DNA of 64,000 bases from contig NZ_BMZH01000007.1 in the NCBI RefSeq assembly GCF_014652695.1, positions 1-64,000 of the forward strand, in the 5' to 3' direction. Below are positions 1 through 64,000 of the stretch, in pieces. The translations under genes were made by a program, and so were the position numbers. A model generated the notes under the pieces. The model saw only the letters and a program-made list of their open reading frames with translations, did no database searches and had not been told where the DNA came from. Source of the stretch: Algimonas arctica (GTDB lineage: Bacteria > Pseudomonadota > Alphaproteobacteria > Caulobacterales > Maricaulaceae). Each line of letters opens with the position of its first letter. The stretch's first letter is position 1.

Positions 1-169
1 ATCCGAAACGCAGGCATGCTAACAACGGGATGTTGTCACCCGTCGAATTTGAGATGACAGCAAAATGAAGTAGCAAGGTGTCTATAAAGCTAGGGGCACA
101 TCAGAGCTTTTAAACTTAGTTATTACCCATCGACGACGATTGAAGGTATAGAGCTGTGTTGGAGGACGC

Positions 170-358
170 CTACTTAGTAGGTTTGTCTGACCCTGAACTA
201 GATTGCCCGCCACTAGACTCGGACCCGCTCTGACCTTGTGAGGTCGTTGGAGATGCTGAGTTTTGGCAATTACCTGAACTTTCGCTAGGCTTTGCACTGA
301 TGGTTGGGTTGACGCTTTCGCGAATTAAAACGACTTTTGGTTTTTGATCTTTAGACAT
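170..358 (-). CDS. Small Ser/Gly-rich hypothetical protein
   Basis: A 62-residue reading frame that I do not recognise. The N-terminal third (MSKDQKPKVVLIRES) is basic and the rest is a low-complexity tail rich in Ser, Gly, Gln and Pro, so it is probably disordered. There is no signal peptide or membrane segment. No clear Shine-Dalgarno sequence precedes the ATG, but a 7-bp inverted repeat overlaps the start codon. The gene stands alone, upstream of the lepA 3' end on the same strand. It could be a real small protein or a chance frame. Confidence 0.4.
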   Translation of the reverse strand: MSKDQKPKVVLIRESVNPTISAKPSESSGNCQNSASPTTSQGQSGSESSGGQSSSGSDKPTK

Positions 359-378
359 GATACTTTGTAACGTATCAT
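357..378. promoter_or_regulatory. Inverted repeat over the start codon of the small Ser-rich gene
   Basis: ATGATAC (357-363) and GTATCAT (372-378) form a perfect 7-bp dyad separated by 8 bases, and the left arm includes the start codon of the minus-strand gene. It could be an operator or an mRNA hairpin blocking the start. No regulator is identified. Confidence 0.35.
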
Positions 379-493
379 TGTTTTAGAAGCAATACCTTTA
401 ACGTTCTTGTCAGTTCCCGCTTTAAATTATCTGGACCTTAGTCGGCTGCCCCTCCGGGCCAATCCGTTGCGCTTACGCTCCCGGCGACGACTG

Positions 494-518
494 ATTTTGT
501 GTCTCTCGGACACAAAAT
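494..518. terminator. Hairpin downstream of lepA
   Basis: ATTTTGTGTC (494-503) pairs perfectly with GACACAAAAT (509-518) around a 5-base loop. It lies 16 bases beyond the lepA stop on the minus strand. The A/T-rich outer stem gives a short T tract only, so this is a probable but weak intrinsic terminator. Confidence 0.5.
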
Positions 519-533
519 TCCGCCAAAGGCGAA

Positions 534-2366
534 CTAATCGCCGTCCATCTTAAGCGCCGCAATAAATGCTTCTTGCGGGATTTCCACGCGCCCAAACTGG
601 CGCATCCGCTTCTTCCCTTTTTTCTGCTTATCCAACAGCTTCCGCTTCCGCGACGCATCACCCCCATAACATTTCGCGGTCACGTCCTTGCGCATCGCGG
701 CGATGGTTTCGCGGGCGATGACTTTGCCGCCGATGGCCGCTTGGACGGGGATTTTGAACAGGTGGCGCGGGATCAGGTCTTTGAGCCGTTCGCACATATG
801 GCGACCCCGGTTTTCGGCATTGTTGCGGTGCACCAGCATGGACAGCGCGTCGACGGGTTCACCGTTGACGAGGATGGTCATTTTCACGAGGTCGCCTTCG
901 CGCACACCGATGGCTTGGTAATCGAAGGAGGCGTAACCTTTGGACACGGATTTCAGCCGGTCATAGAAATCGAACACGACTTCGTTGAGCGGCAATTCAT
1001 ATTCCACCATCGCGCGTGAACCGACATAGGTCAGCGCGGTTTGGACGCCGCGGCGGTCTTGGCAGAGCTTGAGGATGCCGCCGAGATATTCATCCGGCGT
1101 CATGATGGTGGCTTTGATCCACGGCTCTTCAATATGTTCAATCGCCATCACGTCGGGCATGTCGGCGGGGTTGTGCAATTGGATCGGGTCGCCCTTGCGC
1201 ATGACCAGCGTATAGACGACCGACGGGGCGGTGGTGATGAGGTCGAGGTCGAACTCGCGCTCCAGCCGCTCTTGAATGATTTCGAGGTGGAGCAAGCCGA
1301 GGAAGCCGCAACGGAAGCCAAAGCCAAGCGCGGCCGAGGTTTCCATCTCGTAGCTGAAACTCGCGTCATTGAGGCGCAGGCGGCCCATCGCGTTGCGAAG
1401 ATCTTCGAAATCAGCCGCGTCGACCGGGAAAATACCGCAGAACACGACGGGCTGTGCGGGTTTAAAGCCTTGCAGCGCTTTTTCGGTTGGGCGTTTATCC
1501 TCTGTAATCGTATCGCCGACCGCCGCGTCCGCGACTTCTTTGATGGATCCTGTGAAGAACCCGATCTCGCCGGGGCCGATGGATTTGACGTCGGTCGGCT
1601 TGGGTTTGAACACGCCGACTTTATCGACCGTATAGCTCGCGCCCGTATTCATGGTGCGGATGCGCATGCCCTTGGTGATCGTGCCTTCGATCACGCGGAA
1701 CAGCACGATCACGCCCATATAGGTGTCATACCAGGCATCGACGAGCATCGCTTTGAGCGGGGCTTTCGGGTCGGCTTCGGGCGGCGGCGGCAGGCGCAAG
1801 GCGATGGCCTCTAACACGTCTTCAATGCCGATGCCGTTCTTGGCCGAACATTCGACCGCGTCTGACGTGTCGAGGCCGATGACGTCTTCGATCTGGGCTT
1901 TGACGCGCAGGGGATCGGCGGCGGGCAGGTCGATTTTATTGAGCACCGTGACGATCTCGTGGTCATGGTCGATGGCCTGATAAACATTGGCGAGCGTTTG
2001 CGCTTCGACGCCTTGGCTCGCATCGACGACCAAAATCGAGCCTTCGCAGGCCGAGAGCGAGCGCGACACTTCATAAGCGAAATCGACGTGGCCCGGCGTG
2101 TCCATCAGGTTGAGGATATAATCCGTGCCGTCCTTGGCTGTGTAATCGAGGCGCACCGTCTGGGCTTTAATCGTGATGCCGCGCTCTTTTTCAATGTCCA
2201 TATTATCGAGCACTTGCTCGGACATTTCGCGGTCTGTCAGCCCGCCGCAATGCGCGATCAAACGGTCGGCCAGCGTGCTCTTCCCATGATCAATATGCGC
2301 CACAATGGAGAAGTTGCGGATCTTGCTTTGGTCGGTCGGGGGCTTGGGTGTTGTGTCAGTGCTCAT
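534..2366 (-). CDS. lepA: Elongation factor 4 (LepA) GTPase
   Basis: Ribosome-bound translational GTPase that back-translocates or remodels stalled ribosomes. The 610-residue product has the full set of GTPase motifs: [14 protein letters not shown] (G1), GITIKAQ (G2), DTPGHVDF (G3) and NKIDLP (G4). These are followed by the EF-G-like domains and the LepA-specific C-terminus ([10 protein letters not shown]). The start is placed at the ATG at 2366 (MSTDTTPK), just before the conserved [11 protein letters not shown] segment. The frame stays open to 2468, but the extra 34 residues are Pro-rich, and their first codons lie in the operator of the divergent blaI-like gene, so they are unlikely to be translated. 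Confidence 0.97.
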
Positions 2367-2441
2367 AGTGCTCGCGAGGTAAGGCCGAGGGGGGCTGGGC
2401 GCAAGCGGTTTGGGCTGCGGGGTGGAGTTATGGGTAGGGGA

Positions 2442-2471
2442 TTGACTTATGGTGACATGTGTCACCATAAG
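2442..2471 (+). promoter_or_regulatory. Putative promoter of the blaI-like operon
   Basis: TTGACT (2442-2447) and CATAAG (2466-2471) are spaced 18 bases apart and resemble -35 and -10 boxes. The expected transcription start, about 2477-2479, coincides with the ATG of the repressor gene, so the mRNA would be leaderless. The promoter is entirely covered by the operator dyad. This is inferred from sequence only. Confidence 0.5.
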
Positions 2472-2479
2472 GTGACATG
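2447..2479. promoter_or_regulatory. BlaI/CopY-type operator dyad
   Basis: TTATGGTGACA (2447-2457) is followed by TG and then by its exact reverse complement TGTCACCATAA (2460-2470), a perfect 11-bp dyad with a 2-base spacer. A further half-site GGTGACATG (2471-2479) follows and contains the start codon of the repressor gene. The core GACA-TG-TGTC has the same geometry as the TACA-N2-TGTA operators known for BlaI/MecI/CopY repressors. The position implies negative autoregulation. Confidence 0.75.
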
Positions 2480-2857
2480 AAACCCTTAGCGTCTGAATTA
2501 TTTATACTAAAGCACCTCTGGAAATCCGGCTCTCAGAGCATCGGAGAAATTCACAATGCGATCAAAATCGATCTCGGTTGGTCGCGGTCATCGTCTCGCA
2601 AGACTGTTGAGCGGATGGTGGATAAAGGTTTGTTGAATGTTCGGGACGAACATGGTCTCAATATTTATCGGGCGCAGGCCAAAAAAATCCCAACGCTTGC
2701 GGGCTTGATTCAAAGCTTTGCTGCCGATGTTTTGGGCCTCGATGGCCCGCTTCCTGTCTCTAACCTCGTTAAAAGTCAGCTATTGTCGGGCGATGAACTC
2801 GCCGAATTAGAAGCGGTTTTAAACGCGGCTGACGATCAGCAAAAAAAGAACGGGTAG
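2477..2857 (+). CDS. BlaI/MecI/CopY family transcriptional repressor
   Basis: A 126-residue winged-helix repressor. The N-terminal domain has the family pattern: ELFILKHLW, then IGEIHNAI, then [17 protein letters not shown] (recognition helix and wing), then a helical dimerisation tail from about residue 75. In the classical system BlaI is removed from DNA by proteolysis triggered by the membrane sensor BlaR1. Here the next gene encodes a BlaR1-like M56 protein and starts on the base after the TAG stop, so the two are co-transcribed and probably translationally coupled. The ATG sits inside an operator half-site and has no proper Shine-Dalgarno spacing, which suggests a leaderless message. No beta-lactamase gene is adjacent. 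Confidence 0.9.
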
Positions 2858-4321
2858 ATGACACTTCCCCTCACCTTTTTAGTGGCCGTATTTTGTGTCA
2901 GCGGAATTCTCTTCATTTGTGCGAAACTGTTCCTCCAATTTGATGAGCGCGCTGAACAATGGCCGTTATTCTGGGCGACCTGTTTGTCGCTCAGCTTGCT
3001 TATTCCCCTATCAGGCCTGTTGCTCTTGATGATGCCGGAGTGGGTGCCAACGCCGGCTTTCGAAATCTTGTCACTGCATGAGCCCTTGCAGTCGTTAGGA
3101 CTGATCGCCGGCACTGAGCTAACGGCGGTTAAAAACGACAGTCTTTTGACGTTGGCGAACGCGAATAAACTCCTTGTCACCCTCTACTTTATCGGCGCGT
3201 CCTTGAATATCGTGACGTTATTGCGGGGACGGTATCGGATTCATCGCCTTATCTCGGTGGCCGAGCCTCTCGGTGCGTGGTGCGAAGATGATGTTCTTCT
3301 GACCTCACTCACCGGATCGCCCTTTGCTTGGACCCCATTTGGGCAGCCCAAACATTCTCGAATTGTCATTCCAGAGGCTTACTCGCGTCAAATGAGCCGC
3401 GATAGCCTGTCAGATATTCTGATCCATGAGCGGACGCATATCGCCCGTCGTGACGATGAATTCGGGCTTATTCTGCGCATCATCTTGTGTGTCTGTTGGG
3501 TTTCGCCCTTTGCGCACTGGATGTTCGGGCGCTGGAGCCAAAGCACAGAAATTCAATGCGACATGGCCGTGACGGCTAATCGTGATCCAAGAATGCGGAA
3601 AACCTATGCGGACACACTTCTACAGGCGATTCACATAATGGCGGGCCGGGTACGGCAATACCCGGCCGCCTCCTTCTCAACCCACCGTATAAGGAACGAA
3701 AAAATGAGAATTATTCATATCATGAAGGGAACTCGCCCTGCTTTCAAGAGGCGCCGCGATAAAGTCGGGCTGGCCCTTGTGGCGTCGACACTGTCTGTCG
3801 TCGGAATGATGAGTGTTTCCGCAACCGCTCGTGCAAACAATAAGTCGCCCCAACCTATCAGGGTCGCTGAAGGTCCACCTGCAAAACTTCCTGCGGCTAT
3901 CAGCCCGGCATTCAGCGCCATAGTGACAGGCCGATTGACGTCTCGCTTTGGCCCTGTAGCGGATCCGTTCAAAGACGGTGCGACACGCAACCACTTTGGC
4001 GTTGATATTGCCGCCCCAACCGGAACCCCCATCTATGCGCCTGCGAATGGGGTGATTGTGGCGGCAACCGATGTCTATGATGGAAAACCCGCTTATGGAA
4101 ATGTCGTTGTTCTACAAACGGAAGGCGGTGTCTTAACCGTCTTCGCTCATCTGGACGGGTTCACCGTATCGTCGGGACAGACCGTCACAAAAGGGACCCA
4201 GATCGCCACAGTCGGCAGTAGTGGTAAAAGCACAGGGCCTCACGTACATATCGAAACGCACCAAAATGGAACCCGTATCGACCCAATGGGTGTTTGGACG
4301 ATTGCGAGGAACAAGAGGTAA
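2858..4321 (+). CDS. BlaR1-like M56 sensor peptidase fused to an M23 domain
   Basis: A 487-residue fusion. Hydrophobic segments lie at about 1-24, 37-59, 103-120 and 200-222, with the M56 zinc motif HERTH at 190-194 and the third-ligand region EIQCD at 231-235. A fifth hydrophobic segment (about 303-322) leads to a C-terminal domain that is not a penicillin-binding sensor but an M23 LytM-type peptidase. Its motifs are NHFGVD (H379, D383) and HVHIE (H462, H464), so the zinc ligands are intact. By analogy with BlaR1, the M23 part would be periplasmic and the M56 part would face the cytoplasm and act on the upstream repressor. M23/M56 fusions are known as an architecture; the signal and targets here are unknown. 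Hydrolysis or sensing of peptidoglycan cross-links is an inference. Confidence 0.88.
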   Translation: MTLPLTFLVAVFCVSGILFICAKLFLQFDERAEQWPLFWATCLSLSLLIPLSGLLLLMMPEWVPTPAFEILSLHEPLQSLGLIAGTELTAVKNDSLLTLANANKLLVTLYFIGASLNIVTLLRGRYRIHRLISVAEPLGAWCEDDVLLTSLTGSPFAWTPFGQPKHSRIVIPEAYSRQMSRDSLSDILIHERTHIARRDDEFGLILRIILCVCWVSPFAHWMFGRWSQSTEIQCDMAVTANRDPRMRKTYADTLLQAIHIMAGRVRQYPAASFSTHRIRNEKMRIIHIMKGTRPAFKRRRDKVGLALVASTLSVVGMMSVSATARANNKSPQPIRVAEGPPAKLPAAISPAFSAIVTGRLTSRFGPVADPFKDGATRNHFGVDIAAPTGTPIYAPANGVIVAATDVYDGKPAYGNVVVLQTEGGVLTVFAHLDGFTVSSGQTVTKGTQIATVGSSGKSTGPHVHIETHQNGTRIDPMGVWTIARNKR

Positions 4322-4628
4322 TCTCTGAATTAAAATGGCTGCACAGCTACCTGAGCCATTTTATCCACCGAAACGAGTATTTCCAAAGCGGCATGGGCGG
4401 TTCTGCGCAGCGCAATTGTCTATCTCCGGATTGAAAATCAGAGACGCGATCATGTCCACGACGACACAACCTATGATAAATCCCTACCCCTCACGTCCTC
4501 AGGCGTGAGGGGGCATATCGTTCTTAAAAGTAGAGATGGGGGGCGGCGTGAAGGCGCGGTAATCGTTTGAAGAGGCGAGTGGCTTTGGCGACTCGGACTT
4601 TTACGGAAGTTTTATCGGAGCTGAGGCC
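4322..4628. other. Intergenic region with two hairpins
   Basis: This 307-base gap lies between the convergent M56/M23 and lipoprotein genes. TAAAATGGCT (4331-4340) pairs with AGCCATTTTA (4354-4363), a perfect 10-bp stem that could end the peptidase transcript. CCCCTCACG (4487-4495) pairs with CGTGAGGGG (4504-4512) around 8 bases, a stable REP-like hairpin without a T tract. I see no convincing gene. Confidence 0.55.
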
Positions 4629-5219
4629 CTACCGCCCACCCATCTGTGTCTTCCGCGCTTTGCGTCCACCAATCCGGATCAAGAGGACCACAACAGTCGC
4701 CAGCGAGCTAATCAGGAAAAATATCCCAAGAAATTTAAACAATTTGGCGCGACCGACTTGGTCGTCGCGCATGGGTGAGGCCTCGGACCGGGTGGCGTTG
4801 ATGGCGCGGAGGGCGCAACATTTTCCGGCGTCGTCGAACGTATGCGCGGTTTGCACGAGCAGGTAGCCGTCCTCGAAGCGTAGCTCATAGGCGAGGTTAT
4901 ACGTGCCGCGGCGGATCGCGCCTTGTGTGTCGGAATAGGCTTGCTCGGTCGAGCCGATCACGCCGACCACATCGCGGGACAGCTCTGCACCGTCGGGCAC
5001 ATTGGCGGACATGCGCTCGACTTGCGCGCGTAGCTCAGGATTGTCGCGGTCGTCCGGGAAAGCGTCATAGATAAACTGCGTCTCGCCCGCGATCAGCTGG
5101 TCAATCTGCGCATTCACCTCCGCCCGCACATCGGCCGGAACCCGCTTCTCGCTCATCGCCTCCATCGAGCAGGCGGAAAGGGCCAGAGCGGCAATGAGGA
5201 TCAGGATAAAGCGCAACAT
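4629..5219 (-). CDS. Hypothetical lipoprotein with C-terminal membrane segment
   Basis: A 196-residue protein from the ATG at 5219. It opens with a lipoprotein signal peptide (MLRFILILIAALALSAC, lipobox LSAC, Cys at 17). The middle is a soluble domain of about 120 residues that I do not recognise. Near the end is a second hydrophobic stretch (FLGIFFLISSLATVVVLLI) followed by a basic tail, so the protein may be anchored at both ends. An upstream in-frame ATG at 5240 would spoil the signal peptide and was not used. Confidence 0.75.
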   Translation of the reverse strand: MLRFILILIAALALSACSMEAMSEKRVPADVRAEVNAQIDQLIAGETQFIYDAFPDDRDNPELRAQVERMSANVPDGAELSRDVVGVIGSTEQAYSDTQGAIRRGTYNLAYELRFEDGYLLVQTAHTFDDAGKCCALRAINATRSEASPMRDDQVGRAKLFKFLGIFFLISSLATVVVLLIRIGGRKARKTQMGGR

Positions 5220-5527
5220 AGTCCCGTCATAGCGGGCCATGCAGGGCCATTAAAGACCAAAAGGGAGCAAAGACCAAATGAGAGCGCTTAGGCAATAACC
5301 CTGCGGGGCGTGCGCCTTATGAAGCTTTAGTCCCTCGTTTGCATTTCCCTGCGTCGCTAGGGGTGAGCTTTGATCGGAACATTCTCGGACTTTGGACCGT
5401 TTCGTTACCATCACGATCCACCCCACCGATGATGTGTCGCAGGCATTTTTCTTTTCGGCTGAAACTCACGAAAAGTTCGGCGTTCAGAAAAATCAACGAA
5501 CATTTCGTCAGACAAGAGGCCCCATAT

Positions 5528-6903
5528 ATGACGCAAATCACCACCATCAATCCCGCGACGGATACCAAGATCGCAAGCTATGACGTGATGAGCTCCGACC
5601 AGGCGTTCGATAAAGTCGAGCGGTGTCAGGCGGCGTTTTTGGATTGGCGCGGGAAAAGCCCTGTGGAACGCGCGCCGTATTTGCGCAAGATTGCGCAGGG
5701 CTTACGCGATAACGCCGATGCGTTTGCCAGCCTGATGACCGAAGAAACTGGCAAGCTGTTGCGCGATGGGTACACTGAAGTTGAGCTATGTGCGCAACTC
5801 TTTGAATACTCGGCGGACCACGGTCCTGACCTGTTGGCAGATGAAGAACGAACCCTAGCGGCGGTGAGAAAAGCGGGATCGTCGCCTATTGTCCGATCGG
5901 CGTGATCTATAGCATCCAACCGTGGAATTTCCCAGTTTATCAGCCCGTGCGTGTTCTTGCGGCGAATTTGATGGCCGGGAACGGTGTCATCTTAAAACAT
6001 GCCTCGCTCTGCACGGGCAGTGGCCTGATGTTGCGGGATGTCTGCGTCAAAGCCGGGCTCCCGAAAGGTCTGTTCGATGTCGTGATCGTTGATCACGAGA
6101 CATCGGATGCGATTATTGAGCATAAACTCATTCGCGGTGTCACGATGACGGGGAGCGATAAGGCCGGTCGACACATCGGCCAAATGGCGACGAAGAACCT
6201 GAAAAAATCCGTTCTCGAATTGGGATCTAACGATGCCTATATGGTGCTGGAGGACGCCGATATTGACTTGGCGGTTGAGACCTGTGTCCAAGGCCGTCTT
6301 TATAACAACGGCGAAACCTGCGTGTCGGCCAAACGGTTTGTTGTGACCGAGGCCGTTTACGACGCGTTTACCGAAGCCTTTGTCGCGCAGATGAAAGCTA
6401 TCCGTCTCGGCGATCCGACAGATGACGACACACAGCTGGGCCCGCTTTCGAGCGTCGAACAATTCGAGACGATTTGCGAACAGGTCAAGGAGAGTCTTGA
6501 TGGCGGTGCGGCGCTGTTGTGTGGCGGCACAGCCCCAGACCGTGTGGGGCAATACTATCCCGCAACCGTGCTGGCAAATTGCCAGCCGGGCACGCCCGCC
6601 TATGATGATGAAATCTTTGGCCCCGTCGCAGCCATCATTAAAGCGACCGATGATGCCGACGCCATGCGCATTGCTAACGACAGCCGCTCCGGACTGGGGG
6701 GCGGTATCTTTAGCCGGGATGAAGAGAAAGCGGTCAAATTGGCGCGCGATCACTTTGACACGGGAATGATCCGTATAAATTCCTTTGGCGCCGCCGACCC
6801 CAATATGCCGTTTGGCGGGGTCAAGAATTCCGGGTTTGGACGCGAACACGGCGGCTTTGGCATGATGGAATTCGTCAATATCAAGGCGGTCTATAGACCT
6901 TGA
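5528..6903 (+). pseudogene. sad: Succinate-semialdehyde dehydrogenase, split by a -1 frameshift
   Basis: Encodes an aldehyde dehydrogenase of the Sad/YneI type, which oxidises succinate semialdehyde to succinate with NAD(P). The first part (from ATG 5528) runs to about 5865 and gives the N-terminal cofactor-binding region (INPATDTKI, FLDWRGKSPVERAPYLRKIA). The rest continues in the -1 frame with GEKSGIVAYCPIGVIYSIQPWNFP, the catalytic Glu in VLELGSND, the catalytic Cys in NNGETCVSA and the C-terminal PFGGVKNSGFGREHG. The whole interval is exactly one base short of 459 codons, and both halves are otherwise intact. One base is therefore missing near 5855-5870, either as a recent mutation or as a sequence error. 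With that base restored it would be a normal 458-residue enzyme. Confidence 0.88.
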
Positions 6904-7119
6904 TATACGCCAGACCCTGATACCGAGCCGAGGGTGTCACAGCCCCGACGCCCCAAAGGCCCGTCTGAGTTCATTCAGTCTCTTTTGAGGAGACTCTAAG
7001 GATTGAAATTCTGGGTCTCGATTTTTCCCGTGTCATCAGATTGGCCGGACCCTTGGCGCCGCATCGCTGAGGCAAAGACTGAAAAAATTAAACCTATAAA
7101 TTTTAAATTGGAGATTATT

Positions 7120-7725
7120 ATGAAAATTCTTGTCGCAGGCGCCACCGGAAACACTGGAACACGCCTCATGCATGATCTTGTCCAGCGCGGTCACGATCCG
7201 GTCGCGTTGGTCAGGGACAGCTCTGACACGAGCCAGCTGCCGCCACAGGTTGAGCAGCGTATTGGTGATCTTGCCGATCTCCGCGATGATATCTGTGATG
7301 GCTGCGATGCTGTGGTTTTTGCCGCCGGGTCTGGCGGCGATACGGGGTCGGATATGACGGATAAAATTGACCGCGATGGGGCTATGCGTCTTGTCGACTT
7401 GGCCGCAAAGACGCCCGTCTCGCGGTTTGTCATGCTCAGCAGTGTCGGGGCTGATAACCCTAACCCAGAGGGCGAACTGGCAACCTATCTAAAGGCGAAG
7501 CATGATGCTGATGAACATTTAAAAGCATCGGGGCTACCTTATGCGATCCTGCGTCCCGTCGCCCTGACTGATGATGGCGGGTCAGGCGATATTGTGCTCG
7601 GTGACAAAGTTGACCCCCAAGCCAAAGCGGCGCGCGGCGATGTGGCCAGAGTGCTTGCCGATGCGGTTGATAGTGCGGACTGGCTAGGAAAAACCCGTCT
7701 GATGCAATCGGCTCAAACGTCGTAA
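7120..7725 (+). CDS. NAD(P)-binding oxidoreductase, atypical SDR
   Basis: A 201-residue protein of the NmrA/YwnB-type SDR group. It starts with a Rossmann motif, VAGATGNTGTRLM (GxxGxxG). It then has VFAAGSGGDTG and SRFVMLSSVGAD, where the family's active-site-like Ser lies, and ends with ILRPVALTDDGG. Such proteins bind NADPH and act as reductases, isomerases or redox sensors; the substrate cannot be read from sequence. The ATG at 7120 has a GGAG at 7110-7113. The frame is open to 7003, but that extension has no conserved content. A strong terminator follows. Confidence 0.85.
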   Translation: MKILVAGATGNTGTRLMHDLVQRGHDPVALVRDSSDTSQLPPQVEQRIGDLADLRDDICDGCDAVVFAAGSGGDTGSDMTDKIDRDGAMRLVDLAAKTPVSRFVMLSSVGADNPNPEGELATYLKAKHDADEHLKASGLPYAILRPVALTDDGGSGDIVLGDKVDPQAKAARGDVARVLADAVDSADWLGKTRLMQSAQTS

Positions 7726-7765
7726 AGCCCTTATCGAATAATTCCGATAAACAGTTCAAAATTAC

Positions 7766-7793
7766 AAAAGCGCGCCCTTTGGCGCGCTTTTTT
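7766..7793 (+). terminator. Intrinsic terminator after the SDR gene
   Basis: AAAAGCGCGCC (7766-7776) pairs with GGCGCGCTTTT (7781-7791) around a CTTT loop, followed by further T residues. It is a textbook rho-independent terminator about 40 bases after the stop codon. Confidence 0.93.
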
Positions 7794-7993
7794 GTTGCGG
7801 CTACAAAAGGTTTGGCCGCCAGACGTTTCCGGTGCGGCAGCCTTCTAATAAAACCCTCTTTGAGCGCCAAAGCGGTGAGGGTGAGGTGGCATTCTGATTT
7901 TTTTGATGGGTCCGGATCGACGTGCAGCCTTCGTTGCAGGGTTAGGCTTTGTAATTCGCGAGGCCTGAACAGACATATTTTAGAGAGGTGTTC

Positions 7994-8364
7994 ATGACCA
8001 AACACATTCTAGCATCGATGGCTGTTCTCGGCATGGCGACAAGCATCGCCCCGCTTTCTGCGCAGGCACAATTCACCGGACCGGGCGTAAGCGAAAGCAT
8101 CACGACTGTGGCCGATGCTAAAAACGCCTATGATGATACCTATGTCGAATTAACCAGTCACATTGTGAACAAGGTCAAAGACGAAACCTATATGTTCCGT
8201 GACGGTTCAGCGACATCATGATCGAAATTGATGACGACGACTTCCGGGGGCAGCAAGTGACTCCGCAGATGACAGTGTCGATCAAAGGCGAAGTCGACAA
8301 GGGGGGCGACCTGAAAATTGACGTCGAGCGACTTGACGTTGAGCGGGCTGACGTCGCCGGGTAA
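7994..8364 (+). pseudogene. YgiW/NirD-type OB-fold (BOF) periplasmic protein, frameshifted
   Basis: A small stress-associated OB-fold protein of the YgiW/YdeI (BOF) family, exported through a signal peptide ending near SAQAQ. The first frame carries VELTSHIVNKVKDETYMFRDGS and then hits a stop at 8219-8221. The -1 frame continues the same domain (DIMIEIDDDDFRGQQV, then VSIKGEVDKGG and LKIDVERLDV) to a TAA at 8362-8364. The interval is one base short of 124 codons, so a single base is missing near 8210-8215, and restoring it gives a 123-residue protein of normal family size. The ATG at 7994 has GAGAGG at 7983-7988. A strong terminator follows. Confidence 0.85.
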
Positions 8365-8398
8365 ATTCACCCGTCAGTCCCCAATCCTCATAATAAAG

Positions 8399-8434
8399 AG
8401 CCACCGAATGGTTACATTCGGTGGCTTATTTTTT
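8399..8434 (+). terminator. Intrinsic terminator after the BOF gene
   Basis: AGCCACCGAATG (8399-8410) pairs with CATTCGGTGGCT (8415-8426) around GTTA, a 12-bp perfect stem. It is followed by a T-rich run to 8434. Confidence 0.92.
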
Positions 8435-8435
8435 G

Positions 8436-8477
8436 CTTAGCCATCCGGCTAAGTTATCAAAAGGACGCTAAGTCCTT
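8436..8477 (-). terminator. Hairpins at the 3' end of dnaA
   Basis: On the minus strand the dnaA stop is followed at once by AAGGAC-loop-GTCCTT (arms 8472-8477 and 8461-8466) and a run of four T. A second perfect hairpin CTTAGCC/GGCTAAG lies at 8436-8453. The first resembles a modest intrinsic terminator for dnaA. Confidence 0.5.
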
Positions 8478-9969
8478 AGCTCTTCAGACCGTCTTCCACC
8501 GCGCGGATTTGCGCGTCGAACGTGGCGTCGTCGCCGCGCAACTGGGTGATGCGTTTGACGGCGTGCATGACGGTGGTGTGGTCGCGTCCGCCAAAGCGTC
8601 TGCCAATATCCGGCAGGGACCGTTTGGTCAGTTTCTTGGACAGATACATGGCGACTTGGCGGGGCCGCGCGACGGCGCGCGCACGGCGTTTGCTGCTCAT
8701 ATCGGTCAGGCTGATCGAGAACGCTTCACAGACGGAGCGCTGGATACGGTCCACGGTCAGGCGCTGGCCCGTCATGTAACGACTATCGGACAGTGTTTCC
8801 TGCACGGTTTCCAACGTGATCGGTGTGCCGAGAAATTCGGACTGCGCCACGATCTGATTAAAGGCGCCTTCGAGGTCGCGCGGCGTCACATTCATGCGTG
8901 CCGCCAAGTGGTCGCGGGCGGGCTGCGGAATGGCAAGGCCGGCATGGCCCTGTTCACGGCGGCGCGTGATCAGGCGGTCGAGAATGCGCAAGCGCAGTTC
9001 GTAATCCGCCGCCCCGATTTTGCAGACGAGACCGGACGACATGTAGCTCTTGAGGCGATCCGACGCTTTTTCAATCGTGTCGGGGTGACGGTCAGAGGCA
9101 ATCAGGATCTGACGTCCCGCGCCAACGAGGCTGATGATCGTGTGCAGGAGTTCTTCTTGGCTGGCGCTTTTGTCGGCAATGAAATGCACATCGTCGATGA
9201 TGAGCAGGTCTACATCGCGCAGGCCGGCTTTGAACGCGCTCATCCCGTCGCGGCCAGAACCGCGCACACTGGCGACGAACTGAGCGACGAAATCTTCCGC
9301 CGAGACGAATTTGACGCGGCGATCGGCATCGCGCTCAGTAATTTCGGCTTCAATCGCGTGCAGGATATGGGTTTTGCCAATGCCGTTCGCGCCGTGCAGC
9401 ACAATCGGATTATATTGCGGCACACGATTGCCGATGATTTGGCGCGCAACGGCCACGGCGAGCTCATTGGACGCGCCAATAACGAAGTTTTCGAGCGTGA
9501 AGCGCTTGCGGGCCAGTTCTGACACAGGCGTTTGTAAAGAGGGGCGCGGGCTACTGCTACTGCGGCTGCCCGGAACCCCGACAAGGCTCGGTCGGGTGCT
9601 GTCGGCTGCGGCTGAGCGGCGGGACGCTTTGGACGGCCCGGAGACGACGCGGACATTGCGCGGCGGGTCAACACGGTCGTGTTTTTCCCACAGGCGGCGA
9701 ATGGTGTCGATATAATGGCTGTTGATCTTGGACGCGACAAAGCTGGACGGCGCAGACAGGGTAACGGTGTGGGCATCAGCCGTTTGAATGAAAAGCTGTC
9801 CGGTCCACGCACGGTGAACATTGCGGCCCAACGCACGCGCCAGATCCTCATCCACGGCTTTCCATGTATTATGAGCACTCTGAATTGGCGGCTCGCCAGT
9901 ATAAAGGTCCGGAACCGTCTCAGTCATGATGCCTGATGGGGATTTTACCGGATTACTTACAGTACCCAT
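8476..9969 (-). CDS. dnaA: Chromosomal replication initiator DnaA
   Basis: AAA+ ATPase that binds DnaA boxes and opens the origin. The 497-residue product has an N-terminal domain I with the [13 protein letters not shown] region, a variable linker rich in Ser, Arg and Pro (domain II), and Walker [12 protein letters not shown]. Walker B is LLIIDDVHF, and the C-terminal DNA-binding helix-turn-helix signature is [18 protein letters not shown]. The start is set at the ATG at 9969 (MGTVSNPV) because GGAG lies 8 bases upstream; an ATG at 9927 (MTETVPD) is the alternative. The gene follows rpsT on the same strand. A GANTC cluster in the upstream gap suggests methylation-coupled cell-cycle control as in Caulobacter. 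Confidence 0.96.
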
Positions 9970-10123
9970 TGACGTCGCTCCAAACGAAACCAGCGAACTT
10001 ACAGGGTAAGTTCTTGGAATATAACAATTTTCAAAGGGGAACCTTCGTCGCGATGCCCCACCGCGCATTAAAGGCTCCGTAAGCTGTCGTCCCTGACCGC
10101 CACTCCCGAGCTCTGTTAAACAC

Positions 10124-10308
10124 GACTCCTTCGCCCATCGTCAATGGCAGAATCATGCGTTTTAGCCACAAAGAAAAGTTGACTCTGAAAAAGCGAAGAA
10201 TCGCAATATTCTAGCTGTCAGAAATCTTTCATAAAACGGAAAACTTTGTCAGCCGTCCCCGCGCCAGCGTTCTTAAAACGACCGTAAGTCGTGGGGGGAA
10301 GCAGAATC
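10124..10308. promoter_or_regulatory. Cluster of five GANTC (CcrM-type) sites upstream of dnaA
   Basis: GACTC at 10124-10128 and 10181-10185, and GAATC at 10150-10154, 10198-10202 and 10304-10308, fall within 185 bases. About one GANTC per 256 bases is expected with even base composition. In Caulobacter the CcrM methylation state of GANTC affects dnaA transcription; applying that here is inference. Confidence 0.6.
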
Positions 10309-10335
10309 GGGCCGTTAACACCGAAAATTTTCGCA

Positions 10336-10363
10336 CAAAAAAGCCGGGCGCTGCCGCCCGGCT
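10336..10363 (-). terminator. Intrinsic terminator of rpsT
   Basis: On the minus strand AGCCGGGCG (10355-10363) pairs with CGCCCGGCT (10342-10350) around a 4-base loop. A run of T follows (A residues at 10337-10342 on the plus strand). It lies about 45 bases beyond the rpsT stop. Confidence 0.93.
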
Positions 10364-10405
10364 AAATATTTTGTGTGTGTGAGGCGCGAAAGCTGCGTGA
10401 GCAGA

Positions 10406-10669
10406 TTATGCAAGCGCCTTACAACGTTTCGACAGGCGGGAGATTTTCCGCGATGCCGTGTTCTTGTGATAAACGCCGCGGGACACCGCGCGCATCAATT
10501 CCGGTTCCGCCGCTTGGAGGGCCGCCGTCGCAACAGCCTTGTCACCTGATGCCAGAGCATCTTCGACACGGCGCAGGAAGGTACGGACGCGTGAACGACG
10601 GGCCATATTGACCGCCGTCTTGCGTTCCATTTTGCGGACGTTCTTTTTCGCGGATGACGTGTTCGCCAT
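10406..10669 (-). CDS. rpsT: 30S ribosomal protein S20
   Basis: An 87-residue, strongly basic 16S rRNA-binding protein with the S20 pattern: [18 protein letters not shown], then [15 protein letters not shown], then [18 protein letters not shown]. Its full length is normal for the family. It lies upstream of dnaA on the same strand, an order common in alphaproteobacteria, and has its own terminator. Confidence 0.97.
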
Positions 10670-10810
10670 GATAGTCTTTCATCAGTGTTCAAATAAGGAG
10701 AGGCCCGCCGTGAAAGGCAGGCCATCATTCGGAGCGCGAAATAGAAGCTGTAGGCCGCGCTGTCAACTTAGACTGACAGACCTTGCGCCCTCATTTGCGT
10801 TTTCTTGCGC

Positions 10811-11587
10811 TTAGCGGTGTTTAAAATGCGGTTTTCGCTTCTCGATAAAGGCCGTCATGCCTTCTTTTTGGTCTTCTGTGGTGAAAAGGGACTGGAACAT
10901 GCGGCGTTCAAAGCGGATTCCTTCGCGCAAGGAGAGTTCAAACCCGGCGTCCACCACTTCTTTGAGAATCATGTTGATCGGTTGGCTGTGGCCGGCGATT
11001 TTGACGGCGGCGTCGCGTGCTGTGTCCATCAGGTCGTCAACCGCGACGACACGCGCGACGAGGCCGGCGCGTTCGGCTTCTGCCGCGTCCATCATCCGGC
11101 CTGTTAGGCACAGATCCATTGCTTTGGCCTTGCCCACGGCGCGGGTGAGGCGCTGTGTGCCGCCAATGCCAGGAATAACGCCGAGGTTAATCTCAGGCTG
11201 GCCGAATTTCGCCGTCTCGGACGCAATGATGAAATCGCACATCATGGCAATCTCACACCCGCCGCCCAGCGCATAGCCAGACACAGCCGCGATAATCGGC
11301 TTGCGGAACCGCTCGACCGCACAATGATTGGCTTCAAAACGGTCGTTTTTGTAAATGTCGAGAAATTGATCGTCGACCATTTCTTTGATGTCTGCGCCCG
11401 CAGCGAAAGCTTTTTCATTGCCCGTCAGGATGACACAGCCAATGCCGTCGTCGGCTTCCAGCTCGGACAGCGCCCGCGCGAGTTCGGCCATCATTGGCGC
11501 GTTGAGCGCATTCAGCGCCTTGGGACGGTTGAGCGTCACGGTCGCAACGCGCCCGTCTCGGTCCAGATCAATTAGCTCGTAAGCCAT
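10811..11587 (-). CDS. Enoyl-CoA hydratase (crotonase)
   Basis: A 258-residue crotonase that hydrates 2-enoyl-CoA in fatty-acid beta-oxidation. The oxyanion-hole and CoA-binding segments are visible: [10 protein letters not shown] near the N-terminus, [11 protein letters not shown], and [15 protein letters not shown]. The catalytic-Glu region [16 protein letters not shown] is present, as are [17 protein letters not shown] and the C-terminal RKPHFKHR. The start at 11587 (MAYELIDL) is chosen from family alignment; the frame is open to 11629. It lies upstream of rpsT on the same strand. Confidence 0.93.
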
Positions 11588-11656
11588 AGGGAGTCTCTCT
11601 TGTCGTGTGTCATGTCGTTTGGACGACACATGTTCGTTGGCGCGGCGCTTAGCGGG

Positions 11657-12295
11657 TTATGGCGCGCGCGTCGAGACGGCGCGAGTGTTGGAGACAGCGT
11701 CCCAGTCAAATACTCCCCTTTTGCGTTCGCGTTTACGAAGGGCGAGAAGAATAGTCAGTGGATACAGGCAAAGTCCAAAGGCGCCATAACGAAAACGTCG
11801 GGCATAATTGGGGGGGCCGTCTGGTGCGGGTACAATTCGAAACCCCATCGTAAATTGGCCCAAGGTTGGGCGAGCCTCACGTACGCGACGTGTGTAGTAG
11901 AAGAAAGCGAACGCGAACCAAGCGTAATTAACAAGGAGGGGAATTATGTCCCGAAATTTTTCTTCTCTGTCCCAAGCCCATTGCCACTGTCCGGTGGCTG
12001 CCCACTCACAAATGTATGCGGTTGGCATAACCGTGACCATTATCACGCTAAATAGGAACCATCCATCAATTCCAAGTGCGAATAATCTGCGGATGAATCC
12101 GACATACTTTCCAATCTGGGTGGGAAGCACAGGTGTCGGCCACAAGAAACCTATAAGAGTAATCAGAGCGCAAGGAATAAGGAACAGGGGTTGCCCCTCA
12201 AGTGAGCCGCCCGGCCATCTGGGATTTCTAAGGTAAACGGACAGGGCGAACAGAGCAATCAACACAATACAAAGCAGGTGGCGATAATCTTTCAT
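11657..12295 (-). CDS. RDD family membrane protein
   Basis: A 212-residue protein with four to five hydrophobic segments. The RDD domain is seen as RRLFALGIDGWFLFSVIM (Arg and Asp in the first helix) and ARPTLGQFTMGFRIV (the conserved loop before the last helix pair). Two further helices lie at the N-terminus (LLCIVLIALFALSVYL and PLFLIPCALITLIGFLW). RDD proteins are integral membrane proteins, some of them ion transporters, but no substrate can be assigned. It ends at 11657, about 70 bases before the crotonase start, and begins 8 bases after the mutM stop. Confidence 0.82.
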   Translation of the reverse strand: MKDYRHLLCIVLIALFALSVYLRNPRWPGGSLEGQPLFLIPCALITLIGFLWPTPVLPTQIGKYVGFIRRLFALGIDGWFLFSVIMVTVMPTAYICEWAATGQWQWAWDREEKFRDIIPLLVNYAWFAFAFFYYTRRVREARPTLGQFTMGFRIVPAPDGPPNYARRFRYGAFGLCLYPLTILLALRKRERKRGVFDWDAVSNTRAVSTRAP

Positions 12296-12303
12296 TCCCC
12301 TCC

Positions 12304-13140
12304 CTACCGCTGACAGGCTCGACAGTAAAATGTGCTCCGTCCGCCCTGCACTTTGCGCAGGATTGGGGCGTCGCAGGTGACACAGGTCTCGCCCTCGCGA
12401 CCATAGACGGCGAAAGTTTTTTGGAAATAGCCGAGCGCGCCGTCGGCTTGGCGGTGATCACGTAAGGACGAACCGCCCGCTGCGATGGCCTCAACGAGGA
12501 CCTCTTTGATATGACGAACGAGGGTCTCTGTCTCGGCGACGGTGAGGCGGCCCGCGCCGCGTGCAGGGCTGATCCCGGCCCGAAACAGCGCTTCGCAGAC
12601 ATAGATGTTGCCAAGTCCGGCGACGATCTTCTGGTCCAGCAACGCGATTTTAATCGGACTTTTCTTGCCTTTGAGCCGCGCGCGCAGGTCGGGGGCGCTA
12701 AAATGGTTCGAGAGCGGCTCAGGGCCGAGGTCGTCCAAGCGGTAGGGTTCGCCAAAGCCGACCAGCTCCATAAAACCAAAGCGGCGTGGATCGTTATAGG
12801 TAACGGTGTTATCGTCTTCCGTCATGAAAATAACGTGGTGGTGTTTGGGATTGGCGTCGTGGGCGTGGGTGAACTCACCCAGTGACGCGCCGCCGAGAAT
12901 GAAGCGTCCACTCATGCCGAGATGCATGAATAGTCGCTCGCCGGAGGTCAGGTCCGCTTGCAGGAATTTGGCGCGGCGACTGAGCTTCTCAATGCGCTGC
13001 CCTTCGATGCGCGCGGCAAAATCCGGCGCAAACGGAAAGCGCAAGTTCGGGCGATTGAGCTGTACATGGGTAATCACGCGGCCTTCAAGGACGGGCGCAA
13101 GGCCCCGGCGGACCGTTTCAACTTCGGGGAGTTCAGGGAT
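12304..13140 (-). CDS. mutM: Formamidopyrimidine-DNA glycosylase with ATC at the start position
   Basis: Bifunctional glycosylase/AP lyase that removes 8-oxoguanine. The reading frame aligned to the family begins I-PELPEVETVRRGL, and family members begin M-PELPEVE with Pro2 as the catalytic nucleophile. The codon in the start position is ATC (13138-13140), and no ATG, GTG or TTG lies between it and the upstream TAA. A possible Shine-Dalgarno AAGAGA lies about 9 bases before the ATC. The next candidate start, GTG at 13077, would delete the catalytic Pro-Glu. The rest is intact: the RRAKFL lysine region, helix-two-turn-helix, and a C-terminal zinc finger CVTC...CRAC. Either ATC is used as a rare start, or there is a one-base mutation or error; 278 residues is normal length. 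Confidence 0.88.
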   Translation of the reverse strand: MPELPEVETVRRGLAPVLEGRVITHVQLNRPNLRFPFAPDFAARIEGQRIEKLSRRAKFLQADLTSGERLFMHLGMSGRFILGGASLGEFTHAHDANPKHHHVIFMTEDDNTVTYNDPRRFGFMELVGFGEPYRLDDLGPEPLSNHFSAPDLRARLKGKKSPIKIALLDQKIVAGLGNIYVCEALFRAGISPARGAGRLTVAETETLVRHIKEVLVEAIAAGGSSLRDHRQADGALGYFQKTFAVYGREGETCVTCDAPILRKVQGGRSTFYCRACQR

Positions 13141-13179
13141 GGCGGGTATCTCTTAAAAATGATGTCGACTGATAGAGCG

Positions 13180-13218
13180 GGAGATGGATTACTGAGTCAA
13201 GCTCAGTCATGAAGGGAG
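13180..13218 (+). repeat. REP-like palindrome, copy A (degenerate)
   Basis: GGAGATGGATTACTGAG, then loop TCAAG, then CTCAGTCATGAAGGGAG. The stem ACTGAG/CTCAGT lies at 13191-13196 and 13202-13207. It matches copy C in the GGAGATGGAT head, the TCAAG loop and the ATGAAGG tail, but the stem has diverged with some compensating changes. Confidence 0.75.
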
Positions 13219-13260
13219 AGCTTTGAATGACGTCTAGGATTGTTCCTAGCCTCTAAATCG

Positions 13261-13297
13261 CCTCCATCACCGAACTAGATTCGGTGATCCATCTCCG
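13261..13297 (-). repeat. REP-like palindrome, copy B (inverted)
   Basis: ATCACCGAA (13266-13274) pairs with TTCGGTGAT (13280-13288) around CTAGA, with CCATCTCCG following. Read on the minus strand it matches copy C in both flanks and nearly all of the stem. It lies 10 bases from the 3' end of the GIY-YIG gene. Confidence 0.85.
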
Positions 13298-13306
13298 AAG
13301 CTCACG

Positions 13307-13603
13307 TTAAGACAGATCACGCCAATCCAGAGTGATCTCCTGCCACTCAGGATTGTCTTTTTCGATAAGAGCAATTTTCCAAGACCGATTCCAGTCTTTC
13401 AACTGTTTCTCACGCCGCAAGGCTTCCCGGATCAAATCGTAAGTTTCGAAATAAACGAGGCGGTCAATATCATATTGGGCCGTGTGGCTGTTAGGGTTAG
13501 CCTTGTTTTTATGTTCCTGAACACGCTCATACAGCGATTTGGTGAAACCTATGTAGAGCGCGCCATTCTTGCGATTGCAAAGGATGTAGACGTAACCTCG
13601 CAT
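13307..13603 (-). CDS. GIY-YIG nuclease domain protein between REP-like repeats
   Basis: A 98-residue single-domain GIY-YIG endonuclease-like protein. It has the opening YVYILCNRKNGALYIG (the two catalytic strands), then the basic helix RVQEHKNK, then ETYDLIREALRREKQLKDW, which supplies the conserved Glu region. It is close in size to the UPF0213/YhbQ group. Inverted copies of one palindrome (13261-13297 and 13621-13660) bracket it within 20 bases on each side, so gene and repeats form a compact cassette of about 400 bases between mutM and grpE. The start is placed at the second Met (13603). Confidence 0.88.
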   Translation of the reverse strand: MRGYVYILCNRKNGALYIGFTKSLYERVQEHKNKANPNSHTAQYDIDRLVYFETYDLIREALRREKQLKDWNRSWKIALIEKDNPEWQEITLDWRDLS

Positions 13604-13620
13604 CATTTACGCAAAGGGTC

Positions 13621-13660
13621 GGAGATGGATCACCGAGTCAAGCTCGGTGATGAAGGAAGG
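13621..13660 (+). repeat. REP-like palindrome, copy C
   Basis: GGAGATGGATCACCGAG, loop TCAAG, CTCGGTGATGAAGGAAGG. The perfect 9-bp stem ATCACCGAG/CTCGGTGAT lies at 13629-13637 and 13643-13651. It lies just upstream of the GIY-YIG start and is inverted relative to copy B. Confidence 0.87.
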
Positions 13661-13691
13661 TCCTCTCTAACCCAAGCTGCCGCGAGACAAA

Positions 13692-14429
13692 TTACCCTGC
13701 CGGACCCGTGCTCACGGCGACCATGGCGGCGCGTAGCGTGCGGTCGCCGATGGTGAAACCCTGTTGCATGACGGCGGCGACATGGCCTTTTTCGATCTCG
13801 GGGTGCGGGATATTGGCTACGGCTTGATGCACGTTTGGATCAAATTTTGATCCTAAGCCCGCAACGGGTTTGATCTGGTGGCGGAGTAGCGCCGAGGTCA
13901 GGTCTTTTTCTGTCAGCTCAATACCTTCGACCAAATGGCGCGCATTATCGCCAAGCTCTTCTTTGGCTTGGCCATCAAGCGTCTGCAAAGCGCGCGAGAG
14001 ATTGTCATAAACAGACAGCACATCGGTGGCGAATTTTTCAACCCCGTAAACTTTGGCTTTCTGCACATCGCGTTCGGCGCGTTTACGAATATTATCGGCT
14101 TCGGCCATCGTCCGCAGCGCTTGATCTTTCATCGTCGCGATTTGCATTTCCAGCTCTTGAATCTTCGCCGCGCCGGCGTCGTTCATGCCCGCTTCGTCAG
14201 CGTCCATCTCGGATTCAGGGAAGGGCATGTCGTCCTCATCATCGGAGAGAACGTCGTTCTTATGCTTTTTCAAGAATGCATCGGCGGTGGCTTTTAAATC
14301 GGCAGGGCTAGGATTGCCGCGTGGGGCATCCGCGCGTCCGGACTGGCCTGTGCTCTCGCCTTCGATCTGCGCTTGCAGCGCATCCCATTCGTCCATGTCA
14401 CCATTACCATTGTCAGTATTATCGGCCAT
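13692..14429 (-). CDS. grpE: Nucleotide exchange factor GrpE
   Basis: Co-chaperone that releases ADP from DnaK. It is 245 residues from MADNTDNG, with an acidic disordered N-terminus and a long coiled coil (ELEMQIATMKDQALRTMAE). The GrpE signature is RALQTL...GIELTEKDL, followed by PVAGLGSKFDPNVHQAV and the beta-domain end QQGFTIGDRTLRAAMVAV. The N-terminal extension is longer than in E. coli, as is common in alphaproteobacteria. It follows hrcA by 20 bases on the same strand, a heat-shock operon. Confidence 0.96.
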   Translation of the reverse strand: MADNTDNGNGDMDEWDALQAQIEGESTGQSGRADAPRGNPSPADLKATADAFLKKHKNDVLSDDEDDMPFPESEMDADEAGMNDAGAAKIQELEMQIATMKDQALRTMAEADNIRKRAERDVQKAKVYGVEKFATDVLSVYDNLSRALQTLDGQAKEELGDNARHLVEGIELTEKDLTSALLRHQIKPVAGLGSKFDPNVHQAVANIPHPEIEKGHVAAVMQQGFTIGDRTLRAAMVAVSTGPAG

Positions 14430-14449
14430 TATTCTCTCGTCTTTCATTT

Positions 14450-15520
14450 CTATCTTCGCCGCGTCAGCGTTTCGCCGACTAGCTTCGCCGTCAAATCAAC
14501 CATTGGGATGACGCGACCATAATTGAGCCGTGTCGGCCCGATCACCCCGAGGGCGCCTAATAATGTCCCAGCCTGATCGCGGTAAGGCGCGATGACAACA
14601 CTGGAACTCGAAAGAGAGAACATGGGGTTCTCCGTCCCGATGAAAATCCTCACACCGTCCGCATGTTCTGTCTGGTCCAGCAAGGAGATTAAGTCCTCCT
14701 TGCGCTCCAAGTCCTCGAACAAATGTCTGATGCGCTCCAAGTCGGTTTGAGCGTCCAAATTGTCAAGGAGTCGCGCCTGTCCTCGGACGATCAATTTACG
14801 ATCTTTTGCAGGTTCATCCGACCAATTGGCGAGGCCTTGCTTGATGAGCGTAGCGGCCGCGATGTCAATCGCGGCGCGACCCTGCTCAATCTCGGTCAAA
14901 ATGTCCGCGCGCGCCTCCGATAGCTGTCGCCCCCGCAGGCGGGCGGAAAGGAAATTGCCCGCCCGTTCAAGGCTCGCGGACAGAACCCCCTCTGGTCGCG
15001 GCATCAGGCGGTTTTCAACGCGGCCATCCTCATGCACCATAACGACAAGGGTTCGACCATCATCCAGTCCGACAAATTCGACATGCGACAAGGCGGAGCG
15101 GCTCACAGGTTCAGGCGCCAGAACAAGGCCCGCGCCGCCCGCTAATCCCGCCAGCAGAGTCGAAGCTTCGTTAAAAATCTGATCCGGTTCGTGCCCGGAC
15201 GCGGCAATCTGTGCCTCGAGGCGTCTCCGTTCGTCTTGGGACACATCCCCAATTTCCAGCAAACCATCGATATAGAGGCGCAACCCGACGTGTGTCGGTT
15301 GCCGTCCGGCACTAATATGGGGGGATTGCAACAGGCCCATCTGGGTCAAATCCGCCATGACGGACCGGATCGAGGCGGGGGATAAGGCCGTGCCGGACAG
15401 GGCCAACGCTTTGGATCCCACGGGCAGACCTGTGTCCAGATAGGCCGAAACCACAGCGCCGAAAATATCGCGTGCGCGCGCGTCGAGATCACTCAGCGGA
15501 AATATGGCGGGCACAGGCAT
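14450..15520 (-). CDS. hrcA: Heat-inducible transcription repressor HrcA
   Basis: Represses groESL-type heat-shock genes by binding CIRCE. The 356-residue product has the N-terminal winged helix (ARDIFGAVVSAYLDTGLPVGSKAL, then SPASIRSVMADLTQMGLL and SAGRQPTHVGLRLYID) and the C-terminal GAF-like domain ending GVIGPTRLNYGRVIPMV. The start is put at the ATG at 15520 (MPVPAIFP); a TTG at 15550 is also possible and neither has a clear ribosome site. No CIRCE inverted repeat is visible in the hrcA-rph gap, so autoregulation through CIRCE is not supported here. It is divergent from rph. Confidence 0.95.
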   Translation of the reverse strand: MPVPAIFPLSDLDARARDIFGAVVSAYLDTGLPVGSKALALSGTALSPASIRSVMADLTQMGLLQSPHISAGRQPTHVGLRLYIDGLLEIGDVSQDERRRLEAQIAASGHEPDQIFNEASTLLAGLAGGAGLVLAPEPVSRSALSHVEFVGLDDGRTLVVMVHEDGRVENRLMPRPEGVLSASLERAGNFLSARLRGRQLSEARADILTEIEQGRAAIDIAAATLIKQGLANWSDEPAKDRKLIVRGQARLLDNLDAQTDLERIRHLFEDLERKEDLISLLDQTEHADGVRIFIGTENPMFSLSSSSVVIAPYRDQAGTLLGALGVIGPTRLNYGRVIPMVDLTAKLVGETLTRRR

Positions 15521-15641
15521 AGAATAGGCTATTTGGGCTGTGGATAGCAAAGTCGCAAGGGGCGCAAGCCTTGCGTTTCACCGCGCAACGTCACAAAGCC
15601 CGCCTCCGACATTTAAAAAGCCCGCCATTAGGAAATTTGCC

Positions 15642-16355
15642 ATGCGCCCCGAAAACAGAGCCCTCGACCAACTTCGGTCCACAACCATAGAAACAGGCGT
15701 CTCGCGCTATGCGGAAGGATCGTGCCTGATTAAGTTTGGTCACACCCACGTGCTGGTCACGGCCAGTGTGGATGAGAATGTGCCGCGTTGGATGAAAGGC
15801 AAAGGCAAGGGCTGGGTCACGGCGGAATATGGCATGCTGCCTCGCTCGACCCACACACGGAATAATCGTGAAGCCGCGCGCGGGAAACAAGGCGGCCGGA
15901 CGGTTGAAATTCAACGCTTGATTGGCCGCTCATTGCGCGCTGTGACCGATCTTGAAGCGCTCGGCGAACGCCAGATCGTGGTTGATTGCGATGTGATGCA
16001 AGCTGATGGCGGCACCCGCACCGCGTCGATCACGGGCGCGTGGGTTGCGCTGTCCATGGCGTGCGCCACCTTGGTCGAAAAAGGCCTGATTAAAACAAAC
16101 CCAATCACGTCGCCCATGGCCGCGGTCAGCTGCGGCATCGTTGATGGCACTTGCCGCCTTGATCTCGAGTATACGGAAGATTCAGCGGCTCAAGCCGATG
16201 CGAACTTTGTGCTGACGGCCAATGGCGGGATCATTGAGGTGCAAGCCACAGCGGAAGAAGAGCCGTTTTCCGGTGAGCAAATGGATGAGCTGACGCGGTT
16301 GGCGCGTAAAGGAATTGCCGAGCTTTGCGAGATGCAAAAAGCGGCGTTAAAATAA
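15642..16355 (+). CDS. rph: Ribonuclease PH
   Basis: Phosphate-dependent 3'-5' exoribonuclease that trims tRNA 3' ends. It is 237 residues from [19 protein letters not shown], with the family segments [34 protein letters not shown] and [19 protein letters not shown], then [17 protein letters not shown] and [11 protein letters not shown]. The frame is open upstream to 15540, but the conserved N-terminus fixes the start at 15642. It is divergent from hrcA, as in many alphaproteobacteria. Confidence 0.97.
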
Positions 16356-16367
16356 CCGATGAATGGG

Positions 16368-16386
16368 CGGGGCGTTTTTCGCCCCG
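16368..16386. terminator. Hairpin between rph and the XRE gene
   Basis: CGGGGCG (16368-16374) pairs with CGCCCCG (16380-16386) around a TTTTT loop in the gap between convergent genes. There is no T tract after the stem on either strand, so its termination role is uncertain. Confidence 0.4.
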
Positions 16387-16454
16387 TTCAAAGGCGTTCA
16401 CGACGGCAAGTTCGTGTTGATTATGGACCGAACATTGCGACGACGCCGACCCGT

Positions 16455-16664
16455 TTACTCGTCCGCGACATATTCCAATATATCTGCCGGCTGACAATCC
16501 AGCTCGCGACAGAGCGCATCCAGCGTTGAGAACCGCACAGCGCGGGCTTTACCTGTTTTCAAAATTGACAGGTTGGCGAGCGTGATACCGACGCGGTCGG
16601 CCAATTCCGTTAAGCTCATCTTGCGATCAAGCAGCACGCGGTCGAGATTGACTTGAATAGCCAC
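16455..16664 (-). CDS. XRE-family HTH regulator (YozG type)
   Basis: A 69-residue minimal Cro/CI-type DNA-binding protein. It starts at GTG 16664 (VAIQVNLDRVLLDRK), with the helix-turn-helix in MSLTELADRVGITLANLSILKTGK and the tail RFSTLDALCRELDCQPADILEY. The start overlaps the stop of the upstream DUF2975 gene by one base (TAGTG), which implies coupled translation. The DUF2975-plus-small-XRE pair recurs widely in bacteria. It probably regulates its own operon; targets are unknown. Confidence 0.88.
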   Translation of the reverse strand: MAIQVNLDRVLLDRKMSLTELADRVGITLANLSILKTGKARAVRFSTLDALCRELDCQPADILEYVADE

Positions 16665-17215
16665 TAAATCGTGAGTTCCTGCTCGGCGCGCATTTCCGCG
16701 CCTTGGCGGAAAGCTTCGCTCAGTGCCGCGATGACCAACACTAAGAACCATGTGCCGATTCGGATATCCATGCCTGTCTCCGCTGGCGCGACGCCGAGCG
16801 CTCCGACAGAAATATTGGCGACGGAATGCACGACGATGCGGAAGACTTCAGTCGCCGCGATGAGCATCCACATGGCCCTAAGGCGGATAATGTTGGCTTC
16901 GACAAAGGGGTCGCCTAATTGCACCGTGCGGATCACGCTGATCAAGATCGACAGCACGGCGAGCCATGCCGCCGCAGTGATCGCGCCTGTCGCACACGCA
17001 AAGGCGAGGCGGCCCATGCTTGGCATATTGGTCGGCTCAGAATTGCTCAGCAACCAAATGCGCAAAGGGGTGTCGAAGAGGAACGCAATCGCCGCAACGG
17101 CCAGAACAATAAGGCCAATCAACATCAGCGCTTGCACGACTCGCAACAGCAGAATCAGGCTGCTGGTAACAGGCTTGCCAGTGGGTGACGCGCTTATGTG
17201 TGGGCTTTGAGCCAT
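16664..17215 (-). CDS. DUF2975 membrane protein
   Basis: A 183-residue protein with four hydrophobic segments (LILLLRVVQALMLIGLIVLA, FACATGAITAAAWLAVLSIL, MWMLIAATEVFRIVV and WFLVLVIAALSEAF). It has the family's N-out pattern DPFVEANIIRLRAM between helices 2 and 3 and the C-terminal signature FRQGAEMRAEQELTI. It is followed by a small XRE regulator with a one-base overlap. No biochemical function is established for the family. The membrane protein may control the regulator, but this is inference. Confidence 0.88.
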   Translation of the reverse strand: MAQSPHISASPTGKPVTSSLILLLRVVQALMLIGLIVLAVAAIAFLFDTPLRIWLLSNSEPTNMPSMGRLAFACATGAITAAAWLAVLSILISVIRTVQLGDPFVEANIIRLRAMWMLIAATEVFRIVVHSVANISVGALGVAPAETGMDIRIGTWFLVLVIAALSEAFRQGAEMRAEQELTI

Positions 17216-17292
17216 ATAGGAGTTGATAAACGATAATATCGCGTAAGCAAGCCGCCGTTGCGCCAGACTGCTCCCCCCCGTATGCGGATCGC

Positions 17293-17955
17293 ATGAATGA
17301 TACCCGCCCGCAGACCCCTCCGTCCCATCGCCTGATGTCGGGTCAAACCCTCGTTGTTGCCTCTCATAATGAAGGCAAAGTCCGTGAAATCCGAGCGCTT
17401 CTCGCCCCGTTTGGTTTGACAGCGATTAGTGCGGCGGAGCTTGATCTGCCTGAGCCGGACGAGACGGAAACGACATACGCGGGCAATGCCCGGCTAAAAG
17501 CAGTCGCTGCGGCCACCGCGTCCGGCCATCCCGCTTTGTCCGATGATAGTGGCATTGATATCACCGCTTTGGACGGACAGCCGGGCATTTACGCCGCGCG
17601 TTGGGCCGAGGACGTGGACGGAAACCGCGATTTCATGCGCGCCATGGAACGGGTGCAGCGCGAATTGGGCGATAGCGAAGACCGCAGCGCGCGCTTTGTT
17701 TGCGCGCTTTGCTTGGCCTTTCCCGATGGCAGCAGCACGGTTTACGAAGGGGACTGCAAGGGCAATATCGTCTGGCCGCCGCGTGGCGACCGTGGCTTTG
17801 GCTATGATCCGATCTTTGTTATGACGGGCGATGGGTTGACCTTCGCGGAAATCGACCCACAAGCGAAGCACGACAAAAGTCACCGGGCGGATGCCTTTGC
17901 CAAGTTTCTCGCGGATCAATTCCCTCACGGTCCGTCCGATGGTTCAGAGACTTAA
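17293..17955 (+). CDS. rdgB: dITP/XTP pyrophosphatase (RdgB/HAM1)
   Basis: Hydrolyses non-canonical purine nucleoside triphosphates (dITP, XTP) to monophosphates, cleaning the nucleotide pool. The family motifs are [23 protein letters not shown] and [10 protein letters not shown], then [23 protein letters not shown], split here by normal family spacing, and GFGYDPIFV. It is 220 residues from the ATG at 17293; a second Met at position 15 ([12 protein letters not shown]) may be the true start. It overlaps hemW by 17 bases, so the two are co-transcribed. Confidence 0.95.
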
Positions 17956-19087
17956 CGCCGACCCGCTCGCGGTCTATTTGCACTGGCCCTATTGCGCGGC
18001 CATTTGCCCTTATTGCGATTTCAATGTGCATTTGGACAAGCGCGCCGATGAAGGTGAGCAGCTGGTCGCGGCGATGGTGGCTGATCTTGCTTATTGGCGG
18101 GATTGGAGCGGCGCGCGTGAGGTCAGCTCAATCCATTTTGGCGGAGGGACGCCGTCGCTGCTCACAGGCGCGCAACTCACAACCCTCACGGAGGCTGTCA
18201 GGTCGCTCTGGACGACAGAGGGCGCCGAGATTGCGCTAGAGGCGAACCCCAATGATGTGACAGAGGCGCGGATTGCCGCTTGGCGCGCAGCCGGCCTCAC
18301 GCGCTTGTCGCTGGGGGTGCAAAGTTTTGATGATGCGGTTCTGACGCGCCTGGGTCGGGACCATGACGGCGCGTCTGCCCGCCATGCGCTTTCCCACGCC
18401 GTGGATAATTTCGCCTCTGTGTCAGCCGACTTAATTTTCGGCGTCGCGGGCGAACGGGAGGCACGTCTGTCCGAAGATTTGGATATATTGCTGGATCTCG
18501 GTGTGGCGCATATCTCGACTTACCAGCTGACAATTGAAACCGGCACGGCCTTCGCGCGGGCAGAGGCCCGCGGAACCCGCAGGGCCGTGAGCGAGGATCA
18601 GAGCGCAGAAGACTTTGAGATGATCAGCGCTCGTTTACGGGCTGCGGGCTATCGCCATTACGAAGTGTCAAACTTCGCCAAACCGGGCGCGGAGTCGCGC
18701 CATAATCTCGCCTATTGGCGGGGGTATGATTATGTTGGGGTCGGTCCGGGCGCACATGGGCGGCTGTGGACGGATGCGGGCCGGATAGCGACGGAAACGG
18801 CGCTTCGGCCGACGGACTATATTCGCGCCGTTAAGACAGACGGAACGGCGCTGACAGATCGCGATAGGCTCAGCGCTGAGGCTGCGGCCGAAGAATATGT
18901 GATGATGGGCCTGCGGATCGAGGACGGGCTGTCACTCTCGCGATTGGCGGATATTCAAGGACAGGCGCTCGCGATTGATCCTGCGCTGGTAGAAGAGGGG
19001 CTGTTGTCGATCAACGGGGATCGGCTCCGGGCGACGCCCCGGGGACGTATGGTGCTGGACGCCCTGACGCGCGCGCTTCTTCTATAA
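17939..19087 (+). CDS. hemW: Heme chaperone HemW (radical SAM)
   Basis: A radical-SAM protein related to HemN that binds and delivers heme. It is 382 residues from [19 protein letters not shown]. The 4Fe-4S motif is CAAICPYC (CxxxCxxC), followed by [30 protein letters not shown] and [13 protein letters not shown], and the C-terminal HemW extension is present. It overlaps the rdgB end by 17 bases. Many annotations call this coproporphyrinogen III oxidase-like; the HemW assignment rests on its short N-terminus and its operon with rdgB. Confidence 0.93.
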
Positions 19088-19100
19088 CGCCTCGCCATAA

Positions 19101-19127
19101 AAAAACCCGGGACAAGCCCGGGTTTTT
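19101..19127. terminator. Bidirectional terminator between hemW and sciP
   Basis: AACCCGGG (19104-19111) pairs with CCCGGGTT (19117-19124) around ACAAG. An A run lies before it and a T run after it, so it can act on both strands between the convergent hemW and sciP. Confidence 0.9.
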
Positions 19128-19143
19128 AATCGTGTGGTGCAGA

Positions 19144-19416
19144 CTAGCGATATTGCTGAATCCGCGTCGTTCGCAGTCCGCTAATGCCGTAGCTCTCAAT
19201 CGATCGCTGCCAGCTCATAAATTCTTCTGACGAGAGACCGTAGCGGTCCAACGCTCCGTCGAGCGTCAATAAGCCGCCTCGAACCGCGGCCACGACTTCG
19301 GCCTTGCGTCGGATCACCCAACGCACTGTGTCGGGCTTTGGCAAGTCTGCCAATGTCAAGGGCGTCCCTTCCGGGCCGATCACGACATGTTCCCGTTTTT
19401 TCATCCGCTCGCTCAT
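19144..19416 (-). CDS. sciP: CtrA inhibitor SciP (DUF1153)
   Basis: A 90-residue helix-turn-helix protein of the DUF1153 family. In Caulobacter SciP binds CtrA and represses CtrA-activated genes in G1 swarmer cells. The family core is visible: HVVIGPEGTPLTLADLP, PDTVRWVIRRKAEVVAAV, RGGLLTLDGALDRYGLSSEE, FMSWQRSIESYG, then LRTTRIQQYR at the end. The start is placed at the ATG at 19416 (MSERMKKRE), with AGAGAG about 9 bases upstream. In-frame ATGs at 19437 and 19458 would add residues outside the family core. A perfect CtrA-type site lies 87 bases upstream, matching the known CtrA-to-SciP feedback. Confidence 0.93.
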   Translation of the reverse strand: MSERMKKREHVVIGPEGTPLTLADLPKPDTVRWVIRRKAEVVAAVRGGLLTLDGALDRYGLSSEEFMSWQRSIESYGISGLRTTRIQQYR

Positions 19417-19502
19417 TGGCTGCGTCTCTCTTCTCATAGGACGAGTCTCTTCCACCAAAGAGCTCGCGTGTTTTCATTATGTTTTGAGATAGCGACTGGG
19501 TC

Positions 19503-19517
19503 TTAAAGACACCTTAA
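19503..19517. promoter_or_regulatory. CtrA-type binding site TTAA-N7-TTAA upstream of sciP
   Basis: TTAA (19503-19506), seven bases (AGACACC), TTAA (19514-19517) is a perfect match to the full CtrA box. It lies in the divergent gap between sciP (start 19416) and mnmA (start 19708). A weaker TTAA-N7-TAAT lies at 19560-19574. Control of sciP by CtrA is known in Caulobacter; its operation here is inferred. Confidence 0.75.
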
Positions 19518-19707
19518 GCGGCGCGTAATTTAGCTAATGTTTTCAGTTGTTTACCTTTATTAATGGACAATAATCAAGGTTAACAGCAGCGCAACACTCT
19601 GTGGATTGTTTCGGTAGCGGTTTGATTCTGTTGACAAAAATCGTCGGCACGCAGGCCTGACTCGGACCGTCGACTTGGCTCGCTCGGCTTCCTATATGCG
19701 ACATAAG

Positions 19708-20862
19708 ATGACCCAGACTATTTCTGAACATACGCTGAATTCTCTTGGATTCGCCAAGCCGGAAGGTGAAACGCGCGTTGTCGTGGCGATGAGCGGCGGC
19801 GTGGACAGCTCTGTCTGCGCGGCTTTGCTAGCGCGCCAAGGCTATGATGTTGTCGGTGTGACGCTGCAGCTTTATGATCACGGCGCGGCGGTCAAATCGG
19901 CCAAATCCTGTTGCGCCGGGCAAGACATTTACGACGCCCGCCGCGTCTCAGAAATGGTCGGCTTTCCGCACTATGTGCTCGACTATGAAACCAACTTTCG
20001 CGAATCCGTGATTGAGGATTTCGCCGACACCTACCTCAAAGGCTCAACGCCCATTCCGTGTGTGCGCTGTAATCAGACCGTGAAGTTTCGCGATCTCTTG
20101 GATGTGGCCAAGGATTTGGGCGCGGACTGTATGGCGACGGGTCATTATATCCAACGCGTTGAAGGCCCCGATGGGCCGGAACTCCACCGCGCCTTTGATG
20201 GCGGCAAAGATCAGAGCTATTTTCTGTTTGCGACGACGCATGCGCAGCTTGATTTTCTACGGTTTCCGCTCGGTCATTTGGACAAGAATGAGACCCGGCG
20301 TTTGGCGACCGAAATGGGCCTGAACGTGGCGTCCAAGCCGGATAGTCAAGATATCTGCTTTGTGCCGGAAGGCCGCTATACGGATGTGATCGAAAAGATC
20401 CGTCCGCACGCGGCGCAACCGGGCGATATTGTGGATCAAAACGGGACCGTTCTCGGACGCCATCGCGGTGTGATGTATTACACGGTCGGCCAAAGGCGGG
20501 GGCTGGGTCTGGGCGAAAACACGGGCACGGACCCACTTTTCGTTGTCAGCCTCGATGCGGATAAAGGCCAAGTCATTGTCGGCCCGCGGGACGCCTTGTT
20601 GCGTGACACAATTTATCTAAACGATGTCAATTGGATCGGACCGGGCACACTGGCTGAGGCCAATGGTACGGCCATTCGGGTTAAAGTGCGCTCGACGCGC
20701 CCGCCGGAAGCCGCGACCCTGCACATTGATGACGGGCAGGTCCGTGTTCAACTGGCCCAACCCGATATGGGAATTTCACCGGGCCAAGCCTGTGCGTTCT
20801 ATGCGGACCGCGATGATGCGCAGCGCACGCTTGGCGGGGGGTGGATCACCCAAACGGCCTAA
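19708..20862 (+). CDS. mnmA: tRNA-specific 2-thiouridylase MnmA
   Basis: Thiolates U34 of tRNA Lys, Glu and Gln at the wobble position. It is 384 residues from MTQTISEH. The PP-loop is [18 protein letters not shown], followed by [13 protein letters not shown] (first catalytic Cys region), [14 protein letters not shown] and [15 protein letters not shown] and [12 protein letters not shown], with the second active Cys, follow, then [16 protein letters not shown]. Two earlier in-frame ATGs (19675 and 19696) would add an unconserved stretch. It is divergent from sciP. Confidence 0.96.
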
Positions 20863-21010
20863 GGAACCTGTCCCTGTCCCGGACAGGTTTTCGGACGCCT
20901 TTCAGGTTCAAATATTGCCATCATTGTCCAACAAATCATTGACGCCGCGCGCCCAGACCCCAAATGGTAAGCTGACATATTCATTTGGCTAAATTGAGTA
21001 GACACTCTCC

Positions 21011-21196
21011 ATGACTGATCAGACGTCCATCCTTCTTGTTGTTCTTCTCGCCGCCGTTGTTGCGGCGCTCTTCGTCTATAACCGTCGTCAGAAACAACGA
21101 TTTGAGGATGAACGGGCCGAACGGCGCCGCAAATTAGAGCAGATAAAAGCTGACGCGCGCCGCAAACAGCAAGCGTCCGAGACTGACGGCACTTAA
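21011..21196 (+). CDS. Small single-span membrane protein
   Basis: A 61-residue protein with an N-terminal hydrophobic helix (ILLVVLLAAVVAALFVY) and a highly charged, probably helical tail rich in Arg, Lys, Glu and Gln (RRQKQRFEDERAERRRKLEQ). It is not assigned to a family. It is followed after 4 bases by a second protein of the same layout (21201-21368), so the pair is co-transcribed. Confidence 0.6.
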   Translation: MTDQTSILLVVLLAAVVAALFVYNRRQKQRFEDERAERRRKLEQIKADARRKQQASETDGT

Positions 21197-21200
21197 GCCG

Positions 21201-21368
21201 ATGCTGGGTTGGCTTGTTCTTTTTCTCGCCGCGGCTCTCGGGCTGAAATTTTGGCACAGTCGGCGCACGGAAAAAGAAATGCGCGATATAAAGCTAAAAT
21301 CGATCCAGCGCCGCTTAGCGGAAAAAGAGGCCGTTAAACCCGTGGATGAGACTTCAAAACCTGAATAA
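21201..21368 (+). CDS. Second small single-span membrane protein
   Basis: A 55-residue protein from the ATG at 21201, with a hydrophobic helix (MLGWLVLFLAAALGLKFW) and a basic/acidic tail (RRTEKEMRDIKLKSIQRR). It has the same architecture as the preceding 61-residue protein: one N-terminal membrane helix and a charged amphipathic tail. It begins 4 bases after that stop and ends 39 bases before the thiolase start. No function is recognised. Confidence 0.55.
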   Translation: MLGWLVLFLAAALGLKFWHSRRTEKEMRDIKLKSIQRRLAEKEAVKPVDETSKPE

Positions 21369-21407
21369 AAACCATTAAAATCAATGCGTCCCAATAGAAA
21401 GACTGCC

Positions 21408-22601
21408 ATGACTCACTCTTCCCCTTCTGACCCCGTCGTTATCGTGGGTATAGCCCGCACGCCGATGGGCGCGTTCATGGGTAATCTGTCGACTGTGACG
21501 GCGCCTGAATTGGGCGCGACAGCGATCCGAGCGGCGATGAGCGAAGCCGGCGTCGAGGCAGACTCGGTGGAACAAGCGATTATGGGTTGCGTATTGCCGG
21601 CCGGTTTGGGCCAAGCCCCCGCGCGTCAGGCGGCAATTGGCGCAGGCCTCCCCATTTCGACCGAAGCCACCACCGTCAATAAAATGTGCGGCTCTGGAAT
21701 GCAGGCGGCAATCATGGCGCATGACGCCATTAAAGCAGGCAGCATCAATATCGCGGTCGCGGGCGGCATGGAGTCCATGTCGAATGCGCCTTACCTCCTA
21801 CCCAAGGCGCGCGCCGGGATGCGTATGGGCAATCAGCAAGTGATTGATAGCATGATGCATGACGGGCTGACCGATGCCTATGCGGGCGGCGCGATGGGCG
21901 TATTTGCCGACGAAATCGCGACCGAATATCAATTCACCCGTGAGCAACAAGATGCCTACGCGATTGAGTCAGTGCGCCGCGCCAAAGCCGCGCAAGAGAG
22001 CGGCGGTTTTGACCGCGAACTCACGCCTGTGACCGTCAAAACCCGCAAGGGTGAGGTCATTGTCGACGCGGATGAAGGTCCGGGCAATGCGCGCCCGGAG
22101 AAGATTCCGGCGCTGCGTCCCGCCTTCACAAAAGACGGCACTGTGACGGCTGCGAATGCCAGTTCAATCAATGACGGTGCGGCCGCGATGGTGCTGATGC
22201 GCCGCAGCCAAGCCGAAGCGGGCGGCCATAAAGTCCTTGCTGAAATCGTCTCTCACGCAGCCCACGCGCATGAATCAGCGCGCTTCACCACGGCCCCTGT
22301 CTATGCCATGCGCAAAGCGCTGGACCGCGCCGGGTGGGATGTCGAGGACGTCGATTTGTGGGAAATCAACGAAGCTTTCGCCGTCGTGCCGATGATAGCG
22401 ATGCAGGAAATGGGCATCCCCCATGAGAAGGTCAATGTGAACGGTGGCGGTTGCGTGCTCGGCCATCCGATTGGGGCCTCCGGCGCGCGCATTATGGCGA
22501 CCCTCATTGGTGAATTGGAACGCCGCGATCTAAAAACAGGCGTGGCGAGCCTGTGTATTGGTGGCGGCGAGGCGACCGCAGTGTGTCTTAAGCGGGACTA
22601 G
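21408..22601 (+). CDS. Acetyl-CoA acetyltransferase (thiolase)
   Basis: Type II (biosynthetic or acetoacetyl-CoA) thiolase that condenses or cleaves acetyl-CoA/acetoacetyl-CoA. It is 397 residues from MTHSSPSDPVVIVGIARTP. The acylated Cys lies in TVNKMCGSGMQA. The other active-site signatures are WEINEAFAVVPM, NVNGGGCVLGHPIGASGAR and the C-terminal SLCIGGGEATAVCL, carrying the second catalytic Cys-Gly motif. It could serve ketone-body, polyhydroxybutyrate or isoleucine metabolism; no phaB or phaC is nearby. Confidence 0.95.
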   Translation: MTHSSPSDPVVIVGIARTPMGAFMGNLSTVTAPELGATAIRAAMSEAGVEADSVEQAIMGCVLPAGLGQAPARQAAIGAGLPISTEATTVNKMCGSGMQAAIMAHDAIKAGSINIAVAGGMESMSNAPYLLPKARAGMRMGNQQVIDSMMHDGLTDAYAGGAMGVFADEIATEYQFTREQQDAYAIESVRRAKAAQESGGFDRELTPVTVKTRKGEVIVDADEGPGNARPEKIPALRPAFTKDGTVTAANASSINDGAAAMVLMRRSQAEAGGHKVLAEIVSHAAHAHESARFTTAPVYAMRKALDRAGWDVEDVDLWEINEAFAVVPMIAMQEMGIPHEKVNVNGGGCVLGHPIGASGARIMATLIGELERRDLKTGVASLCIGGGEATAVCLKRD

Positions 22602-22620
22602 CTGGTATCCAGTGTCTGTG

Positions 22621-23064
22621 ATGCGGTGGACTTTACCGGATAAGTACAAAACCCGGCTGGTCTACGCCAGCGTTGCCCAAGTTGCTGGTTCATTCGTTGC
22701 GATAATTATAGCCATATTTTTGTCTGGAACGCCGGCCAATGGTGAATGGGACGTTCTGGGGATGACGCTTCTCTATTCAATTGGCACGTTTCCAGCGGCC
22801 TTGATCACCTGGCCGAAACATCCGCCAAGAAGCCGGGGTCGAATGGTTTTCGCGGGCGTTTTCACAGTCATAATCTCTCTCGTATTTTTTGGCGTGGGGA
22901 GCGGATTGGTTTCATTATTCTCTCAGGCCATAAGCTACGAGAGCGTTATGTTTGCGATATCGATGCCGTTTCTCATATTGATCCTTGGATCGATCTTATC
23001 GGTAGGAATTCCCTATTTCGCGGCTGCCGCACTGTCACAGTTGTTTGTCGACATCGATAGATGA
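22621..23064 (+). CDS. Hypothetical four-helix membrane protein
   Basis: A 147-residue protein with four hydrophobic segments: AQVAGSFVAIIIAIFLSG, VLGMTLLYSIGTFPAALITW, MVFAGVFTVIISLVFFGVG and ISMPFLILILGSILSVGIPYF. It is not assigned to a family. It starts 19 bases after the thiolase stop, and its TGA overlaps the ATG of the following PLP enzyme (ATGA at 23061), so the three genes are probably one transcript. The frame is open upstream inside the thiolase gene; the ATG at 22621 is the first Met beyond it. Confidence 0.65.
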   Translation: MRWTLPDKYKTRLVYASVAQVAGSFVAIIIAIFLSGTPANGEWDVLGMTLLYSIGTFPAALITWPKHPPRSRGRMVFAGVFTVIISLVFFGVGSGLVSLFSQAISYESVMFAISMPFLILILGSILSVGIPYFAAAALSQLFVDIDR

Positions 23065-24233
23065 CCCTCGACCTTTCAACCCTCCGCGCCGACACGCCCG
23101 CTTGCGCTAACCTCGCTCATTTCAACAATGCTGGCGCGTCTTTGATGCCGATGCCAGTCTATACGGCGATGACAGTGCATCTTGCGCGGGAGCAGGCGGT
23201 GGGCGGGTATGAAGCGCAGGACGAAGCTGCGGTTGCGATGGCGGATTTTTATGATGCCTTTGCCGCCATGCTCAACTGCGACCCGCTTGAGATCGCGTTC
23301 ATGGAAAGCGCTACCAGAGCATGGGACGCGGTGTTTTATGCTTTGCCGCTCGAACCGGGCGACCGGGTTTTAGTCCACCGCTCGACCTATTCTTCCAATT
23401 ATCTAGCACTCTTACAACTGGCGCAGCGCAAAGGGCTGGAAATTGATCTTGTCCCGAGCGATCTGCACGGACAGATCGATCTGGACGCGCTGCCCGGTCT
23501 TGTTCGCGACTCCACGAAGCTGATCCTACTGACCCATTGCCCGTCGCAATCCGGCCTGATCCAACCCGCTGCTGCGGTCGGGCGGTTCGCCAAGGCGCAC
23601 GGCTTGCTCTATCTGCTCGATGCGTGCCAATCGGCCGGGCAAATGCCGCTGGATGTGCAGGCAATCGGCTGTGACGCGCTAACAGGGACGGGGCGGAAAT
23701 TTCTGCGCGGCCCGCGCGGCACGGGCTTTCTTTATATGCGCCGGGATTTGGCGGAACAGCTCGAACCCGCCATGGTTGATATGCAAGGCGCAGAGTGGTT
23801 GGCGCCTGATCGTTATCGTTTGGCAGACGGGGCGCGGCGGTTCGAAACATGGGAACGCAATGTCGCCGGACAGATCGGACTGGCCCGCGCCGTGCGCTAT
23901 GCGTTGGACGTTGGGTTGGACGCGATGGCCGCGCGCGTGCAGACACTGGCGGCGGATTTACGCACTCAGCTCGCGGCGATACCGACAGTCACAGTGCATG
24001 ATCCGGGCGTGCAGAAATCCGGCATTGTGACGTTTAGTAAGTCGGGCGTCTATGTGGGGGCGGCCAAGCAAACCCTGCGCGCACAAAACATCAATGTTTC
24101 AACCGTCCCGCAGGGTTCGGCGCGCCTTGACATGCAAGAACGCGCCTTACCCGATATGATCCGGGCCAGTGTTCACGCCTATAATAATGCGCACGACCTT
24201 GCGCGCTTGGTCAAGGCCGTACGCGCGCTTTAG
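23061..24233 (+). CDS. PLP-dependent class V aminotransferase / cysteine desulfurase-like enzyme
   Basis: A 390-residue fold-type I PLP enzyme of the NifS/CsdA-like class V group. It has FNNAGASLMP near the N-terminus and the cofactor-binding region ESATRAWDAVFYAL. LLDACQSAGQMPLDVQ contains the PLP-pyridine Asp, and ALTGTGRKFLRGPRGTGFLY the Schiff-base Lys. RRFETWERNVAGQIGL follows. The class includes cysteine desulfurases, selenocysteine lyases and isopenicillin-N-epimerase-like enzymes, and the substrate is not resolved. Its start overlaps the upstream membrane gene by 4 bases; its end overlaps the convergent hydrolase by 4 bases. Confidence 0.87.
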   Translation: MTLDLSTLRADTPACANLAHFNNAGASLMPMPVYTAMTVHLAREQAVGGYEAQDEAAVAMADFYDAFAAMLNCDPLEIAFMESATRAWDAVFYALPLEPGDRVLVHRSTYSSNYLALLQLAQRKGLEIDLVPSDLHGQIDLDALPGLVRDSTKLILLTHCPSQSGLIQPAAAVGRFAKAHGLLYLLDACQSAGQMPLDVQAIGCDALTGTGRKFLRGPRGTGFLYMRRDLAEQLEPAMVDMQGAEWLAPDRYRLADGARRFETWERNVAGQIGLARAVRYALDVGLDAMAARVQTLAADLRTQLAAIPTVTVHDPGVQKSGIVTFSKSGVYVGAAKQTLRAQNINVSTVPQGSARLDMQERALPDMIRASVHAYNNAHDLARLVKAVRAL

Positions 24234-25111
24234 CTCAAGGTGGTTGAGAACAACGCCAACATACGCGCCCACGCTTTATCGGCGGCCGCTTCGTTATAGA
24301 CGGCAGAATCAGGCGGACACCAACCGTGCTGCGTCCCGGCATACACCTCAATCTCGGCGGCATTGTCGGTCGCGTCAAAGGTGTCGCGCAAAACCTGTTT
24401 GCTGTCGGGATCGCGCTCATCATCATTGGCGGCAATCGCGATAAGATAGTCAGCGTTCATGTCTTTGATCAGCGTATGCGGACTATCCGCCGCCTCTGTC
24501 GCGAGGCCGCCGCCATGGAAACTGGCCCCAGCACGAATACGGTCTGCGCGGGTGTGGGCTGTGACCATCGTCATCGGTCCGCCCATGCAATAGCCCGTCG
24601 TGCCGATGCCTCGGCTGGTATCCACGGCCTTTTGCGCGTCGAGCCAGTCAATGAAGGCGCTCGCGTCTGTGCGGTTGGTCTCGCGGGTCAAGGCCCGGGC
24701 GTAAGGGACAATTTTAGCCCGTACCCCAGGGTCTCGAAATGTCTGTCCGACCTTGACCAACGGTCCGCGAACTTGGCGGTAATAGGGATTAACGACGAGC
24801 GCGGCATAACCGTCATTGGCTAGGCGCTTAGCCATCATTTTAAAGGCGGGCCGTAAGCCGACAATATCTGGCCAAATTAAGACGGCCGCTGTGGCCCCGT
24901 GCGCGGGATGGACGAAATAGGCATCGGCTTCTCCATCCGGAGTCGGGATCATCACATCGGATTCTGTCACGCCGGACATCGGTTCACCGGGGACACACCC
25001 GGCGAAAGCTACCGAAATAGCCGCGCCGCCCGCGAGAAGACTGAAACCTCGCCGCGTGATCTGCTTTTCATAGAACCCTTGGTTTTCGAGTTCGGTAAGG
25101 TCGTCGCACAT
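24230..25111 (-). CDS. Dienelactone hydrolase family protein, Tat-exported
   Basis: A 293-residue alpha/beta hydrolase. The N-terminus holds a twin-arginine signal (TRRGFSLLAGGAAISVAF) with a following Cys, so it is probably exported folded. The DLH domain has LIWPDIVGLRPAFKMMAKRLA, the nucleophile elbow GYCMGG (Cys nucleophile as in dienelactone hydrolase) and the His in AGTQHGWCPP. The predicted target is a lactone or ester, not identified. It is convergent with, and overlaps, the PLP enzyme. Confidence 0.9.
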   Translation of the reverse strand: MCDDLTELENQGFYEKQITRRGFSLLAGGAAISVAFAGCVPGEPMSGVTESDVMIPTPDGEADAYFVHPAHGATAAVLIWPDIVGLRPAFKMMAKRLANDGYAALVVNPYYRQVRGPLVKVGQTFRDPGVRAKIVPYARALTRETNRTDASAFIDWLDAQKAVDTSRGIGTTGYCMGGPMTMVTAHTRADRIRAGASFHGGGLATEAADSPHTLIKDMNADYLIAIAANDDERDPDSKQVLRDTFDATDNAAEIEVYAGTQHGWCPPDSAVYNEAAADKAWARMLALFSTTLS

Positions 25112-25165
25112 CGGGCGCTCCTGCAGATATTGAGGGTCTGCAAGAGGGTCTAATAGAGTTGCGCC

Positions 25166-26803
25166 CTAGTGACCACTGCCTAATCGTCCGAGGCGGACAT
25201 TGTAATCGACCGCCAATTCGTAATCCGGATCATCATCGCTATCGACGATCAACTGCCCGGCTTTGTTCAGCAGCTGGTGGCAGTCATGAGTGAGGTGTCG
25301 GAGTTGTAGCTGTTTGCCGGCGGCGACATATTTCGCGGCGAGGGCTTCAATCGCTTGCAAGGCGGACTGATCGACGACGCGCGAATGGGCGAAATCGACA
25401 ATCACGGTGTCCGGATCGTCGGCGATTGTGAATAATTCTGAAAAGCCTTCGGCTGAGCCAAAGAAGAGCGGACCTTCGAGCTTATAGACTTTGGTGTCGT
25501 CCGTGACAGTCGTGTGCGCGTCGATCCGGCGCGATGCATTCCATGCATAAGCCAGCGCACTGACGATAACGCCAACGACAACGGCAACCGCCAAATCGTG
25601 CCACACGGTCACGACGGTGACGAGGATAATGACAGCCGCATCCAACTTCGGAATTCGCGTCATAATGGTCAAAGACTGCCACGCGAACGTCCCGATTACG
25701 ACCATGAACATGACGCCGACGAGCGCGGCCAAGGGAATGACTTCGATCACCGGACTGGCGAACAGGATAAAGGCGAGCAGAAATAAAGAGGCTGAAATCC
25801 CAGAGAGGCGCGTGCGCCCGCCGGATTTCATATTGATCATGCTTTGGCCGATCATGGCGCACCCACCCATACCGCCGAAAAATCCGGTGACCGTATTGGC
25901 GACACCTTGCGCGACACATTCTTGGCTCGCGCCGCCGCGTTCTTCTTTGATTTCGCCAACAAGGTTGAGCGTCAGCAGGCTCTCAATGAGGCCAATGGCC
26001 GCCAGAATGATGGCATAAGGGACAATGATTTCAAGCGTTTCGAGATTGATCGGAACCATCGGAAGATGAAACGTCGGCAGGCCGCCCTTGATTGACGACA
26101 TGTCGCCGACATTGGGCACATCAATGCCAAAACCGATCACAATCGCGGCGACAATGCCGATACCTGCGAGTGGCGCCGGGATAATTTTCGTGATCTTCGG
26201 GGTCACCCAGATGAGGAACATGGTCAGGAACACGAGGGCGAGCATCACCAACAATTGCGGCGTTTCCATCCATGTGCCGTTGAGCATGTTGAACGGGCCG
26301 GGGTGATCCGTGGCGGGCGCAGGCGACGTTTGGAACTGGGTCAGCTGCGCAAGGCCGATGACAATGGCGAGGCCGTTAACGAAGCCGAGCATGACCGGGT
26401 GCGGCACGAGACGGATGAATTTACCCAGACGGAACACGCCCGCGAGGATTTGCAAAATACCCATGAGCACGACAGTCGCGAAGAGATATTCGACGCCGTG
26501 TAGCGCAACGAGTCCGACCATGACGACCGCAAGCGCGCCTGTCGCGCCCGAAATCATCCCGGGACGTCCGCCGATCAGCGCCGTAATCAATCCGACGATA
26601 AAGGCCGCGTAGAGGCCCACGAGCGGCGCCACACCTGCGACAAGCGCGAAGGCCACGGCCTCAGGGACAAGGGCGAGAGCGACGGTCAGACCGGCCAATA
26701 GCTCGGTCTTGGTCCGACCGAAAGTAAAGGTCATTGGGCCGGATCGGCGACGGGCGGGAACGGAAATGCGGTCGGCCAGAGCCGATAAGGTCGAAGAAAA
26801 CAT
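25166..26803 (-). CDS. SulP family anion transporter with STAS domain
   Basis: A 545-residue SLC26/SulP permease. The first 420 residues contain about 12 hydrophobic segments, with the family start LLAGLTVALALVPEAVAFAL, GRPGMISGATGALAVVMVGL and GFFGGMGGCAMIGQSMINM. The C-terminal STAS domain (about 430-530) has VIVDFAHSRVVDQSALQAIE. Members carry sulfate, bicarbonate or dicarboxylates; the substrate here is not determined. A second Met at residue 24 (MTFTFGRTK) is an alternative start. It ends about 55 bases from the divergently placed hydrolase start. Confidence 0.93.
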   Translation of the reverse strand: MFSSTLSALADRISVPARRRSGPMTFTFGRTKTELLAGLTVALALVPEAVAFALVAGVAPLVGLYAAFIVGLITALIGGRPGMISGATGALAVVMVGLVALHGVEYLFATVVLMGILQILAGVFRLGKFIRLVPHPVMLGFVNGLAIVIGLAQLTQFQTSPAPATDHPGPFNMLNGTWMETPQLLVMLALVFLTMFLIWVTPKITKIIPAPLAGIGIVAAIVIGFGIDVPNVGDMSSIKGGLPTFHLPMVPINLETLEIIVPYAIILAAIGLIESLLTLNLVGEIKEERGGASQECVAQGVANTVTGFFGGMGGCAMIGQSMINMKSGGRTRLSGISASLFLLAFILFASPVIEVIPLAALVGVMFMVVIGTFAWQSLTIMTRIPKLDAAVIILVTVVTVWHDLAVAVVVGVIVSALAYAWNASRRIDAHTTVTDDTKVYKLEGPLFFGSAEGFSELFTIADDPDTVIVDFAHSRVVDQSALQAIEALAAKYVAAGKQLQLRHLTHDCHQLLNKAGQLIVDSDDDPDYELAVDYNVRLGRLGSGH

Positions 26804-26867
26804 GAGAGCGCCGATAATGTGGCTTTAATAGAAGAGGCGGCGCGTAAGCGAGCAGGCGGCGTTTAGC

Positions 26868-26887
26868 AAGCCCCACACGCGGGGCTT
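26868..26887. terminator. Hairpin downstream of the ECF sigma operon
   Basis: AAGCCCC (26868-26874) pairs with GGGGCTT (26881-26887) around a 6-base loop, 33 bases beyond the stop of the anti-sigma gene. It lacks a T run on the minus strand, so it is a weak terminator at best. Confidence 0.4.
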
Positions 26888-26919
26888 TGACGGGTGTGAG
26901 TGACTGTGACGGGTATGTG

Positions 26920-27237
26920 TTACGGGCCCTCGATGTCCACATCCGCATCAACCCAAGCGTAAAGCTCGCCAAAACCGGTGACGTCGGCGTGGGCCGCCCA
27001 GAGCTCAGCTTCATTGGGCTGGCTGCTTATGACAAAGAAGCCCGCGACCACTGTTGCGGCAATGCCCGCCGCGGCGCTCAAAAATCCGGAGTTTTGAAAC
27101 CAAGGTTTACGATCATTCGCCGCCATGAGCGGCGCTTGTGCCTGCGTCGCGGCGATGATGCGCTCGGACAAATCCGCGCGCGGCGCGGGAACGACGCTGG
27201 TTTCAAATATTTGTTTTAAATCGTCAGGCATGTTCAC
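26920..27237 (-). CDS. Putative anti-sigma factor (small membrane protein)
   Basis: A 105-residue protein with a cytosolic N-terminus (DLKQIFETSVVPAPRADLSERIIAATQAQ), one membrane helix (FLSAAAGIAATVVAGFFVI) and a short periplasmic tail rich in acidic residues. Its start overlaps the end of the ECF sigma gene by 14 bases. The position and topology fit an anti-sigma factor that holds the sigma factor at the membrane. There is no zinc-binding anti-sigma motif, so the role is inferred from context. Confidence 0.7.
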   Translation of the reverse strand: MNMPDDLKQIFETSVVPAPRADLSERIIAATQAQAPLMAANDRKPWFQNSGFLSAAAGIAATVVAGFFVISSQPNEAELWAAHADVTGFGELYAWVDADVDIEGP

Positions 27238-27766
27238 TCTCCTGCATCCAAGCTTTCAACGTTTTCCGGCCCCGAACAAGCAGGGCCTCATAGGCTTTTT
27301 CGCTTGTCCCCATAATGTCCGCAGCCTCGCGCTGTGACAGGGCGTCATCATACCGTAGCGAGAGCGCAGCGCGTTGCCGCTCCGGTAAGTTCATCATCGC
27401 AGCCTGTAACGCATCCCAGCGTTGACGCGCGACGAGGGTCGTATCTGCACCGTCCCGACGATCCGGTTCTTCGCTCATATCGCCCGGGAGATCGGGGCGT
27501 GATTTGCGCAATCGATCGTAACAGGCGTTGGTGGCGACACGGCAAAGCCACGTCAGTATGCGGGCTTCGCCCTCTCGCCATTCCGGCGCAGCGCGCCAGA
27601 ATTTTAGAAATGTATCTTGGCAAATATCCTCAGCCTCGAATTCATCTCCGAGCAAACGATACGCCAGACGGTGAACCGTCCGCATACGCCGATCCATCAG
27701 CGCGCGAAGCGCGGGTTCATTCCCGGCCCGAAGGCCGAGGATGAGATCATGATCGGGGTCAGTCAA
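27224..27766 (-). CDS. ECF-subfamily RNA polymerase sigma factor
   Basis: A 180-residue sigma-70 of the ECF type. Region 2 is seen as AYRLLGDEFEAEDICQDTFLKFWRAAPEW with the following TWLCRVATNACYDRLRK. Region 4 is LPERQRAALSLRYDDALSQREAADIMGTSEKAYEALLVRGRKTLK. It is 12 bases downstream of a multi-EF-hand protein gene and overlaps the putative anti-sigma gene, giving a three-gene stress-response operon. The promoters it recognises are not known; no clear self-promoter was found upstream of the operon. Confidence 0.93.
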   Translation of the reverse strand: MTDPDHDLILGLRAGNEPALRALMDRRMRTVHRLAYRLLGDEFEAEDICQDTFLKFWRAAPEWREGEARILTWLCRVATNACYDRLRKSRPDLPGDMSEEPDRRDGADTTLVARQRWDALQAAMMNLPERQRAALSLRYDDALSQREAADIMGTSEKAYEALLVRGRKTLKAWMQESEHA

Positions 27767-27778
27767 GAGCTGTGGCGT

Positions 27779-28423
27779 CTAGCGACGCTCACCCCTGTCT
27801 TTCCTCGGGCCGCGCGGCTTTTTACCTTCGCCTTTGGTCAACACACCGTCGCCATTGGCGTCCATGCGGACGAACAAAGCCTCGGCCATCGCGTCATATT
27901 CGGCACGGCTAACAAGGCCGTCACCATCTGCATCGAGGCGGGGGCGTTCAGCGCGGCGCGATTTGCGTTCTGCTTTTTTCTCGCCACGTTTCGCGTGTCT
28001 TTCGCCGCGTTTGGCTTCGGCCAACTCGCGCGCCACGGCGCGTTCAGCCTCAGAGATTTCGCCATCCGCATTTGTATCGAAGCGCTCCATCATTTTTTCG
28101 CGGCGCCCGTCTTTGCGGTCGCCCATATGGGATTTCATGGCGTCACGCGCGGCCAGCATTTCAGCTTCAGACACAGCGCCATCGCCGTTGGCGTCCATTC
28201 TGGCAAAATGTTCTTTGGCTTGTTCGGTGCGTTTGGCTTCGCCGAGCGCTTTCATTTCGTCGCGCGTTAACTGCCCATCGAAATTCGCATCGGCAGCGGC
28301 GAAGCGAGCGTCGCTTGCGGCCATAAATTCGGCGCGGCTGACTTCGCCATTTTTGTCGAGGTCAGTGGCGGGAGTCGCGGCTACCAAAGCAGTCGCGGCG
28401 AGAAGTAGTAGAGCTTTCTGCAT
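27779..28423 (-). CDS. Exported protein with six EF-hand calcium-binding loops
   Basis: A 214-residue protein with a signal peptide (MQKALLLLAATALVAATPA) and six canonical EF-hand loops starting at D21, D45, D77, D116, D164 and D188, for example DANGDGAVSEAE and DADGDGLVSRAE. A very basic stretch rich in Lys, Arg and Glu separates loops 4 and 5. It is probably periplasmic and calcium-binding. It opens the operon with the ECF sigma factor and anti-sigma, so it may feed calcium or envelope status to them, which is inference. AAGGAG precedes the ATG with good spacing. Confidence 0.9.
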   Translation of the reverse strand: MQKALLLLAATALVAATPATDLDKNGEVSRAEFMAASDARFAAADANFDGQLTRDEMKALGEAKRTEQAKEHFARMDANGDGAVSEAEMLAARDAMKSHMGDRKDGRREKMMERFDTNADGEISEAERAVARELAEAKRGERHAKRGEKKAERKSRRAERPRLDADGDGLVSRAEYDAMAEALFVRMDANGDGVLTKGEGKKPRGPRKDRGERR

Positions 28424-28465
28424 GACGGTCTCCTTTTTTTAAACTGTCATACACTCCAACGGGCG

Positions 28466-28487
28466 ACTGCGCCATTTCCTGCGCAGT
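28466..28487. promoter_or_regulatory. Dyad upstream of the EF-hand/ECF sigma operon
   Basis: ACTGCGC (28466-28472) and GCGCAGT (28481-28487) form a perfect 7-bp dyad with an 8-base spacer, 43-64 bases before the EF-hand start codon. It could be an operator, or a hairpin ending the upstream MinD-like gene. No factor is identified. Confidence 0.35.
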
Positions 28488-28515
28488 TATCCTGTTGTCT
28501 CTGAAAATAGCAGCT

Positions 28516-29262
28516 TTATCCGGTGCGGGCGATCCGGGCGCGATCCGTAATACCGCGCATTTTGTCGAGCACAGAGACGGGTAAGCCAGCGTCCATAGCA
28601 TGTCCGCCATAAGGCGTCGGCGCGCCGAGGTGATCGCGCACCACGTCCCGTAACATAAGCGCGGTGATGGCTGCATCTTCGAGGGGGCCCAATGAGATGG
28701 TTACAGGATCCCAGAGGCGGTTCCGGCGACGCACAGCATCAACAGTCCAATAGGCACGCATGAAACCATCAACGCGCGTGTCATAACCGAGTAGGCAAAT
28801 ATCTGACCCCGCTGCGAGCGAGGCTTGCGCCGAGGAGAGTCCAGCGGGACCGACGGTAAACACCCAGTCATAGGCGAGCGAAAGACCCGCCATTGTTCCG
28901 AGCGTGTCAGACAGGCGGTCTGGATTGATAACGCCCGCGGAAAAATGTTCATTCGAGGTGACAAACAAGGCGTCGCGGAGCTCACACCGGCCGTCGATAA
29001 AATCGTCGAGTGTGCGCGAATACAGCACGCCTGCAGCTTCCATCAACGCTCCGTCCGTGCCGTCGAGCAGCAATACAGTTTCGCCGCGACTGGCGGCTTC
29101 GCGCGCCAATCGCAGAGTCGCGCTGAGCATTTGTGCATGGCAAGATGGTTCATCCGCCGCACAGAGAACGCCAACAAGGCGTCCGGCGGGCACATATGAG
29201 GGCGCGAGCGGAAGAGGCTTGTTCGCTAAATTGTTCAGAGTCGCGGGGGGGCGAGCACGCAT
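28516..29262 (-). CDS. MinD/ParA-like protein lacking the P-loop
   Basis: A 248-residue protein whose layout resembles a MinD/FlhG/ParA ATPase: VGVLCAADEPSCHAQML where the deviant Walker A (KGGxGKT) should be, LAREAASRGETVLLLDGTDG (strand and Asp of the switch region), DWVFTVGPAGLSSAQASLAA and SDICLLGYDTRVDGFMRAYW. The glycine-lysine P-loop is absent, so it is unlikely to hydrolyse ATP. The ATG at 29262 has AGGTGG five bases upstream. The family call is by pattern only and is not firm; partners are unknown. Confidence 0.5.
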   Translation of the reverse strand: MRARPPATLNNLANKPLPLAPSYVPAGRLVGVLCAADEPSCHAQMLSATLRLAREAASRGETVLLLDGTDGALMEAAGVLYSRTLDDFIDGRCELRDALFVTSNEHFSAGVINPDRLSDTLGTMAGLSLAYDWVFTVGPAGLSSAQASLAAGSDICLLGYDTRVDGFMRAYWTVDAVRRRNRLWDPVTISLGPLEDAAITALMLRDVVRDHLGAPTPYGGHAMDAGLPVSVLDKMRGITDRARIARTG

Positions 29263-29388
29263 AAAAACCACCTTTCACCGACGTTTTTGCAACGTTCGTT
29301 GAAAGCCGTTTATCGGCAACGCCCTAAAAGCGCGCTAAGGAGCGTGGTTAAGGTGAGTTAAGCGAGTGTGAGCAACGTTGAGGAGTTA

Positions 29389-30711
29389 TCAACTTTCTGG
29401 CGCGGGGCCGAGCGGCGCTGGATCAATGACTCGGAACTGGCCGTCGCGAATACGGTAGACGGCCAAGCCGCGCTCAGGCCGACCATCGGGACCAAAGCGA
29501 AGATAGCCATCCGTGCCATAAAACCCGAGCGGGCTTTCAACCCGTGCGATCCGTTCACGCGGGTCGCCGTCCGCAACAATAGAGCCAAGTTGCACAGCGT
29601 CATAGGCCAAGCTGGCGAGCGAAGACGGCTCCGTTCCAAAAGCGCGTTCAAAGTCAGAGAGGAAAGTTTCACGGGCTTCTTTGTCAGACGCGGCAAAAAC
29701 TCCACCGCGCAAAGCGGGTTCGCGTACCGTATCATTATTATCCCAGCGCGACGTCCCCATAAACAAGACGCGAGACGGATCGATACCGTAAAATGGCAAG
29801 AGCGGCGCGAGAGACCGGAGGGCGGTTCCGCCTTCCGGTAGGAGAATGGCTTCGAAAGAATCGCGCGAGATATCGCGCGCGGCACGGCCTTCGGCATGAT
29901 ATTCGGCCAGCCGGCGGGCCGGCTCCTGCATCACAGATATATCGTCGCCTTTATACATTTCAGCGGCGGTGATTTCGCCGCCGACTCGAGCCACGGCAGC
30001 CTCATAGGCGCGTCTGACGCGACGACCATACGCGTCATCTGGGCCAAAAAAGGCGAAGTTCTGGACGCCTTCTGTCGCGGCATAGGCGACAATTCGGTCC
30101 ACTTCCGCTTCAGGGGGGAAGGAGACGAGATAGCGACCGCGCGCGGCCACGGACTGATCATTCGAAAATGAGAGTAAGGGGGTTCCGGACCGAGCGGCTT
30201 CTTGTGAGGCGGCTCGGACATTCCCGGCGATGATAGGGCCCAGAATGACATCGGCGCCCTGTTGCAGAGCCGCGCGCGCGGCAGAGCGTGCGCCGTCTTC
30301 GGTCCCTTTTGTGTCGAGTACGGTCAGGACAACGTCGGCGTCCGGGCGTTGGAACAGGGCGAGTTCCGCGGCTTGGAACATTGAATTAGCTTCGTCACGC
30401 AAACGCGGACTTTGCGCGGAGAAGGGCAGTAATAGCGCTAACCGCTTTATGTCGCGACCCGCCATATGCGGCAAAGTGATGCCGTCGCGGTTATTGTAAA
30501 ACGGCGCTGCATGGTCAGGCACAACAATGGGGGCGTCGACGACGACATCAGGTTGAAGGGGTCCGGTGGGTGCCGTCGGGTCCGTTTGTGTCGGCCCTGT
30601 CGGTTGTTGGGGGCTTTGCGTCGACGGGCCGGGCAAAGGCTGCGGATCCAGCGGAACTGTTGTACAGGCGCTCAGCATCAGGGCGGTCAAAGCCGCGACA
30701 GCTGATTTCAT
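29389..30711 (-). CDS. LpoA-like penicillin-binding protein activator lipoprotein
   Basis: A 440-residue outer-membrane-type lipoprotein with the signal MKSAVAALTALMLSAC (lipobox LSAC) and then a Pro/Thr/Gln-rich linker. A periplasmic-binding-protein fold starting at RDIKRLALLLPFSAQSPRL follows, with DVILGPIIAGNVRAASQEA, LLSFSNDQSVAARGRYLVSF (split by family spacing) and NFAFFGPDDAYGRRV. This is the architecture of the LpoA C-domain/LppC group, which activates PBP1A-type synthases. The start at 30711 is the Met directly before the signal peptide; the frame is open to 30768. It is divergent from rsmI, the usual neighbour of this family. Confidence 0.87.
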   Translation of the reverse strand: MKSAVAALTALMLSACTTVPLDPQPLPGPSTQSPQQPTGPTQTDPTAPTGPLQPDVVVDAPIVVPDHAAPFYNNRDGITLPHMAGRDIKRLALLLPFSAQSPRLRDEANSMFQAAELALFQRPDADVVLTVLDTKGTEDGARSAARAALQQGADVILGPIIAGNVRAASQEAARSGTPLLSFSNDQSVAARGRYLVSFPPEAEVDRIVAYAATEGVQNFAFFGPDDAYGRRVRRAYEAAVARVGGEITAAEMYKGDDISVMQEPARRLAEYHAEGRAARDISRDSFEAILLPEGGTALRSLAPLLPFYGIDPSRVLFMGTSRWDNNDTVREPALRGGVFAASDKEARETFLSDFERAFGTEPSSLASLAYDAVQLGSIVADGDPRERIARVESPLGFYGTDGYLRFGPDGRPERGLAVYRIRDGQFRVIDPAPLGPAPES

Positions 30712-30911
30712 CCCGCACGGTAGCGCGATCTTGGAATTTTGGGCGCGCTCGCGCATAGACTGTTTCAACAGTATCTCCCGGAATTAAACTCTGACGTCAA
30801 AACGTCCCCCAATTTTTCAAGGGCCCGACCATCAACACTTCTTCTATAAGCGCGCAGTCGCACACGCAACATGAACCCGCTGCAACAGATCGACTTGCAC
30901 CGGGCCTTTAT

Positions 30912-31712
30912 GTGGTTGCGACACCGATTGGCAATCTCCGCGATATTACGCTGCGCGCCCTCGACGTTTTGCGCGGGGCTGACTACCTCTTAGCCGAAGA
31001 TACGCGCGTGACCGCAAAACTGCTCTCTGCCTATGATATTTCCGCCTCTGTCACAGCCTATCATGACCATAATGCGGCAAAACGGATTCCCGCGCTGATT
31101 AAAGCGCTAAGAAAGGGCGAAACCATCGCGCTCGTGTCCGACGCAGGAACGCCGCTGGTAAGCGATCCGGGGTTTCGCTTGGTCCGCGCCGCCGTCGACG
31201 CCGGAATTGACGTGTTTCCACTGCCAGGGGCGAGCGCCGTTATGGCCGGACTGGTTAAATCGGGCCTGCCGAGTGATCGTTTCTTCTTTGCGGGGTTTTT
31301 ACCGCCGCGGTCCGTGGCCCGTCAGCGCGAAATTGACGGGTTGCGCAATATTCCCGGAACTCTGATTTTCTTTGAAACAGGTCCGCGAATCGAAGCTTGT
31401 TTGCGCGACTTAGCCGTCAGTTTGGGGAATCGGACGGCAGCCATAACGCGCGAATTGACCAAACATTACGAAGAGGCGCGCCACGGGACACTCATTGAAC
31501 TGGCTGACGGTATCGCCTCTGATCCCCCTCGGGGCGAGATTGTGCTGTTGGTTCACGGCCCGGAAACAAGTCGCTGGGACGGCGAAGTCGTGCGCGACGC
31601 GTTGCGCGATCATTTGGAAACGATGAAGCTCAAAGGCGCATGTGCGGAACTGGCGGAAGTCTCGGGCTGGTCCAAGCGTGAGCTCTATGCGCTCGGTCTT
31701 TCTTTGAAATAG
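30912..31712 (+). CDS. rsmI: 16S rRNA 2'-O-ribose C1402 methyltransferase RsmI; 5' end uncertain
   Basis: SAM-dependent methyltransferase acting on C1402 of 16S rRNA. The tetrapyrrole-methylase-fold motifs are VATPIGNLRDITLRALDVL, LAEDTRVTAKLL, LVSDAGTPLVSDPG, PLPGASAVMAGL and FFAGFLPP. The only usable start in frame is GTG at 30912, which cuts into the first beta strand and has no ribosome site. The conserved reading (APGLYVVATPIGN) continues upstream in frame to a stop at 30792 without any ATG, GTG or TTG. An ATG at 30871 would fit if one base were missing between it and 30912. It ends 2 bases before yraN. Confidence 0.92.
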   Translation: MVATPIGNLRDITLRALDVLRGADYLLAEDTRVTAKLLSAYDISASVTAYHDHNAAKRIPALIKALRKGETIALVSDAGTPLVSDPGFRLVRAAVDAGIDVFPLPGASAVMAGLVKSGLPSDRFFFAGFLPPRSVARQREIDGLRNIPGTLIFFETGPRIEACLRDLAVSLGNRTAAITRELTKHYEEARHGTLIELADGIASDPPRGEIVLLVHGPETSRWDGEVVRDALRDHLETMKLKGACAELAEVSGWSKRELYALGLSLK

Positions 31713-31714
31713 AT

Positions 31715-32098
31715 GTGACCGATAAACGCCCCCAGAAATCCCGTCAGCGCGCAGAGAAAGCGGGCCGAGTTGCGGAACACTGGGTCGCGCTTTATCTGAT
31801 CCTGACAGGCCACCGCATTCTCGCCCGACGCTTTAAGACGCGTTCTGGCGAAATTGATCTTGTCGCGCGGCGCGGCAAAACGCTTATCTTTGTTGAGGTC
31901 AAACAGCGCGCCAAGGCTGAACATACGATTGATCCTGTGACCGCGCGGTCGGAAGAACGGATCATTCGCGCGGGTGAGATTTTCTTGTCGCGTCACCCCC
32001 AATTTGTCGATCAAGGCGCCGCGCTCCGTTACGATATTGCGATTGTGACAGGACGCTGGCGGATTACGCATCGCCGGGATGTGTTCCGCGGGTGGTGA
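31715..32098 (+). CDS. YraN family (UPF0102) endonuclease-like protein
   Basis: A 127-residue protein with the restriction-endonuclease-like UPF0102 fold. The family signature runs AEHWVALYLILTGHRILARR, FKTRSGEIDLVARRGKTLIF and VEVKQRAKAEH, with the catalytic-like Glu-Asp and Glu-x-Lys pattern intact. It starts with GTG at 31715, two bases after rsmI, which is its usual neighbour, so the two are coupled. The biological role is not well established. Confidence 0.92.
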   Translation: MTDKRPQKSRQRAEKAGRVAEHWVALYLILTGHRILARRFKTRSGEIDLVARRGKTLIFVEVKQRAKAEHTIDPVTARSEERIIRAGEIFLSRHPQFVDQGAALRYDIAIVTGRWRITHRRDVFRGW

Positions 32099-32138
32099 CG
32101 TTAACGGCTTGGTGACGGTGTTTGTTTAGGCTTTACTC

Positions 32139-33008
32139 ATGTTTAAACCTGCTGCCCTCCTTGCCGTTCTCATGCTCTCAGCTGCGCATCTATCGAGTTG
32201 CGCCGTCGCCAGTGCAGGAATTAAAAAGGACGATGAGCGGAGTTTTGTCGGCTCTCTGAATGATGTGAATGCCGGGCGTGCCATCGAAGCCCGCCTTAAA
32301 CGGGCCTATGCTTATGAAATGGGCGGCGTCGACGTCGAAGTGGCTCAAGGTATTGCCCTGCTGACGGGGACTGCGCCGCGCCAAGAAGATCGGATCGAGG
32401 CGGCGCGTATCGCGTGGTCCGCGCCCAATATTGACCAAGTTGGCAATGAAATCATGATCAGTGATAAGCAGGGATTCATGCGTAATACCAAGGATGGGGT
32501 GCTCGAAAAATCAGTTCGCGCTCGTCTGACGGCCGACAAATATGTCAAAGGCCTTAACTTTAATATCGAGACCCATGATGGAATTGTTTATCTTTTGGGC
32601 GTGGCCCGTGACCCCGGCGAGTTGGAACGCGCGGCGAAAATCGCGTCGCTGACACGGGGCACACGCGAAGTGATCTCTTATGTGCGTATCGCGGATGTGC
32701 CGATCGAAATGCAAGTCGGTGCCCAAGCGGCGGCGCCCACCCAACGCGCCTTGCCAGATTTTCTGCGGACAGAACCTCTACCAGAACAGGACCGCACGGA
32801 TGTGCCCGCGCCTATGCGCCAAGCCCCGATGGACGAGTCTGTGCCTTACCGCACGCCGCAAATGCCCGCGCCTTACAATCTCGGCCAATCAGACAGTCCG
32901 TTTAATGTCGACCCAAATGCGCCGCCTTATTATGTTGATCCGGAAACAGGCGAACAGATCGCCGTTAAAAACTGGGTGCCACCCACAAATGATTACATGG
33001 GCGACTAG
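32139..33008 (+). CDS. BON-domain lipoprotein (DolP/OsmY-like)
   Basis: A 289-residue lipoprotein with the signal MFKPAALLAVLMLSAAHLSSC (lipobox LSSC). Two BON domains follow: about 55-105 (RAIEARLKRAYAYEMGG, QGIALLTGTAPRQEDRIEAA) and about 125-185 (EKSVRARLTADKYVKGLNF, GIVYLLGVARDPGELERAA). BON domains bind phospholipid and maintain the outer membrane. The last 100 residues are a Pro-rich, probably disordered tail not typical of DolP. It follows rsmI-yraN by 40 bases, matching the rsmI-yraN-yraP order seen in other proteobacteria. Confidence 0.9.
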   Translation: MFKPAALLAVLMLSAAHLSSCAVASAGIKKDDERSFVGSLNDVNAGRAIEARLKRAYAYEMGGVDVEVAQGIALLTGTAPRQEDRIEAARIAWSAPNIDQVGNEIMISDKQGFMRNTKDGVLEKSVRARLTADKYVKGLNFNIETHDGIVYLLGVARDPGELERAAKIASLTRGTREVISYVRIADVPIEMQVGAQAAAPTQRALPDFLRTEPLPEQDRTDVPAPMRQAPMDESVPYRTPQMPAPYNLGQSDSPFNVDPNAPPYYVDPETGEQIAVKNWVPPTNDYMGD

Positions 33009-33060
33009 ACGACGGCGTTCGTCGCAAACAGTGCCCGTTCAATAGACATCTAACGAACGC

Positions 33061-33399
33061 CTAAAGCCAGACAGCTTTCGTGGCTTTGTCCCAGCCGACG
33101 GTTGTCGTCTGCCCGTCTGTGATAGCCGGGCGTTTGAGCAGGGTCGGGTGCGTTTCGATCAAGGTGGCAGCTTTGACCGCGGTGAGGTCCGCTTTGTCGG
33201 CGTCATCTAGCCCGCGCCATGTCGTGGATCGGCGATTGAGCGCTTTTTCAAATCCAATAGCCTCGACAATCATCGTGATGTCGTCGGCGTTAAGGCCGTC
33301 GGCACGGACATCGGTCACGTCGAAATCTAATCCCGCGTCGCGCAATTCTTTGATAGCCTTACGGCAGGTATCGCAGGTTTTTAGGGCAAAAACTTTCAT
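33061..33399 (-). CDS. ArsC/Spx/YffB-family thioredoxin-fold protein
   Basis: A 112-residue protein of the arsenate-reductase-like family (YffB type). It starts MKVFALKTCDTCRKAIKEL with a CxxC, where classical ArsC has a single active Cys. It ends with LLKRPAITDGQTTTVGWDK, the family Arg-Pro motif. YffB-type proteins are glutathione-dependent reductases of unclear substrate, so arsenate reduction is not implied. It follows the lipase gene by 11 bases on the same strand. Confidence 0.85.
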   Translation of the reverse strand: MKVFALKTCDTCRKAIKELRDAGLDFDVTDVRADGLNADDITMIVEAIGFEKALNRRSTTWRGLDDADKADLTAVKAATLIETHPTLLKRPAITDGQTTTVGWDKATKAVWL

Positions 33400-33410
33400 G
33401 CCGGTCATCC

Positions 33411-34250
33411 TTACGCGCGCCCGGACAGGCGGTCGATAAAATCACTGATGAGCGCATAGACGGCGGGGCGGGTCGTATCGTTATGCATTTCATGTTCAAC
33501 GTCGGTGAACGCCCGGAATTCTGCCTGCGCAGCAGCGGCAAAATCACGACTCGTCTCGAAATCTGTCAGTTGGTCTTGATCCGAATGATAGACGATCAGC
33601 GGTATATTCCAACGGCTCGCATTTTGGGTTAAAGCCTCGCCGGTTGCGATCAGTTCCAATGCGGTTTTAAATCCCATTTGCCCATGGTTGAGGGGGTCTT
33701 CGACATATTTGCGTTGCTCCTCAACCAGAGTTGAAATCTTTGCACCATCAATCGGTTGTTTCATCGCGGCGCGGGGCGCGATTTTGGCAATGAGTTTCGC
33801 CACGAATGCGAGAGGCGTCGGAATAGGATCGGCTAAGGCCACCAACGGGGCTGACGCAATGATGCCGTCCACACCGGGCGCGGCGCGAAGGCCGTGGTCG
33901 AGAACAATACCCCCGCCCATAGAGTGACCGAATAGCACCAGCGGACCTTTGACCCCGTCGTGCGTCTGTCGTGCGCGGGTCAGCAAAGCGGCGAGATCGG
34001 CGCGAAAATCATCATAGCTGGCGATAACGCCCCGTTTGCCCTCACTGCGACCATGGCCGCGCAAATCCATTGCGATAACCTGAACACCTGACGCTGTCAG
34101 ATGCGCCGCCATCGGGGCGTAACGGGCGCAATGTTCGCCAAACCCATGCACGATAGCCAGCGTCGCGTGCGGCGCCTGTGCGGTCCAATGCCGGGCATGG
34201 AGCTTGGTCCCGTCAGCGGAGGTCAGCTGTAATGTGTGGCAATCATCCAT
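33411..34250 (-). CDS. Alpha/beta hydrolase, monoacylglycerol lipase-like
   Basis: A 279-residue serine hydrolase. The oxyanion region is VHGFGEHCARYAPMA, the dipeptide loop is DLRGHGRSEGKRG, and the nucleophile elbow GHSMGGG carries the catalytic Ser. The Asp lies in YHSDQDQLTDFE and the His in DVEHEMHND. The pattern matches the monoacylglycerol/lysophospholipase L2 group. There is no signal peptide, so it is cytoplasmic. It is co-directional with and tightly upstream of the ArsC-like gene. Confidence 0.9.
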   Translation of the reverse strand: MDDCHTLQLTSADGTKLHARHWTAQAPHATLAIVHGFGEHCARYAPMAAHLTASGVQVIAMDLRGHGRSEGKRGVIASYDDFRADLAALLTRARQTHDGVKGPLVLFGHSMGGGIVLDHGLRAAPGVDGIIASAPLVALADPIPTPLAFVAKLIAKIAPRAAMKQPIDGAKISTLVEEQRKYVEDPLNHGQMGFKTALELIATGEALTQNASRWNIPLIVYHSDQDQLTDFETSRDFAAAAQAEFRAFTDVEHEMHNDTTRPAVYALISDFIDRLSGRA

Positions 34251-34277
34251 GCGAAAAACTTTCTATTAGACGTTAGT

Positions 34278-34730
34278 CTAAATCCAGACAGCGGTGCCGT
34301 AGGCGACAACCTCGCAGCCGCCCATGGCTGAGCCGCTATTGCCGAGATTAGAACTAACCAGACGGATATTATGCACGGCGACGGCCCCTTGGGCTTTGGC
34401 GCTTTCGGCCATCCGCAGCATGGCTTCACGCCGCGCGCGCATCATCATCGTTTCATGCATGCGAAACCGCCCGCCAATAATTTTCCGAAGTAAAATCGCG
34501 ATCCGGCGAAAGAAATCAAAGGCGACAACCGTCGATCCAGTGACTAACGCGCCGTGACGACCTGGGGCGTGCTCTAAGGTTGTTAGCATGAAGTCACCCA
34601 GCTCGGCCTCGCGTTGGTCGAGCTGTGCCAAATGGCGGCGCTGCGCGAGGGTGCCGAACGTCAGTCCAATGAGCAGCAGCGCGACAAACGGCCCAATCGA
34701 GATCAGCATGGATGTCAGAATATCGTTCAT
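34278..34730 (-). CDS. YbjQ-like (UPF0145) protein with N-terminal membrane anchor
   Basis: A 150-residue protein with one hydrophobic helix (LISIGPFVALLLIGLTFGTL) and a charged linker. A UPF0145/YbjQ-type domain follows from about residue 60: ALVTGSTVVAF, RKIIGGRFRMHETMMMRARREAML and AKAQGAVAVHNIRLVSSNLG. The family forms pentamers of unknown function and is sometimes called heavy-metal-binding. It is 21 bases downstream of a soluble paralogue. Confidence 0.8.
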   Translation of the reverse strand: MNDILTSMLISIGPFVALLLIGLTFGTLAQRRHLAQLDQREAELGDFMLTTLEHAPGRHGALVTGSTVVAFDFFRRIAILLRKIIGGRFRMHETMMMRARREAMLRMAESAKAQGAVAVHNIRLVSSNLGNSGSAMGGCEVVAYGTAVWI

Positions 34731-34751
34731 AATAGGGTTCGCGCGACGTCT

Positions 34752-35078
34752 CTATTCAAGGACGACTGCGGTGCCATAGGCGTAAAGCTCGGATGCGCCC
34801 GAGGTCACGGAACTGGTCGAGAGCCGGATGTTGACGACCGCATTGGCCCCTTGCGCGCGGGCATCTTCGGTCATGCGGCGGATCGCATCGCGGCGCGCTT
34901 CTTCGAGCAATTCTGTATATCCGCGGAGTTCACCGCCGACGATGTTTTTGAGGCCCGCCGCAATATCCCGTCCGACATGTTTGGCGCGGACGACATTGCC
35001 TTGGGCCAATCCGATGTGACGTATAATTGTACGTCCCGGAACAGAGTCCATATTGGTCAGAAGGATATCATCGGTCAT
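34752..35078 (-). CDS. YbjQ/UPF0145 family protein, soluble
   Basis: A 108-residue YbjQ-type protein from MTDDILLTNMDSVPG. The family pattern is complete: IIRHIGLAQGNVVRAKHVGRD, split by normal spacing, then LKNIVGGELRGYTELLEEAR and ARAQGANAVVNIRLSTSSV. The ending (YAYGTAVVLE) mirrors the paralogue's VAYGTAVWI, so the two arose by duplication or are obligate partners. The function of the family is unknown. The frame is open to 35129, but the start at 35078 matches family length. Confidence 0.88.
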   Translation of the reverse strand: MTDDILLTNMDSVPGRTIIRHIGLAQGNVVRAKHVGRDIAAGLKNIVGGELRGYTELLEEARRDAIRRMTEDARAQGANAVVNIRLSTSSVTSGASELYAYGTAVVLE

Positions 35079-35236
35079 ATCGGCTGACTGCCACGAAAAC
35101 GCGGGTCCGGCAATGTTTAGCCCTCGCAATATTTAGCGCTGATAGAGTTTGATCCGTATCTCACATCACGGGATCGTATGTGTGTGCTGCCGTGCGTCCG
35201 CTTGCGCCCGCCTGCGCTGTGCGGCAAAGCGCAGCC

Positions 35237-36199
35237 ATGACCGCAACCACACCTTACCGCGTCGCCTTTCAGATGGACCCGATGGAGACCGTCCAAATTG
35301 GCGGCGACACAACTTTCGCGCTTGCACTCGAAGCGCAGGAACGCGGCGCGACCCTATTTGAATATGGCCCGCAGCATCTGATTTATGACCAAGGCCGCGT
35401 GATGGCTCACGCGCGACCGATGCGGGTGCAGGCGAAAGTCGGGGACCACGTAACATTTGAGCCGCGTCGCTTGATCAATCTGGCGGACGACGTGGATGTC
35501 GTCTGGATGCGCCAAGACCCGCCGTTCGATATGGCCTATATAACTGCTGCGCATTTGCTAGAACGTCTCAAGGGTACGACGTTGGTCGCTAACGATCCCG
35601 AATGGGTCCGGTCTTGTCCTGAAAAAATCGTCCCGCTGGATTACGCGCATTTGATGCCACCAACGATGATCGCGCGCGACAAAAGCGCAATTGATGCGTT
35701 TCGGGCGCAACACGGCACTGTGATTATCAAACCGCTTTACGGCAATGGCGGGGCGGGAATTTTCAAGATTACGTCAACGGATTCAAATTATTCATCTTTG
35801 CTGGAGACCTTCTTTGCGATGAGCCGTGAACCTGTGATGGTGCAGGCCTTTATCCCCGAAGTCAGTGCGGGCGATAAACGCATTCTCATCATTGATGGAG
35901 AACTGGCGGGCGGGTTTAATCGCGTCCCACAAAAGGGCGAAACCCGCTCGAATATGCATGTCGGCGGATCGGCGCAGCCGGTAGACCTAACGCCAACCGA
36001 TATCGCCATCGCCGAAGAACTGGGCCCAATGTTACGCGCGCGCGGTCAAATTCTCGTCGGCATTGATGTGATTGCGGGCAAGTTGACCGAGATCAATTTG
36101 ACCAGCCCAACCGGCGTTCACGAATTAAAACGCTTTACCGGCGTGGATGCAGCGGCTTTGTGTTGGGACGCGATCGAGCGGCGTTTGGCCGACGGATAA
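35237..36199 (+). CDS. gshB: Glutathione synthase
   Basis: ATP-grasp enzyme joining gamma-glutamylcysteine and glycine. It is 320 residues from MTATTPYRVAFQMDPMETVQ, with QDPPFDMAYITAAHLLE, ANDPEWVRSCPEKI, TVIIKPLYGNGGAGIFKI (ATP-grasp loop), GDKRILIIDGELAGGFNRVP and ITEINLTSPTG-type C-terminal motifs. The frame is open to 35180, but the added residues have no family match. It stands alone between the YbjQ pair and the glycosyltransferase. Confidence 0.96.
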   Translation: MTATTPYRVAFQMDPMETVQIGGDTTFALALEAQERGATLFEYGPQHLIYDQGRVMAHARPMRVQAKVGDHVTFEPRRLINLADDVDVVWMRQDPPFDMAYITAAHLLERLKGTTLVANDPEWVRSCPEKIVPLDYAHLMPPTMIARDKSAIDAFRAQHGTVIIKPLYGNGGAGIFKITSTDSNYSSLLETFFAMSREPVMVQAFIPEVSAGDKRILIIDGELAGGFNRVPQKGETRSNMHVGGSAQPVDLTPTDIAIAEELGPMLRARGQILVGIDVIAGKLTEINLTSPTGVHELKRFTGVDAAALCWDAIERRLADG

Positions 36200-36307
36200 G
36201 CGCTGCGGGTTTGTAGTGGGAATAAAATAAACTATTATTTTTCAAGGTGTTGAACAAAGAGTTGTGACTGTGCCGGAATGTCTCGTCATCTGGCGCGTAT
36301 AGAGACT

Positions 36308-37672
36308 ATGGCCACGCTCGCGCTCATCACGCTTCCTTTGTCCGGACATCAACGTCCGATGATCGCGGCGGCGCGCGCGCTGCAAACAGCGGGACACCGT
36401 CCTGTTGTGGTCGGGCCTCCGGATCTGACCGCAAAAATCGCGGATGACATTGAGACGCTGACTGTGGGTGAAAACGACCTGCCACCCGGCCAACTTGACG
36501 CGCTGTGCGCGTGTTTCACACGCATGACGTCGTGGGGTGATGTGCGGCAAATGTTTAGCACCGTCGCGACCCTGTCCCAATTCTATTTGACCCACTTGCC
36601 TGTTGCGCTTGATCGCCTTGGCGCGGACGCAATTTTGCATGACCAATTGGAACCGGGCGCGGGCCTCGTCGCGCGGGGTCTATCGCGCTCATACGGCGTG
36701 AAACATATCAGCCTCGCGTGCGCCTTACCGATGAACCGTGAAGCCTCGGTCCCGCCGCCTTTTATGGGTTGGCGCTACCGGCCTAGCCCGTTCGGATATT
36801 GGCTCAACGGGGGCTATTATAATGTTGTGAACTGGCTGATGGCCGAACAAGGACGTGTGCTTGCGTCCGGCGCGCGTCGTTTCGGTCTGACCAAGCCCGA
36901 GGGCTTGCAGGATTGGCAACAGGCTTGGTCGGTGGATGACGGTATTTCGCGCACGACCGATTTGGCGCAAGGTCTCGCCAGCCTCGACTATCCACGCGCC
37001 GCACCGCCGACTTATCTTGGCCCCCTGCGGGACGGGATTGCATCTTATCCGGGGCTTGAAACACTTGATAGTGAGAGGGACGGACGTCCGCTCGCTTTTA
37101 TATCCCTTGGCACATTGATGGGCGGGCGCACGCGTATTTTATCCGCGATGGCGACCGCGGCGGATGCGCGGGGCTTGCAGCCTGTTGTCGTACATGGCGG
37201 TCGTTTAGCGGAGCCCGGGTCCGAGCTCCCGCGCGGCACAATCACGCGCGATTTCCTCAATCAACAAGAGGTTTTATCCGAAGCCCGCGTCGCCATCATT
37301 CATGGCGGCTATAATTCAACAACGGATGCTGTCGCGGCAGGCGTGCCTTTAGTGACGGTTCCGCTGGCGTTTGAGCAGGGCGCGATTGCGGCACGTGTTG
37401 AACGGGCCGGGCTCGGTCGGACCGTGGGATCCTTTGGCCCGAGCCTCTCGCCGCGCATTCAATTGGCCCTCGGCGATGTGCTAAGTTCAAAAACTGTGGC
37501 GCAGGCCACGCGTCGCGCACGTTATGAGGCGATGGCGGCCCCCGGGCTGTCTGGACTTGTCGCGGCAGTAAACAGCGCATTAGGACAGTCGATCAATGCC
37601 GACTGGACGCGTCGCCCCGCAGCGCTTCCGCAACCGATCAAACCTTATCTGGGTGAGCAAACGGCAAAATAA
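36308..37672 (+). CDS. Glycosyltransferase, zeaxanthin glucosyltransferase (CrtX)-like
   Basis: A 454-residue GT1-family transferase. The N-terminal acceptor domain has ALITLPLSGHQRPMIAAARAL, DQLEPGAGLVA and the CrtX-like KHISLACALPMNREASVPPP. The C-terminal UDP-sugar domain has FISLGTLMGGRTRIL, TRDFLNQQEVL and IIHGGYNSTTDAVAAGVPLV. Resemblance to CrtX rests mainly on the ACALPxNRE segment. No carotenoid biosynthesis gene lies in the window, so the acceptor is uncertain. The start at 36308 (MATLALIT) is preferred to 36278. Confidence 0.82.
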   Translation: MATLALITLPLSGHQRPMIAAARALQTAGHRPVVVGPPDLTAKIADDIETLTVGENDLPPGQLDALCACFTRMTSWGDVRQMFSTVATLSQFYLTHLPVALDRLGADAILHDQLEPGAGLVARGLSRSYGVKHISLACALPMNREASVPPPFMGWRYRPSPFGYWLNGGYYNVVNWLMAEQGRVLASGARRFGLTKPEGLQDWQQAWSVDDGISRTTDLAQGLASLDYPRAAPPTYLGPLRDGIASYPGLETLDSERDGRPLAFISLGTLMGGRTRILSAMATAADARGLQPVVVHGGRLAEPGSELPRGTITRDFLNQQEVLSEARVAIIHGGYNSTTDAVAAGVPLVTVPLAFEQGAIAARVERAGLGRTVGSFGPSLSPRIQLALGDVLSSKTVAQATRRARYEAMAAPGLSGLVAAVNSALGQSINADWTRRPAALPQPIKPYLGEQTAK

Positions 37673-37742
37673 GAAATTTGGACGGAACCGTTGGCCTGAT
37701 GCGGCGTTTATCAGAGGTAATACACCGCAACAGGAGATTATC

Positions 37743-37904
37743 ATGACGCGTGAAGACACAGTAAAATCAATTGATAAAAAAGGCCTCGGCATTGCCGGGC
37801 TTGTCCTCGCCGCTACTTTGTCACTCGCCGCCTGTAATACCGTCCAAGGTATTGGTGAAGACACCGAAAGTGTCGGCGAAGAAATTCAAGAAGTCGCAGA
37901 TTAA
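37743..37904 (+). CDS. Entericidin family small lipoprotein
   Basis: A 53-residue lipoprotein. After a polar start (MTREDTVKSIDKKGLG) comes the hydrophobic helix IAGLVLAATLSLAAC with the lipobox, then the entericidin core NTVQGIGEDTESVGEEIQE. The ATG at 37743 has AGGAG at ideal spacing. The N-terminal 15 residues before the helix are long for a lipoprotein signal, and ecnAB members are about 40-50 residues. A terminator follows. Toxin/antidote activity is known only for the E. coli members. Confidence 0.85.
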   Translation: MTREDTVKSIDKKGLGIAGLVLAATLSLAACNTVQGIGEDTESVGEEIQEVAD

Positions 37905-37939
37905 ACACAGATTAAACGACACGATTATATCGTTTAAGG

Positions 37940-37976
37940 AAGCCGCTCTCTTTCCCCGGAGGGCGGCTTTTTTGTG
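37940..37976 (+). terminator. Intrinsic terminator after the entericidin gene
   Basis: AAGCCGC (37940-37946) pairs with GCGGCTT (37963-37969), extended inward by partial pairing, and is followed by TTTTT. It lies about 35 bases after the stop and ends next to the convergent coq7. Confidence 0.85.
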
Positions 37977-37977
37977 C

Positions 37978-38526
37978 TTAAATGCGTTCGGTAATCCGGA
38001 TTGCCGCGTGGCACCCCGCACGGATCAACCGAGACAATACGGGATAGCCGGGGGCATCGTGGGCCCCGCCTTCGATCGCCGTGTCGCGGTGATGTAATTC
38101 GTCTTCGCGAAATTCGCGGAACGTCGCAGCCAATTCAGGTTCAGTCTCGGCGACTTCTTTGGCTTGCGTATCGTAATGCTGTTCAATGACAGTTTCGACG
38201 GCTTCCGTGCAAGCATGGGCCGCTTTTTCGCCCATTAAGGCCGTCACAACGCCAAGGCCGTAACCCGCAACGTTCCAAAGCGGCGTCATGGCGGTCGGGC
38301 GCACTTCACGCTCAACGAGCAATTGATCAAACGCGGCAAGATGTTTTTGTTCTTCGGCTTCCATCTCCGCGAGCTGTGCAGCAATCGGCGCGGTGGCAGG
38401 GCTGCGTCCGAACACGGCTTGCTGTCCGCGGTAAATCGCGACAGCGCCATATTCACCGGCATGATCCACGCGCAGCATTTCAGCGACCCGCCGGGGCGCA
38501 CTAAGTTTTTTCATTCGCGGTTTCAT
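37978..38526 (-). CDS. coq7: Demethoxyubiquinone hydroxylase Coq7
   Basis: Di-iron monooxygenase for the penultimate hydroxylation in ubiquinone synthesis. It is 182 residues, a four-helix ferritin-like fold with the iron ligands in LRVDHAGEYGAVAIYRGQ, EMEAEEQKHLAAFDQLL, EAVETVIEQHYDTQ and FREDELHHRDTAIEGGA (the E and ExxH pairs of both repeats). ATGA at 38523-38526 overlaps the dsbB stop, so it is translated from the dsbB transcript. Confidence 0.95.
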   Translation of the reverse strand: MKPRMKKLSAPRRVAEMLRVDHAGEYGAVAIYRGQQAVFGRSPATAPIAAQLAEMEAEEQKHLAAFDQLLVEREVRPTAMTPLWNVAGYGLGVVTALMGEKAAHACTEAVETVIEQHYDTQAKEVAETEPELAATFREFREDELHHRDTAIEGGAHDAPGYPVLSRLIRAGCHAAIRITERI

Positions 38527-39050
38527 GCCGCGCCCTTGCGAAAGCCTAAATAAGCTGTGCCGATTGCGCCTAATAGAGAGACAAGCATATTCCAGCCGGC
38601 CATAGATAGGCCGAGGAATGACCAGACGACGTCTGAGCAGGCAATCGGGCCAAGCGGTTCGCTCAGAAACGCGAGCGGATCATTCGGATCGATGGCGGCC
38701 ATATTTGTGATGTTCGCGGCGGCACAGGCTTTCGGGCCTTCCCACCAGCCAAATTCAACCCCGACATGAAATCCACCTATTCCGGCAGAGCCGAGCAGGG
38801 CGAGGATTAACACAGCCGGGCCGAGCCATTTTGGAAGGCCTGTATCGGGGCCGAAAGCGGCCCGCGCGAGAATAACCGCGACGGCAATCCCGATCACCGC
38901 CATATGCGCATAACGCTGCCAAAAACACATGATGCAGGGCGCGTAGCCGAACCCGTATTGGAAGATCCAAGCGCCACAGAGCAATCCGAGTGAGAGCGCC
39001 CCCGCAAACAGGGCGGCGCGGGCGTCAGAATGTTGGAGTAAAGGTTTCAC
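38523..39050 (-). CDS. dsbB: Disulfide bond formation protein DsbB
   Basis: A 175-residue inner-membrane protein that passes electrons from DsbA to ubiquinone. It has four hydrophobic segments. The first periplasmic Cys pair is APCIMCFWQRYAHM, and the second-loop cysteines lie in GPKACAAANI and GPIACSDV. ATGA overlaps coq7 downstream, so a quinone-using and a quinone-making enzyme share a transcript; the functional link is suggestive only. Confidence 0.92.
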   Translation of the reverse strand: MKPLLQHSDARAALFAGALSLGLLCGAWIFQYGFGYAPCIMCFWQRYAHMAVIGIAVAVILARAAFGPDTGLPKWLGPAVLILALLGSAGIGGFHVGVEFGWWEGPKACAAANITNMAAIDPNDPLAFLSEPLGPIACSDVVWSFLGLSMAGWNMLVSLLGAIGTAYLGFRKGAA

Positions 39051-39191
39051 TCACCCTATATAGGGGCGAGATATCCATCTGTCAGCGTCGTATTTATTCC
39101 GGGTTCATCTACATTTCTGTAATGTACGCTGCATTCACAGGTTGGTCTCACGCTTAGAGATGGTTAACGGCCTTCCGCTATAAGACGACCT

Positions 39192-39923
39192 ATGAAAGCC
39201 GAGATGGCCCCATCTGACGCAATAAATACTAATTCGCTCCTGCTGGGCGCTCGTTTGCGTGCGCAACGATTGGCTTTAGGGTGGTCGTTGGATCAAGCCT
39301 CGACACGCTCTGGTGTGGGACGGGACTTTCTGGCGGCATTGGAAAGCAATGAACTCACACGCCTCCCGACCATCGGATATGGCATGGGCTATGTCCGGGC
39401 CTATGCGCGCGTTTTGGGCCTCAACACCGAACAATCCGTGGCTGATTTCAAACGCGATAGCGCCGCCGTGTTCGATTTAAACCGCCGTGACCAACCGCAT
39501 TTTGTGCCAAAACGTCGTGTGCGCCTGCCGCGCGGAACAGTTCCGGCCTTAAGTGTCGTCGCGGCCGTAGTTATGCTCGGGACGTGGTACGGGGTGCAGC
39601 TCGAAACCGTCGCCACGCCGGGCCCTGTCACTGTGCCGTTTGACCCGGAGCAGATTGAAACCGCCGCGCCGACTCCGGATAATATCCTGACGGTTCGCAC
39701 GACATCGCCCAGTTGGATTAGCATTCGCGACGCGCGCGGACGGCTTACGGTCAACCGGGTTTTTGTCACGGGCGAGACATGGCAAGCTGAAATTGGGCAA
39801 AGCTACACGATTGATGTACGCGATGCGGGCGCGGTTGAGCTTTATGTCGGCGACACCCGTCGCGGGGCGTTGGGCGCACAGGGTATGCCGCTTAAAAATG
39901 TCGATCTGTCGATCATCCGCTAA
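39192..39923 (+). CDS. RodZ-like HTH membrane protein
   Basis: A 243-residue protein with a cytosolic XRE/Cro-type helix-turn-helix (GARLRAQRLALGWSLDQAST, GRDFLAALESNELTRLP, GYGMGYVRAYARVLGL), one membrane helix (VPALSVVAAVVMLGTWYGV) and a periplasmic DUF4115 domain (LTVRTTSPSWISIRDARG, ending KNVDLSIIR). This is the RodZ layout, which links the MreB cytoskeleton to the envelope, although alphaproteobacterial members next to ispG are often left as generic HTH proteins. ispG follows in the same direction after 69 bases. Confidence 0.85.
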   Translation: MKAEMAPSDAINTNSLLLGARLRAQRLALGWSLDQASTRSGVGRDFLAALESNELTRLPTIGYGMGYVRAYARVLGLNTEQSVADFKRDSAAVFDLNRRDQPHFVPKRRVRLPRGTVPALSVVAAVVMLGTWYGVQLETVATPGPVTVPFDPEQIETAAPTPDNILTVRTTSPSWISIRDARGRLTVNRVFVTGETWQAEIGQSYTIDVRDAGAVELYVGDTRRGALGAQGMPLKNVDLSIIR

Positions 39924-39992
39924 GCTGTGCTAGACGCGAAACCGCCGCCTCTTCGCCTTTAAACTGTCGTGCCGTTCCGCTATGACCCGCCC

Positions 39993-41147
39993 ATGAGCGC
40001 ACTTAATCCTTCCGGGGCCAAAACCATCGACTCGATCCGCCCGTGGCGGACCATTGCGCGCCGCCCATCGCGCAAGATTAAAGTTGGCAGCGTTTACGTC
40101 GGCGGAGATGCCCCGATTGCGGTGCAATCCATGACCAATACGCTGACCCATGATGTCGAGGCGACCGTGGGGCAGATTACACGGCTAGAAGAGGTCGGCG
40201 CGGATATCGTACGTGTCTCTGTTCCCGATCCAGAGAGCAGCGCAGCGCTGCGTAGCATCGTGGATCAGGTCAATGTGCCGCTCGTCGCCGATATTCATTT
40301 TCATTATAAACGCGGTATCGAAGCGGCTGATAATGGCGCGGCGTGCCTGCGGATTAATCCCGGCAATATCGGCGGACAAGCGCGCGTCAAAGAAGTCGTT
40401 GCCGCCGCGCGGGCCAATGGTTGTTCAATCCGGATCGGCGTCAATGGCGGTAGCCTCGAACGTGACCTCCTCGAAAAATATGGTGAGCCGTGTCCAGACG
40501 CGATGGTCGAGTCCGCGCTCATGCACGCGCGCATGCTCGATGATGAAGGGTTCCACGACTATAAAATTTCGGTCAAAGCCTCCGACATCTTCCTGACTGT
40601 TGCCGCCTATCATCAACTCGCTGACGCGACTGACGCGCCGCTTCACCTCGGCATTACCGAGGCCGGCGGACAACGGATCGGCACGGTCAAATCGTCGATT
40701 GGTATGGGCAGTTTGCTCTGGGCCGGGATTGGCGACACGATCCGCGTCAGTCTGTCCGATGAACCGGAAGAAGAAATCCGCGTCGGCTTTGATATGCTCA
40801 AATCACTCGGGCTGCGCACACGCGGCGTTAATATCATCTCTTGCCCGTCCTGTGCGCGCCAAGGGTTTGACGTCATTAAAACGGTCCGAATTTTAGAAGT
40901 CCGCTTGTCCCACGTCCGTGAACCGATCAGCCTCTCGATCATTGGCTGCGTCGTCAACGGTCCCGGCGAAGCCATGTTCACCGACATCGGCTTTACTGGC
41001 GGCAGTGCGGGCTACGGCATGATGTATCATGCGGGCAAAAAGACCGGGAAAACCGATAATATCGATATGATAGACGAGATCGTCGCGGGCGTTGAGGCCA
41101 AGGCGGAAGAGGTCCGCGCCGCGCGGGAAGAGACCGTCGCCGCTTAA
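39993..41147 (+). CDS. ispG: 4-hydroxy-3-methylbut-2-enyl diphosphate synthase IspG
   Basis: 4Fe-4S enzyme of the MEP isoprenoid pathway. It is 384 residues from [10 protein letters not shown], with [55 protein letters not shown] and [16 protein letters not shown]. The cluster Cys residues lie in [14 protein letters not shown] and [11 protein letters not shown]. The start at 39993 is preferred over 39969 by family alignment. Its stop overlaps that of the convergent hypothetical gene by 4 bases. Confidence 0.97.
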
Positions 41148-41725
41148 TCGGAATTAGGCTCAGGTAGAACCTCGACTTTGATCAAGGATAAATCCACCGT
41201 TTTGCTCTCGCCCGCGCGACCGGGGAAAATCGCGATTAAATCCACGTTCGCCATCGCGTCGATAATCGGCGGGCTGTAATTCACCGTATAGACTTGCCAG
41301 TCGGGGCTAAGCTCAAACGAGGTCCATCCCGACGGTGCGCCTTCCATCGGATAATAGGCGACTTCAAATTTTTTGAGCGGATTGATCCGGCCGGCTCGGG
41401 CGCGAAAGGTGAGCCGTAACGGTCGTCCGGCAAAGGCGCGCTCATGGGCGGGACCAAGCGTGGCGAACACACCGATTGAGGCTGGCCCTTCACCATCCGG
41501 CGTGAATTGCGACAATTGGATATAACCACCATCTTCATCGACATAAGCGCCGTTTGAGCCGGGCGAGATGGTCAAAGCATTGAGGTCAGGTCCAGAGAGT
41601 TCCCACCCTTCGGCAATAATTTGTTGATCTGAAAAACCCTCACCCTCGCCAAAAGACAGGGCAACCGCGATAATGGCGGCAATGACCAAGACGGCCAATG
41701 GATAGAAAAAACGGTCCCGTAACAT
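41144..41725 (-). CDS. Membrane-anchored hypothetical protein
   Basis: A 193-residue protein with an N-terminal helix ([20 protein letters not shown]) acting as anchor or signal. A periplasmic beta-rich domain follows ([49 protein letters not shown]). The pattern of paired strands with a final [12 protein letters not shown] looks like a carbohydrate-binding-module jelly roll, but no family is assigned. It is convergent with ispG and overlaps it by 4 bases. Confidence 0.65.
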
Positions 41726-41801
41726 GGGATAGGGGTTACCATGTTTTCATTCCCATACCAGCGTTGCGAGGCTAAGATTTCGGTAAGCTTAGGAGACCGC
41801 C

Positions 41802-42269
41802 GTGAAACATACTGCCTCATTCATTCTATTTGGCTTGGCCATGACACTCGCCGCACCTGCGACGGCGCACCCGCATGATTCCGATAAGCTGACCGAATTG
41901 CGAGAAAAATCCAGAGAGATCGCGGATAAAGCCCGCGAAAGCGGTGAGGCGATTGCGGATAGTGAGATTATCACCAACCTGTCCGAACGCCTCAGTGAGC
42001 TTGCGGCGCGGATCGAGGTGGAAAAGGACGGCGGCGCGGGCACGGCCCTCTGGATTGATGGCGAAGAGGTCGTGCGGTTTGCGCGCGGTCGCGGCGTAGA
42101 GGATCGTCTGGTGGTCACGGGTCTGGGTCAGAACTTGAGCGTCGAGCGTGAAACCGTCACGCAGGACGGCAAAACCCGCACACGGATTGTCATCGAAATG
42201 GACGGTGGCGAGAATGTGGAGATTGACTTGCCCGGAGAGCCGCCAATAGCGCCGCTAGATCAAGAATAA
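41802..42269 (+). CDS. Exported hypothetical protein with coiled-coil segment
   Basis: A 155-residue protein with a signal peptide (MKHTASFILFGLAMTLAAPATA, cut before H) and a helical charged segment (KLTELREKSREIADKARES). A C-terminal beta domain follows (TALWIDGEEVVRFARGRG, LSVERETVTQDGKTRTRIVI). No family is recognised. Its end overlaps the 3' end of the convergent Hsp70-like gene by 15 bases. Confidence 0.68.
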   Translation: MKHTASFILFGLAMTLAAPATAHPHDSDKLTELREKSREIADKARESGEAIADSEIITNLSERLSELAARIEVEKDGGAGTALWIDGEEVVRFARGRGVEDRLVVTGLGQNLSVERETVTQDGKTRTRIVIEMDGGENVEIDLPGEPPIAPLDQE

Positions 42270-44183
42270 GACGGCGCGTTCATCGGCGCGGTCCAACAGA
42301 GCACGACTAAGCATTTTGGTCAGGTCCTCGCCAAACCGCTCTGCCGCTTGCCCATCCCACGCCGAGCGGACGCCTTCGATCAATTCTGGGCGTTGTTTAT
42401 TGATGGCTTGGTCGATGCGTTTTTCTGTCAGGACTTGTCGGGCCACAACAGGGACTTTGGCGCTACGGAAGCGACCGGACAGCGCCTTTTTGCCGTAGAA
42501 AAAACTGCCGCCCGCAACCGCTCCACCAATTAACAGGCCGAGCGGGTTCATCAGCAGCGGTGCGAACAGGTTGGCATGTGCGAGCAGCGCGCTGACGAGG
42601 ATCGCTGCCAGGGTCGTGCCGAGCAACGCCGTATCTGTTTCTAAGTGACCAATCGACGGGGCCGTCAGGCTTAGCCCTTCGAGGTGTTGGCTGACATGGC
42701 TCGAATCATCCAAGCTGAGCACCATCGCGGGGAGGCCATGTTCACGGCAGAGCGGATCCGTGATCGTCTCGATCTCACGCTGCAATCCGGCGAACCAGCG
42801 GCCGATGACGGGTTTCAGTTTCGCTTGGGCTGTGTCGGACCGGAGCCAATCTGCGACAGACTTGGTGAGCGCTGCTTCGACCTGATCCAAGGACGCGATA
42901 TGACCTGCGCGCCATTCGCGGAACGCGGGTTTGATACAATCCTCTGTGAGCCCGTCCACCAGTGCCGGGGCGAGCGTTTCACCGAGCGTACGCGCTGCCG
43001 CGTTGGCGCGCTGCGCGACCTCGCCGTCCGGTTCCATCAAAGCGCTGACTTCGTTCTTAAAACTATCATGGAGGAATTCGAACCGCCCGAGCCACGCCAA
43101 TCCACGCGAAATGGCGAATTCGGGCTCTGCGCCGCGGATGACGCGGGCTTTCGGGAAGGCGGCTTTGGTCGCCGGAAGGACGAGCGGCAACCGCGAGGCT
43201 CCGCCGGTCAGCAACACTGTGTCAGGGTCGCGCCCGCCGAGCCGGTCAATTGTTTCGCGCAAGGCAAAATCAAACGCTTTGCGCCAGCTATAACCTTGCA
43301 AAGCGTCGAGCGGTTTGGACAAAATTGCGTCGGCATCGGTTTTATCGATCCGGATTTCGAACAATAGTCTGTCCCCGGAATCAGTTTTGATCGGCAGGCG
43401 GCGGATCATCTCGACGGGTTTATCCTCACCCGTGAAATAGGCTTCCTTGGCTTCGCGGCACCAATATTCCAAAATGGGACGATAGGACGGGTGGCTCTTG
43501 AGAAGCGCGTCAATCTGCTCTCGCTGCGGTTGGCGCGCGAGGTTGCGCTCAAAGATTTCAGTGTCCAGCAAGCCAGAGCCAAGGATATTATGACCGACAT
43601 CATCCGTTTCCAAATTACGGCAATAGGTGAAGTCCGATGTGGAGCTGCCAATATCGACGATCAGGACGGTGGCGCGGGCATCGTCCATCGACAGATAACC
43701 TTGTTCTAGCGCGGTCATGAGCGCAGCGCGAGATTCAGAGACGATACGCGCTTGGCTCAGCCCCGCGGCTTTGACGAAGAGGTTGCGATAATGCGTCCGG
43801 ACGTCGGGTCCCCAACCCGACGGGCAGCCAATCATGAAATGGCTTTCTTTGGGTCCCCGTAGTGAGCCGTCATCCGTGAGCCCTTGGATCAAGGCTTTGG
43901 TGAACAACGTTAAGGGTTCGCGCACGTCGGGCGCGTCCAAATCGGATGATTTGAACTTGGCCCAGATTTTGGCGTCAGAGATCGTCAGGGCTTCGGCGCC
44001 GATCCGGATGATGGGTTTTCCACGTCCTTCTTTGGACACCGCCGTGACGACGCTGCGGGTGCCGCGATATTCGAGAATTTCCGGTTCGGCATGGCCCTGC
44101 GCAAAGGCGCGCGCGAGGGCCGTTTCGCCGTGGCCGAGGTCAAACCCGACGAATTCAATGTCTTTGCGGCTCTTATTGGTCAT
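42255..44183 (-). CDS. Hsp70/actin-fold ATPase with C-terminal membrane segment
   Basis: A 642-residue protein. The N-terminal 400 residues carry the Hsp70/actin nucleotide-binding pattern: phosphate-1 loop GFDLGHGETALA, phosphate-2 VLIVDIGSSTSDFT and adenosine motif VLLTGGASRLPLV. There is no DnaK-type substrate-binding beta domain. Instead a helical region leads to two adjacent hydrophobic stretches (about 515-563, LLGTTLAAILVSALLAH and LLIGGAVAGGSFFYG) and a 78-residue helical tail. The start at 44183 overlaps the stop of the upstream membrane-protein gene (ATGA), so the two are translationally coupled. I know no function for this combination; a membrane-tethered chaperone or filament-like ATPase is an inference. 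Confidence 0.75.
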   Translation of the reverse strand: MTNKSRKDIEFVGFDLGHGETALARAFAQGHAEPEILEYRGTRSVVTAVSKEGRGKPIIRIGAEALTISDAKIWAKFKSSDLDAPDVREPLTLFTKALIQGLTDDGSLRGPKESHFMIGCPSGWGPDVRTHYRNLFVKAAGLSQARIVSESRAALMTALEQGYLSMDDARATVLIVDIGSSTSDFTYCRNLETDDVGHNILGSGLLDTEIFERNLARQPQREQIDALLKSHPSYRPILEYWCREAKEAYFTGEDKPVEMIRRLPIKTDSGDRLLFEIRIDKTDADAILSKPLDALQGYSWRKAFDFALRETIDRLGGRDPDTVLLTGGASRLPLVLPATKAAFPKARVIRGAEPEFAISRGLAWLGRFEFLHDSFKNEVSALMEPDGEVAQRANAAARTLGETLAPALVDGLTEDCIKPAFREWRAGHIASLDQVEAALTKSVADWLRSDTAQAKLKPVIGRWFAGLQREIETITDPLCREHGLPAMVLSLDDSSHVSQHLEGLSLTAPSIGHLETDTALLGTTLAAILVSALLAHANLFAPLLMNPLGLLIGGAVAGGSFFYGKKALSGRFRSAKVPVVARQVLTEKRIDQAINKQRPELIEGVRSAWDGQAAERFGEDLTKMLSRALLDRADERAVLFLI

Positions 44184-45112
44184 GACCGGCGCACCCACAC
44201 AGTGCCGCGTCGAATAACGCGACCGTCTTCTGTGACGATGGCGGGGGCGGCGGTTTGCATGTCGGGTTTTCCGTCAGAATTACCCGGGACTGGCAGACGG
44301 TCAAACCAGTCTGCGGAGGTTTTGGAATAGTCGACCTGTTTGAGGCCCGCGCCAGCCATTAGGCTTGGCAATTCGCGCCGCGCGAGTTCCAGCGCGTAAT
44401 GCGAGTCATCGGCCCGACCTGCTTCGAGCAGCCCTTGCAATAGCGCGGTCAGCCGCGTGTCGTCATGCCAATGGGTTTCGGGTGTGGGGGCGGACAGGCG
44501 CAGCAAAATATGGTCCGCTGTTTTCAGCGCGTCCGTCACTTGCGAGATCAGCCCCGCCGGATCGAGACGCACGACGGCGGACGCGCGGCGGGTTCGCCCT
44601 GTGCCGTCCGTAATTGTCTTGGGTTTTGGCCAGAACGGCAGACGCGAGAGGTTTAACGTCGAGACGGCGTGTAATCCGGCCAAGGCCGCAGCACCCCAGA
44701 CGGCCAAACCAACGCCTTGCAATAATCCGGCTGTGCCGAGCAGTCCTGCGCCAACATAAAAAAGCGACGGGCGCAGGCTGATTTTAAATCCCGGAGCTTT
44801 CGCGACTTCGTCCCAGACGATGTCGGCATGACTGGCGCGGTCGATCAGTCCGGTTCCGGATTTAACAATTTCCACGAGCCATTGCCCGGCGCGCTGAAGG
44901 GCCGGGTCCGTCGTCGACCGCGCATAGCGGGCCGCCGTTTGGTCCAGCACGCGCCTGACCGCGCCAACCGCTTGGGCGGGCGTGTCGCGATCGGTGAGTT
45001 GCAGGTCGCCGACTTCGCGCGCGAAATGCTGCGATAGCGACAGCGCAGGGAGTTTGGGATCAGTAGTCACACGCAGGATGTCGGGTTGAGGGTCACAAGT
45101 GTCAAGCGGCAT
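44180..45112 (-). CDS. Membrane protein coupled to the Hsp70-like ATPase
   Basis: A 310-residue protein from MPLDTCDPQPD, not assigned to a family. It has an N-terminal helical region with LSLSQHFAREVGDLQL, a hydrophobic hairpin at about 116-150 (LFYVGAGLLGTAGLLQGVG, VWGAAALAGLHAV) and a C-terminal part with ETHWHDDTRLTALLQGLLE and ending WVRRS. The hydrophobic hairpin mirrors the one in the downstream ATPase. The frame is open to 45256, but the start at 45112 is chosen because the upstream 48 residues overlap the divergent promoter and look random. The stop overlaps the ATPase start by 4 bases. Confidence 0.65.
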   Translation of the reverse strand: MPLDTCDPQPDILRVTTDPKLPALSLSQHFAREVGDLQLTDRDTPAQAVGAVRRVLDQTAARYARSTTDPALQRAGQWLVEIVKSGTGLIDRASHADIVWDEVAKAPGFKISLRPSLFYVGAGLLGTAGLLQGVGLAVWGAAALAGLHAVSTLNLSRLPFWPKPKTITDGTGRTRRASAVVRLDPAGLISQVTDALKTADHILLRLSAPTPETHWHDDTRLTALLQGLLEAGRADDSHYALELARRELPSLMAGAGLKQVDYSKTSADWFDRLPVPGNSDGKPDMQTAAPAIVTEDGRVIRRGTVWVRRS

Positions 45113-45197
45113 GGAACAGTCGAAGCGGTCCGGACGTTGATATAGCACTGACGCCCTTTCGGGGTCGAAACGGACAAACAACAGAGAGGAAATACGC

Positions 45198-45635
45198 ATG
45201 ACCAATGATATTGATGTTTTGAACACAGTAACAAAGACGCTGATCGATAGCCGCAAGGGTTATGAAACCTGCTGCAAAGTGGTTGACGACAGTTATGCGC
45301 TTAAAAGCAATTTTCAGGAGCGCGCGCAGCGTCGCCTGCTTTTGATTGAAGAATTTCAATCCGCCGTGGGCGCGCTTGGCGGTGAGGCTGTGACCACAGG
45401 GTCCGTCGCCGGTAAAGCCCACCGGGCGTGGACGTCCTTTACATCGCTTTTCGCAGATGATGAGAAGGCTGCCGCTGAAGCCCTGGATGACGGCGAAGAG
45501 TTCTTGGCCGACAAAATTGAAGACCAACTCAGCAAGTCTGACTTAAATCTCAAAACGCGCGCCTTGCTCACGAAAGCTTATGCAGATGCGCGAGACGGCG
45601 AAAACTTCGCCGATATGTTGGAAAAAGTCTTATAA
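45198..45635 (+). CDS. PA2169/DUF2383 family four-helix protein
   Basis: A 145-residue ferritin-like four-helix-bundle protein of the DUF2383/PA2169 family. It has VLNTVTKTLIDSRKGYETCC, FQERAQRRLLLIEEFQSAV and GGEAVTTGSVAGKAHRAW, then a helix with AEALDDGEEFLADKIEDQL. The function of the family is not established. GAGAGGA lies well placed before the ATG at 45198. It is divergent from the Hsp70-like operon and ends with a strong terminator. Confidence 0.9.
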   Translation: MTNDIDVLNTVTKTLIDSRKGYETCCKVVDDSYALKSNFQERAQRRLLLIEEFQSAVGALGGEAVTTGSVAGKAHRAWTSFTSLFADDEKAAAEALDDGEEFLADKIEDQLSKSDLNLKTRALLTKAYADARDGENFADMLEKVL

Positions 45636-45656
45636 TTGACACGTCAACTAACTTTC

Positions 45657-45683
45657 AGGCCGCTCTTCGGAGCGGCCTTTTTT
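45657..45683 (+). terminator. Intrinsic terminator after the DUF2383 gene
   Basis: AGGCCGCTC (45657-45665) pairs with GAGCGGCCT (45670-45678) around a TTCG tetraloop and is followed by T residues to 45683. It is a strong rho-independent terminator. Confidence 0.94.
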
Positions 45684-45693
45684 GTGCGCGCTT

Positions 45694-45939
45694 TTAAGAT
45701 TGAATAAGGGCCAGTTTTTCAGAACGCCGTAATTGTTTGATCGCATATTCCCGTTTGGACGCGGTGGATCGGCAATCTGCGGGTTCTGAGTAAATCATGG
45801 CGACGGGGCGACGGGCTTTCGTATATTTTGCACCGCGCCCCGCGTTATGGGTCGCCAGCCGCGCCACCGCATCCTTGGCGATCCCCGTATAAAGGGAGCC
45901 ATCCGCACAGCGCAGCATATAAACGGTCCAATCCGACAT
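45694..45939 (-). CDS. GIY-YIG domain protein (UPF0213/YhbQ type)
   Basis: An 81-residue GIY-YIG protein, with WTVYMLRCADGSLYTGIAKDA (the two motif strands, YxL and YTG, split by normal spacing), THNAGRGAKYTKARRPV and the Glu-containing helix ASKREYAIKQLRRSEK. This is the widespread YhbQ subtype. It is distinct from the GIY-YIG gene near 13.4 kb, and no REP-like repeats flank it. It begins 23 bases after the M28 peptidase stop on the same strand. Confidence 0.9.
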   Translation of the reverse strand: MSDWTVYMLRCADGSLYTGIAKDAVARLATHNAGRGAKYTKARRPVAMIYSEPADCRSTASKREYAIKQLRRSEKLALIQS

Positions 45940-45962
45940 AGCGCCTGTGTGACCGGGCGGTC

Positions 45963-46910
45963 TTAAGGCTCCGTTATGGCGGGCGCTGTGCGAGGTTTGG
46001 CGATTGCGTCGAGATTATCGTCCAGCACATGCGCCATATTCACCGCAAGTTGCACAGCCGCGTGATAGCGTGCGACCGGGATCGTCGCGAACTCATCCGT
46101 GGTTTGATGATAATACGGGTGATCTTCGACGCCAAAATAAACGAACGGAATACCAACCGAATGAAACGCGCCGTGATCCGATTGCATCGTCCAATTATTC
46201 ATCCCGTCTTGGGGACGGTCATGTCCAAAACGGACTTCGATATCGACGGTTTCTGCGGCCTGTTCGACTAAGGGTTTGAGCGCAGGCGTATGGTGCGCCC
46301 CTGCCATATAAATCACGCCGTCCGCATTCTGAGCGATCATATCTAAGTTGAAATTGACGCGTGGTCGGTCATCCAATTGCGTGTCGACATAATCGCCCGC
46401 GCCGGCCAAACCGCCTTCTTCCGTATCCAGCCAGCTTATCCGGACTTCATGCTCGGGCGGGTTTGCGCGGAAGCTTTTTAGGATCGCCAGCAAGGCGCCG
46501 ACGCCGGACGCATTATCGTCGGCGCCGTTAAAGATCGCATCACCCTGCACACCGAGATGATCGAAATGAGCGGTGATTTCGAGGATCGGTCCGCCGGGTG
46601 TTTTGCCCGGAACGGTCACGGTGAGGTTCGTGCCGACGGCCTCGAACGTATCGCCATTTCGCTGGGTCACGGGGCGAGCGAAACTATACGCCTTGGGCGC
46701 AACGCCGCCGTTTAGTTTGGCCGCTTGATCCGCAATATAAAGGCGCGCCTTGGTATTACCGTCTGTCCCGGCGCGTCGCCCTTGCATATCGTCCGCTGAC
46801 AAGACGCGCATAACCTTTGTGGCGAGCTTTATGTCTGCTTTTGGGGACGGTTCTGCCGGAGAGCAGGCAACGATAAGGGCAGCCGAAACTGCAAGCCAAG
46901 ACTGTTTCAT
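45963..46910 (-). CDS. M28 family zinc aminopeptidase lipoprotein
   Basis: A 315-residue exported peptidase with a lipoprotein signal (MKQSWLAVSAALIVAC). Dizinc ligands are seen in EITAHFDHLG (His and Asp), FNGADDNASGVGALL (bridging Asp), WLDTEEGGLAGA (catalytic Glu pair), NLDMIAQN (Asp) and YHQTTDEF (His). It acts on peptides in the periplasm. It is last in a tight four-gene operon with the M19 dipeptidase (8-base gap), the Rieske oxygenase and the galM-like gene. Confidence 0.9.
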   Translation of the reverse strand: MKQSWLAVSAALIVACSPAEPSPKADIKLATKVMRVLSADDMQGRRAGTDGNTKARLYIADQAAKLNGGVAPKAYSFARPVTQRNGDTFEAVGTNLTVTVPGKTPGGPILEITAHFDHLGVQGDAIFNGADDNASGVGALLAILKSFRANPPEHEVRISWLDTEEGGLAGAGDYVDTQLDDRPRVNFNLDMIAQNADGVIYMAGAHHTPALKPLVEQAAETVDIEVRFGHDRPQDGMNNWTMQSDHGAFHSVGIPFVYFGVEDHPYYHQTTDEFATIPVARYHAAVQLAVNMAHVLDDNLDAIAKPRTAPAITEP

Positions 46911-46918
46911 GAGAGATC

Positions 46919-48076
46919 CTATTGCGGCAGTGAGGCAGCAAAGAAGCGCTGGACATTTTGCCCCATAATCGCGCGAATATCAGCCTCTGACACGTTCGCG
47001 TCTAACAATTGATGCGTGATGACGGCGAGCTGTGATGTATCAAACGCGGTGGTAACCGTGCCGTCATAATCAGACCCCAAAGCAACAGCTTCGACGCCCA
47101 TGAGTTCAACCGCGGACAGGATCGCTGAGGCGACACCCTCTGGCGTAATATCGCAGATCGCGCCTTCGAAATAGCCGATGCCGACAATCCCGCCGCGTTG
47201 CGAAATTTGGACCAGTACATCATCCGGTAAATTGCGTTGCTGGCTCGCGGTGCAATCGTCGCGGACGCCGCCGTGGCTTATAAAGACAGGTCCGGCTTCG
47301 GGCATCGCCAAGACATCACGGGACGTTTGTTCGGAGGCATGGGCGAGGTCGACGGCAATATTCAGCCGCCACATCTCGCGCACAGCATCAAAACCGAAAT
47401 CGGTCAGTCCGGCTTGGCTCAGCCCGTGAAGCGATCCGCCGAGTTCATTATCAAAGAAATGCTGCAGGCCCATGGCGCGATAGCCTTCATCGAACAGACG
47501 CTCGACATTTTCGATTTGCCCTTCAAGCGGATGCGCGCCTTCGGTCAAGAGTAAGCCGACGATGGTGCCGTCCGGTTGGTTGAGGTCTGCCGCTGTCCGG
47601 GCGATGACGAGATTATTCTTTGCTTTGGCTTCATATTTATTCAGACGTTGCGCTTGATAGGCGGCACGCTCGTAGAGAGACTGCCACGTCCGCATCGGCC
47701 AGAGTTGTCCGACGGCGACCAAGGTAATATTGTCAGGCGCGTCAGCTGAATTTTCAGCGAAGTTCAGACCGCGCGGCGCTTTCGTCACAGCGGAGAACAC
47801 CTGAAAATCAACACTGCCTTCGCGTAAACGCGGCAAATCAACATGGCCGCGGCTTTGGCGCTTCGTTGTGTCGCGCCGCCACATCAGGCTATCCGCGTGT
47901 AGATCAGCAACATAGAGCGTGTCGTGCAGGGCTTGTGCGGCGTCGCTCACCGGATAGGGACCGAGGTCAATAACCGTATTCATTTTTGCGTCCGTATTGG
48001 GCACAAAAATAAATTGAATATAGGCAAAGGCCGCAACTAGCAGGGCAAGTAGCCCGATCAAAATTTTCTTGAACAT
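46919..48076 (-). CDS. Membrane dipeptidase (M19 family)
   Basis: A 385-residue protein from MFKKILIGLLALLVAAFAYI, an N-terminal membrane anchor. The M19 domain carries YVADLHADSLMW (first zinc His-x-Asp), LTEGAHPLEGQIENVERLF, MGLQHFFDNELGGS, DLAHASEQTSRDVL, PVFISHGGVRD (zinc His) and ALGSDYDGTV (zinc-proximal Asp). Renal-dipeptidase-type enzymes cleave dipeptides, including D-residue ones. It begins 10 bases after the Rieske gene on the same strand. The frame is open upstream into that gene, but the anchor fixes the start. Confidence 0.92.
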   Translation of the reverse strand: MFKKILIGLLALLVAAFAYIQFIFVPNTDAKMNTVIDLGPYPVSDAAQALHDTLYVADLHADSLMWRRDTTKRQSRGHVDLPRLREGSVDFQVFSAVTKAPRGLNFAENSADAPDNITLVAVGQLWPMRTWQSLYERAAYQAQRLNKYEAKAKNNLVIARTAADLNQPDGTIVGLLLTEGAHPLEGQIENVERLFDEGYRAMGLQHFFDNELGGSLHGLSQAGLTDFGFDAVREMWRLNIAVDLAHASEQTSRDVLAMPEAGPVFISHGGVRDDCTASQQRNLPDDVLVQISQRGGIVGIGYFEGAICDITPEGVASAILSAVELMGVEAVALGSDYDGTVTTAFDTSQLAVITHQLLDANVSEADIRAIMGQNVQRFFAASLPQ

Positions 48077-48086
48077 GTGAGTCCCC

Positions 48087-49124
48087 CTAACTGCGCCAGC
48101 GCAGTGTTTTGGCTTTGACCGGATTGACGAAAGGCGCCCCAGTCTCATGCGATACCGCCCACGCTTTTTTGAGCTGGTGGTACCATTTGGCTTGTGTATC
48201 CGCGTCGTCGATCAGCATTAAATTTGGATCAAAACGAAGCCCTTGCGCTTGCAAGTCGACCATATCCGCGTCCTGTCTCAGGAAAGCCTTCGCCCCCCGT
48301 GCGAGGATCGGCGACAAGGTTTTGAACAGGCCGTGATCGGTGAAAAATAATTGGCGGATGCGCGTGTGGTCGGCGTCTTCGGGTGTCACCGCCGTAAAAC
48401 TTAATACCGTCTTATCGCCGACCGTGATTTGTTCGGTGCGGATACCGGGCAGTTGGAAAGTGATCTCAGTCACCGGTTTCCCGCCAAGCAATTTATAGGC
48501 TAGCGAATTTGACGATGGGCTATGCGCGGCCATAGCGAAACCGCGCTCTCGCGGCTCAAAGGCTTTGGCTTTTTCGTGCATGGAGGCCTCGGATCGCCAC
48601 CACCATTGTTTATGCACAAATGGACCATGCGCCGGGTCCATCAAGCCAATCACGGCGTGATCGACATGACAGTTGAGCCGGACGCCATCATCAATCACAG
48701 GCTTGGTGTCGACCAGCGGAAAGGCCGGTGGCGCGATGGGCGGCTCGCCTTGGAAGCGCTTGTCAGAACTGAACCAAACCCAGAGAATGTGATCTGTCTG
48801 CGCAATGGGGAAGGTCCGGACGCGAATACGATCGGGCTCGACCGGACTGTCGGCCGTGAGGGCGGGGATCTCTTGGCAGACGCCATCTTCCACGCCAAAA
48901 CGCCAGCCATGATAGGGACATTCGACCGTGCCGCCTTTGATGCAGCCTGCGGAAAACGGTGCCGCGCGGTGCGGACAAATATCACGCATGGCAAAATAGG
49001 TTCCATCATCGCGACGTCCCAGACAGATCGGCTCGCCCGCGATGATGACACGCAGTAAGCCGCTCTTAGGAATATCGCTGCGGATGGCGGCGAAATACCA
49101 AATATTTTGGACGAAATCACTCAT
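48087..49124 (-). CDS. Rieske [2Fe-2S] aromatic ring-hydroxylating oxygenase
   Basis: A 345-residue oxygenase alpha-subunit-like protein related to vanillate O-demethylase oxygenase. The Rieske motifs are CPHRAAPFSAGC and CPYHGW (2 Cys + 2 His). The mononuclear-iron domain has NCHVDHAVIGLMDPAHGPFVH, split by family spacing, with the His/His/Asp ligand pattern. A reductase partner is not in the window. ATGA-type 4-base overlap with the galM-like gene upstream and a 10-base gap to the M19 gene downstream place it inside an operon. The substrate is unknown. Confidence 0.9.
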   Translation of the reverse strand: MSDFVQNIWYFAAIRSDIPKSGLLRVIIAGEPICLGRRDDGTYFAMRDICPHRAAPFSAGCIKGGTVECPYHGWRFGVEDGVCQEIPALTADSPVEPDRIRVRTFPIAQTDHILWVWFSSDKRFQGEPPIAPPAFPLVDTKPVIDDGVRLNCHVDHAVIGLMDPAHGPFVHKQWWWRSEASMHEKAKAFEPRERGFAMAAHSPSSNSLAYKLLGGKPVTEITFQLPGIRTEQITVGDKTVLSFTAVTPEDADHTRIRQLFFTDHGLFKTLSPILARGAKAFLRQDADMVDLQAQGLRFDPNLMLIDDADTQAKWYHQLKKAWAVSHETGAPFVNPVKAKTLRWRS

Positions 49125-50230
49125 GGGGTGGCGTCATTCAGGGCTGCGGCCTCAAATCCTGGACCGTCAAACCGATAAATAATCGTGTGGCGATAAACCT
49201 CGCCGGGACGCAGGATTGTGTCTTCCCCGTCAACAGGTTGATTGATGGCATCGGGCGGATATTGCGGTTCCATCGCCAAGGCGGCGCGCGCGTTCATCCC
49301 CGCTACAGCGTCCAAGGATTCTCCGGAATAGATTTGCAGGCCGGGATAATCAGACAAAATCGTCACGCTGCGCATGCCATCTGTCAATTTCGCCATCTCG
49401 CGGAGACCGTCGCCCGGCACCAAGAGATTCACATCAATGAAGTCCGGTCCGATACGGCGGGGTGAGCGGAAATCATAAGGGGTCCCGTCAACTGCCGGGC
49501 TCATTCCCGTCGGAATGAGGTCCTCTCCCACTTCGGTATAGCGGTCGGCAGGCGATGAGAGCCGGAGCGTATCAAGCCGACGATCGAACAGGCCTGTTGG
49601 ATTCCAATAGCCATGCTGGCTCAAATTGACGGGGGTCGGTGCATCTGTGATCGCGATGAATGTTATTTGGAGTTCGTTGTCGCTCAACCGCGTTCGCAGC
49701 GTAACATCAAGGTTGCCCGGATACCCTTGATCCCCGGCGGGGGAGGTATGGCGGAAGACAAGCTCCTCGCCTTCTTGGGTGACGTCCCAAACTTGACGAT
49801 CGAACCCGTCGGGGCCGCTATGGAGCGCATGACCATTGTCATTATGGGCAATCGCGTAAGACTGACCGTCAATTGTAAACGCCGCCCCCCCGATCCGGTT
49901 CGCAACGCGGCCAATGATGCTGCCGAGATAGGGTCCTGCGCCTTGATAGGTTTCGGGTAGGTCGTGTTTCGCAAGGATATCAGTTCCATCGGGCAAGCGA
50001 ACGGAAATTAAATGCGCGCCAAATGGCAACCACGTTGCGGTTAAACCCGACGGGCTCGTCTGTAAGATCGGTGTCGTCATTCTGGGTCGCGTTTGCGTGA
50101 CTCTATCGGGCGCATCAACCTGCATCGTTGCAGCCTGTGCCTGCGACGACGTAGTCTTGTCCGAGCAGCCAGATTGAGTCATGATGGCCGCCAAGCAAGT
50201 AATCCAAAGAAGAGACAGAGGTTTGCCCAT
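49121..50230 (-). CDS. Aldose 1-epimerase (GalM-like), exported lipoprotein
   Basis: A 369-residue mutarotase with a lipoprotein signal (MGKPLSLLWITCLAAIMTQSGC). The galactose-mutarotase fold is seen in TATWLPFGAHLISVRLPD, GSIIGRVANRIGGAAF, HALHSGPDGFDRQVWDV (catalytic His), NLSQHGYWNPTG (His) and LAMEPQYPPDAIN (catalytic Glu). It is first in a four-gene operon. Its start codon overlaps head-to-head with that of the class II aldolase on the other strand (CATG at 50228-50231). AGGGG lies 5 bases before the ATG. Confidence 0.9.
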   Translation of the reverse strand: MGKPLSLLWITCLAAIMTQSGCSDKTTSSQAQAATMQVDAPDRVTQTRPRMTTPILQTSPSGLTATWLPFGAHLISVRLPDGTDILAKHDLPETYQGAGPYLGSIIGRVANRIGGAAFTIDGQSYAIAHNDNGHALHSGPDGFDRQVWDVTQEGEELVFRHTSPAGDQGYPGNLDVTLRTRLSDNELQITFIAITDAPTPVNLSQHGYWNPTGLFDRRLDTLRLSSPADRYTEVGEDLIPTGMSPAVDGTPYDFRSPRRIGPDFIDVNLLVPGDGLREMAKLTDGMRSVTILSDYPGLQIYSGESLDAVAGMNARAALAMEPQYPPDAINQPVDGEDTILRPGEVYRHTIIYRFDGPGFEAAALNDATP

Positions 50231-51089
50231 GAACGCCCCTACCAATAGCGATCAAATCCAACAAGCGATGGACGCGGCTCCGGGCTTTCTAATTCCTGAC
50301 CCGACACAGATCGACCGATTGGAGGGTAAAGTCTCGGCGGCGGAATGGCAGATTCGCAAGGATTTGGCGGCGACCTACCGTCTTATCGCCATGCACGGTT
50401 GGTCCGATCTGGTGTTCACCCATATTTCAGCGCGTCTTCCGGATGAGGCGAATGAAAAAGGCGAGATGGAACATCGATTTTTGATCAATCCCTACGGCGT
50501 CATGTTCGACGAAATGACAGCCTCGGCACTGGTGAAAATTGATATGAACGGTACGGTGAAACAAGACACGCCTTACTTCGTCAATCCGGCAGGCTTCACG
50601 ATCCACTCTGCTGTGCACATGGCGCGCGAAGACGCGCATTTCGTCATCCATGTCCACACCGCGAACGGCATGGCCGTGTCAGCCCAAAAGGGCGGGTTGA
50701 GACGCTACACGCAAATGTCGATGCAGGTTTATAATGATCTCGCTTATCATGATTATGAGGGCATTGCGTTGAACCTCGAAGAACGCGAGCGGATCGTCGC
50801 CAACCTCGGCACCAAGTCGCTATTGATGTTACGCAACCACGGCACACTGACCTGCGGGCCGAGTGCTGGCACGGCGTTTCTTCGCACATATTTCCTCGAA
50901 AACGCGTGTCGGGTCCAAATTCTCGCCCAAGCGGCGGGGACCGAAAACTTGATCGAAGAGCCGGAGGCGATGGGCGACCGGGTGTATCAGCAAGGCGCAG
51001 CCGCGTTCATGCCGGGCATGGGGGATAATCTCGTTTGGCCGGGCCTGATGCGTAAGCTGGCGCGAACGAACCCCGGGTTTGATCATTAG
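50229..51089 (+). CDS. Class II aldolase/adducin family protein
   Basis: A 286-residue protein from MNAPTNSDQIQQ. It has WQIRKDLAATYRLIAMHGW, DLVFTHISARLP, FLINPYGVMFDEMTASALVK, FTIHSAVHMAREDAHFVIHVH (zinc His residues of the aldolase fold, split by spacing) and LMLRNHGTLTCGPSAGTAF. The zinc-binding HxH...H pattern is retained, so an aldolase, epimerase or decarboxylase activity is possible. The group is very common in alphaproteobacteria without assigned substrates. AGAGG lies 7 bases before the ATG. Divergent from the galM-like operon with a 2-base overlap of start codons. Confidence 0.88.
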   Translation: MNAPTNSDQIQQAMDAAPGFLIPDPTQIDRLEGKVSAAEWQIRKDLAATYRLIAMHGWSDLVFTHISARLPDEANEKGEMEHRFLINPYGVMFDEMTASALVKIDMNGTVKQDTPYFVNPAGFTIHSAVHMAREDAHFVIHVHTANGMAVSAQKGGLRRYTQMSMQVYNDLAYHDYEGIALNLEERERIVANLGTKSLLMLRNHGTLTCGPSAGTAFLRTYFLENACRVQILAQAAGTENLIEEPEAMGDRVYQQGAAAFMPGMGDNLVWPGLMRKLARTNPGFDH

Positions 51090-51246
51090 GATTGATCAAA
51101 ACGCATGACGCTGCCTGAGCTGATGAAAAAGCGCAGCTGCTAATAGTGTTTCCTTAACGCTGGTCGGATTAGAACATAACGACTAGATGCATTTGAGCTT
51201 GGGTTGGGAGTGGAACTGGCGAGCGAGATTGAAGGTGGAGGATTTC

Positions 51247-52197
51247 GTGGGATTTGATCTCGTAAAACCAAGTATGGTAAGCGCCATAGCTTTGATCGGT
51301 GTTGCTGGTTTGGGCGCGCTTACAGGAACGCCGGATACCGCCTTCGCCCAAAGCAACGATCCCTATATCAGTGCTATCGATGATCGCCCGGCTGCGCGAT
51401 TGCGCCGCTTGCGTGAGCGCGAACAGGGCTCAATTCCTAAACAGCCCGCCCGCCCCGAAGGTGTCCCAGAAATGGTCGTCATCCAACCGGGGAGATTTTT
51501 GATGGGTAGCCCTCAAAATCAAGCCAAACGTGACCGCAATGAGGGTCCGCAGATTCCCGTTTCGATAGATTATGCGTTCGAGATTGGACGCTATGAAGTG
51601 ACATTCAATGACTGGAACCTCTGTGTGAGCGAGGGCGGCTGTAACGGCTACAGGCCGAGTGATAATGGCTGGGGCAAGGGCAAGCGCCCGGTCACAAATA
51701 TCAGTTATGATGACATTCAGAGTTATATTCTATGGCTCAATAAAAAGACCGGTCTGGCCTATCGTTTGCCATCCGAAGCGGAATGGGAATATGTCGCCCG
51801 CGCCGGCAAGCAACTGCCGTTTTCAACCGGATCAGGCCAAGCCATCAGCGACCGCTTCGCCAATTTTAACGGCAAGTTCCCTTATGGCCCAAATGCGCAA
51901 GCGGGGGATTATATTCGCAAAACTGTCCCCGTTGGCAGTTATCCCGCCAATAGTTTTGGCGTTTATGACATTCACGGCAATGTCTATGAATTCGTCAGTG
52001 ACTGTTATGTCGCGGGTCATTCCGGTAATCCGGGAGATGGATCGCCGCGTCGTGACGGCGATTGCGATGCGCGTATTATTCGCGGCGGATCTTGGGTTAC
52101 GCATGGCTATCAAATGCGCGCAGCCAAGCGCCTGCGTTACACCAAGGAACATCGCTATGATGACTTTGGTTTCCGCCTCGCACGCACACTTGGTTAG
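51247..52197 (+). CDS. SUMF1/FGE-domain exported protein, probably non-catalytic
   Basis: A 316-residue protein starting at GTG 51247, with GGAGG five bases upstream, then a signal peptide (SAIALIGVAGLGALTG..DTAFAQ). The formylglycine-generating-enzyme-like domain has MVVIQPGRFLMGSPQNQAKR, DYAFEIGRYEVTFNDW, RPVTNISYDDIQSYILWLN, YRLPSEAEWEYVARAG, GVYDIHGNVYEFVSDCY and IIRGGSWVTHGYQMRAAKR. The catalytic Cys pair of true sulfatase-modifying enzymes is absent from the GGSW segment, so it is unlikely to make formylglycine. The ATG at 51187 and ATG at 51274 are alternative starts. Confidence 0.85.
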   Translation: MGFDLVKPSMVSAIALIGVAGLGALTGTPDTAFAQSNDPYISAIDDRPAARLRRLREREQGSIPKQPARPEGVPEMVVIQPGRFLMGSPQNQAKRDRNEGPQIPVSIDYAFEIGRYEVTFNDWNLCVSEGGCNGYRPSDNGWGKGKRPVTNISYDDIQSYILWLNKKTGLAYRLPSEAEWEYVARAGKQLPFSTGSGQAISDRFANFNGKFPYGPNAQAGDYIRKTVPVGSYPANSFGVYDIHGNVYEFVSDCYVAGHSGNPGDGSPRRDGDCDARIIRGGSWVTHGYQMRAAKRLRYTKEHRYDDFGFRLARTLG

Positions 52198-52223
52198 GAT
52201 CGGCTTTTAGCTATTCAATCTTG

Positions 52224-52245
52224 AAGCGCCTTTTGGGCGCTTTTT
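52224..52245 (+). terminator. Intrinsic terminator after the SUMF1-domain gene
   Basis: AAGCGCC (52224-52230) pairs with GGCGCTT (52236-52242) around TTTTG and continues into T residues to 52245. It lies 27 bases after the stop. Confidence 0.87.
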
Positions 52246-52282
52246 CTTTGCGATCATGACACTCGACGGTCATAGGTCCGTG

Positions 52283-53683
52283 ATGACGAACCCCATAAAA
52301 ACTGATTATTTGCTGGTTGGCGCAGGCGCGATGGGCATGGCGTTTGCCGACACGCTGGTGGCGGAAACGGATGCGACAATCACAATTGTGGATCGCCATG
52401 CGCGACCGGGCGGCCACTGGAATATCGCTTATCCCTTCGTCACCTTGCATCAACCGTCGAGCTTTTATGGTGTGGCTTCGCGGGAATTGAGTGCAGGCCG
52501 AATTGACGAAACGGGCTTTAATAAAGGGTTGGCTGACCTCGCCACGCTGCCGGAAATTCAGGGCTATTATGAGGCCGTGATGCGCGACACGCTGCTCCCG
52601 ACGGGCCGTGTGACCTATTTGTCCAGCCATGACTATCAAGGCTCCGAAACCCAAGGCGTGGGCAAGGTGATGAATACTCGGTCGGGTAAAGTGAGCGAGG
52701 TCGCATTCGATACGTTGGTGGACGCCACCTATTGGCAGAACGCTGTGCCCGCCAACCATACACCGAGCTTTACAATTGGCGAGGGCGTCAATTTCATGCC
52801 GTGCGGCAATATTGCGGCGCTTGAAAAACCCCCGGCGGGTTACGTTATTATCGGGGGCGGAAAAACTGGCATTGACGCGTTGCTCTGGCTGTTAGAGCAG
52901 GGTGCGGACCCGGATCAGCTGACCTGGATCATCTCTCGCGATGGCTGGATGCATGACCGCGCCGCGACACAACCGAGGCCGGAGTTTTTCAAGAAAACCA
53001 TGGGCGTTCAAGCGGCCGCTTTTGAGGCAATGGCGAATGCGACGGACCGCGATGACATGTATGATCGGCTCGAATCCTGCGGATATTTTGTTCGGCTCGA
53101 CCCCACTGTGCGCCCGAAAATGTTCCACGCGCCGACGATTAGTCGGGCGGAACTCGAGGCGCTTCGCACCATCAAAAACGTCGTGCGTTTGGGGCGTGTC
53201 AGCCATATTTCGGAGACCGAAATCATACTGGCCGAAGGCAATATCCCGACCAGCCCCGACCATGTCCACGTCGATTGCTCGGCGTCGGCCGTACAGAATA
53301 AAAACACGACGGCGGTTTTTAAAAATGTCCGGATTACCCTACAAACCGTGCGGGCCTATCAGCCCACGTTTTCAGCCTCCTTCATCGCTCATCTTGAAGG
53401 GCTAGGCGGTTCGGACATGGATAAGAACTCCCGCGCGGGAGTTGTGCCGCTGCCCGATACGCTCGATGATTTCGTCCGCATGCAAGCGGCCAATATGATG
53501 AACCAAGCGATTTGGTCTCAAGACAAAGCGTTACAACGCTGGATTCGTGCCAACCGTCTCGACGGCTTCTCCGGTCTCATCCGCAGCGCCGATATGGACG
53601 ATCCCGAGGTCGTCGATATCCTCACGCGCTTGCGTAATAACGCCATGCCCGCGGCGATGAAATTGCAGAGTTTTCTGCTCTAA
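52283..53683 (+). CDS. FAD/NAD(P)-binding oxidoreductase
   Basis: A 466-residue flavoprotein with two dinucleotide-binding motifs: TDYLLVGAGAMGMAFADTL near the N-terminus (FAD) and GYVIIGGGKTGIDALLWLLE at about 190 (NADPH). It also has RPGGHWNIAYPFVTLHQPSS, which resembles flavin monooxygenase and pyridine-nucleotide oxidoreductase families. The substrate is unknown. The start at 52283 (MTNPIKTDYLL) is preferred to 52256, which abuts the upstream terminator. It is followed 15 bases later by a DUF6090 membrane protein. Confidence 0.83.
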   Translation: MTNPIKTDYLLVGAGAMGMAFADTLVAETDATITIVDRHARPGGHWNIAYPFVTLHQPSSFYGVASRELSAGRIDETGFNKGLADLATLPEIQGYYEAVMRDTLLPTGRVTYLSSHDYQGSETQGVGKVMNTRSGKVSEVAFDTLVDATYWQNAVPANHTPSFTIGEGVNFMPCGNIAALEKPPAGYVIIGGGKTGIDALLWLLEQGADPDQLTWIISRDGWMHDRAATQPRPEFFKKTMGVQAAAFEAMANATDRDDMYDRLESCGYFVRLDPTVRPKMFHAPTISRAELEALRTIKNVVRLGRVSHISETEIILAEGNIPTSPDHVHVDCSASAVQNKNTTAVFKNVRITLQTVRAYQPTFSASFIAHLEGLGGSDMDKNSRAGVVPLPDTLDDFVRMQAANMMNQAIWSQDKALQRWIRANRLDGFSGLIRSADMDDPEVVDILTRLRNNAMPAAMKLQSFLL

Positions 53684-53698
53684 ACTGTGAGACGAATT

Positions 53699-54403
53699 AT
53701 GCTTCTCCGCCACCTCACGAAACACGTCGAAGACCAGAATTGGTTCGCTGTCGGACTCGATTTTCTCATCGTCGTGTTCGGCGTGTTCATCGGTTTGCAA
53801 GTCGCCAACTGGAACGATGTCTCGCGGGCGGCAGCGAAAGAGGTGGCCGTGATTGAGCAGCTTCAATCTGAGTTCACGCAAACACTGGCCGAAATTCGAA
53901 CGGCGAAAACGAATAGTGATCTGGTGTTGGAAAAAACACGAGACGTGTTGCGTATTATTCGTGATCAAATGGAACCTGCGGACACGGTAGAATTTCTCGA
54001 CACTTTGCGTTCTGCAGGCAGTTTCGTGACCGCCCCGGCAGAGCCGATAACCTTGACAGAATTACTGTCTGCGGGTGGGTTATCAGACTTAATGTCTCCG
54101 GCACTGCGAACGGCATTGACGCGTTACCATCAGGTCAGCGATCAGCATCAAGTCTTGGGCGGGCTAATGCTGGCGCGGGCCTCCGCAACGCATGATGGAT
54201 TTCATACCGCCATTTATGTGAATCCGGATTTTGGCATGAACGGGGAAAGTCTATTGGCGCGATATGACTGGGACCGTCTGCCAGACGCGCGCGAACAGTT
54301 CCAAGTGCTGCTCTATGGAAAAATAGGACTTTCTCGCAATATTGATGAATTGATCATTCGCGGCGAGGCTGTGATTTCGGAATTAGAGGCGGCATTGAAA
54401 TAA
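53699..54403 (+). CDS. DUF6090-type membrane protein
   Basis: A 234-residue protein from the ATG at 53699 (MLLRHLTKHVEDQNW). It has one membrane helix (FAVGLDFLIVVFGVFIGLQV) followed by ANWND, the recognisable opening of this family, and a long helical cytosolic or periplasmic part. A GTG at 53687 would add four residues. The function is unknown. The family is common as scattered single genes in marine alphaproteobacteria and Bacteroidetes. It lies directly after the FAD oxidoreductase. Confidence 0.8.
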   Translation: MLLRHLTKHVEDQNWFAVGLDFLIVVFGVFIGLQVANWNDVSRAAAKEVAVIEQLQSEFTQTLAEIRTAKTNSDLVLEKTRDVLRIIRDQMEPADTVEFLDTLRSAGSFVTAPAEPITLTELLSAGGLSDLMSPALRTALTRYHQVSDQHQVLGGLMLARASATHDGFHTAIYVNPDFGMNGESLLARYDWDRLPDAREQFQVLLYGKIGLSRNIDELIIRGEAVISELEAALK

Positions 54404-54424
54404 GAGCCAGAGTTACAACTCAAG

Positions 54425-55477
54425 CTATTGCCCATCCAGCTTCGCCCGCGCCGCTGCCAATACCTCGGGATCGACATTATCTTCTAACCGCTGGCGCAAC
54501 GTCGCGCGGTCTTCTTGATAATCATCGACTGTGCTGTCGCCGGATTTTAGGAGCCAATAATAAGACTCGCCAAAATCTTGCGCGAGGCCTTCGCCTTTGG
54601 CGAGGGTGAACGCGTAGAGGAACATGCCTTCCGTATCGCCGGCTTCGGCCGATTGGCGGAACCAATCGGCGGCTTGCATCTCGTCGCGTGGAACGCCAGC
54701 ACCTTGATAGACTAGCAGGCCGTAATCCGCTTGTGCGGCGGCGTGGCCAGCGTTGGCGGCGGTGGCTAACCAGAAGGCGGAGCGTTCTTCATCGGGGCGA
54801 ACTTCAAAGGCTTGGGCGTACATGATGCCGGCGGCATAGGCCGCGTCAGCGTCGCCCGCTTCGGCCGCCTGTTCGTATAGGTCCAACGCTTTTTTGGGAT
54901 CGGTTTCAAGGTAGGTGTCAGCCAGTCGTTTGGTCGCGCCCTTGTCGAACGAGGCGATGGCCCGTTCCAGCAGGTCGCGTTCATCGTCCAAGCTCTGGGG
55001 CGCGCCGCGTCCTGTGCGCGTCATCTCGGCGAGGGCGCGCGTGGCGTCGACCCGTCCGGCCTCAGAGGCGCGCAGGAGATAGGCGTAGGCATCCTCATCG
55101 GTCAGGCCCGCTTCGCCGTTTAAGGCCATGTCGCCAAGCGCGACGAGCGCGTCGGGGTGGCTGCGGGCTGCGCCCATTTCATAATAGCGACGCGCGTCTT
55201 TGAGGTTGACCGTGCCGGCTTCGCCCTTGCGAAGAATATGACCCACCATTACGGCGGCTTCGAGGCTACCGGCTTTGGCCGCGGTTTTGCCAAGTCGGAG
55301 CGCGCGATTAAAATCACGGGTTTGGTAAGCGGTTAGCGCTGTGTCGAAATCGGCTGACGCTTGTACGGGCGACAGGGTCGGGACATTGGCGAGTGCCGGG
55401 CTTAGGCTGAGCGCGGTTCCAGACAGAGCGACGAGAGCAAGCGCACAGAGGCGGCCGGCCCGTCTGGCCAGGCCCAC
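54425..55477 (-). CDS. Sel1-repeat (TPR-like) exported protein
   Basis: A protein of about 350 residues with a signal peptide ([21 protein letters not shown]). At least six Sel1-like repeats of about 36 residues follow, for example [21 protein letters not shown], with [20 protein letters not shown] and [19 protein letters not shown]. Sel1 repeats mediate protein contacts in envelope and stress pathways. The start is not firm. GTG at 55477 precedes the signal peptide directly, another GTG lies at 55489, and the open frame reaches 55591. All these starts lie inside the thiE coding region in another frame, so the two genes overlap by about 75 bases. Confidence 0.78.
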
Positions 55478-56046
55478 ACGCCCGCTGACACGGCGATAAA
55501 ATCCGCGCCCGCGTCGATCACTGATTTCGCATTGTCCGGCGTGATGCCGCCAATTGCGACCACCGGTGTTTCCATTGCATGTTGCCACCACGACAAAATC
55601 TCCAATTCAGCGTGAGTCTTAGGTTCTTTCGTCGTCGTTTCAAAGAACGCGCCGAAAGCGACATAGTCCGCGCCTGCGCCCGCGGCTTCAAAAGCGAGCT
55701 GTTTCGAATTGTGGCAGGTCACGCCGATAATGGCATCCCCGCCCAACAGTTCTCGCGATGACAAATAGTCCATATCCTCTTGGCCGATATGCACGCCGTC
55801 AGCGCCAATAGGGTCAACAAGATCGGGGCGGTCATTCAAGATGACGGCAACACCGAACCGCTGAGCCATGGCACAGATAGGCGTTGCCACCTGAACCAGT
55901 GCTGAATCCTCCAAATTTTTGAGACGAATTTGTAGGCATGCCACGGGCGCAGCGGAGAGCGCGCTTTCCAAAACAGGCAGAAACGCCTCAACGTCGTCGA
56001 TCACGGGCGGGGTGATAAGGTAAATTTGGCAAGGGGGGATGGTCAA
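55402..56046 (-). CDS. thiE: Thiamine phosphate synthase
   Basis: Joins hydroxymethylpyrimidine diphosphate and thiazole phosphate. It is 214 residues, a TIM-barrel with [56 protein letters not shown], split by family spacing, [32 protein letters not shown] and [30 protein letters not shown], also split. ATGA overlaps csaA upstream and its 3' end overlaps the Sel1 gene. The ThiE/TenI distinction is not absolute, but the catalytic-type motifs are present. No TPP riboswitch is visible upstream. Confidence 0.92.
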
Positions 56047-56390
56047 ATCAGGCGGCTCCCATTGGGCACGAGTTGTTCAGGCTGGCCGAGTACGATGGCA
56101 CCCGTCGCGTCTGCAAAGCCGAGTGTCAGGACCTCGGACATGATGGGACCGATTTGGCGCGGCGGAAAATTAACGACGGCCATGACTTGTTGTCCGATCA
56201 AAGTGTCGGGACTGTAGTGGACTGTAATCTGTGCAGATGATTTTTTCACGCCGATATCAGCCCCGAAATCGATTTGCATTTTGATGGCAGGTTTCCGCGC
56301 TTCCGGGAAAGGGGCCGCCTCGATGATGGTGCCGATCCGAATGTCGACAGCCATGAAATCATTAAAGTCGATTGTGGGGGTCTTATCCAT
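56043..56390 (-). CDS. csaA: CsaA-type tRNA-binding/chaperone protein
   Basis: A 115-residue OB-fold protein homologous to the C-terminal domain of methionyl-tRNA synthetase. It is [20 protein letters not shown], then [60 protein letters not shown] and the end LVPNGSRLI. CsaA binds tRNA and has been reported as a secretion chaperone in Bacillus. The frame is open to 56426, but the family start is MDKTP. The stop overlaps thiE start by 4 bases (operon csaA-thiE-sel1). Confidence 0.92.
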
Positions 56391-56501
56391 GCGGTGCGCC
56401 ATGCCGCGACGGCGCGGGTTTGCCAAGGGCGATGCACTCTTCTTGACTGCAAATCCACAAGTCCTCTTCCCCTTTTCATAAATCGCGGGTTAGACACGCC
56501 T

Positions 56502-58883
56502 ATGCGCATTCTATCTTATATCCTTCCCATTCTCCTCCTCATCGCCTGCCAACCGGCCAATAAGAGTGGCTCTGACCCGCTATCCGGGTTGGACGCGCGA
56601 GATGGATTTATTGATCTTTATGTTGACGTAGGGGACGGCAAAGTTCTGGCGCGACTGCCTGCGCCGGACGCGGACGGGGTCGCACTTGAGGCCATCCATA
56701 CGGCGCGGCTAACCTCCGGCCTCGGGTCTAACCCGGTCGGGTTGGACCGGGGTTGGGGTGATAGCGGCAAGATCGTAATCTTCCGCCAGCGCGGCAACAA
56801 AGTCGTGTTAGAGCAACCCAACCTGCGGTACCGCGCCTCGTCAGACAATCCATTGGAAGAGCGCGCCGTGGCGGAAAGTTTCGCGCCGTCCTTCCTTGCT
56901 AGTTTCGACATTGTCGGACGCGATGGCGGCTTGATCATCGACATGACAGACTTCCTGCGCAGCGACGTGCTCGGCTTACAACAATTTCTCAAAGACGCGG
57001 ATCAAGGCAGCTTCTCCGTGCAATCGGACCGGACCTTTATTGATACAGATAATGTGTTCAGCTTTCCCGATAATGCCGAGTTCGATATTTTCTTCACATT
57101 AGAAACCGCCGATGCAGGTCGCGAAGTGGCAACGACGGCGGCCAATGGTAAAACGGCGACGCTGGTCCAACATCATAGTTTCGTGCGTTTGCCGGACGCG
57201 GGCTACGAACCGCTAATCTCTGATCCGCGCGCGGCCGCGATCGAGGAAGTCCATTATAATTATAGCGCGCCATTATCCGCACCGATTGAGACGCGTCTGG
57301 CGCGGCGCTATCGTTTGCAAAAAGACGCGGACGGCAAGACGATCAAACCCATCGTCGTCTATATTGATGGCGGTGCGCCCGAACCGATCCGCAGTGCGCT
57401 GGTCGAAGGGGCGCAGTGGTGGGGTGAGGCCTTTGCCGAGGCCGGTTATCCCGATGGCTACCGCGTCGAAATCCTACCGGACGATATTCATCCGCTCGAT
57501 GTGCGGTACACGGTGGTGCAGTGGGTTCACCGTCAAACGCGCGGCTGGTCCTATGGCGGCGGCGTGTCAGATCCGCGCACAGGTGAAATGCTCAAAGGCC
57601 ACGTTAATCTCGGCTCCTTGCGTGTGCGCCAAGACCGGATGATTTTCGAAGGGCTGCTCGGCGCGGGTAAAACCGATAGCGGCGATGCCGATGACCCGGT
57701 GCAGCTCGCCTTAATGCGCATTCGCCAGCTCTCGGCCCATGAAATCGGCCATTCGCTTGGCTTCATGCATAATTTTGCGGCGAGCTCAGACGATAATGCA
57801 TCGGTCATGGACTATCCGGCGATGGACGTCCGGCTGATCGACGGAGAATTGGACCTGTCCCACGTTTACGGTGTTGGCATTGGCGATTGGGACAAGGTCA
57901 CGGCCACTTGGCTCTATGGCGACCACACGGATGTTCAGCGTGATGCCATTCTGGACGACGCCTATGCGCGCGGTCTGTCCTATGTCGCGGATAGCGATGG
58001 GCGCGGCGCCGGGTCCGGTCATCCCGATGGGAGTGTGTGGGACAATGGAACTGACGCTGTTGCCAGCTTGGGCAATGTCATGGCGGTACGGGCTTATGCG
58101 CTCGCGCGGTTTGGACCGGATAATATGTCGGAAGGGTGGACCCAATCCGACTTGAATGCGGCGCTGGTTCCGATTTATCTCTATCACCGTTTCCAAACGG
58201 CGGCCGCGGCAAAATCCATCGGCGGTATGCGGTTCGATTACGCCGCTATCGGTGAGGCGATGGAGGCCGAAATCGTCGCGCCGGCCAAGCAGCGTGAGGC
58301 TTTGCGCGCTGTTTTGGCGACGCTTGATCCGCAAGCGCTCGATATTCCCGATAGTGTGTTGAACCGACTGACGCCGCGGCTTGGAACGTTTTCTTTTGCC
58401 GACAATGATCGTGAATTATTCCGCAAAACGGCCTATCCGGCGTTTGATGTCGTCGCTGCGGCGGATACGGCAGCGGATTTGACTTTAGATGTGCTCTTAC
58501 ATCCGCAGCGGCTCAATCGTTTGGTCGAATTTCACCGCCGCGATCCGGCCAACCCTGGTATTGACGAGGTTATGGCCGCAACCCGGACGGCTGTGATGGG
58601 CTTCCCGCGCGAAGGACGTCAGGGCGAAATCGCCAATGTCGTTCGTGCGCGCCTCGCCTACACGCTGGCTGACTTGGCGGCGGGCGACCATCCGCCTGCG
58701 GTTCGCGCAGCGGCGGAAGACACGCTGGGGCGCATGCGTCGCGCGCTGACTCTGTCCAACACGCGAAATGATGGTTGGCTGGCGCGGGAAATTGAACGCC
58801 TTATGGAGGCGCCGCGCGCGGGCGTAGCCTCAATTCCGGCCCCAAAGGCGCTTCCGCCCGGCAGCCCGATTGGGGCGCAATAG
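56502..58883 (+). CDS. Zinc-dependent metalloprotease lipoprotein (DUF5117/DUF4953 type)
   Basis: A 793-residue exported metallopeptidase with a lipoprotein signal (MRILSYILPILLLIAC). The first half is a beta-rich domain (DUF5117-like, with SLAF..FDIVG and DMTDFL). The catalytic domain has HPLDVRYTVVQWVHRQTRG and the zinc motif LSAHEIGHSLGFMHNFAAS (HExxHxxGxxH), followed by a Met-turn candidate in SVMDYPAM. This is the metzincin pattern. The ~200-residue C-terminal helical region is typical of DUF4953. The frame is open to 56274, but the start at 56502 begins the signal peptide. Divergent from csaA. Confidence 0.88.
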   Translation: MRILSYILPILLLIACQPANKSGSDPLSGLDARDGFIDLYVDVGDGKVLARLPAPDADGVALEAIHTARLTSGLGSNPVGLDRGWGDSGKIVIFRQRGNKVVLEQPNLRYRASSDNPLEERAVAESFAPSFLASFDIVGRDGGLIIDMTDFLRSDVLGLQQFLKDADQGSFSVQSDRTFIDTDNVFSFPDNAEFDIFFTLETADAGREVATTAANGKTATLVQHHSFVRLPDAGYEPLISDPRAAAIEEVHYNYSAPLSAPIETRLARRYRLQKDADGKTIKPIVVYIDGGAPEPIRSALVEGAQWWGEAFAEAGYPDGYRVEILPDDIHPLDVRYTVVQWVHRQTRGWSYGGGVSDPRTGEMLKGHVNLGSLRVRQDRMIFEGLLGAGKTDSGDADDPVQLALMRIRQLSAHEIGHSLGFMHNFAASSDDNASVMDYPAMDVRLIDGELDLSHVYGVGIGDWDKVTATWLYGDHTDVQRDAILDDAYARGLSYVADSDGRGAGSGHPDGSVWDNGTDAVASLGNVMAVRAYALARFGPDNMSEGWTQSDLNAALVPIYLYHRFQTAAAAKSIGGMRFDYAAIGEAMEAEIVAPAKQREALRAVLATLDPQALDIPDSVLNRLTPRLGTFSFADNDRELFRKTAYPAFDVVAAADTAADLTLDVLLHPQRLNRLVEFHRRDPANPGIDEVMAATRTAVMGFPREGRQGEIANVVRARLAYTLADLAAGDHPPAVRAAAEDTLGRMRRALTLSNTRNDGWLAREIERLMEAPRAGVASIPAPKALPPGSPIGAQ

Positions 58884-59266
58884 TGCCAACATATTTGGGC
58901 GGTTGCCATTGCGGCGCCGTTCAGTTTGAATTCGACGCTCCGGATATCGTCGATGTGACGGACTGTAATTGCTCGCTCTGCGTGATGACGGGTCATGCCC
59001 ATGTCTTTGTTGACGCGGCAGACTTACGGTTTTTGTCGGGGCGCGACGGGCTCATATCCTATCAGTTCGGATCCAGAACGGCAGATCATCTGTTTTGCGG
59101 TACGTGCGGGATTAAATCACTCTATCGTCCACGAAGCCATCCAAACGGTTGGAGCGTCAATGCGCGCTGTGTCGAGGGCCTGACGGTCGGGCGCCGGATT
59201 GCTTTTGATGGGCAGAATTGGGACGGGAGTATTGACGGGTTGCGGCGTGATCTCGGCGATCAATGA
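58883..59266 (+). CDS. GFA (glutathione-dependent formaldehyde-activating/CENP-V) family protein
   Basis: A 127-residue zinc protein from GTG 58883, overlapping the protease stop by one base (TAGTG). It has GGCHCGAVQFEFDAP, VTDCNCSLCVMTGHAHVFV, and the second zinc knuckle FCGTCGIKSLYRPRSHPNG. The conserved Cys pattern (CHCG, CNCSLC, CGTC) is complete. The family includes the S-hydroxymethylglutathione-forming Gfa, but the substrate of most members is unknown. It is followed by a HAD hydrolase after 43 bases. Confidence 0.9.
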   Translation: MPTYLGGCHCGAVQFEFDAPDIVDVTDCNCSLCVMTGHAHVFVDAADLRFLSGRDGLISYQFGSRTADHLFCGTCGIKSLYRPRSHPNGWSVNARCVEGLTVGRRIAFDGQNWDGSIDGLRRDLGDQ

Positions 59267-59309
59267 TTTCGCCGCGTGACAGTGTAACGCGATCCGTTAA
59301 AGCGCGCTC

Positions 59310-60161
59310 ATGACCCAGCTTTCTTTCCAACCGATTTCCGGCCTTGCCGATATTGCCTACGAATATGATGCGATTTTCTGTGACATTTGGGGGGTCGTGC
59401 ATAATGGACGTCGCCCGAATTTCGCCGCCTGTGGCGCGCTAGAACGGTACCGCGATGAAATCGGTCCGGTCGTGCTTATGTCCAATACCTCGCGGCCCAG
59501 CGCCTATGTTCCCGAAAGTTTCGCGCAGATTGAAATGCCGGATGGATTTTTCGATGCAATCGTCACGTCTGGCGACGCGATCGTGAATGAGCTTGCGCGG
59601 CGCTCGCCCGGTCCGGCGTTCCTGATCGGCACGGTCGATGAGGAGGGCGAAGAGGGTTTTGGTTTGTTCGATCAGGTGCCGATGCATTTTGCCGAAATTG
59701 ACGATGCCGCCTTTGTCGTCTGCACGGGGCCGTATGATTATGATGACGACCCTGAGAGCTATGAGGAGTTACTGCAAGAGTTGCTCGACCGCGAATTAGA
59801 CATGGTTTGCACGAACCCCGACGTCAAAGTGCAAATCGAGGGGCGTGAGGTTTGGTGCGCGGGCGCGATTGCGCAGGTCTATGAACGTATGGGCGGAGAG
59901 GTCGTTTACGGCGGCAAACCCCATCACCCGATTTATTACCTGGGTCGCGCGTGGCTCGAAGAAACGCTGGGTTATGCACCGGAACGCATTCTAATGATTG
60001 GCGATAACCTCTTCACCGATGTGCTCGGTGCGCAGCGCGAAGGGATCGATTGTTTGTTCATTCAGGACGGACTTTATGGGAAAACGGCTAAGGAATTCAG
60101 AGCGATATGTGAGAAGAATGGTCTCTCTGCGCGCTACCAACTCTCTGAACTTGCGTGGTAA
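59310..60161 (+). CDS. TIGR01459-type HAD superfamily hydrolase
   Basis: A 283-residue class IIA HAD protein. The first motif reads YDAIFCDIWGVVHNGRRPN (Trp in place of the second Asp, typical of this alphaproteobacterial subfamily). LMSNTSRPSAYVPESF, CTNPDVKVQIEGREVWCAGAI and HHPIYYLGRAWLEETLG follow. The last is LMIGDNLFTDVLGAQREGIDCLFI (Asp motif 4), split by normal spacing. Phosphatase activity is likely but the substrate is unknown. MaoC and ribF follow, and the three are probably co-transcribed. Confidence 0.9.
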   Translation: MTQLSFQPISGLADIAYEYDAIFCDIWGVVHNGRRPNFAACGALERYRDEIGPVVLMSNTSRPSAYVPESFAQIEMPDGFFDAIVTSGDAIVNELARRSPGPAFLIGTVDEEGEEGFGLFDQVPMHFAEIDDAAFVVCTGPYDYDDDPESYEELLQELLDRELDMVCTNPDVKVQIEGREVWCAGAIAQVYERMGGEVVYGGKPHHPIYYLGRAWLEETLGYAPERILMIGDNLFTDVLGAQREGIDCLFIQDGLYGKTAKEFRAICEKNGLSARYQLSELAW

Positions 60162-60207
60162 AGTGGCACTTGCCTTTAATGGCGCCCTCTTTGTATAGGC
60201 CAACGCC

Positions 60208-60642
60208 ATGAAAGACATTGTAAAATATTACCTCGAAGACCTCACCGTCGGGATGAGCGCCAGCACAACGGCAACCATCACGGCTGAGATGATCGACACG
60301 TTCGCCGACATTACGGGCGATCATAATCCCATTCATGTCGACGAAGCCTATGCCAAGACGACGCAGTTTGGCGGCCGCATTGCGCACGGCGCTTTGTCAG
60401 CTAGCTTTATCTCAGCTGTCCTTGGCAATGAGTTGCCCGGTCCAGGCGCGATCTTTGTCGAGCTGAACTTGCGCTTTCGCAAACCGGCGATGATCGGGGA
60501 TGAAATCACAGCCGTCGCGACAGTAGATGAGATTAATGAGCGCACAGGTCGCGTGAAAATGAAATGTCATTGCGAAGTCAAAGGCGTGAAAATCTGCCGC
60601 GGTGATGCGGGCGTGTTTGTCTCGAAACGACCGACAGACTAA
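60208..60642 (+). CDS. MaoC-like (R)-specific enoyl-CoA hydratase
   Basis: A 144-residue hot-dog fold protein with the hydratase-2 motif DITGDHNPIHVDEAYAKTTQF (catalytic Asp and His), split by spacing, and GRIAHGALSASFISAVLG. It hydrates trans-2-enoyl-CoA to (R)-3-hydroxyacyl-CoA. The C-terminal half with LRFRKPAMIGDEITAVATV is complete. It starts 46 bases after the HAD stop and ends 5 bases before ribF. Confidence 0.9.
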   Translation: MKDIVKYYLEDLTVGMSASTTATITAEMIDTFADITGDHNPIHVDEAYAKTTQFGGRIAHGALSASFISAVLGNELPGPGAIFVELNLRFRKPAMIGDEITAVATVDEINERTGRVKMKCHCEVKGVKICRGDAGVFVSKRPTD

Positions 60643-60647
60643 ATCCC

Positions 60648-61616
60648 GTGAGGTCCTTCAACCGCTATACAGATATCCCGGATGAGGTCCGCGGCGCGGT
60701 TATTGCGCTGGGTAATTTCGATGGGTTGCACCGGGGGCATCAGGCCGTGATTGCCCAAGTCCGCGAAATCGCGGCGGCGCAGGGCGCTCCCGTTGGGATT
60801 GGCTTGTTCAGGCCGCACCCTTACCGTTATTTCAAACCCGATGCCCCGCCCTTTCGCCTCATGAGCGGAGGGCTGCGCGAAGGCTTGCTCGGCGATCTGG
60901 GCGTGGATGTATTATTCGAGCTCCCGTTCAATGTGGCTCTGCGCGATATGGACGACGAAGAATTCGTCGAGACAGTTTTGCACCAAGGTCTAGGCATCCG
61001 CCATGTTGTCGTCGGCGAAGACTATGGCTTCGGTAAAAACCGGTGCGGCAATGTGGAGAGCCTGACGCGGCTTTGCGCGGACCGCGGGATTGGCGTCACC
61101 GCCGTGTCCCCGGTTGGATTGCACAAGCTCTACGGTAAATATGGCTCGACCGAAATCAGAAAAGCCCTGCAACAGGGTGACGTCTTTCACGCCCAACATA
61201 TGCTGTCGCGCCCGTGGATGGTCGACGGTATTGTTGCCATGGGACAACAGCGCGGACGGACAATCAATTTCCCGACCGCTAATCTTGATTTTGGCGATCT
61301 CGTGCGTCCGAAGTTTGGCGTTTATGCGGTCGAATGTCATGTCGCGGGCGAGGCCGAATGGCGGCCTGCCGTCGCCAACACAGGCACGCGCCCGACGGTC
61401 GATGGCGACGAAGCGCGCCTTGAAGTCCATATTTTCGACTTTGATCGGGATATTTACGGACAACGTCTCACCGTTCGCTTCCGAAGCTTCATCCGAGACG
61501 AGAAAAAATTCGACAGTTTCGAAGACTTGAGGCAACAGATTGCGCGAGATGCCGATGGCGCGCGCGCCATATTCGGTATCCTTCGCAAGGGCAGTGACGG
61601 AATTGCCAAGCGCTAA
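60648..61616 (+). CDS. ribF: Bifunctional riboflavin kinase/FMN adenylyltransferase RibF
   Basis: Makes FMN and FAD from riboflavin. It is 322 residues from GTG 60648. The FAD-synthetase domain has VIALGNFDGLHRGHQAVI (nucleotidyltransferase HxGH-like), FELPFNVALRDMDDEEFVE and VVGEDYGFGKNRCGN. The kinase domain has GIVAMGQQRGRTINFPTANL, FGVYAVECHV, NTGTRPTVDGDEARLEVHI and the end VRFRSFIRDEKKFDS. No FMN riboswitch is visible upstream, as it lies 5 bases after the MaoC gene. Confidence 0.96.
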   Translation: MRSFNRYTDIPDEVRGAVIALGNFDGLHRGHQAVIAQVREIAAAQGAPVGIGLFRPHPYRYFKPDAPPFRLMSGGLREGLLGDLGVDVLFELPFNVALRDMDDEEFVETVLHQGLGIRHVVVGEDYGFGKNRCGNVESLTRLCADRGIGVTAVSPVGLHKLYGKYGSTEIRKALQQGDVFHAQHMLSRPWMVDGIVAMGQQRGRTINFPTANLDFGDLVRPKFGVYAVECHVAGEAEWRPAVANTGTRPTVDGDEARLEVHIFDFDRDIYGQRLTVRFRSFIRDEKKFDSFEDLRQQIARDADGARAIFGILRKGSDGIAKR

Positions 61617-61681
61617 GGCGTGTGGCAGGGCGTTTAACAACAAGGCGGTCGGGGTGGACCGTCAACAATCAAGGGGACTTT

Positions 61682-63709
61682 ATGGCTGACCAGATCAGTA
61701 CAGAGCCGACAATTTTCGGCCATCCGCGTGGATTGGCGATCTGCTTCTTCACAGAAATGTGGGAGCGGTTTTCCTATTACGGGATGCGCGGCCTTCTCGC
61801 GCTTTATCTGATCCAACACTTCCTGTTCTCGGACGGCGAAGCAAACATGATTTATGGCGGCTACATCGCCTTGGTTTACATCATGTCGATGGTCGGCGGT
61901 ATTCTGTCTGACAAATATCTCGGGCAAGCCAAAGCTGTGACCTTCGGCGCGATCCTTCTTGTCGCGGGCCATTTCGGCATGGCCTTTGAGGGATCGGGTT
62001 CCGTTGAAACACTGTCATTCAACGATGGGGCTTATGAAATCCAAGATGAGGGGCGGGATAAAAACCGCCAACTTTTCGTCGACTTTGATGGCGATCGCCG
62101 ACGGATGGTTTTCGATAGCCAGAAGTTTATCGTTCTGGACGGAACCCGTTATGTTCCGATGAGTTCAGAGGGCGAAGGTGACTATGTAATCCGTCGTCAA
62201 TCGCGTGGTTTGCTCCAGAATATTTGTGGCGTGTTTGGCATGAGCTGTGCCGGACCAGAATCATCCACAAATTTAGTGTTGAATGGTGAAGCGCTCGCCG
62301 TCACTGAAACGGAAACGGGCAGCCAACTGACCTATCAAGGCCAGACTGTCGCATTCGAAGAAATGACGGAAACTGACCTGTTGGTTCTTCGGGATGCGAC
62401 TGACGCAGAGACGCCGTCGATGGCTGATCCGCTGCTACGGGTCGAGGATGGTGAATATAACTCGACAATCGTGAAGCAGAAACTTTACGTGAATATTCTA
62501 TTCCTCTCGCTCGCACTCATCATTGCCGGTGTTGGCTTCCTCAAGCCGAATATTTCGACAATCGTTGGCGACCTTTATCCTAAAGGCGATCCGCGTCGGG
62601 ACGGGGGCTTCACACTCTTTTACATGGGTATTAATCTCGGCAGCTTCTTGGCCGCGTGGACCTGTGGTATTTTGGGCGTCTATTATGGTTGGGCTTGGGG
62701 CTTTGGCTTGGCCGGTATCGGCATGCTGCTTGGTCTGATCGTCTTCCGTTGGGGTCTGAAATATCTTGACGGTGTCGCTAATCCGCCATCCGAAGAAAAA
62801 CTACGTGAAAAGGCCTTTGGTCCCATCACGGTTGAATGGGCGTGTTATCTGTCAGCTGTGGCGATCACCGTGGTCAGCATGATCCTGCTAAATAATGCTG
62901 CGGTCATCGGTCCAATTGCGGCCTTTGTCGGTATCGCCTTCTTCATTGGCTTTATCATTTACTCCGTCATTGCTCTGAAGGGGCGGGAACGCACCCGCAT
63001 GTGGGCGGCGCTATATTTTGCCGTCGCGCAAATCCCGTTTTGGTCATTGTTTGAACAAGCCGGGTCTTCGCTCACACTCGTGACGAGCCGCCTCGTGGAC
63101 ACGACAATGTTTGGGATCTCCGTTCCGACGCCCGTCTTTCAGTCGCTTAACGCAGGCTTTATCTTCTTGTTTGCGCCAATTGTGGCCTGGTTATGGGTTT
63201 GGCTGTCCAAACGGGGTTGGGAACCGTCCACTCCTGTGAAGTTCTCAATGGGCGTGTTTGGGGCCGGTCTGGGTTACCTCGTGCTTGTCTGGGGCATGAA
63301 GTCCGTTGGTCCAGCTGCGATGACGCCAGTCTTCTTTATCTTCGCAATTTACTGGGTCCACACAATGGCAGAGCTGATGCTCTCACCTGTTGGACTCTCC
63401 GCGATGACCAAGCTGGCTCCGGCCCGTATGGTGGGTCTCTTTATGGCGGGTTGGTTCGTCTACTCCGGTCTCGGTAATGCGCTCTCCGGCGTTATTGCTT
63501 CGGCGGCAGGGGCCGACACCGTCGGTGGTCAGATCATCGATGTGGAAGGCGCAAAGACGAACTATACACAAGTGTTCTCGTCTATCGGGTACATCGGCAT
63601 GGGCATTGGTTTCCTAATGTTACTGATCTCGCCGCTGATTAAACGGTGGATGGCTGAGGATGAAGAAGATGAAGTGAAAGTTGCGGATTTGCTGGAAGGC
63701 AAAACTTAA
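61682..63709 (+). CDS. POT/PTR family peptide transporter with periplasmic insert
   Basis: A 675-residue proton-coupled oligopeptide transporter. The family start is seen in HPRGLAICFFTEMWERFSYYG (ExxERFxYY), with SDKYLGQAKAV between TM2 and TM3. TM3 (about 84-103) is followed by a 160-residue polar, beta-rich insert (about 104-266) before TM4 (270-290, VGFLKPNISTIVGDLY). By topology the insert would be periplasmic, and it holds two Cys (about 182 and 189). Standard bacterial POTs have only a short loop here. The C-terminal half is normal (WVHTMAELMLSPVGLSAMTK, Glu/Lys motif). AAGGGG lies 5 bases before the ATG; an ATG at 61622 is less likely. Confidence 0.9.
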   Translation: MADQISTEPTIFGHPRGLAICFFTEMWERFSYYGMRGLLALYLIQHFLFSDGEANMIYGGYIALVYIMSMVGGILSDKYLGQAKAVTFGAILLVAGHFGMAFEGSGSVETLSFNDGAYEIQDEGRDKNRQLFVDFDGDRRRMVFDSQKFIVLDGTRYVPMSSEGEGDYVIRRQSRGLLQNICGVFGMSCAGPESSTNLVLNGEALAVTETETGSQLTYQGQTVAFEEMTETDLLVLRDATDAETPSMADPLLRVEDGEYNSTIVKQKLYVNILFLSLALIIAGVGFLKPNISTIVGDLYPKGDPRRDGGFTLFYMGINLGSFLAAWTCGILGVYYGWAWGFGLAGIGMLLGLIVFRWGLKYLDGVANPPSEEKLREKAFGPITVEWACYLSAVAITVVSMILLNNAAVIGPIAAFVGIAFFIGFIIYSVIALKGRERTRMWAALYFAVAQIPFWSLFEQAGSSLTLVTSRLVDTTMFGISVPTPVFQSLNAGFIFLFAPIVAWLWVWLSKRGWEPSTPVKFSMGVFGAGLGYLVLVWGMKSVGPAAMTPVFFIFAIYWVHTMAELMLSPVGLSAMTKLAPARMVGLFMAGWFVYSGLGNALSGVIASAAGADTVGGQIIDVEGAKTNYTQVFSSIGYIGMGIGFLMLLISPLIKRWMAEDEEDEVKVADLLEGKT

Positions 63710-63732
63710 ACTCCGCCTTACTTACGCAAAGA

Positions 63733-63761
63733 AAAAGCCCGCCGATTGGCGGGCTTTTTTG
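63733..63761 (+). terminator. Intrinsic terminator after the POT transporter
   Basis: AAAAGCCCGCC (63733-63743) pairs with GGCGGGCTTTT (63748-63758) around GATT and continues in T residues. It is a strong rho-independent terminator. Confidence 0.93.
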
Positions 63762-63873
63762 TGTCTGGTGGTTTTAGCGAGAAATGGGAAGCGCACGCTG
63801 TGGGCTCACCCTCCGGGCCACCGAAAACACCACTATAGCCCCTCGCGTTGCTCGGAGCGGGTGTTTTAGTTGT

Positions 63874-64000
63874 TTAGCGCCGATTCATAACCATCCCGAG
63901 GATATCATCCATCGTGTTGCCGTCGCCGTCCGCGTCGAGCATTTTGCCTAGCATGCCGAGGCCTTGCTGATGGGCTTTTTGTTGTTGCTTCACCTGACGT
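63874..64000 (-). CDS. 3' end of a DUF937-like protein (cut by window edge)
   Basis: A minus-strand frame enters from the right edge and ends at TAA (63874-63876). The visible 40 residues end with a Gln-rich helix (VKQQQKAHQQ), then GLGMLGKMLDADGDGNTMDD and ILGMVMNRR. The DxDGDG stretch with a short following helix resembles the end of DUF937 proteins, or an EF-hand-like loop. The rest lies outside the window. Confidence 0.5.
   Translation of the reverse strand, partial: RQVKQQQKAHQQGLGMLGKMLDADGDGNTMDDILGMVMNRR

Follow-up and report, generated by a model that had tools for sequence, protein, structure and literature searches.

Within a 64,000-nucleotide stretch of the Algimonas arctica genome (hereafter the window), a short GIY-YIG nuclease gene is enclosed by two inverted copies of a palindrome whose layout recalls that of REP elements. 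This raises the question of whether nuclease and palindromes belong together and, if so, whether they form a mobile unit.

Inverted palindromes bracket the GIY-YIG gene

The upstream arm, palindrome C, lies at 13621..13655 on the plus strand (13621-13660 in full). It consists of the stem ATCACCGAG/CTCGGTGAT (13629-13637 and 13643-13651) around the loop TCAAG (13638-13642), preceded by the tail GGAGATGG (13621-13628) and followed by the tag GAAG (13652-13655), i.e., CTTC on the other strand. The downstream arm, palindrome B, is inverted (13262..13296 on the minus strand; 13261-13297 in full), with stem halves at 13266-13274 and 13280-13288, a loop at 13275-13279, the tag CTCC at 13262-13265 and the tail CCATCTCC at 13289-13296. 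Both arms were recovered from the sequence itself, by repeat search, by pattern search and by folding. A third, decayed copy, palindrome A (13180..13214 on the plus strand; 13180-13218 in full), is located outside the arms with its tag toward B. Sequence and repeat search agree with the original prediction that B and C stand inverted around the gene and that A is a third, diverged copy. The predicted 9-bp stem and 5-base loop hold for B and C, whereas the stem of A contains one mismatch. Loop and tail had also been described as common to all three copies; here B differs, its loop and tail being TCTAG and ATGGAGG when read in the same direction as C.

The two arms comprise 38 nt each, are 89% complementary and lie 320 nt apart. 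A generic palindrome pattern occurs at three places in the 64 kb, namely A, B and C, compared to 0.03 expected, and none of 100 shuffled sequences reached three. DNA folding yielded z-scores of -4.5 for B and -4.7 for C, far better than shuffles, while A with -1.5 did not stand out from them. Across seven copies (A, B, C, an inverted dimer on contig C6 and two from the congener G014), 95.2% of stem cells pair and six cells have changed on both sides of the stem, a number equaled in 0 of 500 shuffles, which ignore relatedness. This supports stem changes that partly compensate each other, as had been anticipated. A search of positions 12000-15000 against Rfam gave no match at E ≤ 1.

The enclosed gene (13307..13606, minus strand; PF01541, E 1.1e-16) encodes a single-domain protein of 99 residues, one more than originally counted. 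Tags face outward and the CCATCTCC tails inward, and each hairpin stands within tens of bases of the gene. We propose a mobile unit of 394 bp on the minus strand that reaches from the outer tag of B to the outer tag of C (13262..13655), its boundaries being set after unit-to-unit homologies that end at tags (see below). Terminal inverted repeats around an enzyme gene are also what delimits an insertion sequence. The upstream neighbor of the unit is grpE (13692..14447, minus strand; PF01025). Downstream follows mutM, encoding formamidopyrimidine-DNA glycosylase (12304..13153, minus strand), as judged by profile match and comparison with congeners. Translation likely begins at ATC, a codon other than ATG, near 13153, ahead of the start at 13077 given by the mechanical ORF call; a conserved PELPEVE peptide was the reason for placing it there. 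In 10 of 17 congeners, mutM appears to begin with ATT or ATC, judging from the codon before PELPEVE, often in overlap with the grpE stop.

The nuclease is a single Slx1-like GIY-YIG domain

The invariant G, Y, G, R, E and N residues of relatives, i.e., the catalytic residues of GIY-YIG enzymes, are all present in the nuclease. Its profile matches are confined to GIY-YIG and the related T5orf172, a known transposase domain being absent. The structure model shows one confident domain (pLDDT 93.4) and no extra DNA-binding domain. Among solved structures, the UPF0213 protein 1zg2 is closest in fold (E 1.7e-4) as well as in sequence, followed by Slx1-Slx4 entries (E 9e-3 and weaker), and the closest PHROG profiles are homing endonucleases. 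The dN/dS ratio amounted to 0.04-0.17 in 11 of 14 pairs, the other three being saturated; by this measure, the nuclease is under strong purifying selection. A link to defence was considered and set aside, as PADLOC returned a single marginal match (PDC-S14, E 0.0059).

Each of the enzyme classes nearest to the nuclease differs from it in one respect or another. GIY-YIG homing endonucleases (I-TevI type and the homing PHROGs), some of which behave as mobile, share its catalytic domain. The window protein departs from them by its length of about 100 residues, by the lack of an extra DNA-binding domain in the model and by the palindromic inverted repeats at the bounds of its unit. Slx1, a structure-selective GIY-YIG nuclease, matches in fold, but is a cellular repair enzyme with a partner protein and has no link to repeats. 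Slx1-type enzymes act on branched DNA and the related At-HIGLE on cruciforms, as described in PMC9071465. UPF0213/YhbQ proteins are closest in solved sequence and fold through 1zg2, yet none of the ten YhbQ-type orthologues scored has flanking inverted repeats. The window itself offers an internal negative control in the form of a YhbQ-type GIY-YIG gene outside the unit (45706..45951, minus strand), which has none.

The palindromes resemble CGTC-tagged REPs

A 2013 survey describes CGTC REPs as repeats with stems of 8-9 bp that start with AT, loops of 4-5 nt and CCA tails, mostly arranged as head-head dimers with the tags outside; they are dispersed, multi-copy and mostly intergenic, include the tag variants TGTC and CCTC, and are common in Alphaproteobacteria (Di Nocera et al. 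2013, PMC3733652). The same survey equates neisserial dRS3 and rickettsial RPE-4/RPE-6 with this class. The window palindromes are alike in stem, AT foot, loop, CCA tail, outer tag and head-head dimers: the stems of B and C have 9 bp and begin with AT, their loops have 5 nt, and the CCATCTCC tails of A, B and C supply the CCA. They are unlike in carrying CTTC and CTCC instead of a CGTC tag, which is absent from the window unit, and in numbering five copies in the genome (150 of 905 candidates scored). Judged from sequence, the window palindrome belongs in shape to the CGTC-tagged REP superfamily, save for tag and copy number. The REP-like label of the original prediction stands as far as layout is concerned, while the resemblance to this superfamily had been overlooked. 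A further difference is the enzyme. According to the survey, CGTC REPs "apparently lack a dedicated transposase", and GIY-YIG has 0 occurrences in its main text (PMC3733652), whereas the repeats studied here bracket a dedicated GIY-YIG gene.

A second point of comparison is provided by GTAG REPs and their RAYT/TnpA-REP enzymes (REPtrons, REPINs), which PMC6006769 describes with the same hallmarks: an enzyme flanked by its own REPs, dispersed inverted dimers and enzyme-REP specificity. In the window unit, a GIY-YIG domain replaces HuH/Y1 and a CGTC-like tag replaces GTAG; neither an HuH/Y1 gene nor a GTAG tag is found there. Another difference from REPtrons is that, for some pairs of distant units of the present kind, homology reaches as far as the tags. 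The unit would thus work like a REPtron and yet is none, because enzyme and tag differ. RAYTs had been likened to Tyr recombinases in the original prediction; they are HuH/Y1 transposases.

Few copies of the palindrome were found elsewhere in the genome

For the genome search, we built a covariance model from the seven copies and scored 150 of 905 first-look candidates, a scope at which weak, degenerate copies may escape. Five matches were obtained at E ≤ 0.05: A, B and C, and an inverted dimer with outward tags at C6:57819/57896. Further copies thus exist, as predicted, although only these two were found beyond the three of the window among the candidates scored. Contig C6, with its gene-less dimer, gave no PF01541 match. 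PF01541 matched four frames in the genome, i.e., the window nuclease, a paralogue on contig C20, the window YhbQ-type gene and a frame of 633 residues, which we take to be UvrC. The C20 paralogue is 57% identical to the window nuclease and has inverted arms as well (score 24, about 150 bp out), the loops of which read TCAAG/CTTGA.

The pairing extends beyond the window locus

With the window protein as query, matches turned up in 49 of 60 relatives; 70 strong ones (30 + 40) were taken, leaving about 40 further listed matches aside. Each locus was scored by the best inverted repeat between its 350 bp upstream and downstream flanks, with a cut-off of 16. An inverted repeat at or above this value was present at 42 of the 70 loci, compared to 11 of 400 mismatched flank pairs. 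Using ORF boundaries and adding the C20 paralogue, 40 of 71 loci had arms and 31 did not reach the cut-off.

A broader set was assembled by running an alignment of six sequences against named genome contigs. It gave at least 80 loci, picked by nuclease similarity alone, and 78 of 80 could be scored, two being skipped for short flanks. Among the loci listed, 54 of 78 had flanking inverted repeats and 24 fell below the cut-off; of the controls, 3 of 265 centres shifted within these loci and 16 of 300 pairs of mismatched flanks reached it. Flanking inverted repeats were absent at all 29 grpE control loci that were scored (one skipped) and at all 10 YhbQ orthologues, the best score of the latter being 14.5. 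The original idea, in which REP-like palindromes are served by a GIY-YIG nuclease instead of a RAYT, is supported by this excess and by the gene-specific arms described below, and neither outcome set down with it as refuting was observed; the pairing of GIY-YIG nuclease and inverted repeats is general and extends beyond the window locus.

Typical arms in the broad set read CGTCATTCCCGCGAAGGCGGGAATCCAG, and many have (C/T)GTC tags. By regular expression, the GTC tag pointed outward at 32, inward at 5 and both ways at 6 of the 55 loci with arms among those listed, and was absent from 12; the corresponding numbers for the 40 loci of the relatives were 18, 5, 1 and 16. Loci labelled as lying outside Alphaproteobacteria numbered 26 among those listed, 16 of them with arms. 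Those with arms include two isolates, Cupriavidus sp. AU9028 (L165) and Hanstruepera flava (L162); many others are MAGs.

Several observations concern related genes. A group of weak GIY-YIG matches (20 loci and the window YhbQ-type gene) had been chosen as a negative control and was dropped because 13 of the 21 loci carried inverted repeats, of another family containing CTCATCCTGAGG and CTCGAAGGACGAG; YhbQ orthologues and grpE were used in its place. Four YhbQ-type members of this group had no arms (scores 8 to 9). A second GIY-YIG subfamily with a GWSRAKKEALI motif (L080-L088, L090, L092-L097, L099) is likewise flanked by inverted repeats of that other family, at whose ends CTCATCCTGAGG and CTCGAAGGACGAG stand, and 11 of its 17 loci reached the cut-off. 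Two units on contigs labelled Acetothermia and Dehalococcoidia (L118/L172) are 90.6% identical over 415 bp, owing either to a transfer between phyla or to faulty binning. On a Planktothrix plasmid (L215), a related GIY-YIG gene with different flanking repeats has an MmeI-type restriction enzyme on one side and DISARM drmA on the other. In Neisseria gonorrhoeae, a GIY-YIG frame (L213; 59% identical) has eleven repeats of the dRS3 pattern, taken from PMC3898611, within 3.3 kb, one of which starts 9 bp after the GIY-YIG match. For meningococcal genomes, the same source reports about 650 to 725 dRS3 copies each (PMC3898611).

Arms are specific to their nuclease, and gene-less dimers share their orientation

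In genomes with several GIY-YIG loci, the two arms of a gene matched each other in 51 of 79 cases, compared to 13 of 180 when an arm was paired with the opposite arm of another gene. We also placed the loop type of the arms (4 or 5 nt) on a tree of 151 nucleases (20 of 171 dropped because of stops), in which few columns leave many forks unresolved. Loop type requires nine changes over 54 labelled rows, while 300 shuffles gave a mean of 18.4 and a minimum of 12, and shuffles within samples a mean of 17.1 and a minimum of 13. On this comparison of sequences, the loop type of the arms follows the nuclease tree.

In the 60 relatives, a REP pattern for loops of 5 nt matched at 275 places, 150 of which are listed. 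Adjacent matches within 150 bp, among those listed, formed 18 pairs with outward and one with inward tags. Head-head dimers thus predominate, as in CGTC REPs, and the C6 dimer is likewise tag-outward. At least 11 of the 150 listed matches have a GIY-YIG gene no more than about 600 bp away, compared to about 0.2 expected; the count is a lower bound from a subset of nuclease coordinates, the expectation being drawn from all 145 matches. The expected clustering of palindromes near GIY-YIG genes was hence recovered, and the suggested coexistence of autonomous and non-autonomous forms is matched by gene-less dimers that share the tag-outward orientation of gene-flanking arms. The best reading is that the nuclease unit is autonomous and the gene-less REP dimers are its non-autonomous form. 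In genome G020, many identical copies of GTCATCCTCCGGCTTGACCGGAGGACCCA are dispersed, two of which flank a GIY-YIG gene at C3:78945.

REP and nuclease counts correlate with a Spearman coefficient of 0.52, which ignores ancestry. Whole-genome copy counts are based on a single pattern and a single model. Two genomes (G013, G031) have three or more REP matches and no GIY-YIG match, a third (G049) has 13 REP matches and only one weak GIY-YIG match, and 28 genomes contain GIY-YIG with fewer than three matches to one REP pattern.

Filled and unfilled sites differ by the unit

The order grpE then mutM is found in 17 congeners, the window genome included. The gap between both genes measures 6 bp or less in ten and 45-64 bp in three of them, so that 13 of 17 have 64 bp or less; in G006 and G010 it holds 287 and 422 bp of other DNA. 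A GIY-YIG unit is present in 2 of the 17 (G000 and G014), the gene of G014 containing two stops. We propose that the grpE-mutM junction received the unit in an ancestor that the window genome shares with G014. A further junction, between fnrL and a response regulator, is found on Sphingobium plasmids: the filled query is covered in full length by seven records, and its middle is missing from four. In Azospirillum lipoferum 4B, sufB and sufC are separated by the nuclease gene, which a REP dimer flanks on either side; apart from this filled site, four relatives gave a shorter match, and the three that were fetched are annotated sufB-sufC without the gene. At all three junctions, the unit is hence present at some orthologous sites and absent from others, in support of the original prediction. 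Sinorhizobium K101 was left out of the count of unfilled sites, as its BLAST match continues through the nuclease gene. Across genomes, the nuclease is patchy and occupies different loci, with up to nine matches per genome and decayed copies containing stops.

The ends of the units can be approached through 23 short homologies between them. A GTC(A/G)T tag starts both members at the left in 10, at the right in 4 and at both ends in 2 of these, and at neither end in 11. In the clearest case (L127/L154), the homology of 365 bp starts precisely at CGTC and stops at GACG, the flanks being unrelated. A target-site duplication could not be made out at the unfilled sites, the intergenic parts of which are too diverged. 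Directly outside 92 outer tags, 99% of the bases at -1 are C or T. The share of G is 2-12% at positions -10 to -4, compared to 21-30% at 1557 non-hairpin GTCAT sites in these loci. Beyond both tags there is thus a symmetric tract of about 10 nt that is poor in G and rich in pyrimidines.

A probable small mobile unit bounded by its own REPs

We consider it likely that the unit in the window is mobile, small and bounded by REPs. It would belong to a widespread kind that combines a short, stand-alone GIY-YIG nuclease with inverted CGTC-type REPs of its own sequence family on both sides, and that spreads both as the unit and as gene-less dimers. As to the route, we infer that the nuclease, with its single Slx1-like, structure-selective GIY-YIG domain, would recognize the extruded hairpin or cruciform of its cognate palindrome and nick at or near the unpaired tag at the hairpin foot. 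The break, or a released hairpin-ended strand, may then be repaired into new sites, through which the nuclease unit and gene-less REP dimers would both spread.

The main rival concerns this spread step. In a homing-like process, the nuclease would cut a pre-existing solo palindrome, whose halves would then allow the gene to be copied in via recombination or microhomology repair, making the palindrome a target and not a transposon end. In two Sphingobium plasmids, TomTYG64 and TomTYG74 (L220, L222), the position that arm-gene-arm occupies in the filled plasmids holds one palindrome, footed at its two ends (GTCAC...GTGAC). This would fit homing, as would the homing endonucleases among the nearest PHROG profiles. 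However, deletion between short direct repeats inside both arms yields the same solo palindrome, and a central deletion has been proposed as the origin of 'double foot' REPs in PMC6006769. Furthermore, a palindrome is absent at the corresponding sites of TomTYG72 and TomTYG65 and at the closed grpE-mutM junctions viewed. We therefore regard homing into solo palindromes as possible though rather doubtful.

Two other readings leave the nuclease without a part in mobility, and we judge both improbable. The palindromes might act on the nuclease gene as transcription terminators or mRNA-stability elements, their spread being independent of the enzyme. REPs often lie 3' of genes and have been hypothesized as RNA elements (PMC3733652), and the hairpins stand close to the gene on both sides. 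The arms are, on the other hand, inverted copies of each other and specific per nuclease, copies and dimers occur elsewhere without the gene, and some of the homologies between unrelated contigs stop at the tags. Equally, the enzyme might be a structure-selective repair nuclease of the host, kept near REPs to clear cruciforms without mobility of its own. The Slx1-like fold and strong purifying selection would be expected of such an enzyme; its patchy presence at different loci, the differences at conserved junctions, the decayed copies with stops and the up to nine matches per genome speak against it. Lastly, that REPs abundant in intergenic DNA merely happen to flank small mobile genes is already disfavoured and scarcely credible, since the commonness of CGTC REPs in Alphaproteobacteria (PMC3733652) and the 16 of 300 mismatched flank pairs among the loci listed are set against 3 of 265 shifted centres among the same loci, 0 of 29 grpE and 0 of 10 YhbQ controls, and arms that are gene-specific within one genome.

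Implications for CGTC REPs

Returning to the REP-bounded mobile unit, repeats of such shape are already known and the GIY-YIG partner is the new part. In the open-access literature, subscription papers and preprints being beyond the scope of the search, we found no paper linking GIY-YIG to REPs, and to our knowledge this enzyme class is not known to drive bacterial transposition. Our data suggest that this GIY-YIG family is the missing partner of a widespread bacterial repeat class. On balance, we lean toward the broader view that stand-alone GIY-YIG nucleases are the dedicated mobilizing enzymes of the CGTC REP superfamily, dRS3-type repeats included, and that the GWSRAKKEALI group is paired likewise with different repeats. 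If true, this would define a class of prokaryotic mobile elements, unrelated to DDE, HuH, tyrosine and serine transposases, whose movement relies on a GIY-YIG enzyme that nicks hairpin ends in a structure-selective manner. What multiplies CGTC REPs was left open by the 2013 survey (PMC3733652), and a gene-specific GIY-YIG partner that tracks the phylogeny would be a concrete candidate for the enzyme behind it.
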